Shown here in pieces: positions 1 to 64,000 of a stretch of 64,000 nt of DNA. The position numbers were made by a program, and so were the translations under genes. The stretch is from Prauserella marina (GTDB lineage: Bacteria > Actinomycetota > Actinomycetes > Mycobacteriales > Pseudonocardiaceae): positions 4,018,501-4,082,500 of the forward strand of contig NZ_CP016353.1 of assembly GCF_002240355.1 (NCBI RefSeq), written 5' to 3'. Within the stretch, counting starts at the first letter, position 1; every line of letters begins with the position of its first letter. Under the pieces are notes generated by a model that made no database searches, had not been told where the DNA came from, and was given only the letters and a program-made list of their open reading frames with translations.

Positions 1-449
1 TCGAGCTGAAGGCGCTCGGCGGCCCTTCGTTCGGCAACAACTACAACAACCGAGTGGAAGAAGCCCTCGGCAGTGCCGTCGACCTGCGAAGGGCAGTGCT
101 GGAGAAGCTGTTCCCCGGCGAGAAGCCGTGGCTCGGATACTTTTTCATCATGGAAGACGGGCCTGGCTCACGGGCGCCGGTCAGAATCGAAAAGGGGGCA
201 TTCCCAGTCGAGGACATCTGGCACGGAAGCTCGTATCAGAAGCGTTTTTCGGTGTTCTGCGAACGCCTCATGGAGGAGCGGATTTACGACTCGATCTGCT
301 ATGTGACGTCCTCCGCCGCTGCCCCCACACCGGTCGAGCCGCTCGAAAGTCTCGACTGGAGGCACTTCTCCGCGTCGATCAATTCACGCATCAGTTTCCT
401 CAAGGAGCTTGGCCTTCCGAAGGAAGACGGCGGGATGCTTCCCCGGTAG
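1..449 (+). CDS. XhoI/PaeR7I-type restriction endonuclease, C-terminal part
   Basis: Type II restriction endonuclease fragment, cut off at its 5' end by the window edge. The reading frame is open from base 3 and begins E-L-K, followed by GPSFGNNYNNR-x-EEALGSA. E-x-K is the second half of a PD-(D/E)xK catalytic site, and the Phe-Gly-Asn-Asn-x-Asn-Asn-Arg stretch followed by E-E-A-x-G-S-A is what I recall of the XhoI/PaeR7I family, whose members cut CTCGAG. Further support comes from the F-x-E-D and Y-x-x-R-F-x-V/I-x-C motifs. Roughly 150 residues are visible, against about 245 in PaeR7I. The partner methyltransferase should lie upstream, outside the window. The 3' end overlaps the convergent dehydratase gene by 50 bases. 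The GTG at 54 is internal to the domain and not the true start. Family assignment is from memory of motifs. Confidence 0.75.
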   Translation, partial: ELKALGGPSFGNNYNNRVEEALGSAVDLRRAVLEKLFPGEKPWLGYFFIMEDGPGSRAPVRIEKGAFPVEDIWHGSSYQKRFSVFCERLMEERIYDSICYVTSSAAAPTPVEPLESLDWRHFSASINSRISFLKELGLPKEDGGMLPR

Positions 450-2298
450 GTGATCGAACGGCGCGGTGGGCGGTCATGCGGACCGGAGCGTTCACCGCGC
501 CGTAGCCGGAATACCCACCGGCCCGTTGTACGATCTCCAGGAAGATCCGGTCACCAAAAACCTCGGTGTGGAAATGGTAGTACTCCCCCACCCCGTCACG
601 GTCGTAGAGCACCTGACATTCCCGCATGGCCGCCAGTACCTCCGGATCGAGCTCCAGCCGCGCGCCCAGATCGTCGTAATAATTGTCCGGAATGGACAGT
701 AGAGGCGCGCCACGAGCACGCATCGCGCGAGCGCTCGCGAAGATGTCGCCAGTGGCCATCGCCAGGTGCTGAGGATCCGGAACGCCTGGCGCCCAGTCGC
801 CCCGGCGCAGGACCGTGCCGTGCAGCGCGATCCGGACCCGGCCGGCGGGTTCGGTCACCGCACGCCCCCGCACCAAGCCGAACGGCGCGGCGAACTCACT
901 GTCGTGCCGGGGATCCAGCCCGAGCACCGCACGGTAGAACAGCGTGGCCTCGTCGAAGTAGTCGAACGGTTGCGCGAGCGCCACGTGGTCGATGTGCGTC
1001 ACAGCGGTCGGCGCGTCGGACGCGGTGCCGGTGAGGATGAAGTCGCTGAGCCAGCCCGTTCCTTCGGCTCCGGTGCGGCAGAAGAAGATTTCCGTCCCGT
1101 CCGGAGCGGCGACCGCCGTGAGATCGGCCTCGGCGGGACCGCGAGCGCGCGGCAATGCCGGAGCAAGCAGCGCCTCGGCCCGGCGAGCCGAGGCTGCCGG
1201 GTCCGCGGTCTCCACGGCGATGGCACTGACCGCGGTGGCCTGCTCGCCGCCGGAATTGAGCAGGATACGAGCATCGCCCAGCTGCCAGAGCTGAACCGGC
1301 TTGGACCGGTGCTCACCGATGTGCGCGAACCCCATCGCGGCCAGCGCTCGCGCCAGCCGCGGACCGGAATCGGCGTCCACGGCGAGCTCGGTGAAGGCGA
1401 ATCCGGACAGCTCGGGCGCCGGTGCAGGACGAGCGAGCTCGATTCGTTCCCGTTGCCGCACCTCGGGTTGCCGCCCGAGTGCCTCTTCCAAGGCGATCAG
1501 CGAACGCATCGCGTCGACGGCGGCCCGGTCCGGAGCGGACTGGCGGAAGACGTCGTTGAACACTTCGAGCGAGAGCGGGCCGCGGTAACCGGTGGCGAGC
1601 ACCGCGGTGGTGAACGTGGCGAGGTCGAAGGATCCCTGCCCCGGGAACAGCCGGTGGTGCCTGCTCCATTGCAGCACGTCCATGTCCAGGCGCGGCGCGT
1701 CGGCGAGTTGCAGGAAGAACAGCTTCTCGCCGGGGACGGTGGCGATTCCGGCCGGGTCGGTCTTCCCGTTTCCGTTGTCCGCACGGGAAAGTACGTGAAA
1801 ACTGTCCACACAGAGACCCAGTGCCGGATGGTCACCTCGCCTGACGATGTCCCAGGAATGCTCCCAGGTATTGACGAACCGTCCCCAGGCCAGCGCCTCG
1901 TAGGCGATCCGCATACCGCGCCGCGCGGCATGCTCGGCGAGTGTGTGCAGCTGTTCAGCGGCGAGATCGTCGTCGTCCACGGTGTCGGGAGCCACCGAGG
2001 AGCACACCAGAATCGTGTCCACGCCGAGCCGCTCCATCAACTCGAACTTGCGCTCGGCCCGCCGCAGGTTACGGCGCATGCTGTCCGGTTCCGCACCCTC
2101 GAAGTCCCGGAACGGCTGGTAAAGATCGATCGAAAGGCCGAGACCGGCGCAGTGTCGCCGCACTCGTTCCGCTGACCACGGCGCGGCGATGAAGTCGTTC
2201 TCGAAGATCTCGACCCCGTTGAACCCTGCCGCCGCTGCCGCGTTCAGTTTGTCCTCCAGCGTGCCCGACAGGCACACCGTCGCGATCGCCCTGTGCAT
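400..2298 (-). CDS. quiC: 3-dehydroshikimate dehydratase (sugar-phosphate isomerase/epimerase domain fused to HPPD-like domain)
   Basis: Converts 3-dehydroshikimate to protocatechuate in quinate/shikimate breakdown. The 632-residue protein has two parts. Residues about 1-280 are a xylose-isomerase-like TIM barrel starting MHRAIATVCLSGTLEDKL, with metal-ligand motifs around V-E-I-F-E and S-L-E-V-F. Residues about 300-600 are a vicinal-oxygen-chelate domain like 4-hydroxyphenylpyruvate dioxygenase (T-H-I-D-H-V-A; Y-Y-H-F-H-T; I-F-L-E-I-V-Q). This fusion is the known bacterial QuiC1 architecture. The ATG at 2298 is preferred over the in-frame start 18 bases upstream because GGAGGTGAGGAGC lies directly before it. 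It is the last gene of the operon. Its final 16 or so residues run into the restriction-enzyme gene on the other strand and may be an extended, non-native tail. Confidence 0.85.
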   Translation of the reverse strand: MHRAIATVCLSGTLEDKLNAAAAAGFNGVEIFENDFIAAPWSAERVRRHCAGLGLSIDLYQPFRDFEGAEPDSMRRNLRRAERKFELMERLGVDTILVCSSVAPDTVDDDDLAAEQLHTLAEHAARRGMRIAYEALAWGRFVNTWEHSWDIVRRGDHPALGLCVDSFHVLSRADNGNGKTDPAGIATVPGEKLFFLQLADAPRLDMDVLQWSRHHRLFPGQGSFDLATFTTAVLATGYRGPLSLEVFNDVFRQSAPDRAAVDAMRSLIALEEALGRQPEVRQRERIELARPAPAPELSGFAFTELAVDADSGPRLARALAAMGFAHIGEHRSKPVQLWQLGDARILLNSGGEQATAVSAIAVETADPAASARRAEALLAPALPRARGPAEADLTAVAAPDGTEIFFCRTGAEGTGWLSDFILTGTASDAPTAVTHIDHVALAQPFDYFDEATLFYRAVLGLDPRHDSEFAAPFGLVRGRAVTEPAGRVRIALHGTVLRRGDWAPGVPDPQHLAMATGDIFASARAMRARGAPLLSIPDNYYDDLGARLELDPEVLAAMRECQVLYDRDGVGEYYHFHTEVFGDRIFLEIVQRAGGYSGYGAVNAPVRMTAHRAVRSPTGEASRRLPSEGQAP

Positions 2299-2312
2299 GC
2301 TCCTCACCTCCA

Positions 2313-3344
2313 TCACCCGACGGTCACGAGTCCACCCGTGCGTGCCGCCTCAACGACGGCGCGGGCAGCTCGCAATGTCCGCAACCCTTCTCGCCCGTCG
2401 ACCAGCGGCCGGGCCTCGCCCCCGACGACGGCACAAAAATGGTCCAGCTGCCGGGCAAGCGGGTCGTGCTCCGGAGCGGGCACCACCGTCGTCCGGAATG
2501 GTTCTCGCCAGGAACGCTTACCTCGGAAGACCTGTAGCCGCATGGTCGGGATGGCCAGCGACCCGTGCGTGCCTGCCAGCAGGTAACAATCCTCGCCGGC
2601 GTAGCTGGGGTAACCGGCGTCCTCCCTGGACGTCTGTTCCCAGCTCCGCGATGAGGCCGCCGTGTCGGACAACAGAAAGGTGCCCAGTACCCCCGAGTCG
2701 AACCGGAGGGTGAGCGCCGCGGTGTCCTCGACGGCGAACCGTCGGACCGCGCTGGACGTGATGGCTTGCACGCTGACGACGTCACCGCACAGCGCGCGCA
2801 GGCTGTCGATGTCGTGGATCAGGTTGATCAGGATCGGGCCGCCGCCGGGTTCGCTACGCCAGGAGCCGCTTTCGAAGTAGTCGTCCGGCTTGTAGAACAA
2901 CGCGCAGCCCTGCACCGCGACCAGTCTGCCGAGCTCGCCGCGACACACGATGTCCTGGGCTGCCGCGAGGATCGGACTGTGCCTGCGGTGGTGCCCGACC
3001 AGCAGCGGAACCCCCTCGGCCTCGGCCGTCGCGACCATCGCCGCGCCTGCCGCGACGGTGTCGGCGAGCGGTTTCTCGACCAGCACCGGTATCCCGGCCT
3101 CGACGCAGCACAGAACGTGCTCGGCATGGCACCGGTTCGGCGAGGCGACGACGACCGCGTCCGGCCTGGCCGAGGTCAGCATGTCCGGCAGTTCCGCGTA
3201 ACCGGGCACCCCACTCCTCTCCCGCGCGGCCGGATCGGAGTCCACAACGGACACCAGCTCGCAGCCGGGGTGTCGCCGCACCAGGTCGATGTGCCTGCGC
3301 CCGATGAGACCGGCGCCCACAACCGCGATCCGGACCCGGCTCAC
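2313..3344 (-). CDS. Gfo/Idh/MocA-family NAD(P)-dependent oxidoreductase
   Basis: Soluble dehydrogenase of 343 residues. It opens with a Rossmann dinucleotide motif ([12 protein letters not shown]) and carries the family signature VLVEKPLA near residue 95, whose Lys is usually catalytic. The C-terminal half is the typical alpha/beta substrate domain. The GTG at 3344 overlaps the stop of aroQ (GTGA), so the two are translationally coupled; the longer reading frame upstream is a shadow of aroQ. In this operon it could oxidise quinate or shikimate, or a glycosylated or stereoisomeric relative. Which of this gene and the zinc alcohol dehydrogenase at 6679-7680 acts on quinate cannot be told from sequence. 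Confidence 0.85.
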
Positions 3345-3775
3345 GGAGTGGCCCGCGCGGCCAGCCATCGCAGAGCGAGGGCATATCCGGCGACGCCACA
3401 GCCCACGATCGTCGCCGTGGCCACGGGCGAGATGTAGGAATGCGCTCGAAACGGTTCCCGCGCGTGCACGTTGGTGATGTGCACCTCGACAAGCGGCCCG
3501 GTGAGCATGGCACACGCGTCGCGCAACGCCACCGACGTGTGTGTCCACGCGCCCGGGGTCAGCACCACCGCGGCCCCGTCGCCGGATGCTTCGTGCACCC
3601 AGCCAAGCATCTCGTGCTCCGTGTCGGTCTGCCGCACATCCACGTCGAGGTTCAGTTCGGTCGCCAGTGCCCGGCTGGATTCGGCGAGCGCGGCATGGGT
3701 GGTGCTGCCGTACTTGCCGGGCTCCCTGCGGCCGAGCCGTCCCAGATTGGGTCCATTGAGGATGCGGACCTGCAC
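3341..3775 (-). CDS. aroQ: type II 3-dehydroquinate dehydratase
   Basis: Interconverts 3-dehydroquinate and 3-dehydroshikimate. The 144 residues match the usual length of the dodecameric type II enzyme. The N-terminal signature NGPNL-x-x-LG-x-REP-x-x-YG contains the catalytic Tyr and the flexible-loop Arg, and the later [12 protein letters not shown] motif supplies the catalytic His and the phosphate-like binding Arg. The start is GTG with AAGGA seven bases upstream. It sits between the TRAP solute receptor and a Gfo/Idh oxidoreductase, so a catabolic (QuiB/QsuC-like) role is more likely than aromatic biosynthesis. The chromosome presumably carries a separate shikimate-pathway copy. Confidence 0.93.
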
Positions 3776-3791
3776 GTCATGTCCTTTCCGG

Positions 3792-4814
3792 CTACTTGGC
3801 GAACTCGCGAACCTGTTGGTACAGCGTCAGTTGTTCACCGGAGAGCGTGCGGTTGAAATAGTCCTCCGCACGCGTGGCGAACGCATCGCGATCGACGTCC
3901 TCGACGACTGTCGGTCCGTTGTTCTCGCGCCACTCGCCGAGTACCTTTTCTTCCTCGTCCTCCATGCACGTGCGGTTCTCGACCCTGGTCTGCCGCACAG
4001 CGGTCGTGAGCGCTTGTTGCTGCTCGGCCGAAAGCTTCCGCCAGCTGTTTTCGTTGACCACGATCAACTGGGAACCGGTCTGGTGGCCGGAAAGGCTGAC
4101 GTGGCTCTGCACCTCGTCGAAGCTCATCTCCGCGATCGTGGCGATGGGGTTTTCCTGGCCGTCGATGATGCCCTGCTGGAGGCCGAGGTACACCTCCTCG
4201 AAGGCCACCGCCGTGGCGCTGGCGCCCACGGCCTTGGCGTTCTCAAGATAGATCGGCGAGTCCGCGTAGCGCATTCGCAGCCCTTGCAGATCGGCCGGTT
4301 CGCGGATCGGCTTGTTGGCCGAGAAGTGCCGCATTCCGAAGTACCAGGCGTCGAGGATGCGGGTTCCGGTCTCCCGCGCGAAGTTCTCCTTCAGCTCGGT
4401 TGCCCCTGGGCTGTCGAAGAACTGGAAGAGGTGGTCGGCATCGTCGAAGGCATAGGCCATGTCGAGCACGCCGACCGGGGCGTAGCTGGCCGCCAGCGCT
4501 GAGGAGCCCTGGACGTCCATGTCGACGTCGCCGGAGACGACGGACGTGAACCGCGCCGCGTCGCCACCGAGCTGGCTGTTGGGAAAGGTTTCGATGGTGA
4601 CGCCGTTGTCCTGCTCGTTGATCTTGTCGGCGACGGCCTGGATACCGCACCGGGTGTGCGGATGGTTGGTGGTGTAACTGTTGGCAAACGACAACGTCAC
4701 GGTGCCATCGCCACCATCGTCGCCTGCGCCACCGCCCATGGCGGTGCATCCGGTCGCGAACAGAAGCGCGACCGGTATGAGTGCCAGTTTCGGATGCGGG
4801 TTCCTGGTCGGCAT
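3792..4814 (-). CDS. dctP: TRAP transporter solute-binding lipoprotein, DctP type
   Basis: Extracytoplasmic receptor of a tripartite TRAP importer. The 340-residue protein starts at ATG 4814 behind GAGGAGG. A signal peptide ends in the lipobox L-F-A-T-G-C-T, so it should be a membrane-anchored lipoprotein. DctP hallmarks are visible: L-R-M-R-Y (the conserved Arg that salt-bridges a carboxylate ligand), followed by [21 protein letters not shown]. The ligand is therefore an organic acid, and the neighbouring dehydroquinase and dehydroshikimate dehydratase point to quinate, shikimate or a related cyclohexane carboxylate. An N-terminal extension in the same frame (to 4862) lacks a ribosome site and is rejected. 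Confidence 0.92.
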
Positions 4815-4845
4815 CGTTGCCTCCTCGGTCGGTTGTGGTGGCGGT

Positions 4846-6120
4846 CTACAGCCCGAGAACACCGGGCAGGAACATGACCACTGACGGAACGAACGTGATG
4901 AGCAACTGCACCGCCAGCAGTGGGATCAGAAACGGTGCCGTCCCACGGAACACCTCGTGCACGGGCAGGTTGGTGACCGGGCTGAGGACGTAGAGGACCG
5001 CGCCGATCGGCGGCGTGAGCAGGCCGATCATCAGGTTGACGATCGCGATGACTCCGAAGTGCAGTGGGTCGACACCGAACTCGACGGCGATCGGCAACAG
5101 GATCGGCACCGTGATCACGAGCACCGAGGTGCCCTCCAGTACCGCGCCGAGAAAGAGCAACAGGACATTGACCATCAGCAGGAACACGATCTGGTTGTCG
5201 GTCACGCCGAGCATCAGATCGGCCACCGCTTGCGGTATCTGTTCGCGGGCGAGGATCCAGCCCAGCAACCCGGAAGCGCCGAGGATCAGCGTGATCGAGG
5301 CGGTGGTGGCCGCCGTGTCCCGCAGGATCCGGCCCAGATCGCGCAACCGCACCGTGCGATAAAGGAATCCGAGGAGCAGCACGTACGCGGCACCGACCGC
5401 GGCGGCTTCCGTCGGAGTGAACAACCCTCCGAGGATGCCTCCGAGAATGATGACCGGAGTCAGCAACGGCCCGAGTACGCGGACGGCCGCGACGCGCAAC
5501 CGGCCCCAGTCGAACGGCTGCGCCTCCAGGTCGGTCTGACGGCGAGCCCAGACGAAGACGGCCACCGCGAGTCCGGTCGCCATCAGGAGCGCGGGCACGA
5601 CGGACGCCGCGAACAGCGCCCCGGTCGACACGGCCGCGATCGAGGCATAGATGACGGCCGGGATACTCGGCGGCATGACCGGTGCGATGAGGCTGGACGC
5701 GGCCGTGATACCCACCGAGAAGCGCTTGGAATATCCCTTGCGCACCATGGCGGGCACCTCGACCCTGCCGAGACCGGCGGCATCGGCCAGCGCGGAGCCG
5801 CTCATCCAGGAGAAGCCCACGCTCACGCCGATGTTCACATAGCCGAGGCTGCCCTTGATCCTGCCGATCAGGGACAGCGCGAAATCGAAGAGCCGATCCG
5901 CGATGCCCGCGTGGCTGGCGATCACGCCGACAAGGATGAACAGCGGTACCGCGAGCAGCGGGAAGCTGTCGATCGCACCGGTGACCTCGCGCATGCTCAG
6001 ACCGAACGACTGCCCGTTGAACGTCGCGTAGGTCAGGCACGGACCGAGCAACGCGAACGCCACCGGCACCCGCAGCGCGAGCAGCGCGATGATCGCGGCT
6101 CCAAGGAACAGCATGTTCAT
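4846..6120 (-). CDS. dctM: TRAP transporter large permease, DctM type
   Basis: The 424-residue, about 12-segment integral membrane subunit that carries substrate in sodium-coupled TRAP transport. Sequence marks include the N-terminal A-L-L-A-L-R-V-P-V-A-F-A-L segment, the P-L-F-I-L-x-G loop, the G-S-A-L-A-D-A-A-G-L-G motif and the P-P-S-I-P-A-V-I-Y segment, all typical of DctM. Its ATG overlaps the stop of the small permease by four bases (ATGA), showing translational coupling. The receptor gene follows 31 bases downstream. Confidence 0.93.
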   Translation of the reverse strand: MNMLFLGAAIIALLALRVPVAFALLGPCLTYATFNGQSFGLSMREVTGAIDSFPLLAVPLFILVGVIASHAGIADRLFDFALSLIGRIKGSLGYVNIGVSVGFSWMSGSALADAAGLGRVEVPAMVRKGYSKRFSVGITAASSLIAPVMPPSIPAVIYASIAAVSTGALFAASVVPALLMATGLAVAVFVWARRQTDLEAQPFDWGRLRVAAVRVLGPLLTPVIILGGILGGLFTPTEAAAVGAAYVLLLGFLYRTVRLRDLGRILRDTAATTASITLILGASGLLGWILAREQIPQAVADLMLGVTDNQIVFLLMVNVLLLFLGAVLEGTSVLVITVPILLPIAVEFGVDPLHFGVIAIVNLMIGLLTPPIGAVLYVLSPVTNLPVHEVFRGTAPFLIPLLAVQLLITFVPSVVMFLPGVLGL

Positions 6121-6686
6121 GCGGACCGCCCCTCTCCGGCCGGCGGCAGGAAAACAGCCGCGACCGAGCGCACGGTGGTCAACACCAGGCCGGCGAACGG
6201 AATGAGATAGAAGTAGCCGATGGGCAGGCCAAGGGCCGGCGAAACCTGGAGTGGCGATTGAGTGACCATGCCGAACGCCTCGTACGCCAGATTCAGGCAG
6301 ACGATCGCGACCATGATGTTGGCGAACGAGACCACGAGCCTGCGCACCACGCCTTTGGCCACATAGTCGACAAGCTTGAGCGTGACGTGCTCATCGCGTC
6401 CCATCAGATAGCCCGACATCGCGAAGGTCAGCCACACGAGACTGAACCTGGCCAGCTCGCCGGTCCACACCCAGCCGCCGCCAGGCAGGTAGCGCTGTCC
6501 CGCCTGCACCAGCATGAGCACGAAGATCGTGCTCAGCAGCAGACCGCCGATCACCGCCTCACCGATGGAGAACCACCGGAACACGGTTCGCAGCATGCCG
6601 CGGAAGTTGCCTCCCTGCTTGTCCGGTCCTTTGTGGTCGATCGCCCGCGATGTGACGTCATGCCCCGCGTGCGGCTGCTCAGCCAT
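6117..6686 (-). CDS. dctQ: TRAP transporter small permease, DctQ type
   Basis: Four-helix membrane subunit that partners DctM and docks the solute receptor. At 189 residues it carries a roughly 40-residue cytoplasmic N-terminus and then helices near residues 45-65, 80-98, 120-140 and 155-178. The motif W-T-G-E-L-A-R-F-S-L-V-W-L-T-F of helix 2 is diagnostic of DctQ. The ATG at 6686 overlaps the end of the alcohol dehydrogenase gene by eight bases. An in-frame extension to 6767 would run into that gene and is not used. Confidence 0.9.
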   Translation of the reverse strand: MAEQPHAGHDVTSRAIDHKGPDKQGGNFRGMLRTVFRWFSIGEAVIGGLLLSTIFVLMLVQAGQRYLPGGGWVWTGELARFSLVWLTFAMSGYLMGRDEHVTLKLVDYVAKGVVRRLVVSFANIMVAIVCLNLAYEAFGMVTQSPLQVSPALGLPIGYFYLIPFAGLVLTTVRSVAAVFLPPAGEGRSA

Positions 6687-7680
6687 GTCGGGCCTCCCGC
6701 CAGCCACTGAGGTCGATCCACGACTTACCCCGCGCCGAACGCGCCTGCGCGAAGGCATCCGCCGCACCCCCCGGCGGCATTCCCTGCCTCAGGACCCTCG
6801 CGGGCTCCAGCGTGCCCGCGGTCACGGCCGCGACGGTGTCACCGAAGTCGGCGGGATGGTCGTAGATCAACGAACCACGGATCACCAGCTGACGTCGCGT
6901 CACCTCCATTGTGGACAGGGAAACCCGCTGGTCGCTCATGCCGATCACCACCACGTCGCCTGCCGCCGAGACCGACCGCAACGCCAGTTCCCAGGTTTCC
7001 GGGGTGCCAGCCGTGTCGAAAACGACACGGAATTCACCTGCGCCGTCCCGGTCGACCGGCTTCGCGCCGATGCGTTCGGCGAGGGCGAGCCTGCCCGCGA
7101 GCGGCTCGATGACGCAGGGCCGCACACCGATCGCCAACAGCGCCTGGCAAACCAGGAGCCCCTGGGAACCAGCACCGAGAACGAGGCATTCGTCGCTCTC
7201 GGAAACTCCGGCACGACGGACGGCGGCCCTGGCCACCGCCAGCGGTTCCACACAGACAAGCGTCTCGTCGGACACGGACGCGGGAACGGGCCAGGCGAAC
7301 CGCGCCGGTACCGCGACACGCTCCGCCAACAGCCCGGGAATGGTCATTCCGACAATGCCTCGCGCGGAGCAGGCCGACGTCAGGCCGGTACGGCAGCTAC
7401 GGCAGGCAAAACAGACGTAGTTGGGTTCGATGACCACCCGCTGGCCGGGATGCCGGTCGGTGACATCGGCACCGACGGCCAGGATTTCGCCACCACCCTC
7501 GTGTCCCATCACCCAGGGCAGCGCGGGTGTCACCCGATGTCCTTCGTAGACCCCCAGATCGGAACCGCACAAGCCGACGGCACGCATCCCGACGAGCACC
7601 TCGTCCGAACCCAGCCGGGGCTCCGGCCAGTTGTCGACGACCTCGACCTGACGTGGCCGGGTCAGGACGATCGCCCTCAT
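6679..7680 (-). CDS. zinc-dependent medium-chain alcohol/polyol dehydrogenase
   Basis: First gene of the catabolic operon, 333 residues. It is a zinc-binding MDR dehydrogenase. The catalytic zinc site appears as G-L-C-G-S-D-L and G-H-E-G-G-G-E-I, a structural-zinc-like lobe as C-F-A-C-R-S-C-R-x-G-L-T-S-A-C, and the nucleotide fold as L-V-L-G-A-G-S-Q-G-L-L. This class oxidises polyols and cyclitols (sorbitol, threonine or inositol relatives), which fits oxidation of quinate or shikimate to the 3-dehydro acid; that substrate is inferred from context. The ATG at 7680 has GAGAGGGG upstream, and the 19 codons upstream of it in frame lie in the promoter region. Confidence 0.87.
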   Translation of the reverse strand: MRAIVLTRPRQVEVVDNWPEPRLGSDEVLVGMRAVGLCGSDLGVYEGHRVTPALPWVMGHEGGGEILAVGADVTDRHPGQRVVIEPNYVCFACRSCRTGLTSACSARGIVGMTIPGLLAERVAVPARFAWPVPASVSDETLVCVEPLAVARAAVRRAGVSESDECLVLGAGSQGLLVCQALLAIGVRPCVIEPLAGRLALAERIGAKPVDRDGAGEFRVVFDTAGTPETWELALRSVSAAGDVVVIGMSDQRVSLSTMEVTRRQLVIRGSLIYDHPADFGDTVAAVTAGTLEPARVLRQGMPPGGAADAFAQARSARGKSWIDLSGWREARHG

Positions 7681-7768
7681 CAACCGTGCCCCTCTCGACG
7701 TCGAGTCACAACCAGATGGAGCCGCTGACCAGCTCACCGGCCGGAAGTGCAGCCGACCTTAAAGGCGG

Positions 7769-7820
7769 TGGCAACCGAAGACAATCGCTTGCCAAAAGTT
7801 GCCATGGTGCTAGCGTTGCC
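7769..7820. promoter_or_regulatory. LacI-type operator cluster and promoter between the divergent genes
   Basis: The 169-bp gap between adh and the LacI gene contains TGGCAA at 7769-7774, TTGCCA at 7789-7794, TTGCCA at 7799-7804 and TTGCC at 7816-7820. The first two form an inverted repeat, and the two direct TTGCCA copies are spaced exactly one helical turn. TTGCCA 7789 with TAGCGT 7811-7816 (16-bp spacer) could also be the -35/-10 pair for the regulator, so binding would block transcription. Assignment to the adjacent LacI protein is inferred. Confidence 0.5.
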
Positions 7821-7849
7821 GCCGTCGACAGCTGGAGGGGAGTGCCGCG

Positions 7850-8851
7850 ATGGCGCGGGTTGCTGGCAACCGAACGACCATCTACGACGTCGCGCGAGAA
7901 GCGGGTGTCGCGACGTCGACCGTGTCCAGAGCACTGGCGAATCCTGGACGCGTCAACGCCCACACCCGCCAGCACATCATCGAGGTAGCCGAACGACTGG
8001 GCTATCACACCAATCCGATAGCCCGAGCATTGCCGTCCGGCCGCACCCAAACCGTCGCGCTGTTCGTCTCCGACATCACCAACCCGCACTTTTTCGGCAT
8101 CATCCGCGGAGCCGAGCAGCAAACCCGCGCGGCGGGCCGCACCCTCATCCTCGGCGACACCGAGGAATCGCCAGACCTCGAATCGGGCAACATCGAAAGA
8201 CTCACCGGCTCAGTGGACGGGTTCGTCATCGCCGCGAGTCGCATGTCCGACGAGGAGATTCGGGAACTGGCCGACCGGCACCGGCTCACCCTCATCAGCC
8301 GCCAGATCGACGGCGTACCCAGCGTGATCGTCGACCATGAGGACGGAACCAGGCAGATTATCGAGCACCTGGCCTCGCTGGGGCACACGTCGGTCGCCTA
8401 CCTCGCCGGGCCTCGCCGGTCCTGGATCGCGGCCAAACGCTGGCAAGCCATCCGCGCGACGGCGCGCCAGTTCGGAATGCGCGCCGCGAGGCTCGGGCCC
8501 TTCCCGCCGGCGGTGCGGGGTGGCGCGGCAGCCGCCGACGCGGTGTTCGGGCACGGCGCCACCGCGGCGATCGCCCACAACGATCTGCTGGCGATCGGCA
8601 TGCTCCGCCGGTTCGCCGACCGCGGTGTCCGAGTACCGAAGGACATCAGCGTGGTCGGCTACGACGACATCTTCGGCGCCGACTTCTGTTCCCCGCCATT
8701 GACCACGCTCGCCGGGCAATTCGAAGAGGCAGGCCGACTCGCCGTCGACCTGCTGCTCGGCGCCCGCCGTAGCGGGTCCGCCCGCGCGACCGAAATCGTG
8801 CTCCCCTCACACCTGGCCATCCGGCAATCCACCGGCCCCGCGCAGCGATGA
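7850..8851 (+). CDS. LacI-family transcriptional regulator
   Basis: DNA-binding repressor of 333 residues. An N-terminal helix-turn-helix (T-I-Y-D-V-A-R-E-A-G-V-A-T-S-T-V-S-R-A-L) and hinge helix (N-P-I-A-R-A-L-P-S-G-R) precede a periplasmic-binding-protein-like effector domain (residues about 65-330). The gene starts at ATG 7850 behind GGAGGGG and is divergent from the TRAP/dehydroquinase operon, so it most likely represses that operon and senses quinate, shikimate or a pathway intermediate. Hydrophobic P-N-H-F rather than a phosphosugar motif at the domain start does not identify the ligand. Confidence 0.92.
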   Translation: MARVAGNRTTIYDVAREAGVATSTVSRALANPGRVNAHTRQHIIEVAERLGYHTNPIARALPSGRTQTVALFVSDITNPHFFGIIRGAEQQTRAAGRTLILGDTEESPDLESGNIERLTGSVDGFVIAASRMSDEEIRELADRHRLTLISRQIDGVPSVIVDHEDGTRQIIEHLASLGHTSVAYLAGPRRSWIAAKRWQAIRATARQFGMRAARLGPFPPAVRGGAAAADAVFGHGATAAIAHNDLLAIGMLRRFADRGVRVPKDISVVGYDDIFGADFCSPPLTTLAGQFEEAGRLAVDLLLGARRSGSARATEIVLPSHLAIRQSTGPAQR

Positions 8852-8938
8852 GAACGGCTCCACGATCCACGACGCGAATCAGCTACCGGCCGTTCATTCG
8901 CCGTAGACCAGCCGCGCGCAATGCGGGCTCGCCGCGCC

Positions 8939-9796
8939 TCAGCGCAGTCGCGCCGCGCTGAGCCGGTCGACCACAGCCGCCAGGACGACGAAGTTGGGCA
9001 CGTCGCTGGCCTGCACCGACGAGGTGAAGAACTTGCCCCGCACCTTGACGCGCAAGAACCCGCCCTCGATGCGGAGCGCGGAGATGTCGTCCCAGGCCAT
9101 CACCTTGCCACCGCCGAAGGTCAGCCCCTGCGGAAGGGCGGTCGCGGGACCGAACTCGACCGCATGCCCCTCGGCGAGTTCCTGGAGTGCCCACGGCAGG
9201 TGCGCCCGCAGGATGCCGTCCTCGAACTCGCGGCCCCAGACGTCCAGCCGTTCGAACTCGGCCACCCGCATCAGGTTGCCAAGGTCGGCTCCCTCGGAAT
9301 TGGCGATCACCTTGGCGGTGATCACGGTCTGGCCGAGGACGACCGGCGGTGTCACCGGGTGCACCAGGCCGTAGGACCACCGGGCGACGCTGTCCGAGGC
9401 ACCGGCGGGCTTGACGCCACGCCGGATCAGCTGGGTCTCGTCCCAGCGGTAGGGCAGCACCCGGCCCTTCGGACCGCGGATGACCGCGCCCTCGTCGAAG
9501 ACGTGCAGCTCCTGGTCGCCCTTCGCGTCCCTGGCCGTGATCGTCATACCCGCCATCGCGGCGCAGATCATGAGCACGAACACACCCACGACGACGATAC
9601 CGAGGAAGCTCGTCAGCAGTCCCGCGCTGCCGAACAGCACGAGGACGAAGGCGAACAGCACGAAGACGGGGATCAGGCCGGCGGCCCTGCGCCCCTTCGA
9701 ACGCGAGATCGGGCGGAAGACCGACCGCCGCTTCCCCATGCGCAGGTGTCGCGCGGCCTGGTCGATGGACTCGTAGTGGACTCCGGAACCGGTCAT
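8939..9796 (-). CDS. membrane-anchored protein of unknown function with a PH-like C-terminal domain
   Basis: A 285-residue protein not confidently assigned to a named family. Residues about 1-40 are basic and cytoplasmic, and about 45-90 form two closely spaced transmembrane helices. The remainder is a soluble domain that begins L-H-V-F-D-E-G-A-V-I-R-G and reads like the beta-rich pleckstrin-like domains of actinobacterial DUF6585 proteins (a D-E-G-A-V / R-W-D-E pattern); that likeness is a weak memory-based guess. The ATG at 9796 is chosen because GGAGAG lies 11 bases before it; 41 codons upstream are open but look noncoding. It stands alone, converging on the LacI gene and in tandem downstream of the flavin reductase. 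Confidence 0.75.
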   Translation of the reverse strand: MTGSGVHYESIDQAARHLRMGKRRSVFRPISRSKGRRAAGLIPVFVLFAFVLVLFGSAGLLTSFLGIVVVGVFVLMICAAMAGMTITARDAKGDQELHVFDEGAVIRGPKGRVLPYRWDETQLIRRGVKPAGASDSVARWSYGLVHPVTPPVVLGQTVITAKVIANSEGADLGNLMRVAEFERLDVWGREFEDGILRAHLPWALQELAEGHAVEFGPATALPQGLTFGGGKVMAWDDISALRIEGGFLRVKVRGKFFTSSVQASDVPNFVVLAAVVDRLSAARLR

Positions 9797-9959
9797 GGAA
9801 ATACGTCTCTCCGCGGAGGTCGAGGTGCGGCGCAAACGCGCCGCTACTGTCCGGCCCACACTCGCGACGATCCGGTCGACGGGGGAGGTCAGCCGGCGGC
9901 CATCGCTGGCCGGTGGCACTGGCCAGCGGAAACCTCCTTCGCCCGAGCCGTAATCCGCA

Positions 9960-10604
9960 TCAGGTCTGCGTGCCGCCGGGCCCGGTCAGCACCGACTTCG
10001 GTGTCTGCCCGATGGCGGCCATCGTCGTGACGGAGCCGAGTCCGGCGTAGTTGGGACCACCGAGCCGTGCGACCGGCGCCAGCGCCAAGGTGTCGATCTT
10101 CCCGTCGTGCAGCAGACCGTCGCGCACATGGAACGCCACCACCTCGCCGACGATGAACTCCGCTCCGGTCCGGCCGTACTCGGTCGCCGAGTGCAAGCGG
10201 CATTCGAGCGCGATCGCCGCCCGCGCGAGGCGTGGCACCGCGATCAGGTCGGAGCCTTCGGTGTCGAGCCCCAGCAGTTCGACCTCGCTCGTGGCAGGCG
10301 GGTGCTCGACCGCGCTGAGGTGGACGGCCTCGACCATCGACTCGTCGGGGATGTGCACCACGTACTCGCCGCGGTCGTGGATGTTGCGCCCGGTGTCCTT
10401 GCGGTGTCCGGCCTTGCGGCCGACGTTGATCCCGAGCATCGGCGGGGCGTTGGAGACGAACGTGAAGCAGCTGAACGGGGCGAGGTTCACCACGCCCTCG
10501 TCCGACAGCGTGGTCACCCACGCGATCGGGCGCGGTACGACGACGCCGGTGAGCAGCCGGTAGGTCTGCTCGGGGGTGAGTGAATCGGGAAGGACCGTGG
10601 TCAT
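9960..10604 (-). CDS. flavin reductase-like FMN-binding split-barrel protein
   Basis: A 214-residue protein of the flavin-reductase-like split-barrel family, which binds FMN and either supplies reduced flavin to a monooxygenase or acts as a reductase itself. The family signature is visible: residues 10-60 read T-P-E-Q-T-Y-R-L-L-T-G, then V-V-P-R-P-I-A-W-V-T-T-L, N-L-A-P-F-S-C-F and P-P-M-L-G-I. Its ATG overlaps the stop of the RraA-like gene (ATGA), so it is the last gene of a three-gene unit with the aldolase and the DapA-like lyase. No partner monooxygenase is seen nearby, apart from possibly distant P450s. The substrate is unknown. Confidence 0.85.
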   Translation of the reverse strand: MTTVLPDSLTPEQTYRLLTGVVVPRPIAWVTTLSDEGVVNLAPFSCFTFVSNAPPMLGINVGRKAGHRKDTGRNIHDRGEYVVHIPDESMVEAVHLSAVEHPPATSEVELLGLDTEGSDLIAVPRLARAAIALECRLHSATEYGRTGAEFIVGEVVAFHVRDGLLHDGKIDTLALAPVARLGGPNYAGLGSVTTMAAIGQTPKSVLTGPGGTQT

Positions 10605-11332
10605 CGGCGCACCTGCCCATTCTCCCGGTACTCGGCAAGCAGTTCCGGCGACGCGGGGTACAGGCCGCGCAGCGACGCGCCCGCGCGCACCTTCTCACCG
10701 ATGAACGATTCCAGGCCCTCCTGCTCCGCCGCGCCGTCGGCGACGTCTTCGGCATACTCCCTCGGCACCACGATCACACCGTCGTCGTCGCCGACGAGGA
10801 CGTCACCGGGATACACGGCGACCTCACCGCAGCCGATCGGCACGTCCTGCTCGACGACCCGGAGGTAGGCCCTGCTGACGTTGGCCGTGGCACCGGCCGA
10901 ATAGCACGGCAACCCGGTCCCGGCGAGCCCGGCGACATCGCGCAACCCGGCGTCGGTGACCAAGCCGCGCGCGCCGCGAACCCGAAGCCGCTCGGCGAGG
11001 ATGTCCCCGCCGGTGGCGGTGCGGCTCTGCCCGTGGCCGTCCACGACGAGCACCGCGCCCTCCGGCGTCGATTCGATCGCGTCGAACAGCGAGAGGCCAG
11101 GAGCGGGGCGGGTACCGGGAAGCAGTCCGTCGAGGTCTTCCCGCGCGGGGATCGTCCGCAGCGTCCACGCCGCGCCGGCCAGGCGTTGCCCTGGGCGCAG
11201 TGGGCGCACTCCGGCGAGGAATTGATCCCGCAAGCCCCGCCGCAGGAGCACGCTGGCGATCGTGGCGGTGCTGACACCTGCCAGCAGCCGCTCGACGCGG
11301 GCGGGAACCGGGGCAAAGGTCGTCGGGGTCAT
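10601..11332 (-). CDS. RraA-like/HMG-aldolase family protein
   Basis: A 243-residue protein of the RraA / 4-hydroxy-4-methyl-2-oxoglutarate aldolase superfamily. The core motif R-G-A-R-G-L-V-T-D-A-G-L-R-D carries the Arg-Asp pair that binds pyruvate and divalent metal in true aldolases, and G-D-V-L-V-G-D-D-D-G-V-I-V-V-P is the family's C-terminal hallmark. This makes an active class II pyruvate aldolase or oxaloacetate decarboxylase more likely than a ribonuclease regulator. It is coupled by ATGA overlaps on both sides, to the DapA-like gene upstream and the flavin reductase downstream. The longer frame upstream of 11332 is a shadow of the DapA-like gene. Confidence 0.87.
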   Translation of the reverse strand: MTPTTFAPVPARVERLLAGVSTATIASVLLRRGLRDQFLAGVRPLRPGQRLAGAAWTLRTIPAREDLDGLLPGTRPAPGLSLFDAIESTPEGAVLVVDGHGQSRTATGGDILAERLRVRGARGLVTDAGLRDVAGLAGTGLPCYSAGATANVSRAYLRVVEQDVPIGCGEVAVYPGDVLVGDDDGVIVVPREYAEDVADGAAEQEGLESFIGEKVRAGASLRGLYPASPELLAEYRENGQVRR

Positions 11333-12237
11333 CGCGCGCCCTCCAGCAGACCCCACGCCTCGGCCGCCGCGCCGACCCGGCGCCTGCCCTGCTCCGAGAG
11401 GGGCACGAGCGGCGCGCGCAGCGCGGGGCCGATCAGCCCCGCCCGCGACATCAGCCATTTGACCGCGGTCGGGTTGGTTTCGGTCAGCACCACGTCGTTG
11501 AGGTCGAGCAGCCGGAAGTGCAGCTCGCGCGCCTCGTCCCAGTGGCCTTCCGCGACGGCGTCGTACAGCCGGGCGATCTCCCTGGGCACGAGGTTCGCGG
11601 TGACACTGATGAACCCGGCGCCGCCGATGGCCAGCAGCGGGAAGCACAGCGCCTCAAGCCCTGAGAACAACAGGAAATCCGGCCCGGTTTCCTTGAGCAC
11701 GAAGTTGGCGTGGGCGAAATCCGGGCTCGCCTCCTTCATGCCGACGATGTTCGGCACCTCACGCCACAGTCGGCCCACCGTCTCCGGCGCGATCTCGACG
11801 CCGGTGCGGGAGGGAATGTTGTAGATCAGAATCGGGATGTCCACGGCCTCGGCCACGTCGCGATACCACGCGTAGAGACCGTCCTGGGTGGGCCGGGCGT
11901 AGTAGGGCACGATCACCAGCGCGGCGTCGGCACCGGCCTCGGCGGCGCGCCGGGTGATCTCGATCGTGTCAGGCAGCTGGTGCGTGCCGGTCCCCGGGAC
12001 GAACGGCAACCTGCCGTCGAGGGCTTCGGCCGCGGCGTCGATCATCCGAAACCGCTCGTCGAGCACCAGCGCACCCGGCTCGCCTGTGGTGCCGGTGACC
12101 GAGACGCCGTGGCTGCCGACCTCGACGTGGTGGTCGATCAGGCGCCGCAGCGTGGGCAGGTCGAGGCCACCTTCCGCGTCGAACGGCGTCACCAGCGGGG
12201 CGATCGAGCCACGAAGGCGGGTTGTCAAGTCAGCCAT
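11329..12237 (-). CDS. DapA/N-acetylneuraminate-lyase family aldolase or dehydratase
   Basis: A 302-residue TIM-barrel enzyme that works through a Schiff base with a 2-oxo acid. Expected residues are present: G-T-T-G-E near residue 48, the catalytic Tyr in I-L-I-Y-N-I-P-S-R-T-G and the Schiff-base Lys in I-V-G-M-K-E-A-S. Members outside lysine biosynthesis cleave or dehydrate sugar acids and aromatic-pathway keto acids. First gene of the operon with an RraA-like aldolase and a flavin reductase, and divergent from a LysR gene only 34 bp away, so it is likely catabolic. The ATG at 12237 has GAGAGGA at the right distance; a TTG one codon earlier is less likely. Confidence 0.88.
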   Translation of the reverse strand: MADLTTRLRGSIAPLVTPFDAEGGLDLPTLRRLIDHHVEVGSHGVSVTGTTGEPGALVLDERFRMIDAAAEALDGRLPFVPGTGTHQLPDTIEITRRAAEAGADAALVIVPYYARPTQDGLYAWYRDVAEAVDIPILIYNIPSRTGVEIAPETVGRLWREVPNIVGMKEASPDFAHANFVLKETGPDFLLFSGLEALCFPLLAIGGAGFISVTANLVPREIARLYDAVAEGHWDEARELHFRLLDLNDVVLTETNPTAVKWLMSRAGLIGPALRAPLVPLSEQGRRRVGAAAEAWGLLEGAR

Positions 12238-12271
12238 CAAGTGTTCCTCTCGGGGTGGTTACGATCGCGGA

Positions 12272-13189
12272 ATGGACGTCGAGGTGGCGGTGCTGCGGTC
12301 GTTCGTCGTGCTCGCCGACGAACTGCACTTCGCCCGCGCCGCCGCGCGCCTTCACATCGAGCAACCCGCGCTCAGCCAGCGGATCAAACGGCTGGAGCAG
12401 CGGATGGGCGTGCAGCTGTTCGTCCGGAACAGTCGCAACGTGCGGCTCACCCCGGCCGGGCAGGAGTTCGCCGTCGAGGTGGCCGACGTCCTGCGCCGCC
12501 TGGACGCGGCCGTCGGGCGCGCGGTCCGCACCGCCGAGGGCACGCGCGGAACCGTCCGGCTCGCCTACACCCTCAGCGTCGGCTACGAGACGCTGCCGGT
12601 GCTGCTCGGCGAGCTGGAACGGGCGCTGCCCGACGTCACCGTCGAGGCGGTCGAACTGTGGGAATCGGACGTGCTCTCCGGTGTGTTGCGCCGGGACTGG
12701 GACGCCGGCCTCGTCCGCTACGATCCGGACCATCCGGACGTCACGGCGCTGTTGTTGCGGCACGAGTCGCTGGTCGTGGCCATGCCGGAGACTCATCCGC
12801 TCGCGGGACAAGGCGAGGTGAAGCTGGCCGAGCTGCGCGGCGAACGGTTCGTCACCACGCCCGTCTCGCTCGCCCCCGGCTACCAGGCGCTGCTCGACGA
12901 GGTCTTCGACGCCGCCGGTTTCGAGCCGCACACGGTGCGCAACACGGTGCCAGGAAACCGGATCATGGCTTTGCAGCGGCAGAAGAACGCCGTGGCGCTG
13001 CTGCCCGCCTCGGCTGGACTCACCCATCCCTCCGGTATCGCGTTCGTGCGAGTCGTGGACGACTTCGCCCACCTTCCGGTACGGCTCGTGCACCGGCGAG
13101 ACGCGGAGCCCTCGGTGACGCTGTTCGCCGAGACACTCCAGCGCGCGGCGCGCGAGCAGGACTGGCTCGCGCCCTTCAGCTCTCGTTGA
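12272..13189 (+). CDS. LysR-family transcriptional regulator
   Basis: A 305-residue LysR regulator. The winged helix-turn-helix is at residues about 5-62 (F-V-V-L-A-D-E-L-H-F-A-R-A-A-A-R-L with Q-P-A-L-S-Q-R-I), followed by a two-lobe effector domain. ATG 12272 is only 34 bp from the oppositely oriented DapA-like gene and no clear Shine-Dalgarno is visible, which suggests a leaderless or very short-leader transcript. The last 14 bases overlap the convergent MFS gene. It probably controls both flanking catabolic operons. The short gap contains GATCGCGG (12263-12270), the same eight bases as the arm of the palindrome at 15878-15912. Confidence 0.9.
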   Translation: MDVEVAVLRSFVVLADELHFARAAARLHIEQPALSQRIKRLEQRMGVQLFVRNSRNVRLTPAGQEFAVEVADVLRRLDAAVGRAVRTAEGTRGTVRLAYTLSVGYETLPVLLGELERALPDVTVEAVELWESDVLSGVLRRDWDAGLVRYDPDHPDVTALLLRHESLVVAMPETHPLAGQGEVKLAELRGERFVTTPVSLAPGYQALLDEVFDAAGFEPHTVRNTVPGNRIMALQRQKNAVALLPASAGLTHPSGIAFVRVVDDFAHLPVRLVHRRDAEPSVTLFAETLQRAAREQDWLAPFSSR

Positions 13190-14513
13190 GCGCACCACGC
13201 GTCTCCTTGGCTCGCAGGGTCAGGGCCAGGAAAACCGCCGAAAGCACAGCGCTCACCACGATCAGCGTCGGGATGATCGAGGAGACTCCCGCGCTGATGC
13301 CGGTCACCAAGGTCGGCAGCAACCCGCTCAGCCCGTAGCCGACGTTCCACGAAAACGCCGTGGCCGTGGAACGGATCTCGGTGGGGAACAGCTCGTTGAC
13401 AAAGATGATCAGCGGAGCGCTGATCGCTCCCGAGGCCATCACCATCACGGCGCCGCACACCAGCAGCAGCCACTCCCCCGGCCCGGTCGACATCACCAGG
13501 TACAGCCCGGGGATCAGCACCAGACAGGCCGCGCCGGAGACGAGGAAGACCTTCCTGCGCCCCACGCGCTGGCTCAGGTGCCCGCACACCACCGCGACCG
13601 CCGCCGACAGCACCACGTTGACGATCAGGAACAAGCTCGCCGAGTCCTGGGACATGTGCAGCACCTGCTTGTAGACCGTCGGCAGGATGCCCGTGGTGAG
13701 GTAGTAGGGCGCCGACGCGGTGAACACGATGGCGACGGCGGCCAACGTCACGGTCCGCCACCGGCGGGAGAACAGTGCCCTGCCTGGCTGGATCTTCGCC
13801 GGGGAGGTGCCGCGGGCGGCTTGCCGTGCCACCCACGCCGGAGACTCCTCGACCCTGCGCAGCACGAGGTAGTTCACGATCGACCCCGCGAGCGCGACCA
13901 CGAACAGCACCCGCCAGCCCCAGTCGGCGAACGCCGCCTGCCCGAGCAACGCGCCGAGGGCGATCACGAGCAGGTTGATCACCACGACGGCCAAGCTCGC
14001 GCCGCCACCCTTGATCAAGCCGGCCGCCATGCCTCGCCAGCGTTCGGGCAGCGTCTCGGTGGCGAGCGTGTGCGTCGAGGCCGTGATGCCTCCCACGAAC
14101 ATGCCTTGCACGATGCGCAGCACGATCAACAGCACCGGCGCGGCGATCCCGAGCGTCGCCACGCCCGGCAGTAGACCCATGAGCGCCGTCGAAACCCCGG
14201 CGCCGATCACGGCCAGCATCATCGCGGGCCTGCGGCCCGCCCGGTCGGCGAAGGAACCGAACACCAGTGCCCCGAGCGGCCGGACGACGAGGCTCACCGC
14301 GAAGGTCGCGTACGTGGCGGTGAGCCCGACCAGCGATCCGGCCTCCGCGGGGAAGAACGCCGCCGACACATACGACGCGACGTGCAGAATCACCAGCAGG
14401 TCGTACATGTCGACGGTCCAGCCGAGCACCGCGGCCCCGAGTGCCTTGCGGTGGGCCCGCGACAGCCGCTCGGCTCGTGGCGCGCGCGCCGCCGTCACAC
14501 CGGGCTCACTCAT
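13176..14513 (-). CDS. MFS transporter, metabolite:H+ symporter type
   Basis: A 445-residue, 12-helix major facilitator permease. The N-terminal L-G-W-T-V-D-M-Y-D-L-L motif is typical of the aromatic-acid and MHS symporters (the Asp in helix 1 couples protons), and the loop 2-3 signature appears as G-S-F-A-D-R-A-G-R-R-P. Likely imports the organic acid degraded by the neighbouring enzymes. The ATG at 14513 overlaps the amidohydrolase stop by eight bases, so it is the third gene of the RidA-amidohydrolase-MFS unit. The in-frame region upstream belongs to the amidohydrolase in another frame. Confidence 0.92.
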   Translation of the reverse strand: MSEPGVTAARAPRAERLSRAHRKALGAAVLGWTVDMYDLLVILHVASYVSAAFFPAEAGSLVGLTATYATFAVSLVVRPLGALVFGSFADRAGRRPAMMLAVIGAGVSTALMGLLPGVATLGIAAPVLLIVLRIVQGMFVGGITASTHTLATETLPERWRGMAAGLIKGGGASLAVVVINLLVIALGALLGQAAFADWGWRVLFVVALAGSIVNYLVLRRVEESPAWVARQAARGTSPAKIQPGRALFSRRWRTVTLAAVAIVFTASAPYYLTTGILPTVYKQVLHMSQDSASLFLIVNVVLSAAVAVVCGHLSQRVGRRKVFLVSGAACLVLIPGLYLVMSTGPGEWLLLVCGAVMVMASGAISAPLIIFVNELFPTEIRSTATAFSWNVGYGLSGLLPTLVTGISAGVSSIIPTLIVVSAVLSAVFLALTLRAKETRGALNES

Positions 14514-15402
14514 CGTGCTCACCGCTGGAAAAGCCGAACAGTCGCCGTGGATTCTCGACCAGGATCCGGTGCCGTGCCTCGGCTTCGGGCGCATAACGCG
14601 CCAGCAGGTCGAGTAGTTCGCCGTCGTTGGGCACCGGCCCCGGATGCAGCGGGTGGGGCCAGTCCGTGGCCCACAGCACGCGGCCGGGCGCTCGCTCCAC
14701 ATAGGTACGGGCGTAGGCGGTGGCGTCGTCCCACGGGTACCCGGTGACCGACCGGCGGTCCCCATTGGACAGCATGATCCACCAGTTTCCTCGTGCCAGC
14801 AGATCGAGCACGTGCCGGAAGTGCGGGTCGTCGAGCCCGTGCCCGTACTGCAACGGTCCCATGTGGTCGATCACGACATCGGTCTCGACGTCAGCCAGCA
14901 GCGGAGTGACCTCGCGCGGATCGATGCCGTTCATGTGCAGCTTGAGATGCCAGCCCAGCGGAACCACGCGCTCGGCGGTCCGCCGCACCTGTTCCGGCGT
15001 GGGCAGCGCGTTCTTCAGCTTGGGGTGGAAGTTGAAGCGCGCGCCGCGGACACCGGCCTGGTGCATGCGGTGCAACTGGTCGTCGTCCACCGAGTCGTCG
15101 ACGACACCGCAGCCGCGGTAGGAAGGTCCCGCGATCCGCAGTGCCTCGATCAAGGCACCGTGGTCGGTGCCGTATGCGGTGGACTGCACGATGACGCCGC
15201 GCTCGATGCCGAGCGTCTTGTGCATGCGCAGCATTTCCTCCACGGTCGCCTCTGGCACGACGTAGGCCGCGTCCGGTTTCACCGGAAATCGCCGGGTGTC
15301 ACCGAAGATGTGCACCTGGCTGTCGCACGCCCCTTGCGGGACGGGCAACCGGGGTTCGCGCGGTGACGGGTCGAAGAGTGCGTAGTCGGGCCGCTCAGTC
15401 AT
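14506..15402 (-). CDS. LigI-like amidohydrolase (2-pyrone-4,6-dicarboxylate lactonase family)
   Basis: A 298-residue amidohydrolase-superfamily TIM barrel closest in layout to LigI and sulfomuconolactone-type lactonases. It opens with C-D-S-Q-V-H-I-F-G, where the first His of the usual H-x-H pair is Gln, as in metal-independent members. Later conserved blocks are L-H-M-N-G, V-I-D-H-M-G-P, and W-A-T-D-W-P-H-P near residue 245, where the Asp is the expected general base. Probably hydrolyses a lactone or pyrone intermediate of aromatic-ring breakdown; the substrate is inferred only from family. The start ATG overlaps the RidA stop by eight bases (ATGACTGA). Confidence 0.85.
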   Translation of the reverse strand: MTERPDYALFDPSPREPRLPVPQGACDSQVHIFGDTRRFPVKPDAAYVVPEATVEEMLRMHKTLGIERGVIVQSTAYGTDHGALIEALRIAGPSYRGCGVVDDSVDDDQLHRMHQAGVRGARFNFHPKLKNALPTPEQVRRTAERVVPLGWHLKLHMNGIDPREVTPLLADVETDVVIDHMGPLQYGHGLDDPHFRHVLDLLARGNWWIMLSNGDRRSVTGYPWDDATAYARTYVERAPGRVLWATDWPHPLHPGPVPNDGELLDLLARYAPEAEARHRILVENPRRLFGFSSGEHDE

Positions 15403-15796
15403 CACGACCACCGGTCACGAACGCGAGCACCTCGCACTGGACGAGGATGTGCGGCCTGGTGGTGCCGATGCTCACCTGCCGGGCGGGCCGTGAGGCCGGA
15501 TCGGGAAACACAGCGCACCACTGTCTGTTCAGCTCGTCGCGGTGCTCCGGCGCGGCGAGCCGCACGGAGAACTTGAGCGCGTCGTCGAGGCCGCCCCCGG
15601 CCTTGGCGAGGATCGCCGCGACCCGCTCGAACATCCGGGTGGTCTGCTCGCCGAAGTCCGAGGGGAACTCCTCCGGAGCGCTTCCCCTGCCACCACCGTG
15701 CACGGCACCGGTGGCGACGAGGCCACCGATGCGGCTCGCTGCCGGGACGGGGTTCTCGTGGGAGAAGCCGTCGAGATGAATGCTGCGCCTGCTCAC
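15395..15796 (-). CDS. RidA/YjgF-family protein
   Basis: A 133-residue member of the RidA family of small trimeric proteins, many of which hydrolyse reactive enamines and imines or enol intermediates. Recognisable blocks are F-S-H-E-N-P-V-P-A-A-S-R, the central V-A-A-I-L-A-K-A-G-G-G-L-D-D-A-L-K-F-S-V-R-L, and R-P-A-R-Q-V-S-I near residue 105 (the Arg binds carboxylate in active members). GTG start at 15796 with AAGGGG upstream. First gene of a unit with the LigI-like amidohydrolase and the MFS permease, whose promoter and palindrome lie upstream. Confidence 0.88.
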   Translation of the reverse strand: MSRRSIHLDGFSHENPVPAASRIGGLVATGAVHGGGRGSAPEEFPSDFGEQTTRMFERVAAILAKAGGGLDDALKFSVRLAAPEHRDELNRQWCAVFPDPASRPARQVSIGTTRPHILVQCEVLAFVTGGRDD

Positions 15797-15837
15797 TAGG
15801 CGGACCCCTTCGTCCGATGCGGATCAGAACATCGCCG

Positions 15838-15867
15838 ACTCTAGGGAGCGCTGACCTGCGCCATCAA
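15838..15867 (-). promoter_or_regulatory. candidate sigma-70-type promoter of the ridA-amidohydrolase-MFS operon
   Basis: On the minus strand, TTGATG (15862-15867) and TAGAGT (15838-15843) are separated by 18 bp, about 35 bp upstream of the GTG start. The palindrome at 15878-15912 lies 10 bp upstream of the -35 box, the usual place for an activator. Confidence 0.45.
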
Positions 15868-15877
15868 ACGAAACTGG

Positions 15878-15912
15878 ACCGCGATCCATGCATGACATGC
15901 ATGGATCGCGGT
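15878..15912. promoter_or_regulatory. 35-bp perfect palindrome, likely operator
   Basis: Two 17-base arms (ACCGCGATCCATGCATG and its exact reverse complement) flank a single central A at 15895. The centre would sit near -64 relative to a start site expected from the promoter at 15838-15867. The inner 15 bases have the T-N11-A form of a LysR box, and the outer GATCGCGG is repeated next to the LysR gene at 12263-12270. So the LysR protein of 12272-13189 is the best candidate ligand; this is inference. Confidence 0.65.
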
Positions 15913-16098
15913 GCAGGCGGGTCGAAGTCCACAGTGGACGTCCGCTGTGCGCATCGGCCCATCACCGCCGATCGTCAGCCACGCGCCATCGCGGACCGTT
16001 CGCACAACGTAGAACGGAGCGCTTTACCTCCCGCGTAATGGACGCGCCCTCGCTGGTCCGCGAAAGTGAAGGCACCACAACGAAAACAGGAGGAAACG

Positions 16099-16479
16099 AT
16101 GTTCGAGCTTCGCAACGTGTTGCGGATGGACGCCCTCGCTTCGGGCGCGCTTGGGCTGATACTGGCCACGCTGTGCGCGGCACTGGCCGAGCCGCTCGGC
16201 ATCCCCGTGCCGCTGTCGCTGACAGCAGGCGTGGCACTGGTGGGCTGGGCGGTTTTCGTCGGCTGGGTCTCCTCGGGACTTCGCCAGACCCTCGTCCGTG
16301 AGGTCATCGCGATCAACGTGCTCTATGTACTCGCCAGCGCCGCGTACGCCTTTCTCGGCGGACTCACCGGCCTCGGTACCGCGTTCGTCCTGGCACAGGC
16401 GCTGGCCGTACTCGGGCTGACCGCCGCGCAGGCGACCGGCCTGTTCTCAGGACTGCGGCACGGCGCCCGAACCGCTTAG
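16099..16479 (+). CDS. small four-helix membrane protein of unknown function
   Basis: A 126-residue integral membrane protein. Four hydrophobic segments are visible near residues 12-33, 40-60, 70-92 and 97-116, with short basic loops and few charged residues. Starts at ATG 16099 after AGGAGG at 16088-16093. No catalytic motif is seen, and it resembles the many short uncharacterised actinobacterial membrane proteins. The next frame starts 53 bp downstream, so the two may be co-transcribed. Confidence 0.75.
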   Translation: MFELRNVLRMDALASGALGLILATLCAALAEPLGIPVPLSLTAGVALVGWAVFVGWVSSGLRQTLVREVIAINVLYVLASAAYAFLGGLTGLGTAFVLAQALAVLGLTAAQATGLFSGLRHGARTA

Positions 16480-16532
16480 GAACCCTCACGACAATCGTCG
16501 ATGTCCGGCGCGCCGAGGAGAGTTTCTGACCG

Positions 16533-16751
16533 ATGTTCCCCGGCTTCACCTTCCACCTCAAGAACGGGATCCGCGCGGATCTGCCCGCGCGGGCCACGCC
16601 GGTCACCGACCCATCCGAACGTCAGACCGTGCTGGCGGAGATCGTCGCGGATCTCAATCAGCCCCACGACCCCGGCACCATCCGGCCGACTCGGCTTGAG
16701 GACTGGGCGGACAGTCGGCTGATGCGTGTCAGCTTCCGCCATCGGCCGTGA
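16533..16751 (+). CDS. short protein resembling the C-terminal part of a deazaflavin-dependent nitroreductase-family protein
   Basis: A 72-residue reading frame starting F-P-G-F-T-F-H-L-K-N-G and ending in L-M-R-V-S-F. The pattern looks like the last third of an F420/deazaflavin-dependent (DUF385-like) reductase, from memory. An in-frame TGA lies directly upstream at 16527-16529, and only a weakly spaced GAGGAG precedes the ATG. It may be a remnant of a once longer gene, or a genuine small protein. Codon use is normal for the genome. No function is assigned. Confidence 0.4.
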   Translation: MFPGFTFHLKNGIRADLPARATPVTDPSERQTVLAEIVADLNQPHDPGTIRPTRLEDWADSRLMRVSFRHRP

Positions 16752-16951
16752 TCGCGGCACCCTCGCCAGGTGACCTACTGCCAGAAATTGGGGTGTCGTC
16801 GCGGTTGGCGCAGTTCTTCGCCGGACCGGCGGGTGCAGACCACGACTACACCCTCGACCCCGAAGAGCCGGACATTGTCGCGCCAGCCGCACAGTCAGGT
16901 TCCGGCTTCCGGATTTCCCGGTTCTCTTCCCTTCCAGCCTGTCATGCGCCC

Positions 16952-16979
16952 CCGCGCCGGTCTCGCCGGACCGGCGCGG
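16952..16979 (-). terminator. GC-rich hairpin downstream of the aldehyde dehydrogenase gene
   Basis: CCGCGCCGGT (16952-16961) and ACCGGCGCGG (16970-16979) are exact inverted repeats with an 8-base loop, 15 bp past the stop of the leftward aldehyde dehydrogenase gene. No U tract follows, as is common in actinomycetes. The rest of 16752-16993 shows nothing recognisable. Confidence 0.5.
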
Positions 16980-16993
16980 AGCCGCCGCCTGAC

Positions 16994-18430
16994 TCAGTGC
17001 GCGATGGCGACCGAGCGCGTGTTCAGGTATGCCTCCATCGCCTCGGGGCCGCCCTCGGTGCCGTAGCCCGAGTCCTTCACACCACCGAACGGCAGCTCGG
17101 CCGAGGGCATGGCCGGCATGTTCACCCACAGCATGCCGACCTCGACCTTGCGGGTCAGCTGGTCGGCCGTGGCCAGCGACCTGGTGAAGGCGTACCCGGC
17201 CAGGCCGTAGGAGAGCCGGTTGGCTTCGGCGATCGCGTCACCCAGGTCCTGGAAGCCGCGGATCGCCGCGACCGGGCCGAAGGGCTCCTCGTTGAACAGC
17301 TTGGCCTCGGCCGGCACGTCGTCGAGCACGGTGGGAGCCCAGAAATTACCGGCGTCGCCGATGCGCTCGCCGCCCGAGAGCACCGTCGCGCCGCGCTCGA
17401 CGGCATCGGCATACAGGGCCGACATCGCGTCGATACGCCGGGAGTTGGCCAGCGGGCCCATCTCGGTGCCCTCCGCCAGCCCGTCGCCGACGTTGAGGCC
17501 GGTCGCGAACTCCGCGAGCGCCTTGGAGAACTCCTGGCGCACGGAGTCGTGCACGAGGAATCGCGTCGGCGAGATGCAGACCTGGCCCGCGTTGCGGAAC
17601 TTCGCCCTCGACATCGCCTTGACGGCGAGCTCGACATCGGCGTCCTCGCACACGATGACCGGCGCGTGCCCGCCCAGCTCCATCGACACGCGCTTCATCT
17701 GCCTGCCTGCCAGCGCCGCGAGCTGCTTGCCGACCGCGGTCGAACCGGTGAAGGTGATCTTGCGGATCGCCGGGTGGGCGATCAGGTACTCCGAGATCTC
17801 GGCCGGATCGCCGTACACCAGCGCGAGCACCCCGGCGGGCAGACCGGCGTCCTGGAAGGCGCGCACGAGCGCCGCCGGGCTGGCCGGAGTCTCCTCCGGT
17901 GCCTTGACGACCATCGAGCAGCCCGAGGCCAGACCCGCTCCGAGCTTGCGCACCACCTGGTTGATCGGGAAGTTCCACGGCGTGAAGGCCGCGACCGGGC
18001 CCACCGGGTCCTTGACGACCAGCTGCTGGATCGCGGGGTTCGCGCGGTGCGGGACGGTGCGGCCGTAGACCCGGAAGCCCTCCTCGGCGAACCAGTCGAT
18101 GATGTCGGCGCCCGCGAGAATTTCGCCCTTGGCCTCCACCAGCGGCTTGCCCTGCTCGCGCGTCATCAGCGCGGCGATTTCATCGGCGCGGGCGCGCAGC
18201 AACTCGGCTGCCTTGCGCATGATCTTGCTTCGCTGGGCGGGCGTGTAGTCACGCCACACCTCGAAGCCGCGCCGCACCGAGTCGGCGGCGCGGTCGAGAT
18301 CCTGCCTGCTCGCGTGGGCCACGCGGCCGATGACCTGGCCGCTGGCCGGGTTCCGCACGTCGATCGTGCGGCTCTCCGCCGCATCCAGCCACTGATCGTC
18401 GATGAAGAGCTGGGTGTCTGGATAGGTCAT
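16994..18430 (-). CDS. NAD(P)-dependent aldehyde dehydrogenase (succinate-/ketoglutarate-semialdehyde type)
   Basis: A 478-residue aldehyde dehydrogenase. F-T-P-W-N-F-P begins the cofactor domain, F-T-G-S-T-A-V-G is the nucleotide loop, M-E-L-G-G-H-A-P holds the general-base Glu and N-A-G-Q-V-C-I the nucleophilic Cys. Overall it resembles GabD and 2-oxoglutarate-semialdehyde dehydrogenases. It is the last gene of the sugar-acid operon, where it could oxidise the aldehyde released by the KDPG-type aldolase or 2-oxoglutarate semialdehyde of a Weimberg-type route. The start at 18430 has GGAGGGAGG upstream. A 122-bp gap separates it from the transporter gene. Confidence 0.9.
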
Positions 18431-18552
18431 CGAGAAGCCTCCCTCGGAGCGTGCACTCGCACGCGGCATCTGTGGACGATGAATAGGCCCGACCGTATAG
18501 GCAACGGCGAACGCGCACGTCATGTGATCGGTCACGATCGCCGATCGCGACG

Positions 18553-19968
18553 CTACGTGCCCGCGACCTTGATGCCGAACACCTCCGACACCGTGTAGAT
18601 CGCCAGCAGGAAGATCGCGATGCTGCTGACGACGAACGCGGCGGTGAGCCAGCGGTTGCGTTTGAAGCGCGCGTCCACCTCCAGCGTGCGCAAGCGCCAC
18701 ACGGCGACGAGCACGGCAAGCAGGAAGATCCCGGTCGCGATCGCGCCGATCTGCATCATCACCAGCGGCGACTGGACGAACAGGAACATCACCAGCCACA
18801 GCACGGGCAGGGTGAAGGTGAAGATCTTCAGCACTCGCGCGCGAACCGTGACGTCGTGCCAGTCGATCACACCGAGCAACCCGAGCGTGTTCGTCCACAG
18901 CCGGGGGACGGCGGCCGCGGAGGCGATGTTGGTGGAGAACAACACGACGATGGCACCGAACAGGAACAGGATCTCGGCCCACGGGCCAAGCGTGTCGGTG
19001 TAGATCCGCGACACCGTGGTGATCACGGCGTTGCCCTCGGGCACCAGGCCCTGCGGGTGCAGCACGCTCGCGCCCACCACGTAGAACGACAACGTGGTGA
19101 CCGTGCAGATGAGCCACGACACGAACACGTCGAGCTGCATCACCTTGATCCAGCCCTCGGCACGCTTGGCCCGCTCCTCGGTGCCGTCGTCGGGACCGGT
19201 CCAGCGCGCGTAGCCCTTCTCAAGGCACCAGTAGGTGTAGTTGGTCATGTCGTCGGCTCCGACACCGGTCGAGCCGAACATGGCCACGGCAAGGCCGACC
19301 GTGCCCGCCGGAATGGCGAAGCTCAGTCCGTCGGCGAAGTCGCCCCCGCTGTAGGAGAACGGGGTGAACGGCAGCACCAGCACGATCGCGACCGTGCTGA
19401 GTGTGAAGATCGCGACCGACCACGTGGTGAGCGCTTCCACGACGCTGTAGCGGTTGCTGCGCAACAACCCGATCGTCAGTGCGGTGATCACAACCGCCCA
19501 CACAGCCAGCGATCCTGAGCTCAGCGACTCGCCGACGATGGGAAACAGGATCGAACACGCGGCGGCCGTTCCGCCGATCACGCCACCACGCTGGAAGTTC
19601 TTCGCGAGATCGAGTCCGATCCAGAGCCAGTTGATCCAGCCCATGCGGCCGATCTTGGGCGGGACGGTGGAGTACCCGGCGAGCGCGGTCTTGCCGTTGA
19701 GAATCGCCCAGCGGGCCAGCTCCATCTGGACCCAGACCTTGACCGTCGCACCGACGATCACCATCCACAGCAGGACGAATCCCGCGCGGGCACCAAGCGA
19801 GGTCGTGACGATCAGCTCGCCCGATCCCACCACCGAGGCCGTCAGGATGATGCCGGGACCCAGGTAGCGCAGCCGACCGCGCAATGTCGTCGGCGCTTCC
19901 CTGGTGTCCTCGGCCCGGAGCCGGTAGGCGTCCTCAAGCTCCGCCCTCGGCGCGTCTTGGGTTGACAT
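18553..19968 (-). CDS. Nramp-related membrane transporter lacking the canonical metal-binding motifs
   Basis: A 471-residue, about 11-helix protein with the Nramp (MntH) fold pattern: an N-terminal L-G-P-G-I-I-L, a G-x-x-x-L-L-W segment and a conserved G-R helix order. The metal-binding D-P-G-N of helix 1 is replaced by G-S-G-E, and the helix-6 M-P-H region reads [10 protein letters not shown]. It should therefore not transport manganese or iron in the usual way. It lies between the KDPG-aldolase and aldehyde dehydrogenase genes of a sugar-acid operon and no other transporter is present there, so it may carry the sugar acid itself or a metal complex of it. This is inference. Start ATG 19968 with AAGGAAAG-like purines upstream. 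Confidence 0.85.
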
Positions 19969-20025
19969 GGAAAGGCTTCCTTTCGACTCGGCGTCGTTGC
20001 CGGTGTCCGCCGCTGCGGAGTCGCG

Positions 20026-20643
20026 CTAGCGGGCCGTGGCCACGAGGCGGCGAGCCTGCTCGGTGAGCGCGGTGGTGTCGGCGAGGTCGCCGAGCAACTG
20101 GACCCCGACGCCGACGCCCGCGCAGCCCGCGTCGAGGCATTCGCGCGCCAGGTCCGGTCCGACACCGCCCGTGGCAAGCATCGGCACCTCGGGCAGCGGG
20201 CCCTTGAGCTGACGTATGTAGTCCGCTCCGACCGGAGCGATCGGGAACACCTTGACCAGGTCGGCGCCGAGCCGGGCAGCGCGGACGACCTCGGTGGCGG
20301 TGAACGCGCCGGGGATCACTCCGAGGCCGAGTTCCTTGGCGCGCTCGATCACGACCTCGTCCACATGCGGGCAGACGATGAAGCGCGCGCCCGCTTCGGC
20401 GGCGCGGGATACGTCGTCGCGGGTCATCACGGTGCCCGCCCCGACCGGCATGTCGTCGCCGTACTTCTCGCGCAGCGCCGAGATCGCGGCGAACGGCTCG
20501 CCCGCGTTGAGCGTCACCTCGAAAAGACGGATTCCTTGCGCGTACAGCAGCTCGGTGAGTTCGAGGCACTGCCGCCGCGACTGTCCTCTGTAGATCACCA
20601 TCGCGCGGTGCTCAAGCACCCTGCTCAGGACGTCGTTGGCCAT
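20026..20643 (-). CDS. KDPG/KDPGal-type 2-keto-3-deoxy acid aldolase
   Basis: A 205-residue class I aldolase of the Eda/DgoA family that cleaves a 2-keto-3-deoxy sugar acid (phosphate) to pyruvate plus an aldehyde. The catalytic Glu lies in L-F-E-V-T-L and the Schiff-base Lys in L-V-K-V-F-P, with the G-A-G-T-V strand and the T-G-G-V-G phosphate-binding loop between and after them. The start at ATG 20643 has GAGAGGAA upstream; the 30 codons before it in frame are noncoding. It follows the IlvD/Edd-type dehydratase by 28 bp, so dehydration and cleavage are encoded together. Confidence 0.9.
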   Translation of the reverse strand: MANDVLSRVLEHRAMVIYRGQSRRQCLELTELLYAQGIRLFEVTLNAGEPFAAISALREKYGDDMPVGAGTVMTRDDVSRAAEAGARFIVCPHVDEVVIERAKELGLGVIPGAFTATEVVRAARLGADLVKVFPIAPVGADYIRQLKGPLPEVPMLATGGVGPDLARECLDAGCAGVGVGVQLLGDLADTTALTEQARRLVATAR

Positions 20644-20671
20644 CGTGTTCCTCTCTCGTATGGGAGTTTCG

Positions 20672-22402
20672 TCAGAGATGCCTGCGGGGCACCGCGTGCC
20701 CGCGCCTGCCCTTGAGGAAGTCGAAGTCGGCACCGGTGTCGGCCTGGCGGACGTGCTTGCGGTACAGCCACGCGTAACCGGAACCGGTGTCGTCCGCGGG
20801 GGCGAGTTCGGCCGCCCTGCGGCGCAGCTCGTCCTCCGGCACGTCCATGTCGATGCGGCGCCCCGGCACGTCGAGCGTCACGGTGTCGCCGGTGCGCAGC
20901 AGCGCGAGCGGCCCTCCGGCCGCCGCCTCGGGCGCGACGTGGAGCACGACCGTGCCGTAGGAGGTGCCGCTCATCCGGCCGTCGGTGATGCGGACCATGT
21001 CCCGCACGCCCGCGTCGAGCAGTTTCTTCGGGATCGCCAGGTTGCCGATCTCCGGCATTCCCGGGTAGCCGGACGGCCCGGCGTTGCGCACCACGAGCAC
21101 GGTCGAGGCTTCGACAGGGAGGCCAGGCGAGTCGGCCTGGTCGTGGTACTCCTCGATCGTGTCGAAGACCAGCGCCGTCCCGCTGTGGCGCATCAGTTCT
21201 CCGGACGCGGCCGACACCTTGATCACGGCGCCGTCCGGCGCGAGGTTTCCGCGCAGCACGGCGGTGTGGCTACCGGCCTCGCGCAGGGGCTCGGCGCGGC
21301 TGCGGATCACCTCGGGTCCCCAGTTGCGCGCGTCGGCGCAGTTGTCGCCGAGGCAGCGGCCGGTGACGGTGGCGGCGTCGGTGTGCAGCAGGTCGCCCAG
21401 TTCCTTGATCACCGCGGGCACGCCGCCCGCGTAGGCGAACTCCTCCATCAGGAACCGCCCTGAGGGCAGCAGGTCCACGAGCAGCGGGATCTGCCCGGCG
21501 AGCGTGTCGAAGTCGTCGAGCGCGAGGTCGACCTCCGCGCGGCCCGCGATCGCGAGCAGATGCACCACGGCGTTGGTTGAGCCGCCGATGGCCGCGTTCA
21601 CTCGGATCGCGTTCTCGAACGACCTTCGGTCCAAAATGGACGACGGGGTCAGGCCCTCCTCCACCATCTCCACGACGCGGCCGCCCGCCTGCTCGGCGAT
21701 GCGGTGGCGTTGCGCGTCCACGGCGGGAATGGCGGCACTGCCTGGCAGTGAAAGGCCCAGCGCCTCGGTCAGGCACGCCATGGTTGAGGCCGTGCCCATC
21801 GTGGTGCAGTGCCCCGCGCTGCGCGAAAGGCACGCCTCCGCGATGGAGAAGTCCTCTTTGCTCATCCGGCCGGCGCGGACCTCTTCGCTGAACTGCCACA
21901 CGTGCGTGCCGGATCCGGCGTCGCAGCCGCGGAACTTGCCGTTGAGCATCGGGCCACCGGTGACCATCACGGCGGGCAGGTCGGCGCTGAGCGCGCCCAT
22001 CAGCTGCGCGGGCACCGTCTTGTCGCAGCCGCCGAGCAGCACGACGCCGTCGAGCGGGTTGGCCCGCAACGTCTCCTCCACGTCCATCGACATGAGGTTG
22101 CGGAACAACATCGCCGACGGCCGCATCAGCGTCTCGCCGAGCGAGATCGTCGGGAACTCCAGCGGAACACCGCCCGCCATCAGCACGCCGCGCTTGACCG
22201 CCTCGGCGACCTGCCGCAGATGGGCGTTGCAGGGTGCCAGGTCCGACCAGCTGTTGCAGATCCCGATCACGGGCCGCCCGTCGAACATCGACGCCGAATA
22301 CCCCTGGTTGTACATCTTCGACCGGTGAACGAAGCCGAGCTTGCCGTCGAGGCCGAACCACGCGGCGCTGCGCCGGGGTGACCCGTCGTTGTCTGGTTGC
22401 AT
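20672..22402 (-). CDS. IlvD/Edd-family sugar-acid dehydratase
   Basis: A 576-residue iron-sulfur dehydratase. Cluster Cys motifs are visible as I-C-N-S-W-S-D-L-x-P-C, G-G-C-D-K-T-V-P-A and S-A-G-H-C-T-T-M-G-T-A-S-T-M, with the substrate-binding Ser-Gly in R-M-S-G-T. The pentonate dehydratases (L-arabinonate, D-xylonate) have this length and N-terminal layout (R-S-x-x-W-F, M-Y-N-Q-G-Y-S), which fits better than branched-chain IlvD. It produces a 2-keto-3-deoxy acid for the aldolase downstream. Its promoter carries two TACATGCA operators (22434-22482). Confidence 0.88.
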   Translation of the reverse strand: MQPDNDGSPRRSAAWFGLDGKLGFVHRSKMYNQGYSASMFDGRPVIGICNSWSDLAPCNAHLRQVAEAVKRGVLMAGGVPLEFPTISLGETLMRPSAMLFRNLMSMDVEETLRANPLDGVVLLGGCDKTVPAQLMGALSADLPAVMVTGGPMLNGKFRGCDAGSGTHVWQFSEEVRAGRMSKEDFSIAEACLSRSAGHCTTMGTASTMACLTEALGLSLPGSAAIPAVDAQRHRIAEQAGGRVVEMVEEGLTPSSILDRRSFENAIRVNAAIGGSTNAVVHLLAIAGRAEVDLALDDFDTLAGQIPLLVDLLPSGRFLMEEFAYAGGVPAVIKELGDLLHTDAATVTGRCLGDNCADARNWGPEVIRSRAEPLREAGSHTAVLRGNLAPDGAVIKVSAASGELMRHSGTALVFDTIEEYHDQADSPGLPVEASTVLVVRNAGPSGYPGMPEIGNLAIPKKLLDAGVRDMVRITDGRMSGTSYGTVVLHVAPEAAAGGPLALLRTGDTVTLDVPGRRIDMDVPEDELRRRAAELAPADDTGSGYAWLYRKHVRQADTGADFDFLKGRRGHAVPRRHL

Positions 22403-22433
22403 TGTCGCTGTCGCTCCACAGTGAGGCGGTTCT

Positions 22434-22482
22434 ACATGCAGAATAGATCCGCAGCATAGATTTTTACAAAGTTACATGCAAT
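22434..22482 (-). promoter_or_regulatory. promoter of the dehydratase operon with two GntR-type operator sites
   Basis: On the minus strand TTGCAT (22477-22482) and TATGCT (22454-22459) are spaced exactly 17 bp. TTACATGCAA (22473-22482) covers the -35 box and TACATGCA (22434-22441) lies just past the start site, 40 bp away. The same TTTACATGCA stands in front of the GntR gene at 24332-24341. That layout fits repression by the FCD-type GntR protein of this cluster. Confidence 0.65.
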
Positions 22483-22521
22483 ATCCAGTTACAGCTGTAC
22501 CCGCGAAGTTCCGAGGACCCG

Positions 22522-23658
22522 TCAGTCCCCGGTCGCGACCTCGGTGTCGGTCACCGCGGCGACCGCGATCTCGTCGAGGCGCGCGCCGAGCCCCGGCAGG
22601 TCCGGCAGATCGATGAGCCCCTTCTCCGGCACGGGTGGACCGACCAGCAGCGGGTCGCGCAACGGGTTGTCCCTGACGTCGTACTCGAACCCGGCTACCG
22701 GGCCGGACATCGCGGCCAGCTGGAGCGTCGCCGCGAAAGCCACCGCGCCGCCGTAGAGGTGGGGCAGCACGGACTTGCCGTTGGCGCCGGCGAGCTGGCA
22801 GATCGTGAGCGCCTCGGTGAGCCCGCCCGTCTTGGCGAGGTCCGGCTGCAGGACCGCGATCGCCGGCGAGGCCGCGAAGTCGCGGAACTCGGCGACACCG
22901 TAAAGGTTTTCCCCCGTCGCGATCGGCAGCCCGGTGCGGCGGTGCAGCTCCTCAAGCCCGCCGAGCGGGTTGCCCCGCAATGGCTCCTCGATCCACTCGA
23001 CACCCGCGTCGGCGAGCAGCGGCGCCATGGCGACGGCGTCGGCGAGGTCCCACGCCTGGTTGGCGTCGGCGTAGAGGGCCACGTCCCTGCCGATCGCCTC
23101 GCGCGCCTCGGCGAGATTACGCTCGTCGGTGGCCCGGCCGAAGCCGAGTTTGACCTTCACCGCCGGGTACCCTCCGGCAACGCACTCGCGTGCCTTCGCG
23201 GCGACGTCAGCGGGACCGAGACTGCTGGCATAGACCGGAATCCGGTCGCGGACGCGCCCACCGGCCAGCGCGCTCACCGCCGTACCAGCCCGCTGCCCCG
23301 CCAGATCCCACAGCGCGAGGTCGGCACCACTGATGGCCTGCCGGATCGGCCCCGGCGCGCCCCATTGCCTTCCCAGCGGATCGAGCCGCGAGCACAACCG
23401 CTCGTGCAGTGCCGAGATCCGCGTCGAGTCCTGGCCGAGCAGCAACGGGAACACACCGTCGCGCAACGTCGCGACGCGTTCGTGGGCCGCCCACGGCGGA
23501 TAGTTGATCCAGCTTTCGCCTCGGCCGGTGAGACCGTCGTCGGTCGTCACCTCCACGAGCACGATCGAGCGGTCGCGCAGCGGGGAGAACGACATCGCGA
23601 TGCCGTCTCCGACGGGCGCCCGCAGCACACGGAGGCGGGCGCCGACGATGCGGCTCAC
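22522..23658 (-). CDS. mandelate racemase/enolase-superfamily sugar-acid dehydratase
   Basis: A 378-residue enolase-superfamily enzyme of the mandelate racemase group. It carries the K-x-K motif A-V-K-V-K, metal ligands D (Y-A-D-A-N-Q-A-W), E (I-E-E-P) and E (T-G-E-N), and the Asp-His region of L-Q-P-D-L and L-P-H-L. These features fit acid-sugar dehydratases of the gluconate/galactonate or glucarate type, and also racemases. The GTG start overlaps the GntR stop (GTGA). With an IlvD/Edd enzyme in the same cluster, the two dehydratases may act on different epimers or on successive steps. Confidence 0.87.
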   Translation of the reverse strand: MSRIVGARLRVLRAPVGDGIAMSFSPLRDRSIVLVEVTTDDGLTGRGESWINYPPWAAHERVATLRDGVFPLLLGQDSTRISALHERLCSRLDPLGRQWGAPGPIRQAISGADLALWDLAGQRAGTAVSALAGGRVRDRIPVYASSLGPADVAAKARECVAGGYPAVKVKLGFGRATDERNLAEAREAIGRDVALYADANQAWDLADAVAMAPLLADAGVEWIEEPLRGNPLGGLEELHRRTGLPIATGENLYGVAEFRDFAASPAIAVLQPDLAKTGGLTEALTICQLAGANGKSVLPHLYGGAVAFAATLQLAAMSGPVAGFEYDVRDNPLRDPLLVGPPVPEKGLIDLPDLPGLGARLDEIAVAAVTDTEVATGD

Positions 23659-24323
23659 TCGGCGGTCTCGGTCTGCTGGAGCAGCACGGTGCGCAGGCGG
23701 AAGATGTGGGCGCGGGCGGCCTGCTCCGCCGCCGTGGCGTCGCCGGACTCGATCGCGGTGAGGATCGCGCGATGGTCGTCGATCGCCTGCCTCGGACCCG
23801 CGGTCACCGTCGTGGTGCGCATGGCGAGCCGCACCTGGGTCTGCACGTCGTCGAGCAATCGCACGAGCTCCGGGTTGGCCGCGGCCTCGCGAATGAGGCG
23901 ATGGAACCGGAGGTCGGCCTCGGTGCTCGCGGCCAGGTCGGCGGTGCGCATCGCGGCCTCGTGCTCGTCGAGCGCCTCCTTCAGCGCCCGCACCAGCTTG
24001 CGGCCCGCGTTCTCGACGGCCAGCCGCGCGGCCAGCCCTTCGAGCACCTCGCGGATTTCGTAGATGGAGGCCAGCTCGGCGGTGCCGACCCGCGCGACGA
24101 CGGCACCGCGGCGCGGTTCCTCACGAGCCAGCCGCTCCTGCACGAGCCGCAGCACCGCGTCGCGCACGGGGCTGCGGCTGACCTCAAGCGACTCGGCGAG
24201 CGCGGGCACACTCAGGCGCGCGCCGGGAGCCAGCTCGCCGGTGAAGATCATCTCGCGCAACCGTTCATAGACCGCGTCGGCGACCCTCGTGCGCGTCGCG
24301 GTCTTCTCGTTCACTCCGACCAT
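23655..24323 (-). CDS. GntR-family regulator, FCD (FadR) subgroup
   Basis: A 222-residue regulator. The winged helix (V-Y-E-R-L-R-E-M-I-F-T-G-E-L-x-P-G, then E-S-L-E-V-S-R-S-P-V-R-D-A-V) is followed by an all-helical FCD effector domain with metal-binding positions D-L-R-F-H, D-D-H-x-A-I and the final A-R-A-H-I. Such proteins usually bind hydroxy or sugar acids and repress sugar-acid operons. It heads the leftward cluster, and its leader contains TTTACATGCA, the same site found twice in the dehydratase promoter, so autoregulation is likely. Confidence 0.92.
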   Translation of the reverse strand: MVGVNEKTATRTRVADAVYERLREMIFTGELAPGARLSVPALAESLEVSRSPVRDAVLRLVQERLAREEPRRGAVVARVGTAELASIYEIREVLEGLAARLAVENAGRKLVRALKEALDEHEAAMRTADLAASTEADLRFHRLIREAAANPELVRLLDDVQTQVRLAMRTTTVTAGPRQAIDDHRAILTAIESGDATAAEQAARAHIFRLRTVLLQQTETAE

Positions 24324-24331
24324 GTCCGGAG

Positions 24332-24341
24332 TTTACATGCA
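24332..24341 (-). promoter_or_regulatory. GntR operator site in the leader of the GntR gene
   Basis: TTTACATGCA eight bases upstream of the start codon (on the opposite strand TGCATGTAAA). It is the third copy in the cluster of the element seen at 22434 and 22473. A partial copy, ATTTACATTC, follows at 24351-24360. Placement between promoter and start codon fits autorepression. Confidence 0.55.
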
Positions 24342-24385
24342 GATAGAAAGATTTACATTCCGCTCGGTGCAAAGTGATCGAGACC

Positions 24386-24414
24386 ACCGACCATTTCGGT
24401 CGGTATACCTACCG
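24386..24414. promoter_or_regulatory. TetR-type operator upstream of the tetR-mmpL unit
   Basis: ACCGACC (24386-24392) and GGTCGGT (24398-24404) form a perfect 7-bp inverted repeat with a 5-bp centre, followed at once by CGGTA-TACC-TACCG (24401-24414). Such ACCGACC/GGTCGGT dyads are typical TetR operators of drug-efflux genes. It lies 33 bp before the TetR start. Confidence 0.6.
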
Positions 24415-24446
24415 TTGTGGTCGGCATTCTGCGTATCGTCGGGAAC

Positions 24447-25043
24447 ATGGCACGCACCTTCCGGCAGGACGCGGACGAGCGGATCCTCGACCGCGCCGCC
24501 GGGCTCTTCGCTCAGCGGGGCTTCGCCCACACCTCCTTGCAGGCACTCGCCGACGCGGTCGGCCTCTCCAAAGCCGGGCTGCTGCACCACTTTCCCAGCA
24601 AGGAAGCGATCTACGACGCCGCGCTCAACATGGGAAAAACACAGGGCGAAGTGCTCTTCGACCGGGCGCTGCGGCTTCCGGTCGGGCCCGATCGCGACCG
24701 GCTCGCCGTGGAACTGCTGATCGACTTCGCACTGGAACGCCCCGGCCTTGTCGCGCTGGCGTCGCGGTCGATCACCACGCTCGGCAGCGAGGAGGCGGAC
24801 CCCGCCGACGAAACCAGCGCGTTCGCCTTCGAAGTCTTCGGGGTCGATCCGGAATCGGGCGATCCCGAACGGATAGCCAGGGTCGCGGGCATGCTCGGCG
24901 CCCTGGTCGTGCTCATCCTGGTCGCCAACCACCTGGGGGACAAAACCACGTGGCGGCGGCACATCATCGCGACCTGTCTCGACACGCTCGGCCACCGCAG
25001 TCCGGGTCTCCCTTCAACCGACCACGCTCAGGTGGAGGCCTGA
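24447..25043 (+). CDS. TetR-family transcriptional regulator
   Basis: A 198-residue TetR repressor. The helix-turn-helix lies at residues 10-55 (I-L-D-R-A-A-G-L-F-A-Q-R-G-F, then L-A-D-A-V-G-L-S-K-A-G-L-L-H-H-F-P-S-K), and the rest is the all-helical ligand and dimer domain. It is followed six bases later by an MMPL exporter and preceded by a TetR-type dyad, so it most likely represses itself and the pump in the absence of the exported compound. The ATG at 24447 is chosen; a GTG 30 bases upstream would place start codons within the operator region. Confidence 0.92.
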   Translation: MARTFRQDADERILDRAAGLFAQRGFAHTSLQALADAVGLSKAGLLHHFPSKEAIYDAALNMGKTQGEVLFDRALRLPVGPDRDRLAVELLIDFALERPGLVALASRSITTLGSEEADPADETSAFAFEVFGVDPESGDPERIARVAGMLGALVVLILVANHLGDKTTWRRHIIATCLDTLGHRSPGLPSTDHAQVEA

Positions 25044-25049
25044 TTCCGC

Positions 25050-27227
25050 ATGGCAAAGCTGTTGTACCGACTTGGCATGGGCGCCCACCGGCGCAGGCTG
25101 GTGGTCGTCCTGTTGTGGCTGGCGGTGCTCGCCGGATCGGCTCTCGGCGCCGTGACCCTGGCAGGCAACACCTCCGACTCCTTCTCCATCCCCGGTCAGG
25201 AATCGACCACCGCGATGGAGAAGATCCAGCAGGAGTTCGGCTCCGGTGGTGGCGCTTCCGCCCGCGTGGTGGTGCAGGCGCCAGAGGGCCAGACGCTGAC
25301 GACGCCGGAGAACGCGGGGCGGATCGGCGAACTCGTGGCCGAACTGAACACGTTGCCAGGCGTGACGTCGGCGACCGACCCGCTCGACCCGAACGCTCCC
25401 GCCGTCAACCAGGAGCAGACCACCGCCTACAGCACGGTGACCTACGACGCCGGTCCCGGTGAGGTCTCGGCGCAGGAACGCGACGCGCTGTCGGCCGCGG
25501 CCGCCGACGCGCGCACCGGAGGGCTGACGGTCGAAATCGGCGGCGACATCTCACAGCAGGCCCCCGAGATCGGCGGCGCCGCCGAGATCATCGGTGTGGT
25601 CATCGCGCTGCTGGTGCTCGCGCTGACGTACGGAACGCTGATCACCGCGGGGATGAACCTGCTCACCGCCGCCGTCGGCGTGGGCATCGGTGTCCTCGGC
25701 ATCACGATCGTCACCGGCTTCACCGAGCTCAACTCGACGACGCCGATCCTCGCCACGATGCTGGGCCTCGCTGTCGGCATCGACTACGCCCTGTTCATCA
25801 TCAACCGCTATCGCCAGGAACTGCGGCTGGGCGCCGACGTCGGCACCGCCATCGGCACGGCGGTGGGCACCGCCGGTTCGGCCGTGGTCACGGCGGGCAT
25901 CACGGTGGTCATCGCGCTGGCTGGTCTCGCCGTCGCGGGCATCCCGTTCCTGACGCAGATGGGTATCGCCGCCGCGGCGACCATCGTCGTCGCCGTGCTG
26001 ATCGCGATCACACTCGTGCCGGCCGTGCTCAGCTTCCTCGGCCACCGGGCGCTGCCCCGCAAGCAGCGCTCGGCCGCGACCGAACAAGGCGAGATCGCCG
26101 AGCGTGGCTTCTACCGCGGCTGGATCAACGGTGTGACCAAGCACCGCGTGGTGTCGCTGCTGGTGTCGGTGTTCGCGCTGGGCGCCGTCGCCATCCCGGT
26201 GGCCTCCATGCAGACCACGCTCGTACCGGTCGCCCAGGAAGGCTCGACGCAGGCCAAGGCCGAGCAGCTGCTCGCCGACGGCTTCGGCGAGGGCGTCAAT
26301 GGCCCGCTCGTGGTGCTGTTCGAGGGTGACAACGCCGCGCAGCAGGCCACGCAGGCCTCCGGTGCCATCTCCGGACTCCGCGACGTCGATCTGGTCACCC
26401 CCGCGATGCCGAACGCGGACAACACCGCCGCGCTGCTCAACGTCATCCCCGAGTCTGGCCCCGCGACCGCCGAGACCGAGCAGCTCGTCAACGACCTGCG
26501 CGACCAGTTGTCCACTGTGGACGGCGCGCAGACATACGTCACCGGCTCGACAGCGGTGAGCGTGGACGTGTCCCGCACCGTCGACGAGGCGCTGCCCGTC
26601 TATCTGGCCGTGGTCGTCGGCCTGGCACTGGTCCTGCTGGTGCTGGTATTCCGATCGCTGCTCGTGCCGCTGATCGGCGTGCTCGGCTTCCTGCTGACCA
26701 TCGGCGCCTCACTCGGATCCACGGTCGCGGTGTTCCAGTGGGGCTGGCTGGCCGACGCGGTGAACCTCGACTCCACCGGACCGCTGATCAGCCTCACCCC
26801 GATCATCGTGATCGGCATCCTGTTCGGGCTCGCGATGGACTACCAGGTCTTCCTGGTGTCCCGGATGCACGAGGCATACCACCACGGACGCTCGCCCAAG
26901 GACGCCGTCACCATGGGCTTCCGGCAGGCCGCCCCCGTGGTCGTGGCCGCGGCGCTGATCATGTTCTCGGTGTTCGCCGGCTTCGTGCCCTCGGGCGACG
27001 CGACGATCAAGTCCATCGCCTTCGCGCTGGCGGTCGGCATCCTCGTGGACGCCTTCGTGGTCCGGATGGTGCTCGTACCCGCCGCGCTGGCACTGCTCGG
27101 CGACCGCGCGTGGTGGCTGCCGGGCTGGCTGCGCTGGCTGCCGGTGCTCGACGTCGAGGGCACCGCGCTCACCGAGAAGAACGACACCGCGCGCGAGAAC
27201 GAGAAGGCTCTCGCGGGCAACCGGTAA
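25050..27227 (+). CDS. MMPL/RND-family exporter
   Basis: A 725-residue, 12-helix transporter of the MmpL branch of RND pumps. Two homologous halves each have a large extracellular loop (residues about 40-175 and 395-500). The proton-relay Asp-Tyr pairs are visible as G-I-D-Y-A-L-F in helix 4 and A-M-D-Y-Q-V-F in helix 10. Unlike mycobacterial MmpL lipid exporters it has no long C-terminal cytoplasmic domain, so export of a drug, toxin or small lipid is likely. It is transcribed with the upstream TetR gene and ends before a strong hairpin. Confidence 0.92.
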   Translation: MAKLLYRLGMGAHRRRLVVVLLWLAVLAGSALGAVTLAGNTSDSFSIPGQESTTAMEKIQQEFGSGGGASARVVVQAPEGQTLTTPENAGRIGELVAELNTLPGVTSATDPLDPNAPAVNQEQTTAYSTVTYDAGPGEVSAQERDALSAAAADARTGGLTVEIGGDISQQAPEIGGAAEIIGVVIALLVLALTYGTLITAGMNLLTAAVGVGIGVLGITIVTGFTELNSTTPILATMLGLAVGIDYALFIINRYRQELRLGADVGTAIGTAVGTAGSAVVTAGITVVIALAGLAVAGIPFLTQMGIAAAATIVVAVLIAITLVPAVLSFLGHRALPRKQRSAATEQGEIAERGFYRGWINGVTKHRVVSLLVSVFALGAVAIPVASMQTTLVPVAQEGSTQAKAEQLLADGFGEGVNGPLVVLFEGDNAAQQATQASGAISGLRDVDLVTPAMPNADNTAALLNVIPESGPATAETEQLVNDLRDQLSTVDGAQTYVTGSTAVSVDVSRTVDEALPVYLAVVVGLALVLLVLVFRSLLVPLIGVLGFLLTIGASLGSTVAVFQWGWLADAVNLDSTGPLISLTPIIVIGILFGLAMDYQVFLVSRMHEAYHHGRSPKDAVTMGFRQAAPVVVAAALIMFSVFAGFVPSGDATIKSIAFALAVGILVDAFVVRMVLVPAALALLGDRAWWLPGWLRWLPVLDVEGTALTEKNDTARENEKALAGNR

Positions 27228-27240
27228 CGCGAACGAGAAG

Positions 27241-27285
27241 GCGGCGCCGACTCCTGTCCTCGCGGGCGGGGGCCGGCGCCGCTTT
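27241..27285 (+). terminator. hairpin terminator after the MMPL gene
   Basis: GCGGCGCCG (27241-27249) pairs with CGGCGCCGC (27274-27282), followed by TTTG. It lies in the convergent gap between the MMPL and MarR genes, 13 bp past the MMPL stop. Confidence 0.6.
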
Positions 27286-27357
27286 GTGGCCGGTGCGCAC
27301 GAGTGGCAACGCCGATCGTCACGCCGTGGCGTGGCGTCGCCGGTGTTCGCGGGCCGG

Positions 27358-27822
27358 TCATTCGTCGATGCCGGGGAGCCGGTCGAGGACCCGTTCGAGC
27401 GCTGGCCCGATGACATCGAGTTCGGCGTCGGTAAGCACGCTGACGAAGTACCGCCGGACGGCGGCCACGTGTGCCGGGGCGGCGGCGACGATGGACGACC
27501 AGCCGGTGTCGGTGAGCCGGACCATCGACCCGCGCGCGTCCTCGCCGCACTCCTCCCTGACAACCAGGCCCCGCTTCGCCATCCGGGTGACCTGGTGGGA
27601 GACCCGGCTGCGCTCCCAGCCGACCAGCCGACCGAGATCGCGCGCGCGCAACACGCCGCCCCGCGCCTCCGACAGCGGCACCAACAGGGTGTACTCCGCC
27701 CCGGACAGCCCTACATCCTGAACCAGCTCACGCTCCAGCACCGCGAGCAGCCGCTGCTGCACGCCGATCAACCCGCGCCACGCGCGCGCCTCCCGCTCGT
27801 CGAGCCAGCGCGTTTCACCCAT
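27358..27822 (-). CDS. MarR-family transcriptional regulator
   Basis: A 154-residue MarR regulator. The winged helix is centred on residues 55-100, with R-D-L-G-R-L-V-G-W-E-R-S-R-V-S-H-Q-V-T-R-M as recognition region and the beta-wing A-R-G-S-M-V-R-L-T after it. Flanking helices form the dimer interface. It is divergent from a luciferase-like flavin oxidoreductase gene and is expected to repress that gene through the palindrome at 27845-27854. The W-E-R-S-R variant is frequent in actinobacterial MarR proteins that sit next to oxidoreductases. Confidence 0.92.
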   Translation of the reverse strand: MGETRWLDEREARAWRGLIGVQQRLLAVLERELVQDVGLSGAEYTLLVPLSEARGGVLRARDLGRLVGWERSRVSHQVTRMAKRGLVVREECGEDARGSMVRLTDTGWSSIVAAAPAHVAAVRRYFVSVLTDAELDVIGPALERVLDRLPGIDE

Positions 27823-27843
27823 TCGCCGAGCGTATCAGCGATG

Positions 27844-27872
27844 TTGACACGTCATCTAAAAGTCCGTAAATG
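27844..27872 (+). promoter_or_regulatory. promoter of the luciferase-like gene with overlapping MarR-type palindrome
   Basis: TTGACA (27844-27849), 17-bp spacer, TAAATG (27867-27872). The palindrome TGACACGTCA (27845-27854) overlaps the -35 box, and a wider dyad TGTTGAC (27842) to GTCAACA (27880-27886) brackets the promoter. Position between divergent genes supports control by the MarR protein. Confidence 0.55.
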
Positions 27873-27973
27873 TGGATGCGTCAACAACCGGAGTGGCGCG
27901 GCCGGCGCCACCTCCTTCGCGTAGCGGCGCGGGCCCTGGCTCGTCGACGATCATCCACCTCCAGGAGCAACCA

Positions 27974-29011
27974 GTGAGCGATCTCGTGCTCGGCCTCGGC
28001 ACCTTCGGTGACATCCCCGAAGACGACTCCGGCGCCCCCGTCTCCCACGCCGAGGCGATCCGCCAGGTCGTCACCGAGGCGGCCCTCGCCGACGAACTCG
28101 GCGTCGACGCCATCGCGCTCGGCGAGCATCACCGGCCCGACTACGCGATCTCCACCCCCGAAACCGTGCTCGCCGGTATCGCCACCCGCACCTCCCGCAT
28201 CCGCCTCGGCTCCGGCGTCACCGTGCTCAGCTCCGACGACCCCGTGCGCGTCTTCCAGCGCTTCTCCACCCTCGACGCGATCTCCTCGGGCCGGGCCGAG
28301 GTGATCCTCGGGCGCGGCTCGTTCACCGAGTCGTTTCCCCTGTTCGGATATGACCTCGCCGACTACGAAGTGCTCTTCGAGGAGAAGCTCGACCTGTTCG
28401 CCCGGCTTCTCGCTGAAAAACCGGTCACGTGGACCGGCACCGTGCGCGCCCCGCTCAAGCACGCTGACGTGTACCCCAAGACCGACTCCGGCCGCCTGAC
28501 CACCTGGGTCGGTGTCGGCGGTTCACCGCAGTCGATCACCCGCACCGCCCGCCACGGCCTGCCGCTCATGCTCGCCATCATCGGCGGCCCGCCCGCACGG
28601 TTCGCCCCGCTCATCGAGCTCTACCGTCGCTCCACCGACCGGTTCGCCACCACCGCGTGGCCGGTCGGCGTGCACTCACCCGGCTTCATCGCCGACACCG
28701 ACGACGAGGCCAGACAACTCCACTACTCCCGCTACAAGGTCATCCGCGACCGCATCGGCGCCCAGCGCGGCTGGCCACCGTTGCGCCAGGAGGAGTACGC
28801 CGCCGATCTCGAACACGGCTCGCTGTACGTCGGCTCCCCGGAAACCGTCGCCCATAAGATTGCCCGCACCGTCCGTACACTCGACGTCGGCAGGTTCGAT
28901 CTGGTCTATACCAGTGGCTCGCAGTCGGCGAGCGCCCGCCTGCGGGCCGTCGAGCTTTATGGATCCAAGGTCATTCCCATGGTCCGTGACATCCTCACCG
29001 AGACGACATGA
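27974..29011 (+). CDS. LLM-class flavin-dependent oxidoreductase
   Basis: A 345-residue bacterial-luciferase-like TIM barrel that uses FMN. Recognisable blocks are residues 40-60 A-D-E-L-G-V-D-A-I-A-L-G-E-H-H-R, T-S-R-I-R-L-G-S-G-V-T-V-L-S, P-V-R-V-F-Q-R-F-S-T-L-D and the C-terminal G-S-P-E-T-V-A-H-K-I. GTG start at 27974 with AGGAG six bases upstream; the longer frame to 27872 would begin inside the promoter. It is divergent from a MarR gene and likely derepressed by an electrophilic or oxidised compound. The substrate is unknown. Confidence 0.9.
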   Translation: MSDLVLGLGTFGDIPEDDSGAPVSHAEAIRQVVTEAALADELGVDAIALGEHHRPDYAISTPETVLAGIATRTSRIRLGSGVTVLSSDDPVRVFQRFSTLDAISSGRAEVILGRGSFTESFPLFGYDLADYEVLFEEKLDLFARLLAEKPVTWTGTVRAPLKHADVYPKTDSGRLTTWVGVGGSPQSITRTARHGLPLMLAIIGGPPARFAPLIELYRRSTDRFATTAWPVGVHSPGFIADTDDEARQLHYSRYKVIRDRIGAQRGWPPLRQEEYAADLEHGSLYVGSPETVAHKIARTVRTLDVGRFDLVYTSGSQSASARLRAVELYGSKVIPMVRDILTETT

Positions 29012-29076
29012 ACACCACATCGCGACCGAACCATCCGAAAGACACGACGACCACCGCCTCAGGAATGTGAGAACCG

Positions 29077-30024
29077 ATGACAACGAGTTGGCCGAGCCTG
29101 CGAGTCTCGGACTGGACCCCCACCCGCGAGACCCTGCATATGTGGACCCAGATCGTCGGCAAGATCCGCATGGCCAAAGCTCCCCTGCTCAACCATTGGT
29201 GGCAGGTGACCCTCTATGTCAGCCCACGCGGGTTGACGACGTCGGCGATTCCGCACCGCACCGGGGCCTTCGAGATCGAGTTCGACTTCATCGGCCACCA
29301 GCTTGAGATCCGCAGCAGCGATGGCGGCGTCCGGAGCCTGCCGCTGCGGCCGATGCCGGTCGCCGAGTTCTACACCCGGATCCTGGACCTGCTCGGCCAG
29401 CTCGGGATCGAGGCGTCGATCCGGCCGCACCCCAACGAGGTCGAGCCCGCGATCCCGTTCGCAGAGGACCACACCCACGCCTCCTACGACGGCGAGGCCG
29501 CCGCGCTGTTCTGGCGGCAGCTGCTGCAAGCGAACCGGGTGATCGGCGAGTTCCGGTCGCACTTCGTCGGCAAGGTCAGCCCGGTGCACTTCTTCTGGGG
29601 CGGAATGGATCTCGCCTGCACCCGCTTCTCCGGGCGATCAGCTCCTCCGCATCCGGGCGGAGTGCCCAACTGCGGCGACTGGGTCATGGTCGAGGGCTAC
29701 TCCCGGGAACTGTCCAGCTGCGGATTCTGGCCAGGCGGTGGAGAAGAAGGCGCCTTCTATTCCTACGCCTACCCCGAACCCGACGGGTTCGCCGAGCAGC
29801 CTGCCGGTCCCGACGGCGCGTACTTCAGCACCGAGTACCAGCAATTCCTGCTGCCCTACGAGGCTGCCCGCACCGCACCCGACCCCGACCGCGCCGTCGC
29901 CGAGTTCCTTCACGCCACCTACGAGGCCGCCGCGAACCGCGGCCACTGGGATCGCCCAGCCCTGGAAGACGACCCCTTCCGGTGGAACGGAACTACCGCG
30001 CCGCAAGGAAACGGCGGCGACTGA
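29077..30024 (+). CDS. DUF5996-family protein
   Basis: A 315-residue protein recognised as DUF5996, function unknown. Typical stretches are the N-terminal W-P-S-L-R-V-S-D-W-T-P-T-R-E-T-L-H-M-W-T-Q-I, H-W-W-Q-V-T-L-Y-V and H-F-F-W-G-G-M-D-L-A-C-T-R-F-S-G-R. No signal peptide or membrane segment is seen. It starts at ATG 29077, 65 bp after the luciferase-like gene in the same direction, so the two may be co-transcribed. Domain of unknown function assigned from memory of the motif pattern. Confidence 0.8.
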   Translation: MTTSWPSLRVSDWTPTRETLHMWTQIVGKIRMAKAPLLNHWWQVTLYVSPRGLTTSAIPHRTGAFEIEFDFIGHQLEIRSSDGGVRSLPLRPMPVAEFYTRILDLLGQLGIEASIRPHPNEVEPAIPFAEDHTHASYDGEAAALFWRQLLQANRVIGEFRSHFVGKVSPVHFFWGGMDLACTRFSGRSAPPHPGGVPNCGDWVMVEGYSRELSSCGFWPGGGEEGAFYSYAYPEPDGFAEQPAGPDGAYFSTEYQQFLLPYEAARTAPDPDRAVAEFLHATYEAAANRGHWDRPALEDDPFRWNGTTAPQGNGGD

Positions 30025-30109
30025 CCAGACCGGCCGACCACACCGGATCGCCGGAGGCGCGAGGCCACGGCGCTCCCTGTGCTCATCGTGACGGCGGTGC
30101 CCAGGAGGA

Positions 30110-30214
30110 TGCCGCGGATCTCGCGGGCCGGAGCGCGGATCTCGGCATTCTGAGTGCGGATCTCGCGCGTCTGAGTGCGGATCTCGGCGTCCTGGGCGGG
30201 GGACTCGCGCGGCG
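30110..30214. repeat. tandem 21-bp repeat array (five units)
   Basis: Units start at 30110, 30131, 30152, 30173 and 30194. The best two read GAGTGCGGATCTCG plus a seven-base tail ending in T/C-C-T. The first and last are degenerate. It lies between convergent genes (DUF5996 ends 30024, molybdoenzyme ends 30222). It is the same family as 48677, 51520, 51810 and 63781. Confidence 0.85.
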
Positions 30215-30221
30215 GCTCGGC

Positions 30222-31448
30222 TCAGCTGGCGGCCACTGGCAGGGCGGCGACCGCGCCGAACAGGTATCCCTCGGTGTTGAACGGCTCCGTCAGCGGCTGC
30301 GCGTTGCCCTCGATGTCGAGCGCTCGCGCGCTCAGCGTGTACGAGCCGGGGCGCCTCGGCCGCCACCGGTAACTCCAGCGATGCCAGCCGTCGTCGCGGA
30401 TCGCTCTGGGGATCGCCCTCGACCACGTACGACCACCGTCGGCACTGACATCGACCCTCGCCACTCCCCCGGTACCCGACCAGGACCTGCCGTGCAACAC
30501 GTGATCCCTTCCCACGCCGAACTCGGTATGCGGATCGAGTTCGAACGCGCTCTTGGTGTTCTGCCGCGTCAGCAGGGTCCCCTCCTCCGGGTAATCCGGG
30601 CCGAAGAGCCGGTAGTAGCGGGTGTTCCAGGGTGAGCGCAACGGGGTCGCCGACACCTCGATCGCACCGACCCACTTGACGGAGGCGATGCCGATCCAGT
30701 CGGGAACGACGACGCGCACGGGAAATCCGTGATCGGGCGGCAGCGGTTCGCCGTTCATCTCGTAGGCGAGCAGGACGTCGTTCAGCGCCTTGCGCACGGG
30801 CAGCGGACGGCGGACCCTCCCGAGGTTCACGCCATCCACAATGTACTCATCGTCGAGTCCGGACGGCATCACGTCGACGGCCCCGCGCGTCAGCCCCGCC
30901 GCGCGCAAGACCGTCGCCAACCGCACCCCGCGCCACCTGGCGACCCCGACCGCGCCGAGCCGCCACGGAGTTCCGGGAACGGGCTGGTTCTGCTGGGTTT
31001 CGAAGAAGCCGCGGCCGTTGCCCGCGCACTCGATGCGCGCGGTGATCGTCTCCGATGGCAGCGCCTTGAGCTGGGCGAGGCTCAGCTCGAAGGGACCTCC
31101 GGCGAGCCCCGTACCGAAGAGCCGCAACCGCCACGCGCCGGGATCGATGCGCGGCGTCCTGGTGTGGTTGCGAACGAAGAACCGGTCGGCGGGCACGATG
31201 TTCCCGACATGGCGCAGGGCCGACCACCGCGTCTCGGCGTTGCTCCCGTGGACGATGAACAACTCCGGCGGCAACGGTTTCACGATCGGGCCGCCGGGCG
31301 GCTGCCCCGCCGTCGCCGCCCTTGCCACGGTGGGCGCCGCCAGCGCGGCGACACCGGTTCCGGCCGCGATGCGCAACGCGGCCCGCCGCGAATGCATCGC
31401 CCGCCGCGCGCTCAGCCCTGGTTCCTCGACGTCGCCCTGGTGCGCCAT
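30222..31448 (-). CDS. sulfite-oxidase-like molybdopterin-dependent oxidoreductase, Tat-exported
   Basis: A 408-residue protein of the sulfite oxidase family. A twin-arginine signal (S-R-R-A-A-L-R, then a hydrophobic stretch ending near A-R-A) implies export of the folded molybdoenzyme. The molybdenum-ligating Cys is in R-I-E-C-A-G-N-G-R, and residues about 285-405 form the immunoglobulin-like Mo-co dimerisation domain (V-D-V-S-A-D-G-G-R-T-W). It lacks a heme domain, so electrons must go to an outside acceptor. ATG 31448 is chosen for its GAGAGGGGAAG site; 62 further in-frame codons upstream look noncoding. No redox partner gene is adjacent. Confidence 0.88.
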   Translation of the reverse strand: MAHQGDVEEPGLSARRAMHSRRAALRIAAGTGVAALAAPTVARAATAGQPPGGPIVKPLPPELFIVHGSNAETRWSALRHVGNIVPADRFFVRNHTRTPRIDPGAWRLRLFGTGLAGGPFELSLAQLKALPSETITARIECAGNGRGFFETQQNQPVPGTPWRLGAVGVARWRGVRLATVLRAAGLTRGAVDVMPSGLDDEYIVDGVNLGRVRRPLPVRKALNDVLLAYEMNGEPLPPDHGFPVRVVVPDWIGIASVKWVGAIEVSATPLRSPWNTRYYRLFGPDYPEEGTLLTRQNTKSAFELDPHTEFGVGRDHVLHGRSWSGTGGVARVDVSADGGRTWSRAIPRAIRDDGWHRWSYRWRPRRPGSYTLSARALDIEGNAQPLTEPFNTEGYLFGAVAALPVAAS

Positions 31449-31608
31449 GCCGCTTCCCCTCTCGCCGGAATCACCGCGGCCGATGCGGTGCCGGTGAGCT
31501 TGGCAAGAATCGACGCCGACCAACAAGCGCGGCCTCACTTTCTCACTTCGTGGGAACCACTGGTGAGCAGCGAACCGCACCTCGCGCCATGGAGGGCAGC
31601 GGGTGACT

Positions 31609-32808
31609 TCAGCCTGTCTCGACGACGAGGCCACGCAGTTCGTAGCCGCCGATCGCCTCCGCGATGGAGACCCGGGGCGGTGCGACCATCCGCACCCCTG
31701 GAATGGCCATCAGCCTGCTGAGAAAGACGTCGGTTTCGAGAATGGCGATGGAGGAACCGGGACATTTGTGCGCCCCGTCGCCGAACGACAGTCCCATGGC
31801 GGGGGCACCCGGTCCCAGTGGCCTTCCCGGGCACATCGCGAGTGGATCTGCCCCGACGGCGGCCTCGTCGAGATTGGCGAGACTCACCTCGACGTCGATC
31901 AGTTCCCCCTCGGGCACGATGACCACATCGCCACCGTCGGGGCCATCAGCGCCGTTGACGGGAACCGGCAGCGGTGCCGTCGTGCGCCTGCGCAGACTCG
32001 CGACGACCGGCTCCAGTCGCAGGATCTCGTGCAGGATCTCGATCCGCCCCGCTTCGTCGGCCTCCCGGTAGCGCGCGGCGAGCGCGTCGTCGGTGAACAG
32101 GTGCCACGCCGCGACGTTGACGAACTCGCGGGTGGTGATCATCCCCGCCGCCGCGAACGTGAGACATTCGCCGAGCAACTCCCCCGCGTTGCAGCCCTCG
32201 TCGATCAGGTGGGAGAGCAGGTCGTCGCGGCGCCGCTTCCGCCGCCGCTTCACCGCGGGGCGGACGTCGGCCAGGTAGAAACGCAGCCAGTTCGCGTTGT
32301 GCCGCACCAGCCAGTACAGCCCGTGCGGACTGGTGAGGCCCGGTTTGCCGATTTTCTCGGGAAAGAAGCTTTCGAGCCGGTCCTTGATTCCCGGTTTGCT
32401 GTCGGTGAGCCCGATGACCGCGCAGGCGACCTCGATGGCGAGGTGGAAGCTCAAATCGGCCAGTTCGGCCCTTCCCCGCGCGCGCAGCGTCGCGAGCTGT
32501 CCCTCCGCGACATCGATCATCACCGAGCGGTAGCGCTCGTCGACCCTGCGCGGAGTGAAGTACCGCGCCGTCTGCCGCCGGTGCTCGCGGTGTTCCTTGC
32601 CGTCCCGGTACAGCACGGGCCTGCGGATCCGAGCGGGAAGCTTCTCCACGCTCTCGATCCCGAGCCCAGCCTGCACGGTGTCGGCGCTGCGCAGTACGGC
32701 GCGGCCCGCGGTATAGCCGGAAACCCGCCAGACGCCGTCCTCCCCCTTGCCGACGGGACAGCCCGCGCGCTCGGGGTCACCGCGATGGATCTTGCGTGCG
32801 CTCGTCAC
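31609..32808 (-). CDS. cytochrome P450
   Basis: A 399-residue class I bacterial P450. The I-helix oxygen-activating motif reads A-A-A-G-M-I-T-T, the K-helix E-x-x-R reads E-I-L-R, and the heme loop F-G-D-G-A-H-K-C-P-G contains the axial Cys. GTG start at 32808 without a clear ribosome site. No ferredoxin or reductase gene is next to it; SdhB lies immediately upstream in the same direction but is probably an independent unit. The substrate is unknown. A cluster of basic residues (K-R-R-R-K-R-R-R) in the G/H region is unusual. Confidence 0.92.
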   Translation of the reverse strand: MTSARKIHRGDPERAGCPVGKGEDGVWRVSGYTAGRAVLRSADTVQAGLGIESVEKLPARIRRPVLYRDGKEHREHRRQTARYFTPRRVDERYRSVMIDVAEGQLATLRARGRAELADLSFHLAIEVACAVIGLTDSKPGIKDRLESFFPEKIGKPGLTSPHGLYWLVRHNANWLRFYLADVRPAVKRRRKRRRDDLLSHLIDEGCNAGELLGECLTFAAAGMITTREFVNVAAWHLFTDDALAARYREADEAGRIEILHEILRLEPVVASLRRRTTAPLPVPVNGADGPDGGDVVIVPEGELIDVEVSLANLDEAAVGADPLAMCPGRPLGPGAPAMGLSFGDGAHKCPGSSIAILETDVFLSRLMAIPGVRMVAPPRVSIAEAIGGYELRGLVVETG

Positions 32809-32837
32809 GCCGTAGACGATAGCGGCACCGCGGCCAT

Positions 32838-32866
32838 AAGGCGTGTCTGATAAGTCTCTGCCTTAG
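32838..32866. repeat. solitary copy of a MITE/IS terminal sequence
   Basis: TAAGGCGTGTCTGATAA followed by GTCTCTGCC matches the left end of the element at 41744-41910 except for two or three bases after position 17. It sits between the P450 start and the SdhB stop, and GGC-GCC ends also make a short inverted repeat (TAAGGC/GCCTTA). Probably an insertion relic; no second end is visible. Confidence 0.5.
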
Positions 32867-32867
32867 G

Positions 32868-33626
32868 TCAGTCCTCGTCGCGATGGTCACGCAGCGCCGA
32901 GGACAACACGTCGGCGTTGAATCGCGCGATGGTCTCCAGCGGAATGCCCTTCGGGCACACCTGGGTGCACTCGCCGGTGTTGGTGCAACCGCCGAAGCCG
33001 AGGTCGTCGTGCGCGGCGATCATGTTCTCGGCGCGCGTATAGCGCTGAGGCTGCCCCTGCGGCAGCAGGCCGAGATGCGTGGCTTTCGCCGAGGTGAACA
33101 ACATCGCCGAGCCGTTGGGGCAGGCGGCGACGCACGCGCCGCAACCGATGCAGGCCGCAGCGGCGAAAGCACGATCGGCGTCGCGCTTGGGCACGGGCAT
33201 CGCGTGCGCGTCGGGAGCCGCGCCCGCCTGCGCGCTGATGTAGCCCCCTGCCTCGATGATGTGATCGAGCGCCGACCGGTCGACGACGAGGTCCTTCAGC
33301 ACGGGAAACGCACTGGAGCGCCACGGTTCGATGGTGATGGTCTGGCCGTCGGTGAAGTGCCGCATGTGCAGCTGACACGCCGTCGTGGCCCGTTGCGGCC
33401 CGTGCGCGACGCCGTTGATCATCATGCCGCACATGCCGCAGATGCCTTCCCTGCAATCGTGGTCGAAGGCGACCGGCTCCTCGCCTTCCGAGGTGAGCCG
33501 CTCGTTGAGCTGGTCGAGCACTTCGAGCAACGACATGTCGGGCGAGACGTCCTCGACGGCGTAGTCGACGAGCGCGCCCCGCGAGTTCTCCTCCCGCTGC
33601 CGCCACACGCGGACCGTGAATCGCAC
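32868..33626 (-). CDS. sdhB: succinate dehydrogenase/fumarate reductase iron-sulfur subunit
   Basis: A 252-residue electron-transfer subunit of complex II. The [2Fe-2S] site is D-C-R-E-G-I-C-G-M-C-G with a later A-C-Q-L, the [4Fe-4S] site is C-I-G-C-G-A-C-V-A-A-C-P, and the [3Fe-4S] and quinone-side site is C-T-N-T-G-E-C-T-Q-V-C-P. GTG start at 33626 with AGGAG eight bases upstream; the longer frame overlaps SdhA and is rejected. Third gene of sdhC-sdhA-sdhB, 11 bp after sdhA. Confidence 0.95.
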   Translation of the reverse strand: MRFTVRVWRQREENSRGALVDYAVEDVSPDMSLLEVLDQLNERLTSEGEEPVAFDHDCREGICGMCGMMINGVAHGPQRATTACQLHMRHFTDGQTITIEPWRSSAFPVLKDLVVDRSALDHIIEAGGYISAQAGAAPDAHAMPVPKRDADRAFAAAACIGCGACVAACPNGSAMLFTSAKATHLGLLPQGQPQRYTRAENMIAAHDDLGFGGCTNTGECTQVCPKGIPLETIARFNADVLSSALRDHRDED

Positions 33627-33637
33627 CGTTGACTCCT

Positions 33638-35569
33638 CTACTTGTAGTTGCGCTGAGACGGCCGCACGTTGTCGAACGCGAGGGTTTCCTTGTGCAGCAC
33701 TGGTGGCTCGCCGGTCCCGGTGAACTCCCATGCCGCGACGTAACCGAAGCGGTCGTCGTCGCGAAGGGCCTCGCCTTCGCCGGTCTGGCTCTCGGCGCGG
33801 AAATGTCCTCCGCAGGATTCCTCGCGGTGCAGCGCGTCGAGGCACATCAGTTCGGCGAGTTCGAGAAAATCGGCGACCCTGCCCGCTTTCTCCAGCGATG
33901 GGTTGAGTCCTTCGGCCGTTCCGGGAACCATGACCGAACGCCAGAACTCGGCGCGCAGTTGCGGGATGTGCTCCAGCGCTTTGCGCAGACCGGATTCCGT
34001 GCGTTCCATTCCACAGTGGTCCCACAGCAGGTGGCCGAGTTCGCGGTGGAAGGAATCGACACTGCGGGTGCCCTTGACGTCGAGCAGCGCGGTGAGCCGC
34101 CGCTCGACGGCCGACGCGGTGGCCACGACGTCGGGATGATCTCGTTCCACCTCGGGGAAGGGGCCGCGCGCGAGGTAGTCGCCGAGGGTCGTGGGCAGCA
34201 CGAAGTACCCGTCGGCGAGCCCCTGCATGAGCGCGCTGGCGCCGAGCCGGTTGGCACCGTGGTCGGAGAAGTTGGCCTCACCGATGACGAACAGCCCGGG
34301 GATCGTGCTCTGCAGGTCGTAGTCGACCCACAGGCCGCCCATGGTGTAGTGCACTGCGGGGAAGATGCGCATCGGCCGTTGGTAGGGATCCTCGCCGGTG
34401 ATCCGCTCGTACATCTCGAAGAGGTTGCCGTACTTGGCCTCGACGGCCGGTTTTCCCAGCCGCCGCAACGCGTCGGCGAAGTCGAGGTAGACGCCGAGGC
34501 CACCGGGACCGACGCCGCGCCCCGCGTCGCACACGTTCTTCGCCGCCCTTGAGGCGATGTCGCGGGGAACGAGGTTCCCGAACGCCGGATAGGCTCGTTC
34601 GAGGTAGTAGTCGCGTTCCTCCTCGGGGATGTTTCCCGGCTCCCTGGGATCACCGGCCTCGCGCGGCACCCACACCCTGCCGTCGTTGCGCAGCGACTCG
34701 CTCATCAGCGTCAGCTTCGCCTGATGCTCGCCGCTGACCGGAATGCAGGTCGGGTGAATCTGCGTGTAGCAGGGATTCGCCAGCAACGCTCCCCTGCGAT
34801 GTGCTCGCCACAACGCCGTGGCGTTGCAGCCTTTCGCGTTGGTGGAAAGGAAGAACGCGTTGCCGTAGCCACCGGTGGCGAGAACGACCGCGTCGGCGAG
34901 CAACACCGAGACCTCTCCGCTGACGAGGTCCCTCACGACGACGCCCCTCGCCTTGCCCTCCACGACGACGAGATCGAGCATCTCGGTGCGCGGCAGCATC
35001 GTGATCCGGCCCGCGTCGATCTGCCTCGCCATGGCCTGGTAGGCACCGAGCAGCAGCTGTTGCCCGGTCTGACCCCGCGCGTAGAACGTGCGCGACACCT
35101 GCGCTCCACCGAACGACCTGGTGTCGAGCAGGCCCCCGTACTCCCTGGCGAACGGAACCCCCTGCGCCACGCAGTGGTCAATGATCCGGGTGCTCAGCTC
35201 GGCCAGCCGGTACACATTGGACTCACGGGAGCGGAAGTCACCGCCCTTGACCGTGTCGTAGAAGAGCCGCCACACGCTGTCGCCATCGCCGGCGTAATTC
35301 TTCGCCGCGTTGATACCACCCTGCGCCGCGATACTGTGCGCCCTGCGCGGACTGTCCTGATAGCACAGTGAGGTCACCTGGTAGCCGAGTTCGGCGAGGG
35401 TGGCCGCGGCCGAACCGCCAGCGAGCCCGGTGCCGACGACGATCACCGATCGCGCCCTGCGGTTGGCCGGGTTGACCAGGCGCGCGGAGAACCTGCGCCG
35501 CTCCCACCTTTCCGTGACGGGGCCTTCGGGGACGGCACCATCGACGAGTGGTGCTCCGACCGTGAACAT
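33638..35569 (-). CDS. sdhA: succinate dehydrogenase/fumarate reductase flavoprotein subunit
   Basis: A 643-residue flavoprotein that oxidises succinate or reduces fumarate. It shows the FAD-binding V-V-G-T-G-L-A-G-G motif, the covalent-flavin His in [10 protein letters not shown], and the substrate and proton-path residues around H-P-T-C-I-P and P-R-D-I-A-S-R-A. The length and sequence follow the Wolinella/actinobacterial type with a single di-heme membrane subunit, matching the gene order here. The start at 35569 has GAGGTGA upstream. In-frame extensions to 36403 overlap sdhC and are shadows. Confidence 0.95.
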
Positions 35570-35574
35570 GGCGC

Positions 35575-36357
35575 TCACCTCAGCAATCCGGTTTGGACGG
35601 CGAACGGGACGGACAGGTAGCCGACCGTGATCGCGGTGGCCACGGCGATGGCGCTCAGCCGGATCGCGCGCTGCCGCGACGCGGTCGCGGCCCCGAGACT
35701 GTGCAGCGCGCTCCACACGCCGTGCCTGATGTGCAGGCCCAGCGCGAGTACAGCCAGCGTGTAGAGCGCGGTCACCGGCCAGAGCTGGAAGTCGGCGACC
35801 ACGTTGCGGTAGACCTCTCCGCTGACGCCATGCGGATTGAGATGCCCCGTCGTCAGGTCGAGAATGTGATATGCGATGAACAGGACGAGAATCACGCCAC
35901 CCCAGCGCATCGTCCTCGCGGCGTAGGAACCCTGGACTTTCGACCGCACTCGATATCGCTGCCCCCTCGCGCCTCGCGCGCGCCTCGCGAGCTGGACCGC
36001 GGCCGTTCCGTGCAACACCACGCACACGAGCAGCCCGGTGCGGGCGATCCACAGAAGACCTTCGTGCCCCAGCGCCCCGCTGAGCAACGTGCGCAGCCAC
36101 AACGCGTAGCCGTCGAGACTTTCCGGCGATACGAACGCCTTCAGGTTGGACAGCATGTGCGCCACGACGAAAAGCAGCATCGCGCCGCCCGTCACGGCGA
36201 GCACCGCCTTCTTGCCGACGGTCGAGGACCACAGGCGTCCCAGCGTGGTGCGCGGAACGCGGGGTTTTCGCGGGGGCCGTGAAGGACGCGAAGGCGCGAG
36301 TTCGGTCGAGGTCACGAGGCGACGGTAGGCAGCGCGGAAAAGCGACGTCCAATACAT
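35575..36357 (-). CDS. sdhC: succinate dehydrogenase cytochrome b subunit (di-heme type)
   Basis: A 260-residue membrane anchor with about five helices. Candidate heme-ligand His residues are in V-A-H-M-L-S-N, V-L-H-G, A-Y-H-I-L-D and L-H-I-R-H-G, which is the pattern of Wolinella-like FrdC/SdhC that carries two hemes and needs no SdhD. Electron flow is to or from menaquinone. The ATG at 36357 has CGAGG seven bases upstream; TTG 36363 and GTG 36315 are alternatives. First gene of the sdh operon and divergent from a LysR gene. Confidence 0.9.
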
Positions 36358-36373
36358 GATCAACCTCGACCCG

Positions 36374-36388
36374 ATAGCCTCCGGCTAT
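36374..36388. promoter_or_regulatory. LysR-type box (T-N11-A) between sdhC and lysR
   Basis: ATAGCC-TCC-GGCTAT is a perfect 15-bp dyad with T at 36375 and A at 36387, exactly T-N11-A. It occupies the centre of the 57-bp divergent gap, so the LysR protein likely controls itself and the sdh operon. Confidence 0.65.
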
Positions 36389-36414
36389 GCTGCCGGGAAC
36401 CACGGAGGCACGCC

Positions 36415-37389
36415 ATGACCTTGCAGCAGCTCAGATATTTCCTGGCCGTCGCCGAAACCCGGCACTTCACCAGAGCGGCGGAACGGGTTTATGTGGCGCA
36501 GCCCTCATTGAGCAAGCAGATCCACGCGCTCGAAGAGGAACTCGGCTCGCCGTTGTTCAGCCGCACGAGAGGCAATGTCTCCCTCACCCCGGCGGGCGAG
36601 GCGCTGCTGCCCATCGCGACCCGCATCGTCGCCGACGTCGACACCGCCGCTGTCGCGGTCGGCGAACTGACGGGGCTGCGCAAGGGAAGGGTCAGGGTCG
36701 GCGCGACTCCGAGCCTGTGCGCGACGGTGCTCGCCGAGGTGCTGCGGCGGTTCCACACGCGTTATCCCGGTGTCGAACTCGTCGTCGAGGAAAACGGGTC
36801 CCGAGATCTCGTCGGCCTCGTCGGCAGTGGCGAACTGGATCTCGCGCTGGTGACCGTGCCGACGAAAGGCGATCAGCCCGCGCTCACGACCGTGCCGATC
36901 TTGCGGGAAAGCCTGATGGTCGCGGCACCGGAAGGAAGTCCGATCGCCCGGAACGAGACGATCCGCCTTCGCGATCTGCGCGACCAGCCGCTCGTCATGT
37001 TCCGGCGCGGATATGATCTACGCGAGACGACCTTGCACGCCTGCCGCGAAGCCGGTTTCGAACCACGGCTCGCGGTGCAGGGTGGTGAGATGGATGCCGT
37101 ACTGCGCTTCGTCGAGGCAGGACTGGGGGTGGCGATCGTGCCGAGCATGGTGCTCAGTGGACGGCCAGCGCTCACCGGTACCCGGCTCACCGAACCGGAC
37201 ATCACAAGGACGATCGCGTTGGTGCACCGCACGGACGCGGCGCCGACCCACGCAGCATTGCGGTTCAGGGCCACCCTGCTCGAATTCGTCGCGGAGTCCG
37301 CAGCACACGGCGGACTTCCTCCCGGGGTTCGGCCGACAACGGAAACCCGAGAACAAACCGGACAAGACCAGCGAAGGGAAACCGACTGA
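36415..37389 (+). CDS. LysR-family transcriptional regulator, divergent from sdhCAB
   Basis: A 324-residue LysR protein. The winged helix is canonical ([19 protein letters not shown] and Q-P-S-L-S-K-Q-I), followed by an effector domain with a CbbR/CysB-like two-lobe layout. The start has GGAGG at a good distance. An LTTR box lies in the gap to sdhC. Its stop overlaps the start of a GNAT gene (TGATG), so it is co-translated with it. A dicarboxylate or redox signal is plausible as effector but not shown. Confidence 0.92.
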
Positions 37390-37946
37390 TGACGATCACG
37401 CTCCGCCAGGCCCTGACCAGCGACCACCCCGTCATGGTCGGCAGCGTCCAGCGTTGGTGGGGCGATTCGCGAACTCCCGAGCAGGCAAGGGAATTGTCCC
37501 TGCTGTTGCCGAAGCTGTTCCTGCAACACTTCGCGGGCACCAGCCTCGTCGCCCTCGCCGAGGACGACGACGGTACCGAAACGGTGGCCGGTTTCCTCGT
37601 CGGTTTCCACTCGGCCGACCAGCCCGATGTCGCCTATATCCATTTCGTCGGCGTCGATCCTCAGCGGCGCGGCCTCGGCATCGCGCGCACTCTGTACCGC
37701 CAATTCTTCGCGGCGGCCGAACGGGCGGGCAAGCTGGTCGTGCACGCCGTGACCTCACCAGGCAACACCGGTTCCATAGCCTTCCACCGCGCGCTCGGAT
37801 TTCGGTTGCTGCCCGGCGACCGGACCGTCGACAATGCCGACGACACCGGCAACACCGACGACGTCACGGTGCACAGCGACTACGACGGTGAAGGGCAGGA
37901 CAGGGTGTGCTTCGAACTCGCGCTGGGCTCTCCAGGCGACCGATGA
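37389..37946 (+). CDS. GNAT-family N-acetyltransferase
   Basis: A 185-residue acetyl-CoA-dependent acyltransferase. Motif A for CoA binding appears as V-D-P-Q-R-R-G-L-G-I-A-R-T-L near residue 95 and the C-terminal A-F-H-R-A-L-G-F near 135. The acceptor cannot be read from sequence. Residues 145-175 form an acidic, Asp-rich insert (V-D-N-A-D-D-T-G-N-T-D-D-V). Starts overlapping the LysR stop and is followed by a second GNAT gene with ATGA overlap, so the three form one unit. Confidence 0.88.
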   Translation: MTITLRQALTSDHPVMVGSVQRWWGDSRTPEQARELSLLLPKLFLQHFAGTSLVALAEDDDGTETVAGFLVGFHSADQPDVAYIHFVGVDPQRRGLGIARTLYRQFFAAAERAGKLVVHAVTSPGNTGSIAFHRALGFRLLPGDRTVDNADDTGNTDDVTVHSDYDGEGQDRVCFELALGSPGDR

Positions 37947-38512
37947 CCGGCGGCACCGGCCCCACCCGGCACACCGCGCTCACCGGCCCCACCGAGCGCA
38001 CCGCCAACACCGGCCGCATCGACATCAGGCCGGTGGAGCCCGGTTCGGTTGTGGCGCAACGGATCCTTCGGTCCTATTTCGACGACATCGGCAGCAGGTA
38101 CCACGGGCGGCCGGTGAGCGAGGCCGAGACCGACGCGGCCATGCTGGAGGAGCCGAGCGACGATCTCGTCCCGCCGCACGGCCTTCTGCTGCTGGCCTTC
38201 GACGGCGAGACCGTCCTCGGTTGCGCGGGATTGCGCCTGCTCGCCGGCGGCACCGGCGAACTCACCCGCGTCTACGTCGCCCAGAACGCGCGGGGGCGCG
38301 GGCTCGGCGGGCTCCTGCTGCACGAGACGGAACGCCTGGCCCGGCGGCACGGCGTGACGCTGCTGCGCCTCGACACCCGTTCCGATCTCGTCGAGGCGAG
38401 GGGCCTCTACGCGAAGCACGGGTACGGGGAGGTCGAGCCCTTCAGCGAGGGCCCCTACGCGCAACACTGGTTCGCGAAGGAACTCGGCCACGACGACCAC
38501 GACGCAGGGTGA
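37943..38512 (+). CDS. GNAT-family N-acetyltransferase
   Basis: A 189-residue acetyltransferase. The CoA-binding motif reads Y-V-A-Q-N-A-R-G-R-G-L-G-G-L-L-L near residue 115, followed by L-Y-A-K-H-G-Y. The first 25 residues are a Thr/Gly-rich low-complexity stretch (repeats of T-G-P-T and R-T-A) and may be dispensable. The ATG overlaps the previous stop (ATGA). The A-x-Y-F-D-D-I-G-x-R-Y-x-G-R-P stretch is typical of a common actinobacterial GNAT group. The acceptor is unknown. Confidence 0.87.
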   Translation: MTGGTGPTRHTALTGPTERTANTGRIDIRPVEPGSVVAQRILRSYFDDIGSRYHGRPVSEAETDAAMLEEPSDDLVPPHGLLLLAFDGETVLGCAGLRLLAGGTGELTRVYVAQNARGRGLGGLLLHETERLARRHGVTLLRLDTRSDLVEARGLYAKHGYGEVEPFSEGPYAQHWFAKELGHDDHDAG

Positions 38513-38649
38513 GTCCACCGGGAGGTGCGGAGCCGACTTTCGGCCACCGCGTTTGACCGCGATCGCTACGGGCATAGCTGACGTATGTCAGCCCGCTGGC
38601 TCGCCGCCTTGTGCGCGAACCACGGGACCGCAACCCGATCGGGGGAGAC

Positions 38650-39339
38650 ATGCGCGTCGCGTCACGCCTGGTGGCCGCCGGATTCGCCTGCGTCACCCTT
38701 GCCGCCGCATCGTTCACGGCACTGCCCCCCGCACAGGGGCAAGACGGGGAAACCCGCACGGCCAAGGCCGACATCGACGGAGACGGGGAACCCGACGACG
38801 TCGTGCTGAAGGAAGCCTCCGCGAACAACCAGACCCTGACCTTCCGGCTCGCGAGCGGCGGCTCGGCCGAGATGACCTTCGAAGGCGACACCTCGATGCC
38901 GCTGCAACCACCACGTCCCGTCGACCTCAACGGCGACAAGCAGGACGAGATCGTCGTCGCCGAATCGGTCGGCGCGAACACACTGACCCTCAACGTGTGG
39001 GCCTACGACGTCACGGGAACGAAGATCTTCCCGGTCACGACGACGAACGGCGGCCGGCTGCGGCTGTTCGAAGGTGGCGGCATCGCCGCCGTCACCGGCT
39101 ACGGCTGCCTCCCGCTCAACCCTGGCAGCAGTGGCCGCGATCTGATCGGCGTCAAGGCGCTCATCGACGATCCGGCGAGCGACACCGCCACGTACACGGG
39201 CACGAGGACGACCTACCACGTGACACCGGATGGCAAGGCACGCACCGTGAACCGGGTCAACGTGACGTCCGTGCCCCGCGACGATCCCGCGCTCACGACC
39301 GACCCGGCGGCCTGCATACCCGCGCAGGGTCAGTCGTGA
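38650..39339 (+). CDS. secreted protein with EF-hand-like D-x-D-x-D-G motifs
   Basis: A 229-residue exported protein of unknown function. A signal peptide of about 30 residues (M-R-V-A-S-R then a hydrophobic stretch to A-Q-G) is followed by A-D-I-D-G-D-G-E-P-D-D and P-V-D-L-N-G-D-K-Q-D-E, which look like FG-GAP/VCBS calcium-binding repeats. One Cys pair (G-Y-G-C-L-P, A-A-C-I-P) could form a disulfide. ATG 38650 is chosen for GGGGGAG just upstream; 13 more codons are open before it. Confidence 0.8.
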   Translation: MRVASRLVAAGFACVTLAAASFTALPPAQGQDGETRTAKADIDGDGEPDDVVLKEASANNQTLTFRLASGGSAEMTFEGDTSMPLQPPRPVDLNGDKQDEIVVAESVGANTLTLNVWAYDVTGTKIFPVTTTNGGRLRLFEGGGIAAVTGYGCLPLNPGSSGRDLIGVKALIDDPASDTATYTGTRTTYHVTPDGKARTVNRVNVTSVPRDDPALTTDPAACIPAQGQS

Positions 39340-39440
39340 CCGATGTGAGTCCTGTGGCCGCTGTCACCGGCGTGGTTTTCCGGGAGGAAGTCAGGGTTGT
39401 CACCGATGCCGCGCGACCGCCGATGGCGCACTGTGGTGAC

Positions 39441-39626
39441 ATGACAGCGTTGACCCGTTCACGAAGCAACCGCATGATCGCCGGTGTCTGCGCCGGGATC
39501 GCCGAACGCTACGGCTGGAAGACGAGCACCGTGCGGCTGGTGTTCGTGGTGTCCTGCCTGCTCCCCGGACCGCAGTTCCTGCTGTACCTGGTGTTGTGGC
39601 TCATCATCCCGAAGGCTGGATCCTGA
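39441..39626 (+). CDS. PspC-domain membrane protein
   Basis: A 61-residue protein that consists of little more than one PspC domain: R-S-R-S-N-R-M-I-A-G-V-C-A-G-I-A-E, then Y-G-W and two hydrophobic segments ending L-W-L-I-I-P. PspC proteins act in envelope-stress responses. The start could also be ATG 39423, six codons upstream. It ends six bases before the convergent glycosyltransferase gene. Confidence 0.82.
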   Translation: MTALTRSRSNRMIAGVCAGIAERYGWKTSTVRLVFVVSCLLPGPQFLLYLVLWLIIPKAGS

Positions 39627-39632
39627 GCGGGG

Positions 39633-41144
39633 TCAGTAGAAGTGCCGCAGTGAGGGCCACATACTCGACCACGGCCGGGTGGTTCCCGCGCACAGCATGA
39701 TGGCGGTGCCGTCCTCGTCGTTGCCGACCCCGCCGGGAGTGTGGTGGACGGCGGCGAGTTCACAGCCGGTGAAGGCGCTCGCCACGCGACCGCCCGGCGC
39801 GGCACCGACCAGCACGACCGGGCCGTCCCGCCGGTCAGGAGGAGGGCCCCAGTCCGCATAGGACATATGACCGGAATAGGGCACCGGCAGTCCGTGCGCG
39901 GAACCGTGTTGTTCGATCGCACCGGCCTGACCGTAGTTGGCGGTGAATATCGTCGCCGTTTCCTTGCTGTCGGCGGGGATCGTCCGCCACACCTCCGCCA
40001 CCGTCGCGACGAACTCGGGCCAGCCCACCTGCTCCCCCTGTTCCTTGTTCATCGCGAGCACGGGGCCGTCGAGTACCGCGACCGGCAGCACCGGCAGTGC
40101 CACGACAACCGATCCGGCACACGCGAGCACGGCGGGCAGGGAGACGGCGATCCGGCGCGCCGTCTTTCGCCCGCGATCCAGCCAGTTCACCGTCGGCTCG
40201 GCTCCGGCGGCGAGCAACACCAGCAACAACGGGATCGAGTAGTACGGCTTGCCTCCCACCACGAGCAGGACTGCCACCAGCAGCGGGTAAGCCAACGCCA
40301 GCGCTCGCGGCGACCGCGGGCCCCGCTCCCGCCACAACCGCACCATGCCCGCGATCCACACCGGGACCAGAACCGGCGAAAGATAGGCGATTTGCAGCGG
40401 TACGAACATGATCCGGTTCTCGGTACCGTCGTCGGCGCTGATCCCGCCCGCGACGGTGAGCAGAGGGAAGCCGTGCCGCGCCTGCCACACCAGGGCCGGA
40501 GCCGCGATCACCAGGGCGACACCGGCTCCGGCGACCGGGAGCCTGCCGCGCAACACCGATCGCGGGCCCACGAGCAGAAGCGCGAGTCCCACCGCGAACA
40601 CCAGCAGCAACACAAGCCACTTGTTCAGCAACGCCACGCCGACCGCGGCCCCCACCGCAAGCCACCACCGCTGGTCGCCCGTTCGCAGCAACCGGATCAG
40701 CAGCAGTGCGACGACCAGCCACAACAGCAGGTCGACCGTCGTCGTCGACACCATGTGCCCGACGACGAGCACCAACGCCGAAACCGCCGCGGTGAACGCC
40801 GCGAACGTCTGCGCGGCCCCGGCGCCACCGAGTTCTCTCGCGATGAGCGCCACGAGCGCGATGGTGGCCGCCGCCATCACGGTCGACACCACCCTGACCC
40901 CCGGCTCGGTCGCGCCGAACAACTCGGCCGCGAGCCTCACCAGCACCGGGGTCAGCGGGGGCTGATCGACGTATCCCCACGCGAGCCGGTCACCGGCGGC
41001 AAGGAAGTACAGCTCGTCCCTGTGGAACCCGTAGCGGCCGGACAACGCCGTCAGCACCGCGGTCTGCACCACCACGACGACGCCGACTCCGCGCACCGCG
41101 AACCGCGGCAGTGGGTCTTCCGCTCGCCTCGCCCGCACCGTCAT
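39633..41144 (-). CDS. GT39-type (ArnT/PMT-like) membrane glycosyltransferase
   Basis: A 503-residue polytopic enzyme of the GT-C fold that uses a polyprenyl-linked sugar. The first extracellular loop has the catalytic acidic pair in F-H-R-D-E-L-Y-F, followed by W-G-Y-V-D-Q-P-P-L-T-P, a hallmark of this family. About 11 hydrophobic segments follow, ending in a soluble 120-residue C-terminal domain. Acceptor and sugar are unknown. ATG 41144 is chosen; a GTG three codons upstream is possible. No sugar-lipid biosynthesis genes are adjacent. Confidence 0.88.
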   Translation of the reverse strand: MTVRARRAEDPLPRFAVRGVGVVVVVQTAVLTALSGRYGFHRDELYFLAAGDRLAWGYVDQPPLTPVLVRLAAELFGATEPGVRVVSTVMAAATIALVALIARELGGAGAAQTFAAFTAAVSALVLVVGHMVSTTTVDLLLWLVVALLLIRLLRTGDQRWWLAVGAAVGVALLNKWLVLLLVFAVGLALLLVGPRSVLRGRLPVAGAGVALVIAAPALVWQARHGFPLLTVAGGISADDGTENRIMFVPLQIAYLSPVLVPVWIAGMVRLWRERGPRSPRALALAYPLLVAVLLVVGGKPYYSIPLLLVLLAAGAEPTVNWLDRGRKTARRIAVSLPAVLACAGSVVVALPVLPVAVLDGPVLAMNKEQGEQVGWPEFVATVAEVWRTIPADSKETATIFTANYGQAGAIEQHGSAHGLPVPYSGHMSYADWGPPPDRRDGPVVLVGAAPGGRVASAFTGCELAAVHHTPGGVGNDEDGTAIMLCAGTTRPWSSMWPSLRHFY

Positions 41145-41349
41145 CGCCTTCACCCCCACGATGCTCACCGGTTCGCGGCGCGGCGGGGACGACCGGGCGA
41201 CGGAACGCGCTGTCCACCGAACGACCGACAGCCACCGGAAATCACCGGCCCCGGTTGTCCGCAGTGGACGGTGGCCATGCGGGGACATGGTCAGATGTAT
41301 CACCGGCACTCCGGCGCGCGTGCGTGCTAGCCTGAATCACGACACAGTC

Positions 41350-41389
41350 CCGGACGAGCGCGTCGTACCCGGTCAAGCCAAGACGACGC
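41350..41389 (+). promoter_or_regulatory. guanidine-III (ykkC-III) riboswitch aptamer
   Basis: The segment has the conserved order C-C-G-G-A-C-G-A-G, G-C-G-x-C-G-T-A-C-C-C-G-G-T-C-A, then A-A-G-A-C-G-x-C-G-C. Compared with the Thermobifida consensus as I remember it, GCGTCGT (41360-41366) and ACGACGC (41383-41389) show a compensatory C-to-T / G-to-A pair, so the helix is preserved. CCGG at 41350-41353 can form the pseudoknot with CCGG 41369-41372. Downstream, CAGTGATG (41389-41396) and CATTACTG (41409-41416) form a hairpin right before the TGGAGG ribosome site and share C41389 with the aptamer helix, which suggests translational control. Confidence 0.88.
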
Positions 41390-41428
41390 AGTGATGTAGT
41401 TACGAGCGCATTACTGTGGAGGATGACA

Positions 41429-41743
41429 ATGGCTTGGCTGGCTTTGATTCTGTCCGGTCTCTTCGAAACCGTGTGGGCCGCCGCGTTGAGTGTTTCGCGC
41501 GGGTTCACCAGACTCGGACCGACCATTGTGTTCGGTGTGGCGCTGATCATCAGTATGGGTGGCCTCGCCTACGCGCTGCGCACCATTCCGGTGGGCACCG
41601 GCTACGCCATCTGGGTCGGCATCGGCGCGATCGGCACCGCCATCTACGGCATGGTCGCCATGAACGACCCGGTGTCGGCCGCCCGCATCACCTGTCTGGT
41701 GCTGATCGTCGGTGGCGTGGTCGGCCTCAAGTTCCTGCACTAA
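41429..41743 (+). CDS. gdx: SMR-family guanidinium exporter (Gdx/SugE type)
   Basis: A 104-residue, four-helix small multidrug resistance protein that works as a dual-topology dimer and exports guanidinium in exchange for protons. The essential Glu is in S-G-L-F-E-T-V-W-A-A-A-L, and R-G-F-T-R-L, P-V-G-T-G-Y-A-I-W-V-G-I-G-A-I-G-T and the C-terminal G-L-K-F-L-H follow SugE/Gdx rather than EmrE. ATG 41429 has GGAGG at 7 bases; an ATG six bases upstream sits too close to it. The riboswitch upstream supports guanidine as the substrate. The stop codon TAA directly abuts the MITE. Confidence 0.93.
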   Translation: MAWLALILSGLFETVWAAALSVSRGFTRLGPTIVFGVALIISMGGLAYALRTIPVGTGYAIWVGIGAIGTAIYGMVAMNDPVSAARITCLVLIVGGVVGLKFLH

Positions 41744-41910
41744 GGCGTGTCTGATAATCCTCTGCCGTGCGAGCGGGGATCAGCGTGGTGGCTCGCAAGG
41801 CTGTGCAGGACTGGAAGGTCCTCGTACCGGGCCGTACTCGGGCCTTCCGACAACGCGGCGAGCCGCCGCGCTGGCCTCGCGCGGTAGGCAACGGGATTGT
41901 CAGACACGCC
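41744..41910. mobile_element. 167-bp MITE-like element with terminal inverted repeats
   Basis: Begins GGCGTGTCTGATAATCC and ends with the near-complement GGGATTGTCAGACACGCC; 16 of the first 17 bases match, with further partial match to about base 24. There is no room for a transposase. The ends resemble those of IS5-like elements of actinomycetes, from memory. It fills the whole gap between the gdx stop (TAA, 41741-41743) and the stop of the convergent AfsR-like gene (41911-41913). A related single end is at 32838-32866. No clear target-site duplication is seen. Confidence 0.7.
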
Positions 41911-44847
41911 TCAGACCAGGCTTTCTCCGGTGTCCGCCCGCTCCCGTGCGAGCAACCGCTCCAGCAGCGGGTTGCGGCGGACACCGGGGCTGGCGAACAA
42001 GCTCTCCGCGTAGCTCGCGTGCTCGACGGCGACCAGCTCGTCACCCTTGAGCTGAAAGGCGCGGGCGAACTGCCGGTGCGCGGCACCCTGCGCGTAATAG
42101 TCACCGTGGTTGCTGAGCAGGGTCAGCACCCGCTCGGCGTCGGCTATCGCCGCGTCCGGCTCACCCGCCCGCACGTGTACCTCCGACCGGCACAACAACG
42201 CTTCCCACTCGTCGTGCGGCAGGTGCAGGGTGCGGCACAGGGTGATGCTCTCGCTCAGCGCGGTCAGCGCCGAGGGAAGGTCGCCGAGCTGGCTGTGCGC
42301 CTGACCGATCGACACGAGCGCGTACACCGCGCACGTCGGATCCGTTTCGGCGCACAGCGCGAGACTTCGCTCCGCGTGCCGCAATCCCTCCTCTGGCCGG
42401 TCGGCCTGGAGGTGGACGTCGGCGAGGCACGCCAGCACAAGGGGTTTCGCCTCGGCCGGACCGTGCTCGTCGAGCAGTTCTCCCGCCTCGCCGAGCCGGT
42501 GCAGGGCCTCGTCGAGCCGTCCCATGTGCCGCAGCAGAATGCCGAGATTGCCGAGCGTCCTGCCCTGCCCCGAGATGTCGCCGAGCCGGCGGCGCACGTC
42601 GAGCAACCTCGTGTAGAGCGCGTGCGCCTCGCCGAGCCTGCCGAGGTGCTGATTGATGAGTGCCTGGACGTCCAGCGCCAGATCGAGTGCCTCGTCGGTG
42701 CCGACGCGTTCGGCGGCCGTTCCGGCGAGGTGCGCGATCTCGACGGCGTCGGCGCGCATTTCCTGTGCCCACAGGTACAACCGGAGCTGGTGGGCGATCG
42801 AGAGCGCTCTCGGAGCCAGTTCGGCCACCCCCGCGGCCATGCGCGCCGCGGCGACCAGGTTGTCGATCTCGTCGCTGATCCACCGCACGTAGTCCGCGAT
42901 ACCGGGTGAGTCGTCGTGATCCGGTGGCGCCTCGCCGTCCTCGGCCGACCTGTTGTGTGGTCTGAGCCGCGTGTGCGCCTCGTTGAGCCGGACCTGGTAG
43001 TGATCGAGTACCCGGCTCACGGCCGTGTCCCGTTCGGCCTTCGACTCGTGCCGCTCCGCCCGCTCCAGCGCGAACAACCGCACCAGGTCGTGCAACCGGT
43101 ACCTGCCCGGAGCCGCCACCTCGATGAGCCGGGCGCTCACCAGCGGTTCCAGCAGAGTGTCCGCCGTGTCGGGCTCGTGGCCGAGCAGCGCGGCCGCGAC
43201 CGGAAGACTCACGTACGGCAGCGGCAGCAACCCCAGCAGCCGGAACGCGCGGGCCGCTCCGTCGTCGAGATCGCGGTAGCTCAGCTCCATGCTCGACCGC
43301 ACCGCGAGGTTGTCGAAATCGAGCTCGTCCAGCCGTCTTCGCTGGTCGGCCAGCCGGTCGAGCAGGTGTGTCACGGTCCAGTCCGGCCTGCCGCGCAGCC
43401 TTGCCGCCGCGATGCGCACGGCGAGCGGCAGGTGCCCGCACACCTCGGCGACCCGCTTGGCCGCCCCGCGTTCCCGCTGAGTGAGGGCACGGTCGAGGTG
43501 ACTGGCGAACAGGGCGACGGCGTCGGCCGTCGCGAGTGGTTCCAGCGCGACGGACAGCGAGTCGAGAGTGGCGAGAATCCGCCTGCTGGTGACCAGCACC
43601 GCCGTACCGGGCCCCGCGGGAAGCAGCGGGACGACCTGCGCGCTGTCCACCGCGTTGTCGAGCACGACCAATACCTTCTTGCCCGCGATCGCCGACCGGA
43701 ACATCGCCGAGGATTCGGTGGGGTCCTGGGGAACGGCGTGGGCCGGGACCCCGAAGGAACGGAGGAACCTGCGCAGAACGTCCTCCGCCGCGAGCGGGCT
43801 CGCGCCCGGCGTCGAGCCGAGCAGATCGACGTAGAGCTGGCCGTCGGGAAACGAGTCGGCGAGCTGCTGGGCGACGTGCAGCACGAGCGCCGACTTCCCC
43901 TGCCCTCCCTGGCCGTGCACGGCGACAAGGGCAGGCCCGTCCCCCGCGCCGGTGGCCGCGGAGATCAGCGCCGCCGACTCTGCCTGCCTGCCGACGAAGT
44001 GAGCGGGGGCACCGGGCAGCTGTCTCGGCACGGAAGGCACCGCCCCGGCGGTCGCGGGCCGCGCCACCTCGGGGTGGGCGAGCGCGCTGTCGCCTTCGAG
44101 GATCTCGGCGTGCGCCTCGCGCAGTTCCTTGCCGGGATCGAGGCCGAGTTCTTCCGCGAGCAGCACCCGCCCCTCCTCGAAGGCGGCCAGCGCTTCCGCC
44201 TGCCTTCCCGCCCTGTGCAGCGCGCGCATGAGGTGTGCCCGCAGCCGCTCCCGCAACGGGTATTCGGCGACGATCGAGGCCAGGTCGGTCACCAGGCCGG
44301 GGCACCGTCCGGTCGCAAGCGCCGCCTCCGCGTGCGCGCTGACGGCGGCGAGCCGTTCCTCCTCAAGCCCGGCCACGATCCGCGCGCCCCTCACGGTGCC
44401 GCTCAATTCATCGAGCGCGACGCCCCGCCACAGCCGCAACGCGTTGTGCAGCAACGGTTCGGCCGCTTCCGGCGGAACCAGCTCCGCATCGGCGACGAGC
44501 CTCCGGAACTCGTGCAGGTCCACCTCGGCCGAAGGGATCTCCAGCCGGTACCCCTGCCTCCCGCCGACGAGTTCGGCGCCCTCACCGAGCAGTCTGCGCA
44601 GCTGGGAGAGCCTGACCTGGATGAGCTTGCGCGCGCTGGCAGGCGGGTCCTCATCCCACAGCACCTCGCTGAGCAGTTCGTGGCTGACGAGGCTGCCCTG
44701 GTTGAGTACGAGGACGGCGAGCAGCTGGGGGGTCTGACCGCTCGGCAGGACCACCCGCTTGCCCGCGCGCCGTACCGTGAACGGGCCAAGCACGCCGAAC
44801 GCGAGCGATTCGGCCGAGGCACGAGCATCGTCGGTGCGCTCGCCCAT
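41911..44847 (-). CDS. AfsR/SARP-family regulator with NB-ARC and TPR domains
   Basis: A 978-residue regulator. Residues about 15-100 form an OmpR-like winged helix (F-G-V-L-G-P-F-T-V, L-L-A-V-L-V-L-N-Q-G), 105-250 the bacterial transcriptional activator domain, 290-560 an NB-ARC STAND ATPase with Walker A G-Q-G-G-Q-G-K-S and Walker B V-L-V-V-L-D-N-A, and about 640-970 TPR repeats. This is the AfsR layout, which activates antibiotic or morphological genes. ATG 44847 has GAGAGGA upstream. It is divergent from another SARP protein across 265 bp, with no biosynthetic cluster adjacent in the window. Confidence 0.93.
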   Translation of the reverse strand: MGERTDDARASAESLAFGVLGPFTVRRAGKRVVLPSGQTPQLLAVLVLNQGSLVSHELLSEVLWDEDPPASARKLIQVRLSQLRRLLGEGAELVGGRQGYRLEIPSAEVDLHEFRRLVADAELVPPEAAEPLLHNALRLWRGVALDELSGTVRGARIVAGLEEERLAAVSAHAEAALATGRCPGLVTDLASIVAEYPLRERLRAHLMRALHRAGRQAEALAAFEEGRVLLAEELGLDPGKELREAHAEILEGDSALAHPEVARPATAGAVPSVPRQLPGAPAHFVGRQAESAALISAATGAGDGPALVAVHGQGGQGKSALVLHVAQQLADSFPDGQLYVDLLGSTPGASPLAAEDVLRRFLRSFGVPAHAVPQDPTESSAMFRSAIAGKKVLVVLDNAVDSAQVVPLLPAGPGTAVLVTSRRILATLDSLSVALEPLATADAVALFASHLDRALTQRERGAAKRVAEVCGHLPLAVRIAAARLRGRPDWTVTHLLDRLADQRRRLDELDFDNLAVRSSMELSYRDLDDGAARAFRLLGLLPLPYVSLPVAAALLGHEPDTADTLLEPLVSARLIEVAAPGRYRLHDLVRLFALERAERHESKAERDTAVSRVLDHYQVRLNEAHTRLRPHNRSAEDGEAPPDHDDSPGIADYVRWISDEIDNLVAAARMAAGVAELAPRALSIAHQLRLYLWAQEMRADAVEIAHLAGTAAERVGTDEALDLALDVQALINQHLGRLGEAHALYTRLLDVRRRLGDISGQGRTLGNLGILLRHMGRLDEALHRLGEAGELLDEHGPAEAKPLVLACLADVHLQADRPEEGLRHAERSLALCAETDPTCAVYALVSIGQAHSQLGDLPSALTALSESITLCRTLHLPHDEWEALLCRSEVHVRAGEPDAAIADAERVLTLLSNHGDYYAQGAAHRQFARAFQLKGDELVAVEHASYAESLFASPGVRRNPLLERLLARERADTGESLV

Positions 44848-45112
44848 GTCATTCCTCTCAACCGCGGTCGCGGAGTCGAGTCCCCCATGCCTGCCCGCGG
44901 GAGCCTGCCGCGCCGGATGACCGTCCTGTCCGATTCGGGTCAAGTGTATTGATCACGGCCGGGCCACCGCGTCGCCGGGCCGCACGTGCTGTCAAGGCCC
45001 GATCAGCGGGTTTTCTATTCAGTTGCCGTTGATTATCCGGGGTGCGTCAATCTCTCCGGGTGGCCAGTGACGCACGACGAGCACAGCGGGTTCGCCTGCC
45101 CCGAGGCGGCCG

Positions 45113-47206
45113 GTGCCGGTGACCGAGGCGGTACCGGGAGTGGGTGGCGCCCTGCGGGATTTCCGGCGCCGGGCGGGGGTGACTCAGCGGGAACTGGCCG
45201 GGCTGACGGACCTGAGTCTCGCCGGTCTCCGCGACCTCGAACAGGGAAGGGTCAAGGCGCCGAGGCGGAGCACGGTCCGCAAGCTGGCAGCCGCGCTGCG
45301 GCTCTCCCCCGCCGAGGCGGAGCTGCTGACGAAAGGCGAACCGGAACGGGACGAACGGCGAGGCGAGAACGGGCTAGCCGTGCTCGGGCCGCTGCGGGCG
45401 ACGTTCGGCGGCAAGCCGCTCGACCTCGGCTCCACCAGGCAGCAAGCCCTGCTCGCGGTGCTCGCCCTTTCGGCAAACCACCCGGTGAGCAGAAGCGCGC
45501 TCGTGGCCGCCGTGTGGGGCCCGCTGGCTCCGGCCGCGACGGAGGACTCGCTGCCCTCGCGCATGTCGCGCTTGCGGCGCAGCCTCAAGGGTGAGCCCAG
45601 CGCGACGACGGGCCCGGTCCTGATCGCCTCTCGCGGTGGCTACCGGCTTTCCATCGACGAGGAGCGACTGGACCTGCTGCGATTCCGGAGGTTGTGCGCG
45701 GAAGCCGAGCTGGCGGGACGGCGCGGCGACCCCTCCGCAGCGTGCGCGCTGTTCGCCGAGTCCTCGGCGTTGTGGCGCGGCGAACCACTCGCCGACCTGC
45801 CGGTACTGAGCAACCACCCCGCCGTCACCGCGCTCGCGAAGGAACGGCGGGCCATGGTGCTGCGCTTCGCCACCACCGCCGCTGCCGCCGGAACACCCGA
45901 GGCCGCCCTTCCCGCGCTGCGGGTCGCCGTCACGGCCGATTGCCTGCACGAGAAGCTGCACGCGGCGTTGATGATCGCGCTGCTGTGCAGCGGTCAGCAG
46001 AGCGAGGCACTCGCCGTGTTCACCAGCGTCCGGGACCGGCTCGCGAGGGAACTGGGCACACCACCGGGACCCCACCTGATGGCCGCGCACCGCAGGGTGT
46101 TGCATCACGACCTGCCTTCGGTCACCAGAACACCGCTGGCCGCCGTCCGCCAGCTCCCCGCCGACAGCTCCGACTTCGTGGGAAGAACCGCCGAGCTCGC
46201 CGCGCTGCGCCACCAGCTGTCCCGCACGGGCGCCGGACCGGGGATCTGCGCGATCACCGGGATGGCCGGGACGGGCAAAACCCGCCTCGCGCTGAAACTG
46301 GCACACGAACTGGTGGCGGAGGGCCGCTACGCCGAGCAACAACTCCACGTGGACCTCAGGGGCAGGTCGGCGAGTCCGCCAGAGGACCCGCACGCGGTGC
46401 TGGGCATGTTCCTGCGTTCACTCGGGCTGAGCGACGACGAGATCCCGCACGCCCTCACCGCCCGCGCGGCCAAGTACCGGAACCTGCTGCGTGACCGCTC
46501 CGCCGTCGTGGTGCTCGACAACGCGGCCGACAGCCGGCAGATCGCGCCACTGCTTCCCGATGGCAACGAAAACCTGGTGCTCATCACCAGCAGGAGGGAA
46601 CTGACCCTGCCCGGCGGCCACCACCTCGGCCTCGGCGCCCTCACCGGAGAGGAGTCGCGGCGACTGCTCACCACGATGCTGTCTCCCGCCATCGTGGAGA
46701 GCGACCCCGCCTCCACCACCCGGCTCGTGGAGTTGTGCGGCGGATCGCCGCTCGCGCTGGCGCTGATCGGGCGCAGGCTCCGGGTCAGACCGGCCTGGCG
46801 GCTCGCGGATCTCCTCGCCAGGCTGGGCACCCCCGAACAGCGGATGGCCGAACTCGCGCTCGGTGGCCGCTCGGTGAAGGCGGCGCTCGATCTGTCGTAC
46901 GAGTCACTGCCCCGGAAGGACCAACGCGTTCTCCGGCTGCTGGCCCGCAGGAGCGGAGCACAGTTCACGGCTGGAACGGCCGCGGTGTTCGCCGGTGTCG
47001 GCGTGCCGACCGCCGAGTCGGTACTCGACCGCCTCGCCGCCGAGCATCTGCTCATCCGGTTGCCACCGGGCCGGTTCGGCGTGCCGAAGCTGGTCAGCGA
47101 CTACGTGCGCTTGCTGCCGACGCCGTTACCGCTCGGCCCGCTCCACGGCGGCGCGAGCAAGGACGTCGTGCCGGCGGCGGCACCGCGCACGCTCGCCGGG
47201 GCGTGA
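45113..47206 (+). CDS. Xre-HTH/SARP/NB-ARC multidomain regulator
   Basis: A 697-residue regulator of unusual order. Residues 10-70 form an Xre/Cro helix-turn-helix (L-R-D-F-R-R-R-A-G-V-T-Q-R-E-L-A), residues 88-175 an OmpR-like SARP DNA-binding domain, 180-325 the activator domain, and 345-640 NB-ARC with Walker A G-M-A-G-T-G-K-T and Walker B V-V-V-L-D-N-A. TPRs are missing, so it is shorter than AfsR. GTG 45113 is taken as start; GTG 45119 is possible. Two DNA-binding domains in one chain suggest it reads a composite site. It is divergent from the AfsR-like gene. Confidence 0.92.
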   Translation: MPVTEAVPGVGGALRDFRRRAGVTQRELAGLTDLSLAGLRDLEQGRVKAPRRSTVRKLAAALRLSPAEAELLTKGEPERDERRGENGLAVLGPLRATFGGKPLDLGSTRQQALLAVLALSANHPVSRSALVAAVWGPLAPAATEDSLPSRMSRLRRSLKGEPSATTGPVLIASRGGYRLSIDEERLDLLRFRRLCAEAELAGRRGDPSAACALFAESSALWRGEPLADLPVLSNHPAVTALAKERRAMVLRFATTAAAAGTPEAALPALRVAVTADCLHEKLHAALMIALLCSGQQSEALAVFTSVRDRLARELGTPPGPHLMAAHRRVLHHDLPSVTRTPLAAVRQLPADSSDFVGRTAELAALRHQLSRTGAGPGICAITGMAGTGKTRLALKLAHELVAEGRYAEQQLHVDLRGRSASPPEDPHAVLGMFLRSLGLSDDEIPHALTARAAKYRNLLRDRSAVVVLDNAADSRQIAPLLPDGNENLVLITSRRELTLPGGHHLGLGALTGEESRRLLTTMLSPAIVESDPASTTRLVELCGGSPLALALIGRRLRVRPAWRLADLLARLGTPEQRMAELALGGRSVKAALDLSYESLPRKDQRVLRLLARRSGAQFTAGTAAVFAGVGVPTAESVLDRLAAEHLLIRLPPGRFGVPKLVSDYVRLLPTPLPLGPLHGGASKDVVPAAAPRTLAGA

Positions 47207-47230
47207 CGTCGGCACCGTAGGATCACCGGA

Positions 47231-47647
47231 ATGCCAGCCGATTCCGCACCGAGAGTGATCGACAAGGTCGCGTGGATCCACATCGAGGACGGCCGGATCC
47301 TCGCGGCGCGCTCGCGGGGAAAGGACCTGTTCTATCTGCCCGGCGGCAAACGCGAGCAGGGAGAAAGCGACGTCGACACCCTCGTCAGGGAGGTCGCCGA
47401 AGAGCTGTCCGTCACGATCACACCGGCGAGCGCCACTACCGCCGGCGTCTTCGAGGCACCCGCCGACGGCAAAAGCGACGGCGTGCTGGTGCGGATGTCC
47501 TGCTACACCGCCAGGTATCACGGAACACTCGCGGCGGGCGGGGAAATCGCGGAGCTGGCGTGGCTCGGAATCGCCGACCGCGACCGGATCTCGGCCGCCA
47601 CCAGGATCGTCTTCGACCGGTTGCACGCCGAAGGCGTGCTCGGCTGA
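47231..47647 (+). CDS. Nudix hydrolase
   Basis: A 138-residue Nudix protein that cleaves a nucleoside-diphosphate-linked compound. The Nudix box is nearly complete: G-K-R-E-Q-G-E, seven residues, R-E-V-A-E-E-L-S-V, with Ser where Gly is usual. The I-H-I-E-D-G-R-I-L and F-Y-L-P-G-G strands precede it. Starts 24 bp after the SARP regulator stop. The substrate is unknown. The compact size, lack of extra domains and the S-R-G-K loop fit general oxidised-nucleotide or ADP-sugar hydrolases. Confidence 0.9.
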   Translation: MPADSAPRVIDKVAWIHIEDGRILAARSRGKDLFYLPGGKREQGESDVDTLVREVAEELSVTITPASATTAGVFEAPADGKSDGVLVRMSCYTARYHGTLAAGGEIAELAWLGIADRDRISAATRIVFDRLHAEGVLG

Positions 47648-47691
47648 ACCTCGGCAGGAACGCTCGCCGTGTTCGCCCCCGGCGAAAACCG

Positions 47692-47722
47692 TGGACCTCG
47701 AGTCCACTCCACTTCGTAGCGT
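47692..47722 (+). promoter_or_regulatory. MerR-type promoter with a 19-bp spacer
   Basis: TGGACC (47692-47697) and TAGCGT (47717-47722) are 19 bp apart, too long for normal recognition and typical of promoters twisted by MerR proteins. A loose dyad CGAGT...ACTTCG is centred in the spacer, and GTGGAC-CTCGA-GTCCAC covers the -35. It lies 37 bp before the imine-reductase-like gene. Confidence 0.45.
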
Positions 47723-47758
47723 CGACCTTGTCCCACAGCGACAAGGAAGGCGAAACAC

Positions 47759-48640
47759 ATGACGACCACGGCACGCACTCCGGTGACGGTCCTCGGCCTC
47801 GGTGAAATGGGCACAGCGCTGGCCACGGCGTTCCTCGACGGCGGCCACCCCACGACGGTGTGGAACCGCACGAGGGACAGAACCGGCCCGCTCGTGGCGA
47901 AAGGGGCGCGTGCCGCTGCCACGGTCGCCGAGGCCGTGGCAGCGAGTCCGTTGATCGTCGTCAACGTCAAGGGCAACGACGTCGCGCGCGAGTTGCTGGA
48001 ATCGGCAGGCGAGGCCATCACGGGCCGCGCGGTACTCAACCTGACCGACGGCACCTCGGCCGAGGCACGTTCCCTCGCGGGCTGGGCAGCCGACCACGAC
48101 GTCGAGTACCTGCACGGGCAGCTCATGACCATCGCGCCGGGGATCGGTCATCCCGGCACGACCGTGTTCCTCGGCGGCTCGCCTGCCCTCGCCGAGCGGC
48201 TGGCGCCCGAGCTGGCGCTGCTCGGCGGGAAGACGGGCCTCGTGTCGGAGGATCCCGGAGTGCCCGTGCTGTACGGGATGGCCGTGCACGGCACCATGTG
48301 GGGCGCGCTCAACGGGTTCCTGCACGCGGCGGCGATCCTCACCAGCGAGGGCCTTGCCGTTGAGCGGTTCCTCGACCACGCGGGTCCCTCGGTGACCGCG
48401 ATGCTGTCGCAGTTCCCGTCGATCGCGGGAGAGGTGGATCGGGCCGACTACGCCGCCGAGTACGGCGCGCTGCGGCACCACCTTCCGTCCGTTTCGGACC
48501 TCGTCGCCGAGAGCAGGGACCACGGTGTCGCCACGGCGCTGGCCGACCACACCCTCGAACTGGTGAGCACGGCCGTCGCCGAGGGCCACGACGGCGACAA
48601 CTACTCGCGGATCGTGGAGTCCTTTCGCCGAACCCGCTGA
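47759..48640 (+). CDS. NAD(P)-dependent imine-reductase-like / 3-hydroxyisobutyrate dehydrogenase family protein
   Basis: A 293-residue dehydrogenase with an N-terminal Rossmann domain (V-L-G-L-G-E-M-G-x-A-L-A) ending in V-W-N-R-T, whose Asn-Arg-Thr is characteristic of NADPH-dependent imine reductases. The all-helical C-terminal domain begins after the glycine-rich segment near residue 165. In most hydroxyacid dehydrogenases a Lys is catalytic near residue 170; here the region reads L-Y-G-M-A-V-H-G-T-M-W, with no Lys, which supports the imine-reductase group. ATG 47759 has AAGGAAGG upstream. Confidence 0.87.
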   Translation: MTTTARTPVTVLGLGEMGTALATAFLDGGHPTTVWNRTRDRTGPLVAKGARAAATVAEAVAASPLIVVNVKGNDVARELLESAGEAITGRAVLNLTDGTSAEARSLAGWAADHDVEYLHGQLMTIAPGIGHPGTTVFLGGSPALAERLAPELALLGGKTGLVSEDPGVPVLYGMAVHGTMWGALNGFLHAAAILTSEGLAVERFLDHAGPSVTAMLSQFPSIAGEVDRADYAAEYGALRHHLPSVSDLVAESRDHGVATALADHTLELVSTAVAEGHDGDNYSRIVESFRRTR

Positions 48641-48676
48641 CCGTCGCGTGCGCGCGAGCCCCCCGCCCAGGACGGC

Positions 48677-48697
48677 GAGATCCGCGTCCGGAACGGC
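48677..48697. repeat. single 21-bp repeat unit
   Basis: GAGATCCGCGTCCGGAACGG plus one base, matching the units at 63781-63864. It lies in the 111-bp convergent gap between the imine-reductase-like gene and the LysR gene. Confidence 0.65.
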
Positions 48698-48751
48698 GGG
48701 AACGGGGCGAACGCGAGCTCACGGTCCCCCCGGTGTCACCCGGACACCGGG

Positions 48752-49675
48752 TCACGGTAACGCCGACGACGCGCCGAGCCCTTTCTCGGCGGCGGCGGCC
48801 CGCACCGCCTCGATGACGAATTGCAGCGACGGCCGCCGCGCCGCCGCTGCCCTGTGGGCGATGGACACCGTGCGCATGACCGGTTCGGTGACACTCAGGA
48901 TGTCCACACCCGATGGCCTCAGCGTCAACCCGAGATCGGACACGAGCGTGACCCCGAGACCGGCGGCGACCATCGCGAGCGCGGTGGCCTGCTCACCGAC
49001 CTCGTGGTTGATTTTCGGCTCGAAACCATTGCGCTGACAGGCGATCCGGACCGCGCGGCCGAAATGCGAACGGGGTCCAGCCAGGATCCACGGGTGTTCG
49101 GCCAGCACCGTCAGCGGGATGGTGCCGCCGGGGACGGTCCCCGTCGGCACGGCGGCGTGCAGGCGCTCCACCGCGATCACGACCCTCGTCAGCGCCGGGT
49201 CCCACGGCATGGGGTAATCCGAGTAGTCGATGACGAAGGAGAAGTCGAGACTCCCGTCCCTGACCGCGCCCGCGGTGTCCTCCGGGGCCAGTTCCTTGGT
49301 CCTGACCTGGATGCCGGGGTGCTCGGCGGCCAGCGACGTCAGCGCCGAAGGCAGTAAACCCGACGCCACCGAGGCCCACACCCCCGCCGTCAGCCGCGCG
49401 GCCACCGCGTCCTGCGCCTCCTCCAGCGCCAGCGTCGCCCGCTCGACCGAACCGAGGATGTCCTCGGCGTGTTCGGTGAGCAGCATCCCCAGGTCGGTGA
49501 GCTGGACTCGGCGGCCGAGTCGTTCGAACAGTTTCGCCCCCACATCCCGTTCAAGTTGAGCGAGCTGCTGGGACACGGCAGAAACGGTGTAGTGCAACGC
49601 GGTGGCGGCGGCGGTGACCGTGCCCCTGCGATGCAACTCCCGAAGCATCCGCAAGCGCTGCAACGAAAGCTCCAT
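48752..49675 (-). CDS. LysR-family transcriptional regulator
   Basis: A 307-residue LysR regulator whose helix-turn-helix reads L-R-M-L-R-E-L-H-R-R-G-T-V-T-A-A-A, with V-S-A-V-S-Q-Q-L-A-Q-L-E-R-D-V-G as recognition helix. The effector domain contains W-I-L-A-G-P-R-S-H-F-G-R. ATG 49675 is the natural start; the longer frame lies in the intergenic region. It is divergent from a Glu/Leu dehydrogenase gene and probably regulates it, with an amino acid as candidate effector. Confidence 0.92.
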   Translation of the reverse strand: MELSLQRLRMLRELHRRGTVTAAATALHYTVSAVSQQLAQLERDVGAKLFERLGRRVQLTDLGMLLTEHAEDILGSVERATLALEEAQDAVAARLTAGVWASVASGLLPSALTSLAAEHPGIQVRTKELAPEDTAGAVRDGSLDFSFVIDYSDYPMPWDPALTRVVIAVERLHAAVPTGTVPGGTIPLTVLAEHPWILAGPRSHFGRAVRIACQRNGFEPKINHEVGEQATALAMVAAGLGVTLVSDLGLTLRPSGVDILSVTEPVMRTVSIAHRAAAARRPSLQFVIEAVRAAAAEKGLGASSALP

Positions 49676-49980
49676 GCGGCCAAGAGTATGCGTAGCGTGC
49701 CACCCCGCGCTGTAGGCGAACCGAGGGGCGTTCACCGTCCCACGACCGGGTTGTGCAGGAAGCGTGAACATCACCGTCCATGATCCTTAACTGGACGCCA
49801 CGACCGGCTGGGGCTCAGGCTGTGAGTATCGGCCCCAACACGGCGGTCACACAGGATTCTCGCAGCTCACACACTTTCCACACCGATCCCGCGCGGTGGG
49901 CCCGGTGGGCACAGGCGTGCCGTCGGACTGTGGTGGCGGCGAGTACGACGGCAGAAACACTTGATGCGGAGGTGAGTGCG
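49676..49980. other. 305-bp divergent intergenic region upstream of the amino-acid dehydrogenase
   Basis: Contains CGTCCA (49775-49780) and TGGACG (49792-49797), an exact inverted repeat with an 11-base spacer, a candidate LysR site. The reading frame of the dehydrogenase is open back to 49780, but the composition there lacks protein-like character and the good ribosome site GGAGGTGA is at 49968-49975. No other structure recognised. Confidence 0.5.
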
Positions 49981-51246
49981 GTGACCACGATGCACGACCC
50001 GGTCGGGCTTCCGGACGGCGTGGGCGAGCGCCCGGTCGTCGGGCACGATCAGGCCGACCCCAACGGCCGCGAGCCATTGCTGCGGTTGACCTGGACCGAC
50101 CCGGTCACCGGCGCCCACGGGTATCTCGTCGTGCACACGCTGGTGTCAGGGCTGGCCACCGGAGGCACCCGCATGCGAGCGGGCTGCACGATCACCGAAG
50201 TCGAGGACCTCGCCAGGGGAATGGCCGCCAAGACGGCGACGTTCAACCTTCCCGTCGGTGGCGCGAAGGGCGGTATCGACTTCGACCCGAAGGATCCACG
50301 GGCCGTCGGCGTGCTCGAACGGTTCTGCCAGGCGATGCGGCCATGGCTGGACGACCACTGGGTGACCGCCGAAGACCTCGGAGTCCCGCAGCACCTCATC
50401 GACGACGTGTTCGCCAGGCTGGGCCTACAGCAGTCGTATCACGCGGCGATCAGCCGCTCGACGCATCCCGAGCGCACGTTGCGCAGGGTGCGGGCGGGGC
50501 TCAACGCCCCGGTGCCGGGCGGGTTGTTGCTCGGCGACGTCGTCGGCGGCTACGGGGTGGCGCAGTCATGCCTCGGCGCGGCCAGCGCGTGGGGCTGGGA
50601 GACCTCCGGCACCACGGTCGCCATCCAGGGCATCGGGACGATGGGCGGCGGCGCGGCCTGGTACCTGCACGAGGCCGGTATGCGCGTCGTCGCCGTCGCC
50701 GACGCGGCCGGAACGCTCTACCACCCGGACGGGCTCGACGTTCCCGCGCTGCTCGAACTCAGGGACGCCTACGGCGAGATCGACCGGACGCGGGTTCCCG
50801 CCGAGGTGCAGCGGCTGCCGAGGTCGGCCGTTGTGGCGACGGAAGCCGACATCCTCGTGCCCGCGGCCATCTCCTACGCGCTGACCGAGGACAACGTCGG
50901 CGACGTCGCGGCAAAGGTCGTCGTCGAGGCCGCCAACGCGGCGACGACGCCCGAAGCCGAGGACATGCTCACCCGGCGGGGAATCCCGGTGATTCCCGAC
51001 TTCGTCGCCAACGCGGGAGCCGCGGCGTGGGCATGGTGGTTGCTGCTGGGGCAGGTCGGTGGAGACCCCGCCGATTCGTTCCTCCGGCTGCGCACCGAGA
51101 TGCAGTCGAAGGTCGCGCTGCTGCTCGCGGAGTGGAACGCGTCAGGGGTGGCGCCGAGGCGGACCGGGTGGAACCTGGTCGCGGCCAACCAGCAGGCCGC
51201 CGACGAGGTCGCCGGCACCGAAGCGGCGGCGGTCTACATCCCCTGA
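49981..51246 (+). CDS. Glu/Leu/Phe/Val-family amino-acid dehydrogenase
   Basis: A 421-residue NAD(P)-dependent deaminating dehydrogenase. The catalytic Lys lies in P-V-G-G-A-K-G-G-I, an upstream substrate-binding Lys in G-M-A-A-K-T, and the general-acid Asp in T-A-E-D-L-G-V. The Rossmann loop is I-Q-G-I-G-T-M-G-G-G (atypical third Gly spacing). GTG 49981 is preferred with GGAGGTGA upstream; ATG 49990 is possible. True glutamate dehydrogenases are longer, so branched-chain or aromatic amino acids are possible substrates. A LysR gene is divergent. Confidence 0.9.
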   Translation: MTTMHDPVGLPDGVGERPVVGHDQADPNGREPLLRLTWTDPVTGAHGYLVVHTLVSGLATGGTRMRAGCTITEVEDLARGMAAKTATFNLPVGGAKGGIDFDPKDPRAVGVLERFCQAMRPWLDDHWVTAEDLGVPQHLIDDVFARLGLQQSYHAAISRSTHPERTLRRVRAGLNAPVPGGLLLGDVVGGYGVAQSCLGAASAWGWETSGTTVAIQGIGTMGGGAAWYLHEAGMRVVAVADAAGTLYHPDGLDVPALLELRDAYGEIDRTRVPAEVQRLPRSAVVATEADILVPAAISYALTEDNVGDVAAKVVVEAANAATTPEAEDMLTRRGIPVIPDFVANAGAAAWAWWLLLGQVGGDPADSFLRLRTEMQSKVALLLAEWNASGVAPRRTGWNLVAANQQAADEVAGTEAAAVYIP

Positions 51247-51372
51247 CCGGGCGTGCGGTGACCGGGCACGTGGTGACCGGGGTGTCGTGACTGGCGTGTG
51301 GTGACGGGGTCGTGGGCGCCTGACCGGGGATGTGCCAGGCGCTCGCGAGCTGGTGGGTCTGCCAGGGCCCGA

Positions 51373-51412
51373 CGGGGATGGTGGGTGCTCGGCGGGGATG
51401 GTGGGTGCTCGG
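51373..51412. repeat. exact 20-bp direct repeat, two copies
   Basis: CGGGGATGGTGGGTGCTCGG at 51373-51392 and again at 51393-51412, head to tail, followed by a partial third start (CGGGGCGG). G-rich, within the noncoding region after the amino-acid dehydrogenase. Confidence 0.85.
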
Positions 51413-51519
51413 CGGGGCGGCATCGGCGTCCGCGGGGAACGTGGTGGGCGCCCGATCGAGATGTGATGGTCCGGTGTACGCGGGACTCGCCGAGCGTGGC
51501 GAGTCCCGCGCCCTTGCGC

Positions 51520-51603
51520 GAGTCCCGCACTCAGGCCGCCGAGTCCCGCACTCAGGTCACCGAGATCCGCACTCAGGCCGCCGAGTTCTGCGCTCAGGCT
51601 GAC
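51520..51603. repeat. tandem 21-bp repeat array (four units)
   Basis: Units at 51520, 51541, 51562 and 51583. The best ones read GAGTCCCGCACTCAGG or GAGATCCGCACTCAGG plus five bases. Two degenerate units may flank it (51501 and 51604). Orientation is opposite to the array at 51810-51893, 200 bp away. Confidence 0.88.
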
Positions 51604-51809
51604 GTTTTCCGCTCAGGAGAGGGAAATCCGGGTACCTGCGCGGGGAGCGAGGTGCGAAGAGCGCGCCGCCTTGGTGGAATCCGTTACTACGTCGACCGGA
51701 AGCAACAACCCGCACCAACCACACCGGCGATGTCACTCCGAGCAGGTCGTCCGGAGCGATTGCGGCATGACGGTCCTCCTCGATGTCCCGGTTTTCGGCT
51801 TCCGAACAC

Positions 51810-51893
51810 GTATGCGGACCTCGCCGACCTGAATGCGGATCTCGCGCTCCTGAACGCGGACCTCGCCGACCCGAGTGCGGAACTCGATGGTCT
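51810..51893. repeat. tandem 21-bp repeat array (four units), inverted relative to 51520
   Basis: Units at 51810, 51831, 51852 and 51873 in perfect 21-bp register, with core (A/T)ATGCGGA(T/C)CTCG. In one frame they would read as A-D-L-x-x-L-N heptads, but the surrounding frame is not protein-like. Same family as 30110-30214. Confidence 0.85.
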
Positions 51894-52115
51894 GCCGGAA
51901 ACCGGCAAGCTGTCCCATGTGGAATCGCGCGGCGCCGCTTTCCCGCCTTCCAACGGGAATCCGGCACGGTACCTCGCGAAATCGATGGGCTCCCACGACA
52001 ATTCCCGGATGCTTCGCCACGCCGTGGCGGGTTTCGATTTTGAGACAGGCCACCGGCAGGCCAACGCCTATGCTGTCCCTCACGGCACGCAGCCGAGGGA
52101 GAGGCAGGAGGCCAC

Positions 52116-53960
52116 GTGGTGGACGTCGCGCCGGTGAGCGGGCGCACCGTTCGACCCGACGAGGACGGACTGGCGCGCACCCGCATCCAGTTCTTGACCT
52201 CGCACAGCGTCGAGCCCCACCGGGTCCGCGAGGCGATACTCGCCTCGTGGTGGCGTTCGGCCGAGTTCGAGGTGCCAGCCGACCGGATCGACCTGCCCTA
52301 CACCGGCGACCAAGACCTCGACACACCGCTGATCAGGGGCGCCGAACCGGTGTTGCGGCGGCTGGGCGACCAGCTCAAGGGCCAGCCCATCAGTCTCATC
52401 CTCACCGATCAGAGCGGTGTCGTGCTCACCCAGCGCACCGGGGACGGCGACCTGCGCTCACACCTGGAGTCGGTCGAGCTGGTCCCCGGATTCAGCTACG
52501 GCGAACGCTTCGTGGGCACCAACGGCATCGGCACCGCGCTCGAAGACGGCCAGCCGACCCACGTCTTCGGGCACGAGCACTACGCCGAGAACCTGGAAAA
52601 CCTCGCCTGCGCGGGAGTTCCGATCCAGCACCCCATCTCGGGAAAGACCATCGGCGCCGTCGACCTCACCTGCTGGCGGCGAAACGCGGGCGGGCTGCTC
52701 GTCGCGCTCGCGAGGACGGCGGCCGAACAGGTCAGGCAGGCGCTGCTCGCCCACAGCAACGTCCGCGAGCTGATGCTGTTCCAGTCCTATCTGCAAGCGT
52801 GCCGCCGCACGACGGGAATCGTGATGGCGTTCAACGACGACATCGTGATGATGAACGACCGCGCCCGCCAGCTTCTGCATCCGGCTGACCAGTCGCTGCT
52901 GCTGGCGAGGGCGAGTCAGGAACTGGCCGAGGAAAAACGGGCGACGACGACGGCGACGCTGTCGACGGGCACCAGGGTGCGGATGTACAGCAGAAGCGTG
53001 CCCGGCGCGCGGGAGGGGCAGGTCGCGGGCGGCGTGCTCAGCGTGCACCTCATCGACACCCGGCACGTCGACGGCGGACAGGACGACACCGGCGCCACCA
53101 CCACTCCGCCGCTGCCCATGTTCCTGCCGGGGGTCGTCGGCTCGGCCCCTTCCTGGTCGCGATGCGCGCACGAGGTCGACGCGACCCGCGCCAGGGGCGA
53201 ATGGCTCGCGCTCACCGGCGAGGACGGCTCCGGCAGGGCGACGCTCGCCGCCGGGGTGCACCAGCGACGCAACCCCTCCGGACGGTTGCGCGTACTGGAC
53301 GGCACGCACGCGGGCGCGAACTGGGCGGCGCTGTTGCGCCGCGAACTCGCCGACGAGGCGGTGGACGCCCTGCTGGTGCGCCAGGTCGACCGGCTCGACC
53401 CTGCCGCGCTGCGCGTGCTGACCGACGCGCTGCGCCAGGCGAAGGCCGGCTCGGGCGAGAGCGGCGCGACACCGTGGATCGCGGTCACGCTCATCCCGGA
53501 CGCCGAGACCGAGCCCGGCCTGGCCGAATTGATGGCGTTCTTCCCGCACAGCGTCGCGGTTCCCCCGTTGCGCAGGCACGTCGAAGACCTCGGCGAACTG
53601 GTTCCGCTGCTGCTGGGCAAGCTCTCTGCCGGTGGAAGGCTGCGCTGCTCTCCGGCCGCGCTGCACCTGCTGATGAGGGCGAGCTGGCCCGGCAACGTCA
53701 CGCAGCTTCACGAGGTGCTGCGCCAGGTCTCGAAACGCCGCCGCACCGGAACCATCCAGCCCGGCGATCTTCCGGCGGAGTATCAGACGATCACCCGGCG
53801 CCCGCTCAACCGCTTCGAAACCCTCGAAAGGGACGCGATCGTGCGCGGTCTCGACGAGGCCGACGGCAACAAGGCCCGCGCGGCGAAACTGCTCGGCATT
53901 TCGAGGGCGACGATCTACCGCAAGATCCACGAGTACGGGATCGTGGTCGCCTCGCGGTGA
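52116..53960 (+). CDS. AcoR/DhaR-like GAF-Fis transcriptional regulator with degenerate AAA+ domain
   Basis: A 614-residue regulator. Residues about 50-220 form a GAF-like sensor (S-Y-G-E-R-F-V-G-T-N-G-I-G-T-A and I-Q-H-P-I-S-G), 220-330 a PAS-like segment, 350-545 a remnant of the sigma-54 activator ATPase, and 565-610 a Fis-type helix (N-K-A-R-A-A-K-L-L-G-I-S-R-A-T-I-Y-R-K). Walker A reads G-E-D-G-S-G-R-A-T and the G-A-F-T-G-A loop that contacts sigma-54 is absent, fitting an actinomycete without sigma-54. It should act as a simple activator. GTG start 52116 with AGGAGG. Converges with a LacI gene. Confidence 0.9.
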   Translation: MVDVAPVSGRTVRPDEDGLARTRIQFLTSHSVEPHRVREAILASWWRSAEFEVPADRIDLPYTGDQDLDTPLIRGAEPVLRRLGDQLKGQPISLILTDQSGVVLTQRTGDGDLRSHLESVELVPGFSYGERFVGTNGIGTALEDGQPTHVFGHEHYAENLENLACAGVPIQHPISGKTIGAVDLTCWRRNAGGLLVALARTAAEQVRQALLAHSNVRELMLFQSYLQACRRTTGIVMAFNDDIVMMNDRARQLLHPADQSLLLARASQELAEEKRATTTATLSTGTRVRMYSRSVPGAREGQVAGGVLSVHLIDTRHVDGGQDDTGATTTPPLPMFLPGVVGSAPSWSRCAHEVDATRARGEWLALTGEDGSGRATLAAGVHQRRNPSGRLRVLDGTHAGANWAALLRRELADEAVDALLVRQVDRLDPAALRVLTDALRQAKAGSGESGATPWIAVTLIPDAETEPGLAELMAFFPHSVAVPPLRRHVEDLGELVPLLLGKLSAGGRLRCSPAALHLLMRASWPGNVTQLHEVLRQVSKRRRTGTIQPGDLPAEYQTITRRPLNRFETLERDAIVRGLDEADGNKARAAKLLGISRATIYRKIHEYGIVVASR

Positions 53961-53969
53961 GCGGCGCGC

Positions 53970-55028
53970 TCAGCTTTTGGCCGCACTCACCGAATCGCGA
54001 TGCCGGGGCTGCGGAGTCACGAGTGTCCGTTTGCTGCGCCGGTTGGTGTCCAGCGCTTTGCCGACCCGCTCGACGACCGCCTCGGCGACGATGTCGACGT
54101 CCCACCGGTAGGTCGACAGCGAAGGGGTGAGCAGCCGGGAGACGGGGTGATCGTCGAATCCCATGACGGAGAGATCATCCGGAATGCCGATGCCGAGATC
54201 GCGGGCGGCGTCGTAGACCCCGTACGCGATGGAGTCGGCGAGGCAGAACGCCGCCGTCGGCCGGGGCCGCTCGGCCAGCGCCGCGCGCGCGACCTCCGCG
54301 GCACCGGCGAGCGCGTTGGGGCACGTGCGCACGCGCAGGGTCACGTCGAGTTCCCTCGCCAGTTCCCGCACCAGCTTCTCGGCAGGCCGGTGCCGCCGCA
54401 GTTTCGGGCCCGGCGTGAGCACGAGTACCTCGGTGTGTCCTTCTCCTCGCAGTGTCTTCAGCGCGTCGGCGACGGCGAGTCCGTTGTCGAACACCACCTC
54501 CGCCGCCGTCGCGGCTCCCGGCAGTGGATCGCCGACGGCGACGAGCACGGTCCTGCGGGCCGCGTCGGCCCAGTGCGGCGACGCCGGATCGACGGGGATC
54601 GTCACCAGCGCGTCGACTCGCTGATCGAGCAGGTACTTGCTGAGTGAGACCTCGCGCTCGGGGTCGGCCGCCGCGTCGACGATCAGCGCGTTGCGCGTGC
54701 CCGCGAGAAACCGCCTGCCGAGGGTGCTGGCGAACCCCTGTTGCCACAGGTCCTCCAGTGAACTGCACAACACTCCGATGGTGCCGGTCCGGCCGCTGGC
54801 GAGGGCTCTCGCGATCGGGTCGGCCTCGTAGCCGAGGCGGTCCGCGGCCTCCCTGACCCGCCGCTGAGTCTCCGGCGGTACTTGCAGGCCACGCAGGGCA
54901 TAGGAGACAGCGGCGGACGACAGTCCTGTCTCCTCCGCGATGTCCTTGATCGTGGGGCGTTTGCGGCGCTGCGGCACCCGGGCAGCGTAACCCGCCGACG
55001 GCGAGCCCGTCGGCGAGCCCGTTGACAT
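53970..55028 (-). CDS. LacI-family transcriptional regulator
   Basis: A 352-residue LacI protein. The helix-turn-helix begins near residue 25 (T-I-K-D-I-A-E-E-T-G-L-S-S-A-A-V-S-Y-A-L-R-G) and is followed by a sugar-binding-like domain with D-D-L-S-V-M-G-F-D-D-H-P near residue 285. The ATG at 55028 gives a 17-residue extension before the usual start; GTG 54977 is an alternative. It is divergent from the amidohydrolase-dioxygenase pair, and tandem operators lie between them, so it likely represses that pair. Confidence 0.9.
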   Translation of the reverse strand: MSTGSPTGSPSAGYAARVPQRRKRPTIKDIAEETGLSSAAVSYALRGLQVPPETQRRVREAADRLGYEADPIARALASGRTGTIGVLCSSLEDLWQQGFASTLGRRFLAGTRNALIVDAAADPEREVSLSKYLLDQRVDALVTIPVDPASPHWADAARRTVLVAVGDPLPGAATAAEVVFDNGLAVADALKTLRGEGHTEVLVLTPGPKLRRHRPAEKLVRELARELDVTLRVRTCPNALAGAAEVARAALAERPRPTAAFCLADSIAYGVYDAARDLGIGIPDDLSVMGFDDHPVSRLLTPSLSTYRWDVDIVAEAVVERVGKALDTNRRSKRTLVTPQPRHRDSVSAAKS

Positions 55029-55041
55029 CCGCGCCGCTTAC

Positions 55042-55075
55042 CCGCTTCACTGAAGCGGTTCACTGAACCGCTTCA
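55042..55075. promoter_or_regulatory. two back-to-back LacI operators and a half site
   Basis: TGAAGCGGTTCA (55051-55062) and TGAACCGCTTCA (55064-55075) are exact reverse complements separated by one base, giving a 25-bp palindrome. CCGCTTCA (55042-55049) adds a further inverted half. The TGAA-N4-TTCA frame with central CG is typical for LacI proteins. TTGACA at 55022-55027 could be the -35 box of the rightward genes, so the operators would lie over the start site. Confidence 0.75.
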
Positions 55076-55099
55076 CCTCGACACTCCAAGGAGTTCTGC

Positions 55100-55999
55100 T
55101 TGCTCGACCCCGCGATCGACGTGCACCAGCATCTGTGGCCACCCGAGTTCATCTCCGCGTTGCGGCGACGACGCGAGCCGCCGATGCTGGCAGGCTGGAC
55201 CCTCCACCTGACGGGAGAGCCGCCCTACCAGGTCGACCCGGCCGACCACGATCCGGCGCAGCGCGTGAAGCGCGAGCGGGAGGACGCCGACCGGGTGCTC
55301 GTGTCGTTGTCGAGCCCGCTCGGCATCGAATGGCTGCCGGCCGCCCAGGCCGCTCCGCTGCTCGACGCGTGGCACGACGGCGCGCTCGCTCTCCCAGAGC
55401 CGTTCGGCGCTTGGGCGGCCACGTCGATGACCGAACCCGATCCTCGGCACGTCGCCGCCGCGCTCGACCGAGGCTGCGCCGGTCTCCAGATCCCCGCCGA
55501 CGCCATGGCGACTCCCTCGGCGCTGGAACGCGTCGGCGAACTGCTCGCCGAGTGCGAGCGGCGCGACCGTCCCGTGCTCGTCCACCCGGGAGGCGCGGCA
55601 CCGCCTCCGGGAAAGGTCCCCGGCTGGTGGGCCCCTGTCGTCGACTACGTCGCCCAGCAGCAGGCGGCGTGGTGGTCGTGGCACGCGGCTGGAAGGACCT
55701 CGTTCCCGAGGTTGCGGATCTGCTTCGCCGCGGGAGCCGGTCTCGCGCCGGTGCATCACGAACGCCTCACCGCGCGCGGTGGTGACTTCGAGAAGATCGA
55801 CCCCAGCACGTTCGTCGACATCTCCTCCTACGGTCCCCGCGCGATCGACGCGCTCGTGCGCGTGCTCGGCATCGACCCCGTCGTACTCGGCAGCGATCGT
55901 CCCTACGCCGAGGCTCGCGATCCGGAACTCGGTGAGGCCGCGTGGCAGGCGATCCGCCGCGCCAACCCTCGCCGCCTACTCGAAGGAGGAACACCATGA
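55100..55999 (+). CDS. metal-dependent amidohydrolase-family protein
   Basis: A 299-residue TIM-barrel hydrolase of the amidohydrolase-2 family (ACMSD-like). It begins I-D-V-H-Q-H-L-W-P with the metal-binding H-x-H, has V-L-V-H-P-G-G near residue 158 for the third His, and S-D-R-P-Y-A near 272 for the final Asp. The TTG start at 55100 is supported by AAGGAG six bases upstream. It is coupled by ATGA overlap to the dioxygenase-like gene and controlled by the operators upstream. The substrate is unknown; decarboxylase or hydrolase activity are both possible. Confidence 0.87.
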   Translation: MLDPAIDVHQHLWPPEFISALRRRREPPMLAGWTLHLTGEPPYQVDPADHDPAQRVKREREDADRVLVSLSSPLGIEWLPAAQAAPLLDAWHDGALALPEPFGAWAATSMTEPDPRHVAAALDRGCAGLQIPADAMATPSALERVGELLAECERRDRPVLVHPGGAAPPPGKVPGWWAPVVDYVAQQQAAWWSWHAAGRTSFPRLRICFAAGAGLAPVHHERLTARGGDFEKIDPSTFVDISSYGPRAIDALVRVLGIDPVVLGSDRPYAEARDPELGEAAWQAIRRANPRRLLEGGTP

Positions 56000-56580
56000 C
56001 CGTGACCCGGCTACAGCAGGATGGCGCCTCGCGTGCCGTCGTGCCCGCGAGGCTGGCGAGCCCGCTCGCCGCGTGCCCTGAGGGGCTCACGCTCTCGACG
56101 CTGCCGGGAAGGGACCTCGACGAGGCCGAACTGCGCAGCCTCGCCGCGACGCTGGCGAGCACACCGGAGGTGTGGCGGCCACACGTCGCCTTCAGCGACG
56201 ACCAGCGGCACTACGTCTCGCTGCACAGGGACGCGCACGTCGACGTCTGGGTGCTGTGCTGGACTCCCGACAACGACACCGGCTGGCACGACCACGAGAT
56301 CTCCTCCGGCGCGGTCGCGGTCACCGAGGGCGAACTCGTCGAGCACAACCTCACGGTGTTCCTGCCCAACATGGAAACGCGGATCTCGGCGGGGAACGTG
56401 TTCAGCTTCGGTCCCGATCACATCCACCGGCTGACCGGGCACGCGCGGCGCAGCGTCTCGGTGCACACGTACTCGCCGCCGCTGTGGCGCATGGGCCAGT
56501 ACGCGATCGGCGAAGGAGGCGTGCTGCGACGGGTGTCGCTGTCCTACGCCGACGAACTGCGCCCGCTCGACAAGAACTGA
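55996..56580 (+). CDS. cysteine-dioxygenase-family thiol dioxygenase
   Basis: A 194-residue cupin of the cysteine dioxygenase family, which oxidises a thiol to a sulfinic acid with non-heme iron. The three-His iron site is W-H-D-H-E-I-S-S-G near residue 98 and D-H-I-H-R-L near residue 138, and V-H-T-Y-S-P-P provides the Tyr often present near the iron. Cysteine is the default substrate, but the family also takes 3-mercaptopropionate and other thiols. Start ATG overlaps the amidohydrolase stop. The gene converges on the HAL-like lyase 29 bp away. Confidence 0.88.
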   Translation: MTVTRLQQDGASRAVVPARLASPLAACPEGLTLSTLPGRDLDEAELRSLAATLASTPEVWRPHVAFSDDQRHYVSLHRDAHVDVWVLCWTPDNDTGWHDHEISSGAVAVTEGELVEHNLTVFLPNMETRISAGNVFSFGPDHIHRLTGHARRSVSVHTYSPPLWRMGQYAIGEGGVLRRVSLSYADELRPLDKN

Positions 56581-56609
56581 GCCCGGGCGGCCGATAGTTC
56601 CACAGTGGA

Positions 56610-58133
56610 TTATCGAGCGAGCGTGGCCGCGATGGGGTCGAGCAACGCATCCGCCCGCTCGACGTCGGCCGAAAGCGGCCGGTCCTCGACATCGGTGTCG
56701 AGCATCCGGTCGGCCAGTTCGAACGCCTCGCGCACCGGCTGAGCGGAATCGGGCCCTCCACCCCTCAGCCGGTGCGCCCTCACCGCGGCGACCAGTTCAC
56801 ACGCGAGCACCAGCCGGTAGGACGTCGCGGCCCGCAGTGACTGCCGGGCCGCCTGCGAGGCGAAGCTCGCGTGCTCCTCGATCCCGCGAGAGAGCACGAT
56901 GTGCCCGAGGGTCGCCGGAAACGCCGCCGCCCGCAGTTCGGCCAATGCGGAACCGGCTCCGTACTCCAGCAGCATCACCCCCGAACTCGCCGGCGGCCCC
57001 GCCGCGAGGAACGGCCGCAACCCGGTCATCTCGGGGTCGGTGAGCATCGACAACCGCGCCGCGCACAACTGGGCGGTGCCCAGCAGGGCCAGCCGCAACC
57101 GGTCGAGCGCGAGCGCGAGCTGCGCGGTGTGGAAGCCGCCGTGGTGGCGGACCTTGGCAGGCCCGCCGGGGGCGGGAACGATCAGCGGATTCTCGTTGGC
57201 CGCGTTGAGTTCGGCCGCGAGTACCGATTCGACGTCGGTGAGCGCGTCGAGCGCGGGACCGTGCACCTGGGGAAGGCAGCGCAGCCCGAACGGATCCTGC
57301 AACCGGCGGCCCTGCGCGGGTTCCGCGCCGAGCAGGCGCAACATCTCGACGGCGACGAGCGCGGCACCCGCCTGCGGCACGTGGTGGGTTTCCGGCGCGT
57401 ACGCCTCCGTCGAACCGTCCACCGCGCCGAGGGTCAGTGCCGCGACCGGGATCGTCGCGCGAAGCGCGCCCCTCACGGCACCGACGGCCAGTGCCGCCTG
57501 CGCGATCGTCAGCGCGTTGCTGCTCATGAGGGCGAGCGCGTCGCCGTCCTCGATGAGGATCGGCGGAGGCGGAGCTCCTTCCCCCAGCCACGCCCCCTCA
57601 CCGGCGAAGGCCAGCCCGGCTTCGGCGAGCGGGCCGAGGTCACCCGTTCCCACCGCGCCGTGCTCGTGCACGGCCGGATACCCGCCGCCGTTGAGTACGG
57701 CCACCATCGTTTCCGCGATGACCGGAGCAAGGCCCGCGCCGCCGCGCAGCAACTGGTTGGCCCTGACGGCGAGCATCGCGCGCACCTGACGGCGCGGCAG
57801 CAACTCGCCGATGCCGCTGCCGTGGCTGCGCAGCAGCCGCAGTCCGTGTGCCCCGGCCGACTCCGATCCGGCCACGACTTCGTAACGGTTCGCGCCTACG
57901 CCGGTGGTCCTGCCGTACACCGGCCGCAGGGTCACGACCTCACGCGCGGCCAGCCACGACCTGTGCAACCGGTCGCGCCCTTCCTCCGACATGCCGACGG
58001 ACACCTCACCGTCGGCGACGCGGACGACATCGTCGACCGTCAGTGCCGTTCCGTCCAGCAGGACGCTCGGCCGTCCCCCGCCGTCTCCCCTGCCACCGCC
58101 GACCGCGGGGGCCATGCCGTGCACCGTCGTCAT
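56610..58133 (-). CDS. histidine-ammonia-lyase-family lyase lacking the MIO motif
   Basis: A 507-residue protein with the full HAL/PAL fold pattern: catalytic Tyr in V-Y-G-R-T-T-G-V-G, R-S-H-G-x-G, S-S-N-A-L, the Q-D-P-F-G-L-R-C-L-P-Q-V-H-G block, N-E-N-P-L-I and the C-terminal E-E-H-A-S. Where active ammonia lyases have G-x-V-G-A-S-G-D-L-x-P-L, this one reads G-A-V-G-T-G-D-L-G-P-L: the Ala-Ser-Gly that cyclises to MIO is missing and one residue is deleted. It therefore cannot be an ordinary histidine lyase. Ergothionase, which removes trimethylamine from ergothioneine, is a MIO-independent HAL relative as I recall, so a similar elimination is suggested. ATG 58133 is chosen for GGGAGG upstream. 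Confidence 0.85.
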   Translation of the reverse strand: MTTVHGMAPAVGGGRGDGGGRPSVLLDGTALTVDDVVRVADGEVSVGMSEEGRDRLHRSWLAAREVVTLRPVYGRTTGVGANRYEVVAGSESAGAHGLRLLRSHGSGIGELLPRRQVRAMLAVRANQLLRGGAGLAPVIAETMVAVLNGGGYPAVHEHGAVGTGDLGPLAEAGLAFAGEGAWLGEGAPPPPILIEDGDALALMSSNALTIAQAALAVGAVRGALRATIPVAALTLGAVDGSTEAYAPETHHVPQAGAALVAVEMLRLLGAEPAQGRRLQDPFGLRCLPQVHGPALDALTDVESVLAAELNAANENPLIVPAPGGPAKVRHHGGFHTAQLALALDRLRLALLGTAQLCAARLSMLTDPEMTGLRPFLAAGPPASSGVMLLEYGAGSALAELRAAAFPATLGHIVLSRGIEEHASFASQAARQSLRAATSYRLVLACELVAAVRAHRLRGGGPDSAQPVREAFELADRMLDTDVEDRPLSADVERADALLDPIAATLAR

Positions 58134-58283
58134 CCGGCCTCCCATTCAGCACGATCCGCCCGTAACACCGCGACAACCTGCCCTCGCGCGGGCGGCTTAC
58201 TTGACTTCCATTCACTACTCCATGACTCTGCATGGCGATATTCGACTTTGGCAAGAGGATGTGCGGCCCCGTGGTGAACCGTC

Positions 58284-59129
58284 GTGACTAGCGCATCGGA
58301 AAGACTGCTCAGCCTGTTCGAGGGGCGCAGACTGTCACCGGCACAGCGGCGAATAGCGCAGTTCCTTCTGGATCATGTGGCCGAAGCCGCGTTCCTCTCC
58401 TCGGTCGCACTCGCCGAACGAGCGGGCGTCAGCCAGCCCTCGGTGACCCGCTTCGCCACCGCGCTCGGATTCGCCGGGTATCCCGAACTCCGGGATGCCT
58501 TGCGCCCGATCGCGCTCGGTGCCATTCAGGAAACCGAGGAAGACGTACGCCGCAACGAATTCCAGGCCGCCGTCGACGCCGAACTGGGGAACCTGCAAGC
58601 CTTGCGCGCCATGCTCGCCGATCCGTTGCCGCTCGTGCGGCTCGGAAAGGACCTCGCCTCGTCGCTGCCGCTGGCCGTCATGGGACTGCGGGTGTCGGCC
58701 GCGCTCGCCCGCTACTTCGCCTTCGCCGCGCACCGTATTCATCCCGACGTCCGGCTGATCACCGAAGGCGGCAGCGCGGCACACGAGGGCGTCCTGCACA
58801 CGAAGCAGGCCGGTGGCCGGTGGCTGCTCGCCTTCGTTTTACCCCGCTACGCCGGTGAAGCCCTCGATACCTTGCGTACAGCGAAGGAACTCGGCCTGCG
58901 CACCGCGGTGATCACGGATGTGCCGCTTGTCATGTTCGGCGAACTCGCTGACGTTCTGCTCGCCGCGGGCGTTAGTGTTCGTCCGGTGTTCGATTCGCAC
59001 GCGGCGCCTATGACGCTGGCCGCGGTCATCCTGCAAGCCATGGCCGATGCCGAGCCGGGGCGAACCCAGCGCAGGCTGGAGGAACACGACTCCATTTCCC
59101 AGCGGCGGGGGTTCTTCGCCACGGGTTGA
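58284..59129 (+). CDS. RpiR/MurR-family transcriptional regulator
   Basis: A 281-residue regulator with an N-terminal RpiR helix-turn-helix (L-S-P-A-Q-R-R-I-A-Q-F-L-L, A-E-R-A-G-V-S-Q-P-S-V-T-R-F-A) and a SIS domain from about residue 115. SIS domains usually bind phosphosugars, but in actinobacteria related regulators serve amino-acid and amine catabolic genes. GTG start at 58284. It is divergent from the HAL-like gene (150-bp gap) and precedes the betaine-type ABC transporter by 97 bp, so it probably controls both. Confidence 0.9.
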   Translation: MTSASERLLSLFEGRRLSPAQRRIAQFLLDHVAEAAFLSSVALAERAGVSQPSVTRFATALGFAGYPELRDALRPIALGAIQETEEDVRRNEFQAAVDAELGNLQALRAMLADPLPLVRLGKDLASSLPLAVMGLRVSAALARYFAFAAHRIHPDVRLITEGGSAAHEGVLHTKQAGGRWLLAFVLPRYAGEALDTLRTAKELGLRTAVITDVPLVMFGELADVLLAAGVSVRPVFDSHAAPMTLAAVILQAMADAEPGRTQRRLEEHDSISQRRGFFATG

Positions 59130-59134
59130 CCGCC

Positions 59135-59163
59135 TTGACTTTCATAGCCGAGGGAACAAGTAT
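59135..59163 (+). promoter_or_regulatory. candidate promoter of the ABC transporter operon
   Basis: TTGACT (59135-59140), 17-bp spacer, AAGTAT (59158-59163), about 64 bp before the GTG start of the ATPase gene. The -10 box overlaps TATGCAACTTC, an AT-rich stretch out of keeping with the surroundings that may be a regulator site. Confidence 0.5.
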
Positions 59164-59226
59164 GCAACTTCTTATTCATCGCCGGCCACGGTCGCATGGT
59201 GAGCAATCGCGGAGAGAAGGAGCGCC

Positions 59227-60339
59227 GTGATCACATACGATCGCGTCACGAAGCGCTATCCGGACGGCACCGTCGCGTTGGATGAACTCTCGGTGGAATG
59301 CCCTGCCGGCGAGATCACCGTCTTCGTCGGCACTTCGGGCGGCGGGAAGACCACCGCGCTGCGCATGGTCAACAACATGGTCGAGCCAACGAGCGGCACG
59401 GTGAGCATCGACGGCGAGGACGTCCGCACCCGCAAACCGGCCCAGCTGCGCAGAGGGATCGGTTACGTCATCCAGCAGGTGGGTCTTTTCCCCCACCGCA
59501 CCATCGTCGACAACATCGCCACCGTTCCTTATTTGCTTGGCTGGAACAAAAAGCGGGCCCGCGCCCGCGCGATGGAGCTGATGGAGCGGGTCGGCCTACC
59601 GTCGACAATGGCCTCCCGCTACGCGTTCCAGCTCTCCGGTGGGCAGCAGCAGCGCGTCGGCGTCGCACGCGCGCTCGCCGCCGATCCGCCCGTCCTGTTG
59701 ATGGACGAACCGTTCAGCGCCGTCGACCCCGTCGTGCGCGCCGAACTTCAGGAAGAGTTGCTGCGCCTGCAATCCGAACTCCGTAAAACTATTGTCTTCG
59801 TCACGCACGACATCGACGAGGCGATCAAACTGGGCGATCGCATCGGCGTCTTTCGCACCGGTGGGAAACTCGTGCAGTTCGGTTCGCCGGAAACCCTGCT
59901 GACCGATCCGGCCGACGAGTTCGTCGCGGCTTTCCTCGGCAGGGACAGGGGAATCAAGCGGCTCTCCTTCCTCGCGGCCAAAGGACTGCCGCTGCGGGAC
60001 GAGCCGGTGCTGTCCGCCGATTCGCCGTCCTCCGGCGCGGCGAGCGCCGCCGCGGAAGAGGCGTGGCTGCTCGCCGTCGACGCCGAACGGAAACCGCTCG
60101 GCTGGGTGTCCACGGAAGACCTCGCGGGAACGGCGACGATCGGTGAGGCCCCGCTTCATCCCATCGGTCATCCCTTCGACGTCGAGACCGACTCGCTGCG
60201 GGCCGCGCTCGACGCCGCGGTGCTTTCCCCCGCGGGAAGCGCCGTCGGGGTCGACTCCGGTGGCGCGGTCGTCGGCGTGGTGAGCCAGGAAGAACTGGGA
60301 GCCGCGATCCGCGGCGGGTTCGGGGGCGGCGTCACGTGA
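59227..60339 (+). CDS. OpuC/ProV-type quaternary-amine ABC transporter ATPase
   Basis: A 370-residue ABC ATPase. Walker A is G-T-S-G-G-G-K-T-T, the signature loop L-S-G-G-Q-Q-Q-R, Walker B L-L-M-D-E-P, with D-loop S-A-V-D-P and switch His in F-V-T-H-D. Residues about 240-365 resemble a reduced CBS tail, as in OpuCA/ProV proteins that sense ionic strength. GTG start at 59227 behind AAGGAG. First gene of a unit with two permeases, a solute receptor and a P450. Confidence 0.92.
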   Translation: MITYDRVTKRYPDGTVALDELSVECPAGEITVFVGTSGGGKTTALRMVNNMVEPTSGTVSIDGEDVRTRKPAQLRRGIGYVIQQVGLFPHRTIVDNIATVPYLLGWNKKRARARAMELMERVGLPSTMASRYAFQLSGGQQQRVGVARALAADPPVLLMDEPFSAVDPVVRAELQEELLRLQSELRKTIVFVTHDIDEAIKLGDRIGVFRTGGKLVQFGSPETLLTDPADEFVAAFLGRDRGIKRLSFLAAKGLPLRDEPVLSADSPSSGAASAAAEEAWLLAVDAERKPLGWVSTEDLAGTATIGEAPLHPIGHPFDVETDSLRAALDAAVLSPAGSAVGVDSGGAVVGVVSQEELGAAIRGGFGGGVT

Positions 60340-60980
60340 AATGGGACTGGGTCGCCGACCACGTGCCCGACCTGGTGGAGCTGACCGGTCAGCACGCCTA
60401 TCTCGCGCTGCTCCCCGTCCTTTTCGGACTGCTGATCTCGGTGCCGCTCGGAGTGCTGTGCGTGCGGTGGCCGAAACTGTATCCGCCGGTGTTCGGTGGC
60501 GCGAACCTGTTGTACGCGTTGCCTTCCATCGCGTTGTTCATCGTCCTCATCGACTACACCGGACTCACCGCGTGGACGGCGATCATCCCGCTCACCCTCT
60601 ACACGTTCTCGGTGCTGATCCCCAACGTCGTCGACGGGCTCCGTTCCGTTCCCGACGCCAGCAGGCAGGCCGCCACGGCGATGGGGTTCGGCACCACCCG
60701 GCGGCTCGTGCAGATCGAACTGCCCATCGCGGTCCCGGTCATCATGGCCGGGCTGAGGGTCGCGACCGTGTCGAGCATCAGCATGGTCAGTGTCGCCGCG
60801 CTCGTCGGGCTCGGCGGGCTCGGTCAGTTGTTCACCGACGGGTTCCAGCGGGACTTTCCCACCGAGATCATCGTCGGGATCGTGCTGACCGTGTTGCTGG
60901 CCTTCGTCTGTGACGCGCTGCTGGTGCTGGCGCAACGGCTGCTCACCCCGTGGGCGCGAGCGAGGGTGACGAGCCGATGA
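60336..60980 (+). CDS. OpuC-type ABC transporter permease (first)
   Basis: A 214-residue permease with about five to six helices. The EAA loop that contacts the ATPase is D-A-S-R-Q-A-A-T-A-M-G-F-G-T. The L-Y-A-L-P-S-I-A-L-F and V-G-L-G-G-L-G segments follow OpuCB/OpuCD. The GTG start overlaps the ATPase stop (GTGA). It pairs with the next permease to form a heterodimeric channel. Confidence 0.92.
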   Translation: MKWDWVADHVPDLVELTGQHAYLALLPVLFGLLISVPLGVLCVRWPKLYPPVFGGANLLYALPSIALFIVLIDYTGLTAWTAIIPLTLYTFSVLIPNVVDGLRSVPDASRQAATAMGFGTTRRLVQIELPIAVPVIMAGLRVATVSSISMVSVAALVGLGGLGQLFTDGFQRDFPTEIIVGIVLTVLLAFVCDALLVLAQRLLTPWARARVTSR

Positions 60981-61654
60981 ACATACTCACGCTGTTCTGG
61001 GACTGGCTGAGCCAGCCGGCCCAGTGGTCGGGGCCCGACAGCATTCCGGCCAGATTCGGTGAGCACACCTACTATTCGGCGCTCTCGTTGCTCATCGCCG
61101 CCGCCATCGGCATTCCGTTCGGCTTGCTCACCGGCCACACCGGACGCGGCGGATTCATCGCCGCGACGCTGGCCAACTTCGCCCGCGCGCTGCCGACCGT
61201 CGGTGTCGTGATGCTGGTCGTGCTCGCCGTCGGCATCGGGCTGCAACCGGTCGTCGCCGCGATGGTGGCGCTGGCGATTCCCCCGATTCTCGTCAACACC
61301 TACGAGGGCATCAGATCCGTCGACGCGCAACTCAAGGACGCCGCGCAGGGCATGGGCATGACGGGGCCGGAAGTGCTGCGCAAAGTGGAGATTCCCGTCG
61401 CGCTGCCGCTGATCCTGCTCGGACTGCGCACCGCGGCGATCCAGATTGTGTCCACCGCGACCATCGCGGCCTACGTCGGCATGGGAGGTCTGGGCAGGTT
61501 CATCTTCGACGGGCTCGCTCGGCAGGACTACGAGCTCGTCGTCGGCGGCGCAGGATGCGTGGTGCTGCTGGCCGTCATCGTCACCCTCATCTTCCTGGTA
61601 TTGCGCAAAACCGTCGTCGCAAAGGGCGTGCTGCACAGGGAGAGCACCTCATGA
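60977..61654 (+). CDS. OpuC-type ABC transporter permease (second)
   Basis: A 225-residue permease homologous to the preceding one. EAA loop L-K-D-A-A-Q-G-M-G-M-T-G, with F-A-R-A-L-P-T-V-G and V-G-M-G-G-L-G typical of the family. The ATG overlaps the previous stop (ATGA); the nine codons upstream in frame are not used. Two different permeases plus a separate receptor place the system with OpuC/OusX-type importers rather than ProVWX with one permease. Confidence 0.92.
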   Translation: MNILTLFWDWLSQPAQWSGPDSIPARFGEHTYYSALSLLIAAAIGIPFGLLTGHTGRGGFIAATLANFARALPTVGVVMLVVLAVGIGLQPVVAAMVALAIPPILVNTYEGIRSVDAQLKDAAQGMGMTGPEVLRKVEIPVALPLILLGLRTAAIQIVSTATIAAYVGMGGLGRFIFDGLARQDYELVVGGAGCVVLLAVIVTLIFLVLRKTVVAKGVLHRESTS

Positions 61655-62607
61655 ATGGAGAGATCATGAAAAGACCCACCCGCGCAGGCAGGTTCCGGAC
61701 CGCGGCGGCACTGGGCATGGTCGCCACCTTCGCGCTCGGCGCGTGCTCCGGTGGCGGCGGGGACAATCCGTTGCAGGACACCGAGGGTGCGGGCACGCCC
61801 GCTCCAGAGGGCACCGTGGTCGTCGGCTCGGCCAACTTCCCCGAGAACGTCCTGCTCGGTGAGATCTACGCGCAGGCGCTGGAAGCCAAGGGCGTCAACG
61901 TCGAGAAGAAGCTCAACATCGGCAGCAGGGAGGTCATCTACAAGTCCGTCAGCGGCGGTGAGCTGACCGTGCTTCCCGAGTACAACGGGGCGCTGCTGGC
62001 CTACCTCGACGACACCTCGACGGCCGACACGACCGAGACGGTCAACGCCGAGCTGAACGAGAAGCTGCCGGAGGAGCTGACGCTGCTCGACTCCGCGGCG
62101 GCGGAGGACAAGGACTCGCTCGTCGTGCACAAGGAGACAGCGGACCGGTACAACCTCAGGACCATCGCCGACCTCGAACCCGTCGCGGGCGAGCTGATCC
62201 TCGGCGGGCCGCCGGAGTTCAAGACCCGCAGGCAGGGTTCCGTCGGCCTCAAGGAGGTCTACGGCATCGAGTTCCGGGAGTTCCGTTCACTCGACACCGC
62301 GGGTCCGGTCACCATCAACGCGCTCAAGGCCGGTGACATCGACGTGGCAAACCTGTTCACCACCGATCCCGCCGTCGCGACCGACGAATTCGTGGTGCTG
62401 GACGACCCCGAGAACCTGTTCAGCGCTCAGAACGTCACGCCGCTGGTGTACGAGCCCGCGCTGACCGACACGATCCGGGACACGCTCAACGCGGTCTCGG
62501 CCGAATTGGACACTCCGATGCTGCTCGACATGATGCAGCAGGTCGTCACGGCCAAGGAGGATCCGGACAAGGTCGCCGCCGAGTGGCTGAGGACGGCCGG
62601 TCTGTGA
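61651..62607 (+). CDS. OpuC-type solute-binding lipoprotein
   Basis: A 318-residue receptor. The signal peptide ends in the lipobox F-A-L-G-A-C-S, so it is lipid-anchored. The mature part follows OpuCC/OsmF: V-V-G-S-A-N-F-P-E-N-V-L-L-G-E-I, G-S-R-E-V-I-Y-K, then L-P-E-Y-N-G-A-L-L-A-Y-L. Ligands of this family are glycine betaine, choline, carnitine and, in EgtU, ergothioneine. ATG 61651 overlaps the permease stop; ATG 61666 with GGAGAG is an alternative. The aromatic-box residues need a structural model to name. Confidence 0.9.
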   Translation: MNGEIMKRPTRAGRFRTAAALGMVATFALGACSGGGGDNPLQDTEGAGTPAPEGTVVVGSANFPENVLLGEIYAQALEAKGVNVEKKLNIGSREVIYKSVSGGELTVLPEYNGALLAYLDDTSTADTTETVNAELNEKLPEELTLLDSAAAEDKDSLVVHKETADRYNLRTIADLEPVAGELILGGPPEFKTRRQGSVGLKEVYGIEFREFRSLDTAGPVTINALKAGDIDVANLFTTDPAVATDEFVVLDDPENLFSAQNVTPLVYEPALTDTIRDTLNAVSAELDTPMLLDMMQQVVTAKEDPDKVAAEWLRTAGL

Positions 62608-63779
62608 CATCCGGTTCGCGGCAACGGTTCCCGGTCGGAGCCTCGGCGTCGATCACGGAACTGGAGGCCGACCCGCACGCGTTGCTCGCCGCCCTGCGGG
62701 GCGGCGAGCCCGTGTCGTGGCTTCCCTCGCTGTCGGGCTGGCTGGTCACCAGCCACGAGCTCGCCGAAAAGGTACTGCGCGATCCGGCGACGTTCACAGT
62801 GGACGATCCCCGGTTCTCGACGGCGCGGGTCGTCGGGCCCAGCATGCTCTCGCTCGACGGCGAGCAACACGCGAGGCACAGGGAACCGTTCACCCACCCC
62901 TTCCGGCCTGCCGAGGTCAGGGGCCGGTTCACCGCCGTCATCGAAGACCACGTCGAGCGACTGCTCGCCACGATGCGCCCGAAGGGCGCAGCCGACCTGC
63001 GCGCCGAATTCGCGGGGCCGCTCGCCGTGGCGGTCGTCGCGGAGGCGCTGGGACTCACCGACGTCGACGCGGCGACGGTGCTGTCCTGGTATGCCGCCAT
63101 CGTCGATGCGGTGTCGGAGGTGACGGCGGGGCGGCCACGCGGCGACGCGGGCGTGGCGGCGATGGACGAGCTCAGGACAAGCGTTCTGCGCACTCTCGCC
63201 GAGCGGGACCCGGCTTCGATCCTGGTCGCCGCGGGCGAGCGGCTCAGCCCGGCCGAAGTCGTCGCCAATGCGGCGGTGCTCATGTTCGGTGGCATCGACA
63301 CCACGGAAGGCATGATCACCAACGCGGTGCTGCACCTGCTCGACCGGCCGGATCTGCTCGCCGCCGCCCGCTCCGACGAGGACCTGCTGCCTGCCGTCGT
63401 GGAGGAGTCGGTACGGCTGGAACCCGCCGCGGCGATCGTCGACCGTTACGCCACCACCGGCGTGGAACTCGGTGGCGCCACGATCGAGCGCGGAGACCTG
63501 GTGACCGTCTCGATCAGCGCGGCCAACCGCGATCCCGCCGTTTTCCCCGATCCGGACTCGTTCGATCCGCACCGGCCGAACGCGAGGCGCAATCTCGCCT
63601 TCGCCAAGGGCCCGCACTTCTGTATCGGGGCGCAGCTGGCCCGCACCGAAACGCTGGTCGCCCTGCGCGAGGTGCTGCGGTTGCCTGAGCTGGCCACCGA
63701 TCCCGCCCGGCCTTCGGCGCCGCGTGGCCTGGTGTTCCGTAAGCCGCGGGCCCTGCACGTCACCTGGAGCACCGGCTAG
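62604..63779 (+). CDS. cytochrome P450 coupled to the ABC transporter operon
   Basis: A 391-residue class I P450. The I-helix reads M-F-G-G-I-D-T-T, the E-x-x-R motif E-E-S-V-R-L and the heme loop F-A-K-G-P-H-F-C-I-G with the axial Cys. GTG 62604 overlaps the receptor stop (GTGA), so it is translated with the transporter. That coupling suggests it oxidises the imported compound, for example N-demethylation of a betaine or ring oxidation. No redox partner is adjacent. A GTG at 62583 is an alternative start. Confidence 0.92.
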   Translation: MTSGSRQRFPVGASASITELEADPHALLAALRGGEPVSWLPSLSGWLVTSHELAEKVLRDPATFTVDDPRFSTARVVGPSMLSLDGEQHARHREPFTHPFRPAEVRGRFTAVIEDHVERLLATMRPKGAADLRAEFAGPLAVAVVAEALGLTDVDAATVLSWYAAIVDAVSEVTAGRPRGDAGVAAMDELRTSVLRTLAERDPASILVAAGERLSPAEVVANAAVLMFGGIDTTEGMITNAVLHLLDRPDLLAAARSDEDLLPAVVEESVRLEPAAAIVDRYATTGVELGGATIERGDLVTVSISAANRDPAVFPDPDSFDPHRPNARRNLAFAKGPHFCIGAQLARTETLVALREVLRLPELATDPARPSAPRGLVFRKPRALHVTWSTG

Positions 63780-63780
63780 C

Positions 63781-63864
63781 GAGATCCGCGTCCAGAACGC
63801 CGAGATCCGCACTCGGGACGGCGAGATCCGCGTCCGGGGCGGCGAGATTCGCGCTCACGCACGC
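63781..63864. repeat. tandem 21-bp repeat array (four units)
   Basis: Units at 63781, 63802, 63823 and 63844: three begin GAGATCCGC and the fourth GAGATTCGCGCTC. It starts two bases after the P450 stop and lies between convergent genes. Same orientation as 51520-51603 and 48677-48697. Confidence 0.88.
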
Positions 63865-63913
63865 GAGAGGCACATCCGGCCTCGGCCGAGCGCTGCCGGT
63901 GACTCGTGCTCCG

Positions 63914-64000
63914 TCAGGTACGTTCGTCGCTCCCGGGTTCGAGGTGCCGCTCCAGTACGGCGGCTTCGGCGCGGAGCCGCTCGGCGGGTTCGGCGCGGCC
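63914..64000 (-). CDS. C-terminal end of an unidentified protein
   Basis: The last 28 codons of a leftward gene that continues beyond the window. The frame is open to the edge, has G or C in most third positions and reads A-E-R-L-R-A-E-A-A-V-L-E-R-H-L, a likely helix, ending E-R-T. No family can be assigned. Confidence 0.5.
   Translation of the reverse strand, partial: GRAEPAERLRAEAAVLERHLEPGSDERT

Follow-up and report, generated by a model that had tools for sequence, protein, structure and literature searches.

The window (the whole stretch of 64,000 nucleotides analysed here, from Prauserella marina) carries at 18553-19968 a gene whose product is related to the Nramp transporters. The gene lies on the minus strand and is read from 19968 to 18553, the earlier note having given no strand; frame 1 of the plus strand over 18553-19968 holds two stops and gives no Nramp-like translation. 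The protein matches the Pfam Nramp family PF01566 at 50.6 bits (cut-off 29.8), its sole Pfam family match, with none to an amino-acid permease family, and the NCBIfam model NF037982 at 107.5 bits (cut-off 50), while the NCBIfam MntH model NF001923 reaches 24 bits against a cut-off of 430. With the Pfam match above its cut-off and an Nramp-like LeuT fold in the predicted structure (pLDDT 89.0, pTM 0.88), the protein is a member of the Nramp family in the wide sense. The gene and its neighbours are as follows.

16994..18430, minus strand: aldehyde dehydrogenase, last gene of a putative unit (PF00171; an alternative start would extend it to 18469)
18553..19968, minus strand: GSGE-type Nramp-related transporter gene P0001, 471 aa (PF01566, NF037982, homologue alignment, structure model)
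20026..20643, minus strand: KDPG/KHG-family aldolase (PF01081; an alternative start would extend it to 20733)
20672..22402, minus strand: IlvD/Edd-family sugar-acid dehydratase (PF00920)
22522..23658, minus strand: MR_MLE (enolase superfamily) sugar-acid dehydratase-like enzyme (PF13378, PF02746)
23655..24323, minus strand: GntR/FCD regulator, first gene of the putative unit (PF00392, PF07729)

Running from the regulator through MR_MLE, IlvD/Edd, aldolase and Nramp-like genes to the aldehyde dehydrogenase, these six genes are presumably co-transcribed, given their common strand and their spacing, with gaps of -3 to 123 bases. The IlvD/Edd protein matches NCBIfam PRK06131 at 868 bits (cut-off 539) and the L-arabinonate dehydratase model at 818 bits, under that model's cut-off of 882. 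Pfam bears out the earlier placing of the transporter between an aldolase and an aldehyde dehydrogenase, both on its own strand, and likewise the view that this sugar-acid pathway otherwise lacks a transporter, since none is found among the other five genes of the unit. About 2.5 kb past the aldehyde dehydrogenase there is an MFS transporter (13176-14522), which belongs to another gene set. That set, at 9960-15796 on the same strand as the Nramp-like gene, is a separate catabolic one with a RidA-like protein, an amidohydrolase like 4-sulfomuconolactone hydrolase, the MFS transporter and a DapA-family aldolase, to which reading of the sequence adds two more enzymes and an opposite LysR-like gene.

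Residues at the metal site

The metal site was mapped by aligning a 54-sequence profile with solved structures, and its conservation was followed through a homologue set of 73 proteins scoring above 300 bits, the window protein included. The codons concerned are listed here.

19816..19827, minus strand: codons of G48-S49-G50-E51, the helix-1 site that is DPGN in metal Nramps (coordinates from the reading frame; alignments)
19579..19581, minus strand: codon of Val130, opposite the helix-3 Glu (alignments to structures)
19240..19269, minus strand: codons of residues 234-243, the helix-6 break T-G-V-G and then A-D-D-M-T-N (alignment, model)

The G48-S49-G50-E51 stretch aligns opposite D-P-G-N of DraNramp and D-A-G-G of EleNRMT. 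The Asp of the helix-1 DxxN motif has been called universal among SLC11 proteins, and EleNRMT is severely impaired in transport when it is mutated (PMC8806188). At the position of this Asp all 73 proteins have Gly, and the Asn is replaced by Glu. GSGE itself is kept in 72 of the 73, the window protein among them, the one exception being GAGE (locus L100), and such retention argues against a chance variant. Val130 lies opposite the helix-3 Glu (E134 of DraNramp) in the alignments to DraNramp, BfraNramp and EleNRMT, and this position is V, I or L across the homologues; in BfraNramp the helix-3 Glu binds Mn (PMC12873925). A MAFFT alignment with a gap in helix 3 had set Lys123 opposite the Mn-binding Glu, a placement contradicted by three HMMER structure alignments, all of which give Val130, so that we claim no charge reversal at this position. 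The helix-6 break of the model comprises residues 234-237 (T-G-V-G), followed by A-D-D-M, within the sequence S-T-G-V-G-A-D-D-M, and the alignment has no MPH around this break in any of the 73 proteins. Helix 1 of the predicted structure has no DSSP break. The replacement of helix-1 D-P-G-N and the absence of the helix-6 M-P-H, as originally read from the sequence, are thus both upheld, and with DPGN, MPH and the helix-3 Glu all missing manganese transport would indeed seem unlikely.

Invariant positions in a 50-row alignment (A3) are G48, G50, E51, K77, K123, Q126, T234 and G235. The acidic residues E51, D239 and D/E240 are retained in the homologues and could form a cation site; EleNRMT, with its DxxG, illustrates that a rebuilt metal site is possible (PMC8806188).

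The best structural match of the model is DraNramp (6c3i; Z 38.0, rmsd 2.8, 382 residues aligned), with EleNRMT at Z 34.9, and the amino-acid carriers SLC7A10 (Z 28.9), ApcT (27.1) and AdiC (3l1l; 26.6) fall below most Nramp rows. Foldseek and VIA rankings alike put metal Nramps above amino-acid carriers, the top 15 VIA rows being metal-moving Nramps or EleNRMT and the YcsG model coming 16th. This ranking was set aside as functional evidence, a shared fold showing no function, and the predicted fold fits both a metal and an organic-acid cargo. By hhalign, a profile of the clade (A5, 45 rows) matches eight AdiC-type carriers with 85.7% probability (E 5.5e-6), and in this profile alignment the helix-1 GSG of the GSGE clade stands in the same register opposite the AdiC-type GSG. 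A Gly amide of the helix-breaking GSG motif bonds the substrate carboxylate in AdiC, and xCT has GAG in place of GSG (PMC5877779).

Relatives and their operons

The 73 loci comprise 16 and 51 from other genomes, five from plasmids and that of the window, the sampling outside Actinomycetota consisting of plasmid records. Genes were called by script and clustered, and cluster representatives were named by Pfam, which leaves some neighbours without a name. Left out of the set were proteins from Microscilla (L035, 42% identity), Halocatena (L036, 31%) and Skermanella mucosa H6, and further distant rows, which like that of Halocatena score below 300 bits. The Microscilla locus gave no usable genes because the gene caller had been trained on mostly high-GC loci; the Halocatena protein lies near a mannonate dehydratase, a DapA-family gene and an aldehyde dehydrogenase, all on the opposite strand. 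Matches at E <=1e-20, some of them distant, occur in 9 of 396 genomes across the phylum and in 53 of 249 genomes of the family. An 87-row tree, with a long-branch warning for its distant rows, assigns the window protein to a clade of 13 members (100/100), and these are exactly the loci of operon type T1 described below.

A sugar-acid catabolism gene lies within three genes of the transporter at 47 of the 73 loci, which represent 15 of the 21 groups formed at 80% identity and fall into four operon designs. T1 has an IlvD in 13 of 13 loci and a KDPG aldolase in 12 of them. T2 (20 loci) is built on a 2-hydroxyacid dehydrogenase, with an HpcH aldolase in 19 and an AKR in 19, some loci adding a four-carbon acid sugar kinase, DeoR and PdxA. 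T3 (seven loci) combines MR_MLE with PfkB and/or a mannitol-type dehydrogenase, and T4 (seven loci) has a UxaA altronate/galactarate dehydratase. At L089, L090, L093 and L098 a second, very different Nramp-related gene (cluster c32, for example L093:5489-6784, with W-L-G-T-G-D-F in helix 1) accompanies the GSGE gene, either inside its sugar-acid operon or adjacent to it. The Rubrobacter-family loci L128 and L131 have the GSGE gene in one operon with genes of xanthine-dehydrogenase type and those for OHCU decarboxylase, uricase and HIUase, a setting that hints at a purine or a compound like urate as substrate, and L100 adjoins lactate-utilisation (LUD, LutB-type) genes and an IlvD.

Counted around the 21 group representatives, genes of the sugar-acid set make up 30 of the 82 neighbours within two genes and 2 of the 139 at a distance of seven genes or more, a comparison that is partly circular because the set was chosen from these same neighbourhoods. 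Unguided Pfam tallies for the same representatives, which are limited to the 25 most frequent families out of 97 and 96 and so could hide single metal-related neighbours, agree with it: within two genes (82 proteins) they list 2-hydroxyacid dehydrogenase eight times, MR_MLE and HpcH four times each, IlvD and KDPG aldolase three times each and UxaA twice, and six to seven genes off (76 proteins) none of these six is among the families with at least two members, PdxA and a DapA-family protein being found there once each.

At the remaining 26 of the 73 loci no gene of the sugar-acid set lies within three genes. Fifteen of them form one Pseudonocardiaceae clade (L101-L109, L111-L113, L116, L117, L119), 14 of which have a molybdo-hydroxylase within six genes on the other strand; six loci of this clade share a neighbouring family of 440 aa (c22), whose representative has no Pfam match. 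Four are cut at a contig end, and the last seven are L129 and L130, the purine loci L128 and L131, L100, L033 and L034. At L129 and L130 the genes upstream are for arginine and those downstream encode a methyltransferase, ArsR and an ArsC-like protein; L111 and L117 have genes for ArsR, SBF and an LMW phosphatase nearby. In the Roseomonas marmotae plasmid locus L033 a 55% identical homologue stands where a siderophore NRPS cluster ends, and L034 adjoins an SLC13 gene. The earlier note had proposed to look for metal-homeostasis genes beside the relatives: their neighbours are mostly genes for the catabolism of sugar acids or other organic acids, with siderophore (L033) or arsenic-type genes (L111, L117, L129, L130) at five loci among the neighbours that were named.

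The claim that no related operon contains a further importer was abandoned, as genes for ABC-transporter ATPases precede the operon at 10 of the 20 2-hydroxyacid dehydrogenase (T2) loci, where a second importer may thus exist. Orthologues of the window aldolase (at least 71% identical) occur in 9 of the 249 family genomes and lie directly beside the GSGE transporter in all nine; the transporter, at 79% identity or more, is present in ten family genomes, the tenth (L020) having no aldolase gene called alongside. Eight further aldolase loci (48-53% identity) have no Nramp gene among the genes called, and their nearby carriers are MFS proteins in six and GntP in two, although the near-duplicates L168/L169 (MFS 100% identical) and L164/L165 (GntP 98%) make these fewer than eight independent cases. 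Alongside an IlvD 75-77% identical to that of the window, five of the eight carry GH31, SDR and SMP-30 lactonase genes plus an MFS sugar porter; in two others SDR and SMP-30 are accompanied by GntP, and the last has an MFS porter. A sugar or glycoside would seem to be the starting compound of the five MFS operons. The window operon has neither sugar dehydrogenase nor lactonase and therefore appears to start from the acid itself, a starting point that points to the acid as the cargo of its transporter. Phylum-wide matches of the IlvD (15 loci, with an IlvD called in all except L155) were rejected as a displacement test because 14 of the 15 have no window-type aldolase within five genes, and the aldolase search was used in their place.

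Operon type is also reflected within the transporter. Among the 64 loci of assigned type (nine of the 73 being left out), a screen for positions more than 90% uniform within types and with at least four residues between types retained 2 of 471, 243 and 358, of which 243 is the more uniform. Residue 243, six residues past the helix-6 break of the model, is Asn in 13 of 13 T1 loci, Thr in 19 of 20 T2 loci and Tyr in six of seven T3 loci, and Phe at five of seven UxaA loci, both purine loci and all 15 loci of the molybdo-hydroxylase clade, a correlation with operon type that is confounded by common descent.

Proposed cargo of the GSGE clade

The loss of the metal ligands and the recurrent place in catabolic operons lead us to favour, with a probability of roughly 0.7, the reading of the window protein as an importer of whichever small hydroxy-acid is broken down by its own operon, in this case a sugar acid. 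Backbone amides of the helix-1 GSG would bind the carboxylate of the substrate, in the manner of AdiC-type carriers, and the rest of the molecule would be selected by residues around the helix-6 break, notably 243. Import would follow an alternating-access cycle of the LeuT type, perhaps coupled to H+ or Na+. The dehydratase would then convert the acid to a 2-keto-3-deoxy acid, which the aldolase would split into pyruvate and an aldehyde, the latter being oxidised by the aldehyde dehydrogenase. As a sequence-based proposal, the sugar-acid or organic-anion carrier of the earlier note gains from the lost metal site and from the mostly sugar-acid neighbours, and is weakened by the five loci with siderophore or arsenic-type genes. 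Co-occurrence with the aldolase, the MFS or GntP carriers in its stead at the eight other aldolase loci, the AdiC-type GSG, the pattern of residue 243, the precedent of PxpT (below) and the lack of Rfam elements at the 20 loci searched also count for an acid importer. The 26 loci with no sugar-acid gene close by, the ABC ATPase genes at T2 loci, the Mn reports for YcsG and MumT, the conceivable cation site, the rebuilt site of EleNRMT, the metal Nramps as nearest folds, the dependence of the GSG match on a profile alignment and the helix 1 without a DSSP break count against it.

A divalent-metal importer (Mn2+ or Mg2+) with an altered site, feeding the metal-dependent enzymes of the operon, we consider unlikely. 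MR_MLE enzymes use Mg2+, the protein is an Nramp homologue with metal-moving Nramps or EleNRMT filling its 15 best VIA rows, the acidic E51, D239 and D/E240 are kept, and the same five loci speak for such a role. There are also precedents in catabolic operons, where YcsG (MntG) of B. subtilis, at first annotated for 5-oxoproline, was later named a Mn importer (PMC10448178) and MumT is a reported Mn importer (PMC5050338), in both cases by raised cellular Mn (PMC10448178, PMC5050338), and these make operon context by itself indecisive. However, the universal Asp and the helix-3 Glu are both lost, the operons vary in their enzymes and have acidic organic substrates in common, and the related pathways described above have MFS or GntP carriers nearby instead. 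Moreover, one of the six Nramp-family genes that this genome holds above the Pfam cut-off is already a canonical DPGN/MPH Nramp (L009). Canonical Nramp/SLC11 proteins such as MntH and DMT1 share PF01566 and the fold with the GSGE clade, which lacks their DPGN, MPH and helix-3 Glu. The Mg2+ transporters of the NRMT type, including EleNRMT, share with it the fold and the missing Met/His ligands, whereas they keep the Asp, as DxxG with TxxA/T (PMC8806188), and the helix-3 Glu in place of the Gly48, Glu51 and Val130 of the GSGE clade. Many NRMTs, not all, come with an M-box riboswitch or an MgtE-N-domain partner (PMC4072509). A search of 20 GSGE loci (87,615 bases) for Rfam elements, riboswitches included, found no match, which argues against a metal importer, and Pfam found no MgtE domain in the nine scanned neighbour proteins of the window.

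A carrier of metal-hydroxyacid complexes, or a metal-coupled symporter, with the acid at GSG and a cation at E51/D239/E240, is less likely still. It would combine the APC-type GSG with the invariant or near-invariant acids near the helix breaks, and it could reconcile both phenotypes reported, in conflict, for the PxpT/YcsG group, namely Mn and 5-oxoproline (PMC10448178, PMC13274462); the same acids could equally serve H+/Na+ coupling or structure. PxpT of C. glutamicum is GntR-controlled and its deletion stops growth on 5-oxoproline, its authors not excluding metal transport (PMC13274462). Like the GSGE clade, PxpT, YcsG and MumT are Nramp-family proteins in catabolic operons. Their substrate is 5-oxoproline, or Mn according to the YcsG and MumT reports, and the PxpT/YcsG group belongs to another clade as far as the IGPGF paralogues of the same genome can tell, MumT being outside this sequence comparison. 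These paralogues (L012, 5496-9105; L013, 6489-8614) adjoin a LamB_YcsF (PxpA) gene and carry IGPGF in helix 1, and their identity to the window protein is 18% and 15%; L012 has pxpABC-type neighbours, and one of the two has, in addition, a D-Glu cyclase and a domain of carboxyltransferase type, as 5-oxoprolinase operons do. No pxpABC gene is among the nine scanned neighbours of the window gene. A further paralogue (L011:7057-9154), with M-S-A-G-D-L in helix 1, lies directly downstream of a GntR/FCD regulator.

An exporter, or a sensor-like protein, for pathway intermediates or toxic aldehydes would be expected to show an identical gene layout; we hold it improbable, as characterised Nramps import and as enterobacterial xylonate and rhamnonate operons pair dehydratase and aldolase with an uptake transporter (PMC12445098). 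That the gene is a bystander, its neighbourhood due to chance or hitch-hiking, would suit the 26 of 73 loci without the association but is hardly credible in view of four separate operon designs, the partly circular 30 of 82 near against 2 of 139 far, and the unguided tallies.

Our preferred reading of the protein as an acid importer is in part anticipated. That such a carrier is undescribed for the Nramp family, as the earlier note had it, is too broad a statement, PxpT and YcsG having been genetically linked to 5-oxoproline (PMC13274462, PMC10448178); it stands for the GSGE clade itself, our literature search, beyond which most subscription papers lie, having found no publication on this sugar-acid clade or its uptake among the matches listed. 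PMC12445098, which had come up as a possible report on Nramp and sugar acids, was rejected as such, Nramp there being a mouse genotype. Nramp-related proteins without metal motifs are a known paraphyletic and mostly uncharacterised set according to a 2026 preprint (PMC12873925), the legend of which singles out a 'G-motif 3' group and describes those beyond this and the NRMT-like one as 'entirely uncharacterized'; judged from the text of that preprint, the GSGE clade probably falls among them. A link to non-metal carriers has been suggested for the Nramp outgroup (PMC4072509). The idea of organic-acid-linked Nramp-family proteins is therefore not wholly new, and the GSGE sugar-acid clade would be the new part.

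The APC amino-acid carriers (AdiC, ApcT, LAT) share with the GSGE clade the LeuT fold and the in-register helix-1 GSG, and differ from the window protein in its family match, PF01566. The GSGE clade may represent organic-acid carriers at the Nramp stem, with a GSG carboxylate site shared with amino-acid carriers and DPG as a later metal-binding replacement, a tentative view to which we give somewhat less than even odds. Were it true, metal transport by Nramps would have arisen from an organic-anion carrier, and one subfamily would have switched among sugar acids, lactate-like acids and urate through changes at the helix-6 break. In 40 plasmid records the product at the best-matching place is named 'Nramp family divalent metal transporter' or 'divalent metal cation transporter', seven of these being at least 40% identical to the window protein and the rest distant. 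If the clade carries sugar acids, pathway models relying on this family name would be led astray, and a class of importers for aldonates and acids akin to them would have escaped notice. The origin of metal transporters from organic-solute carriers would at the same time become testable, with the exchange of GSG for DPG and residue 243 as defined positions.
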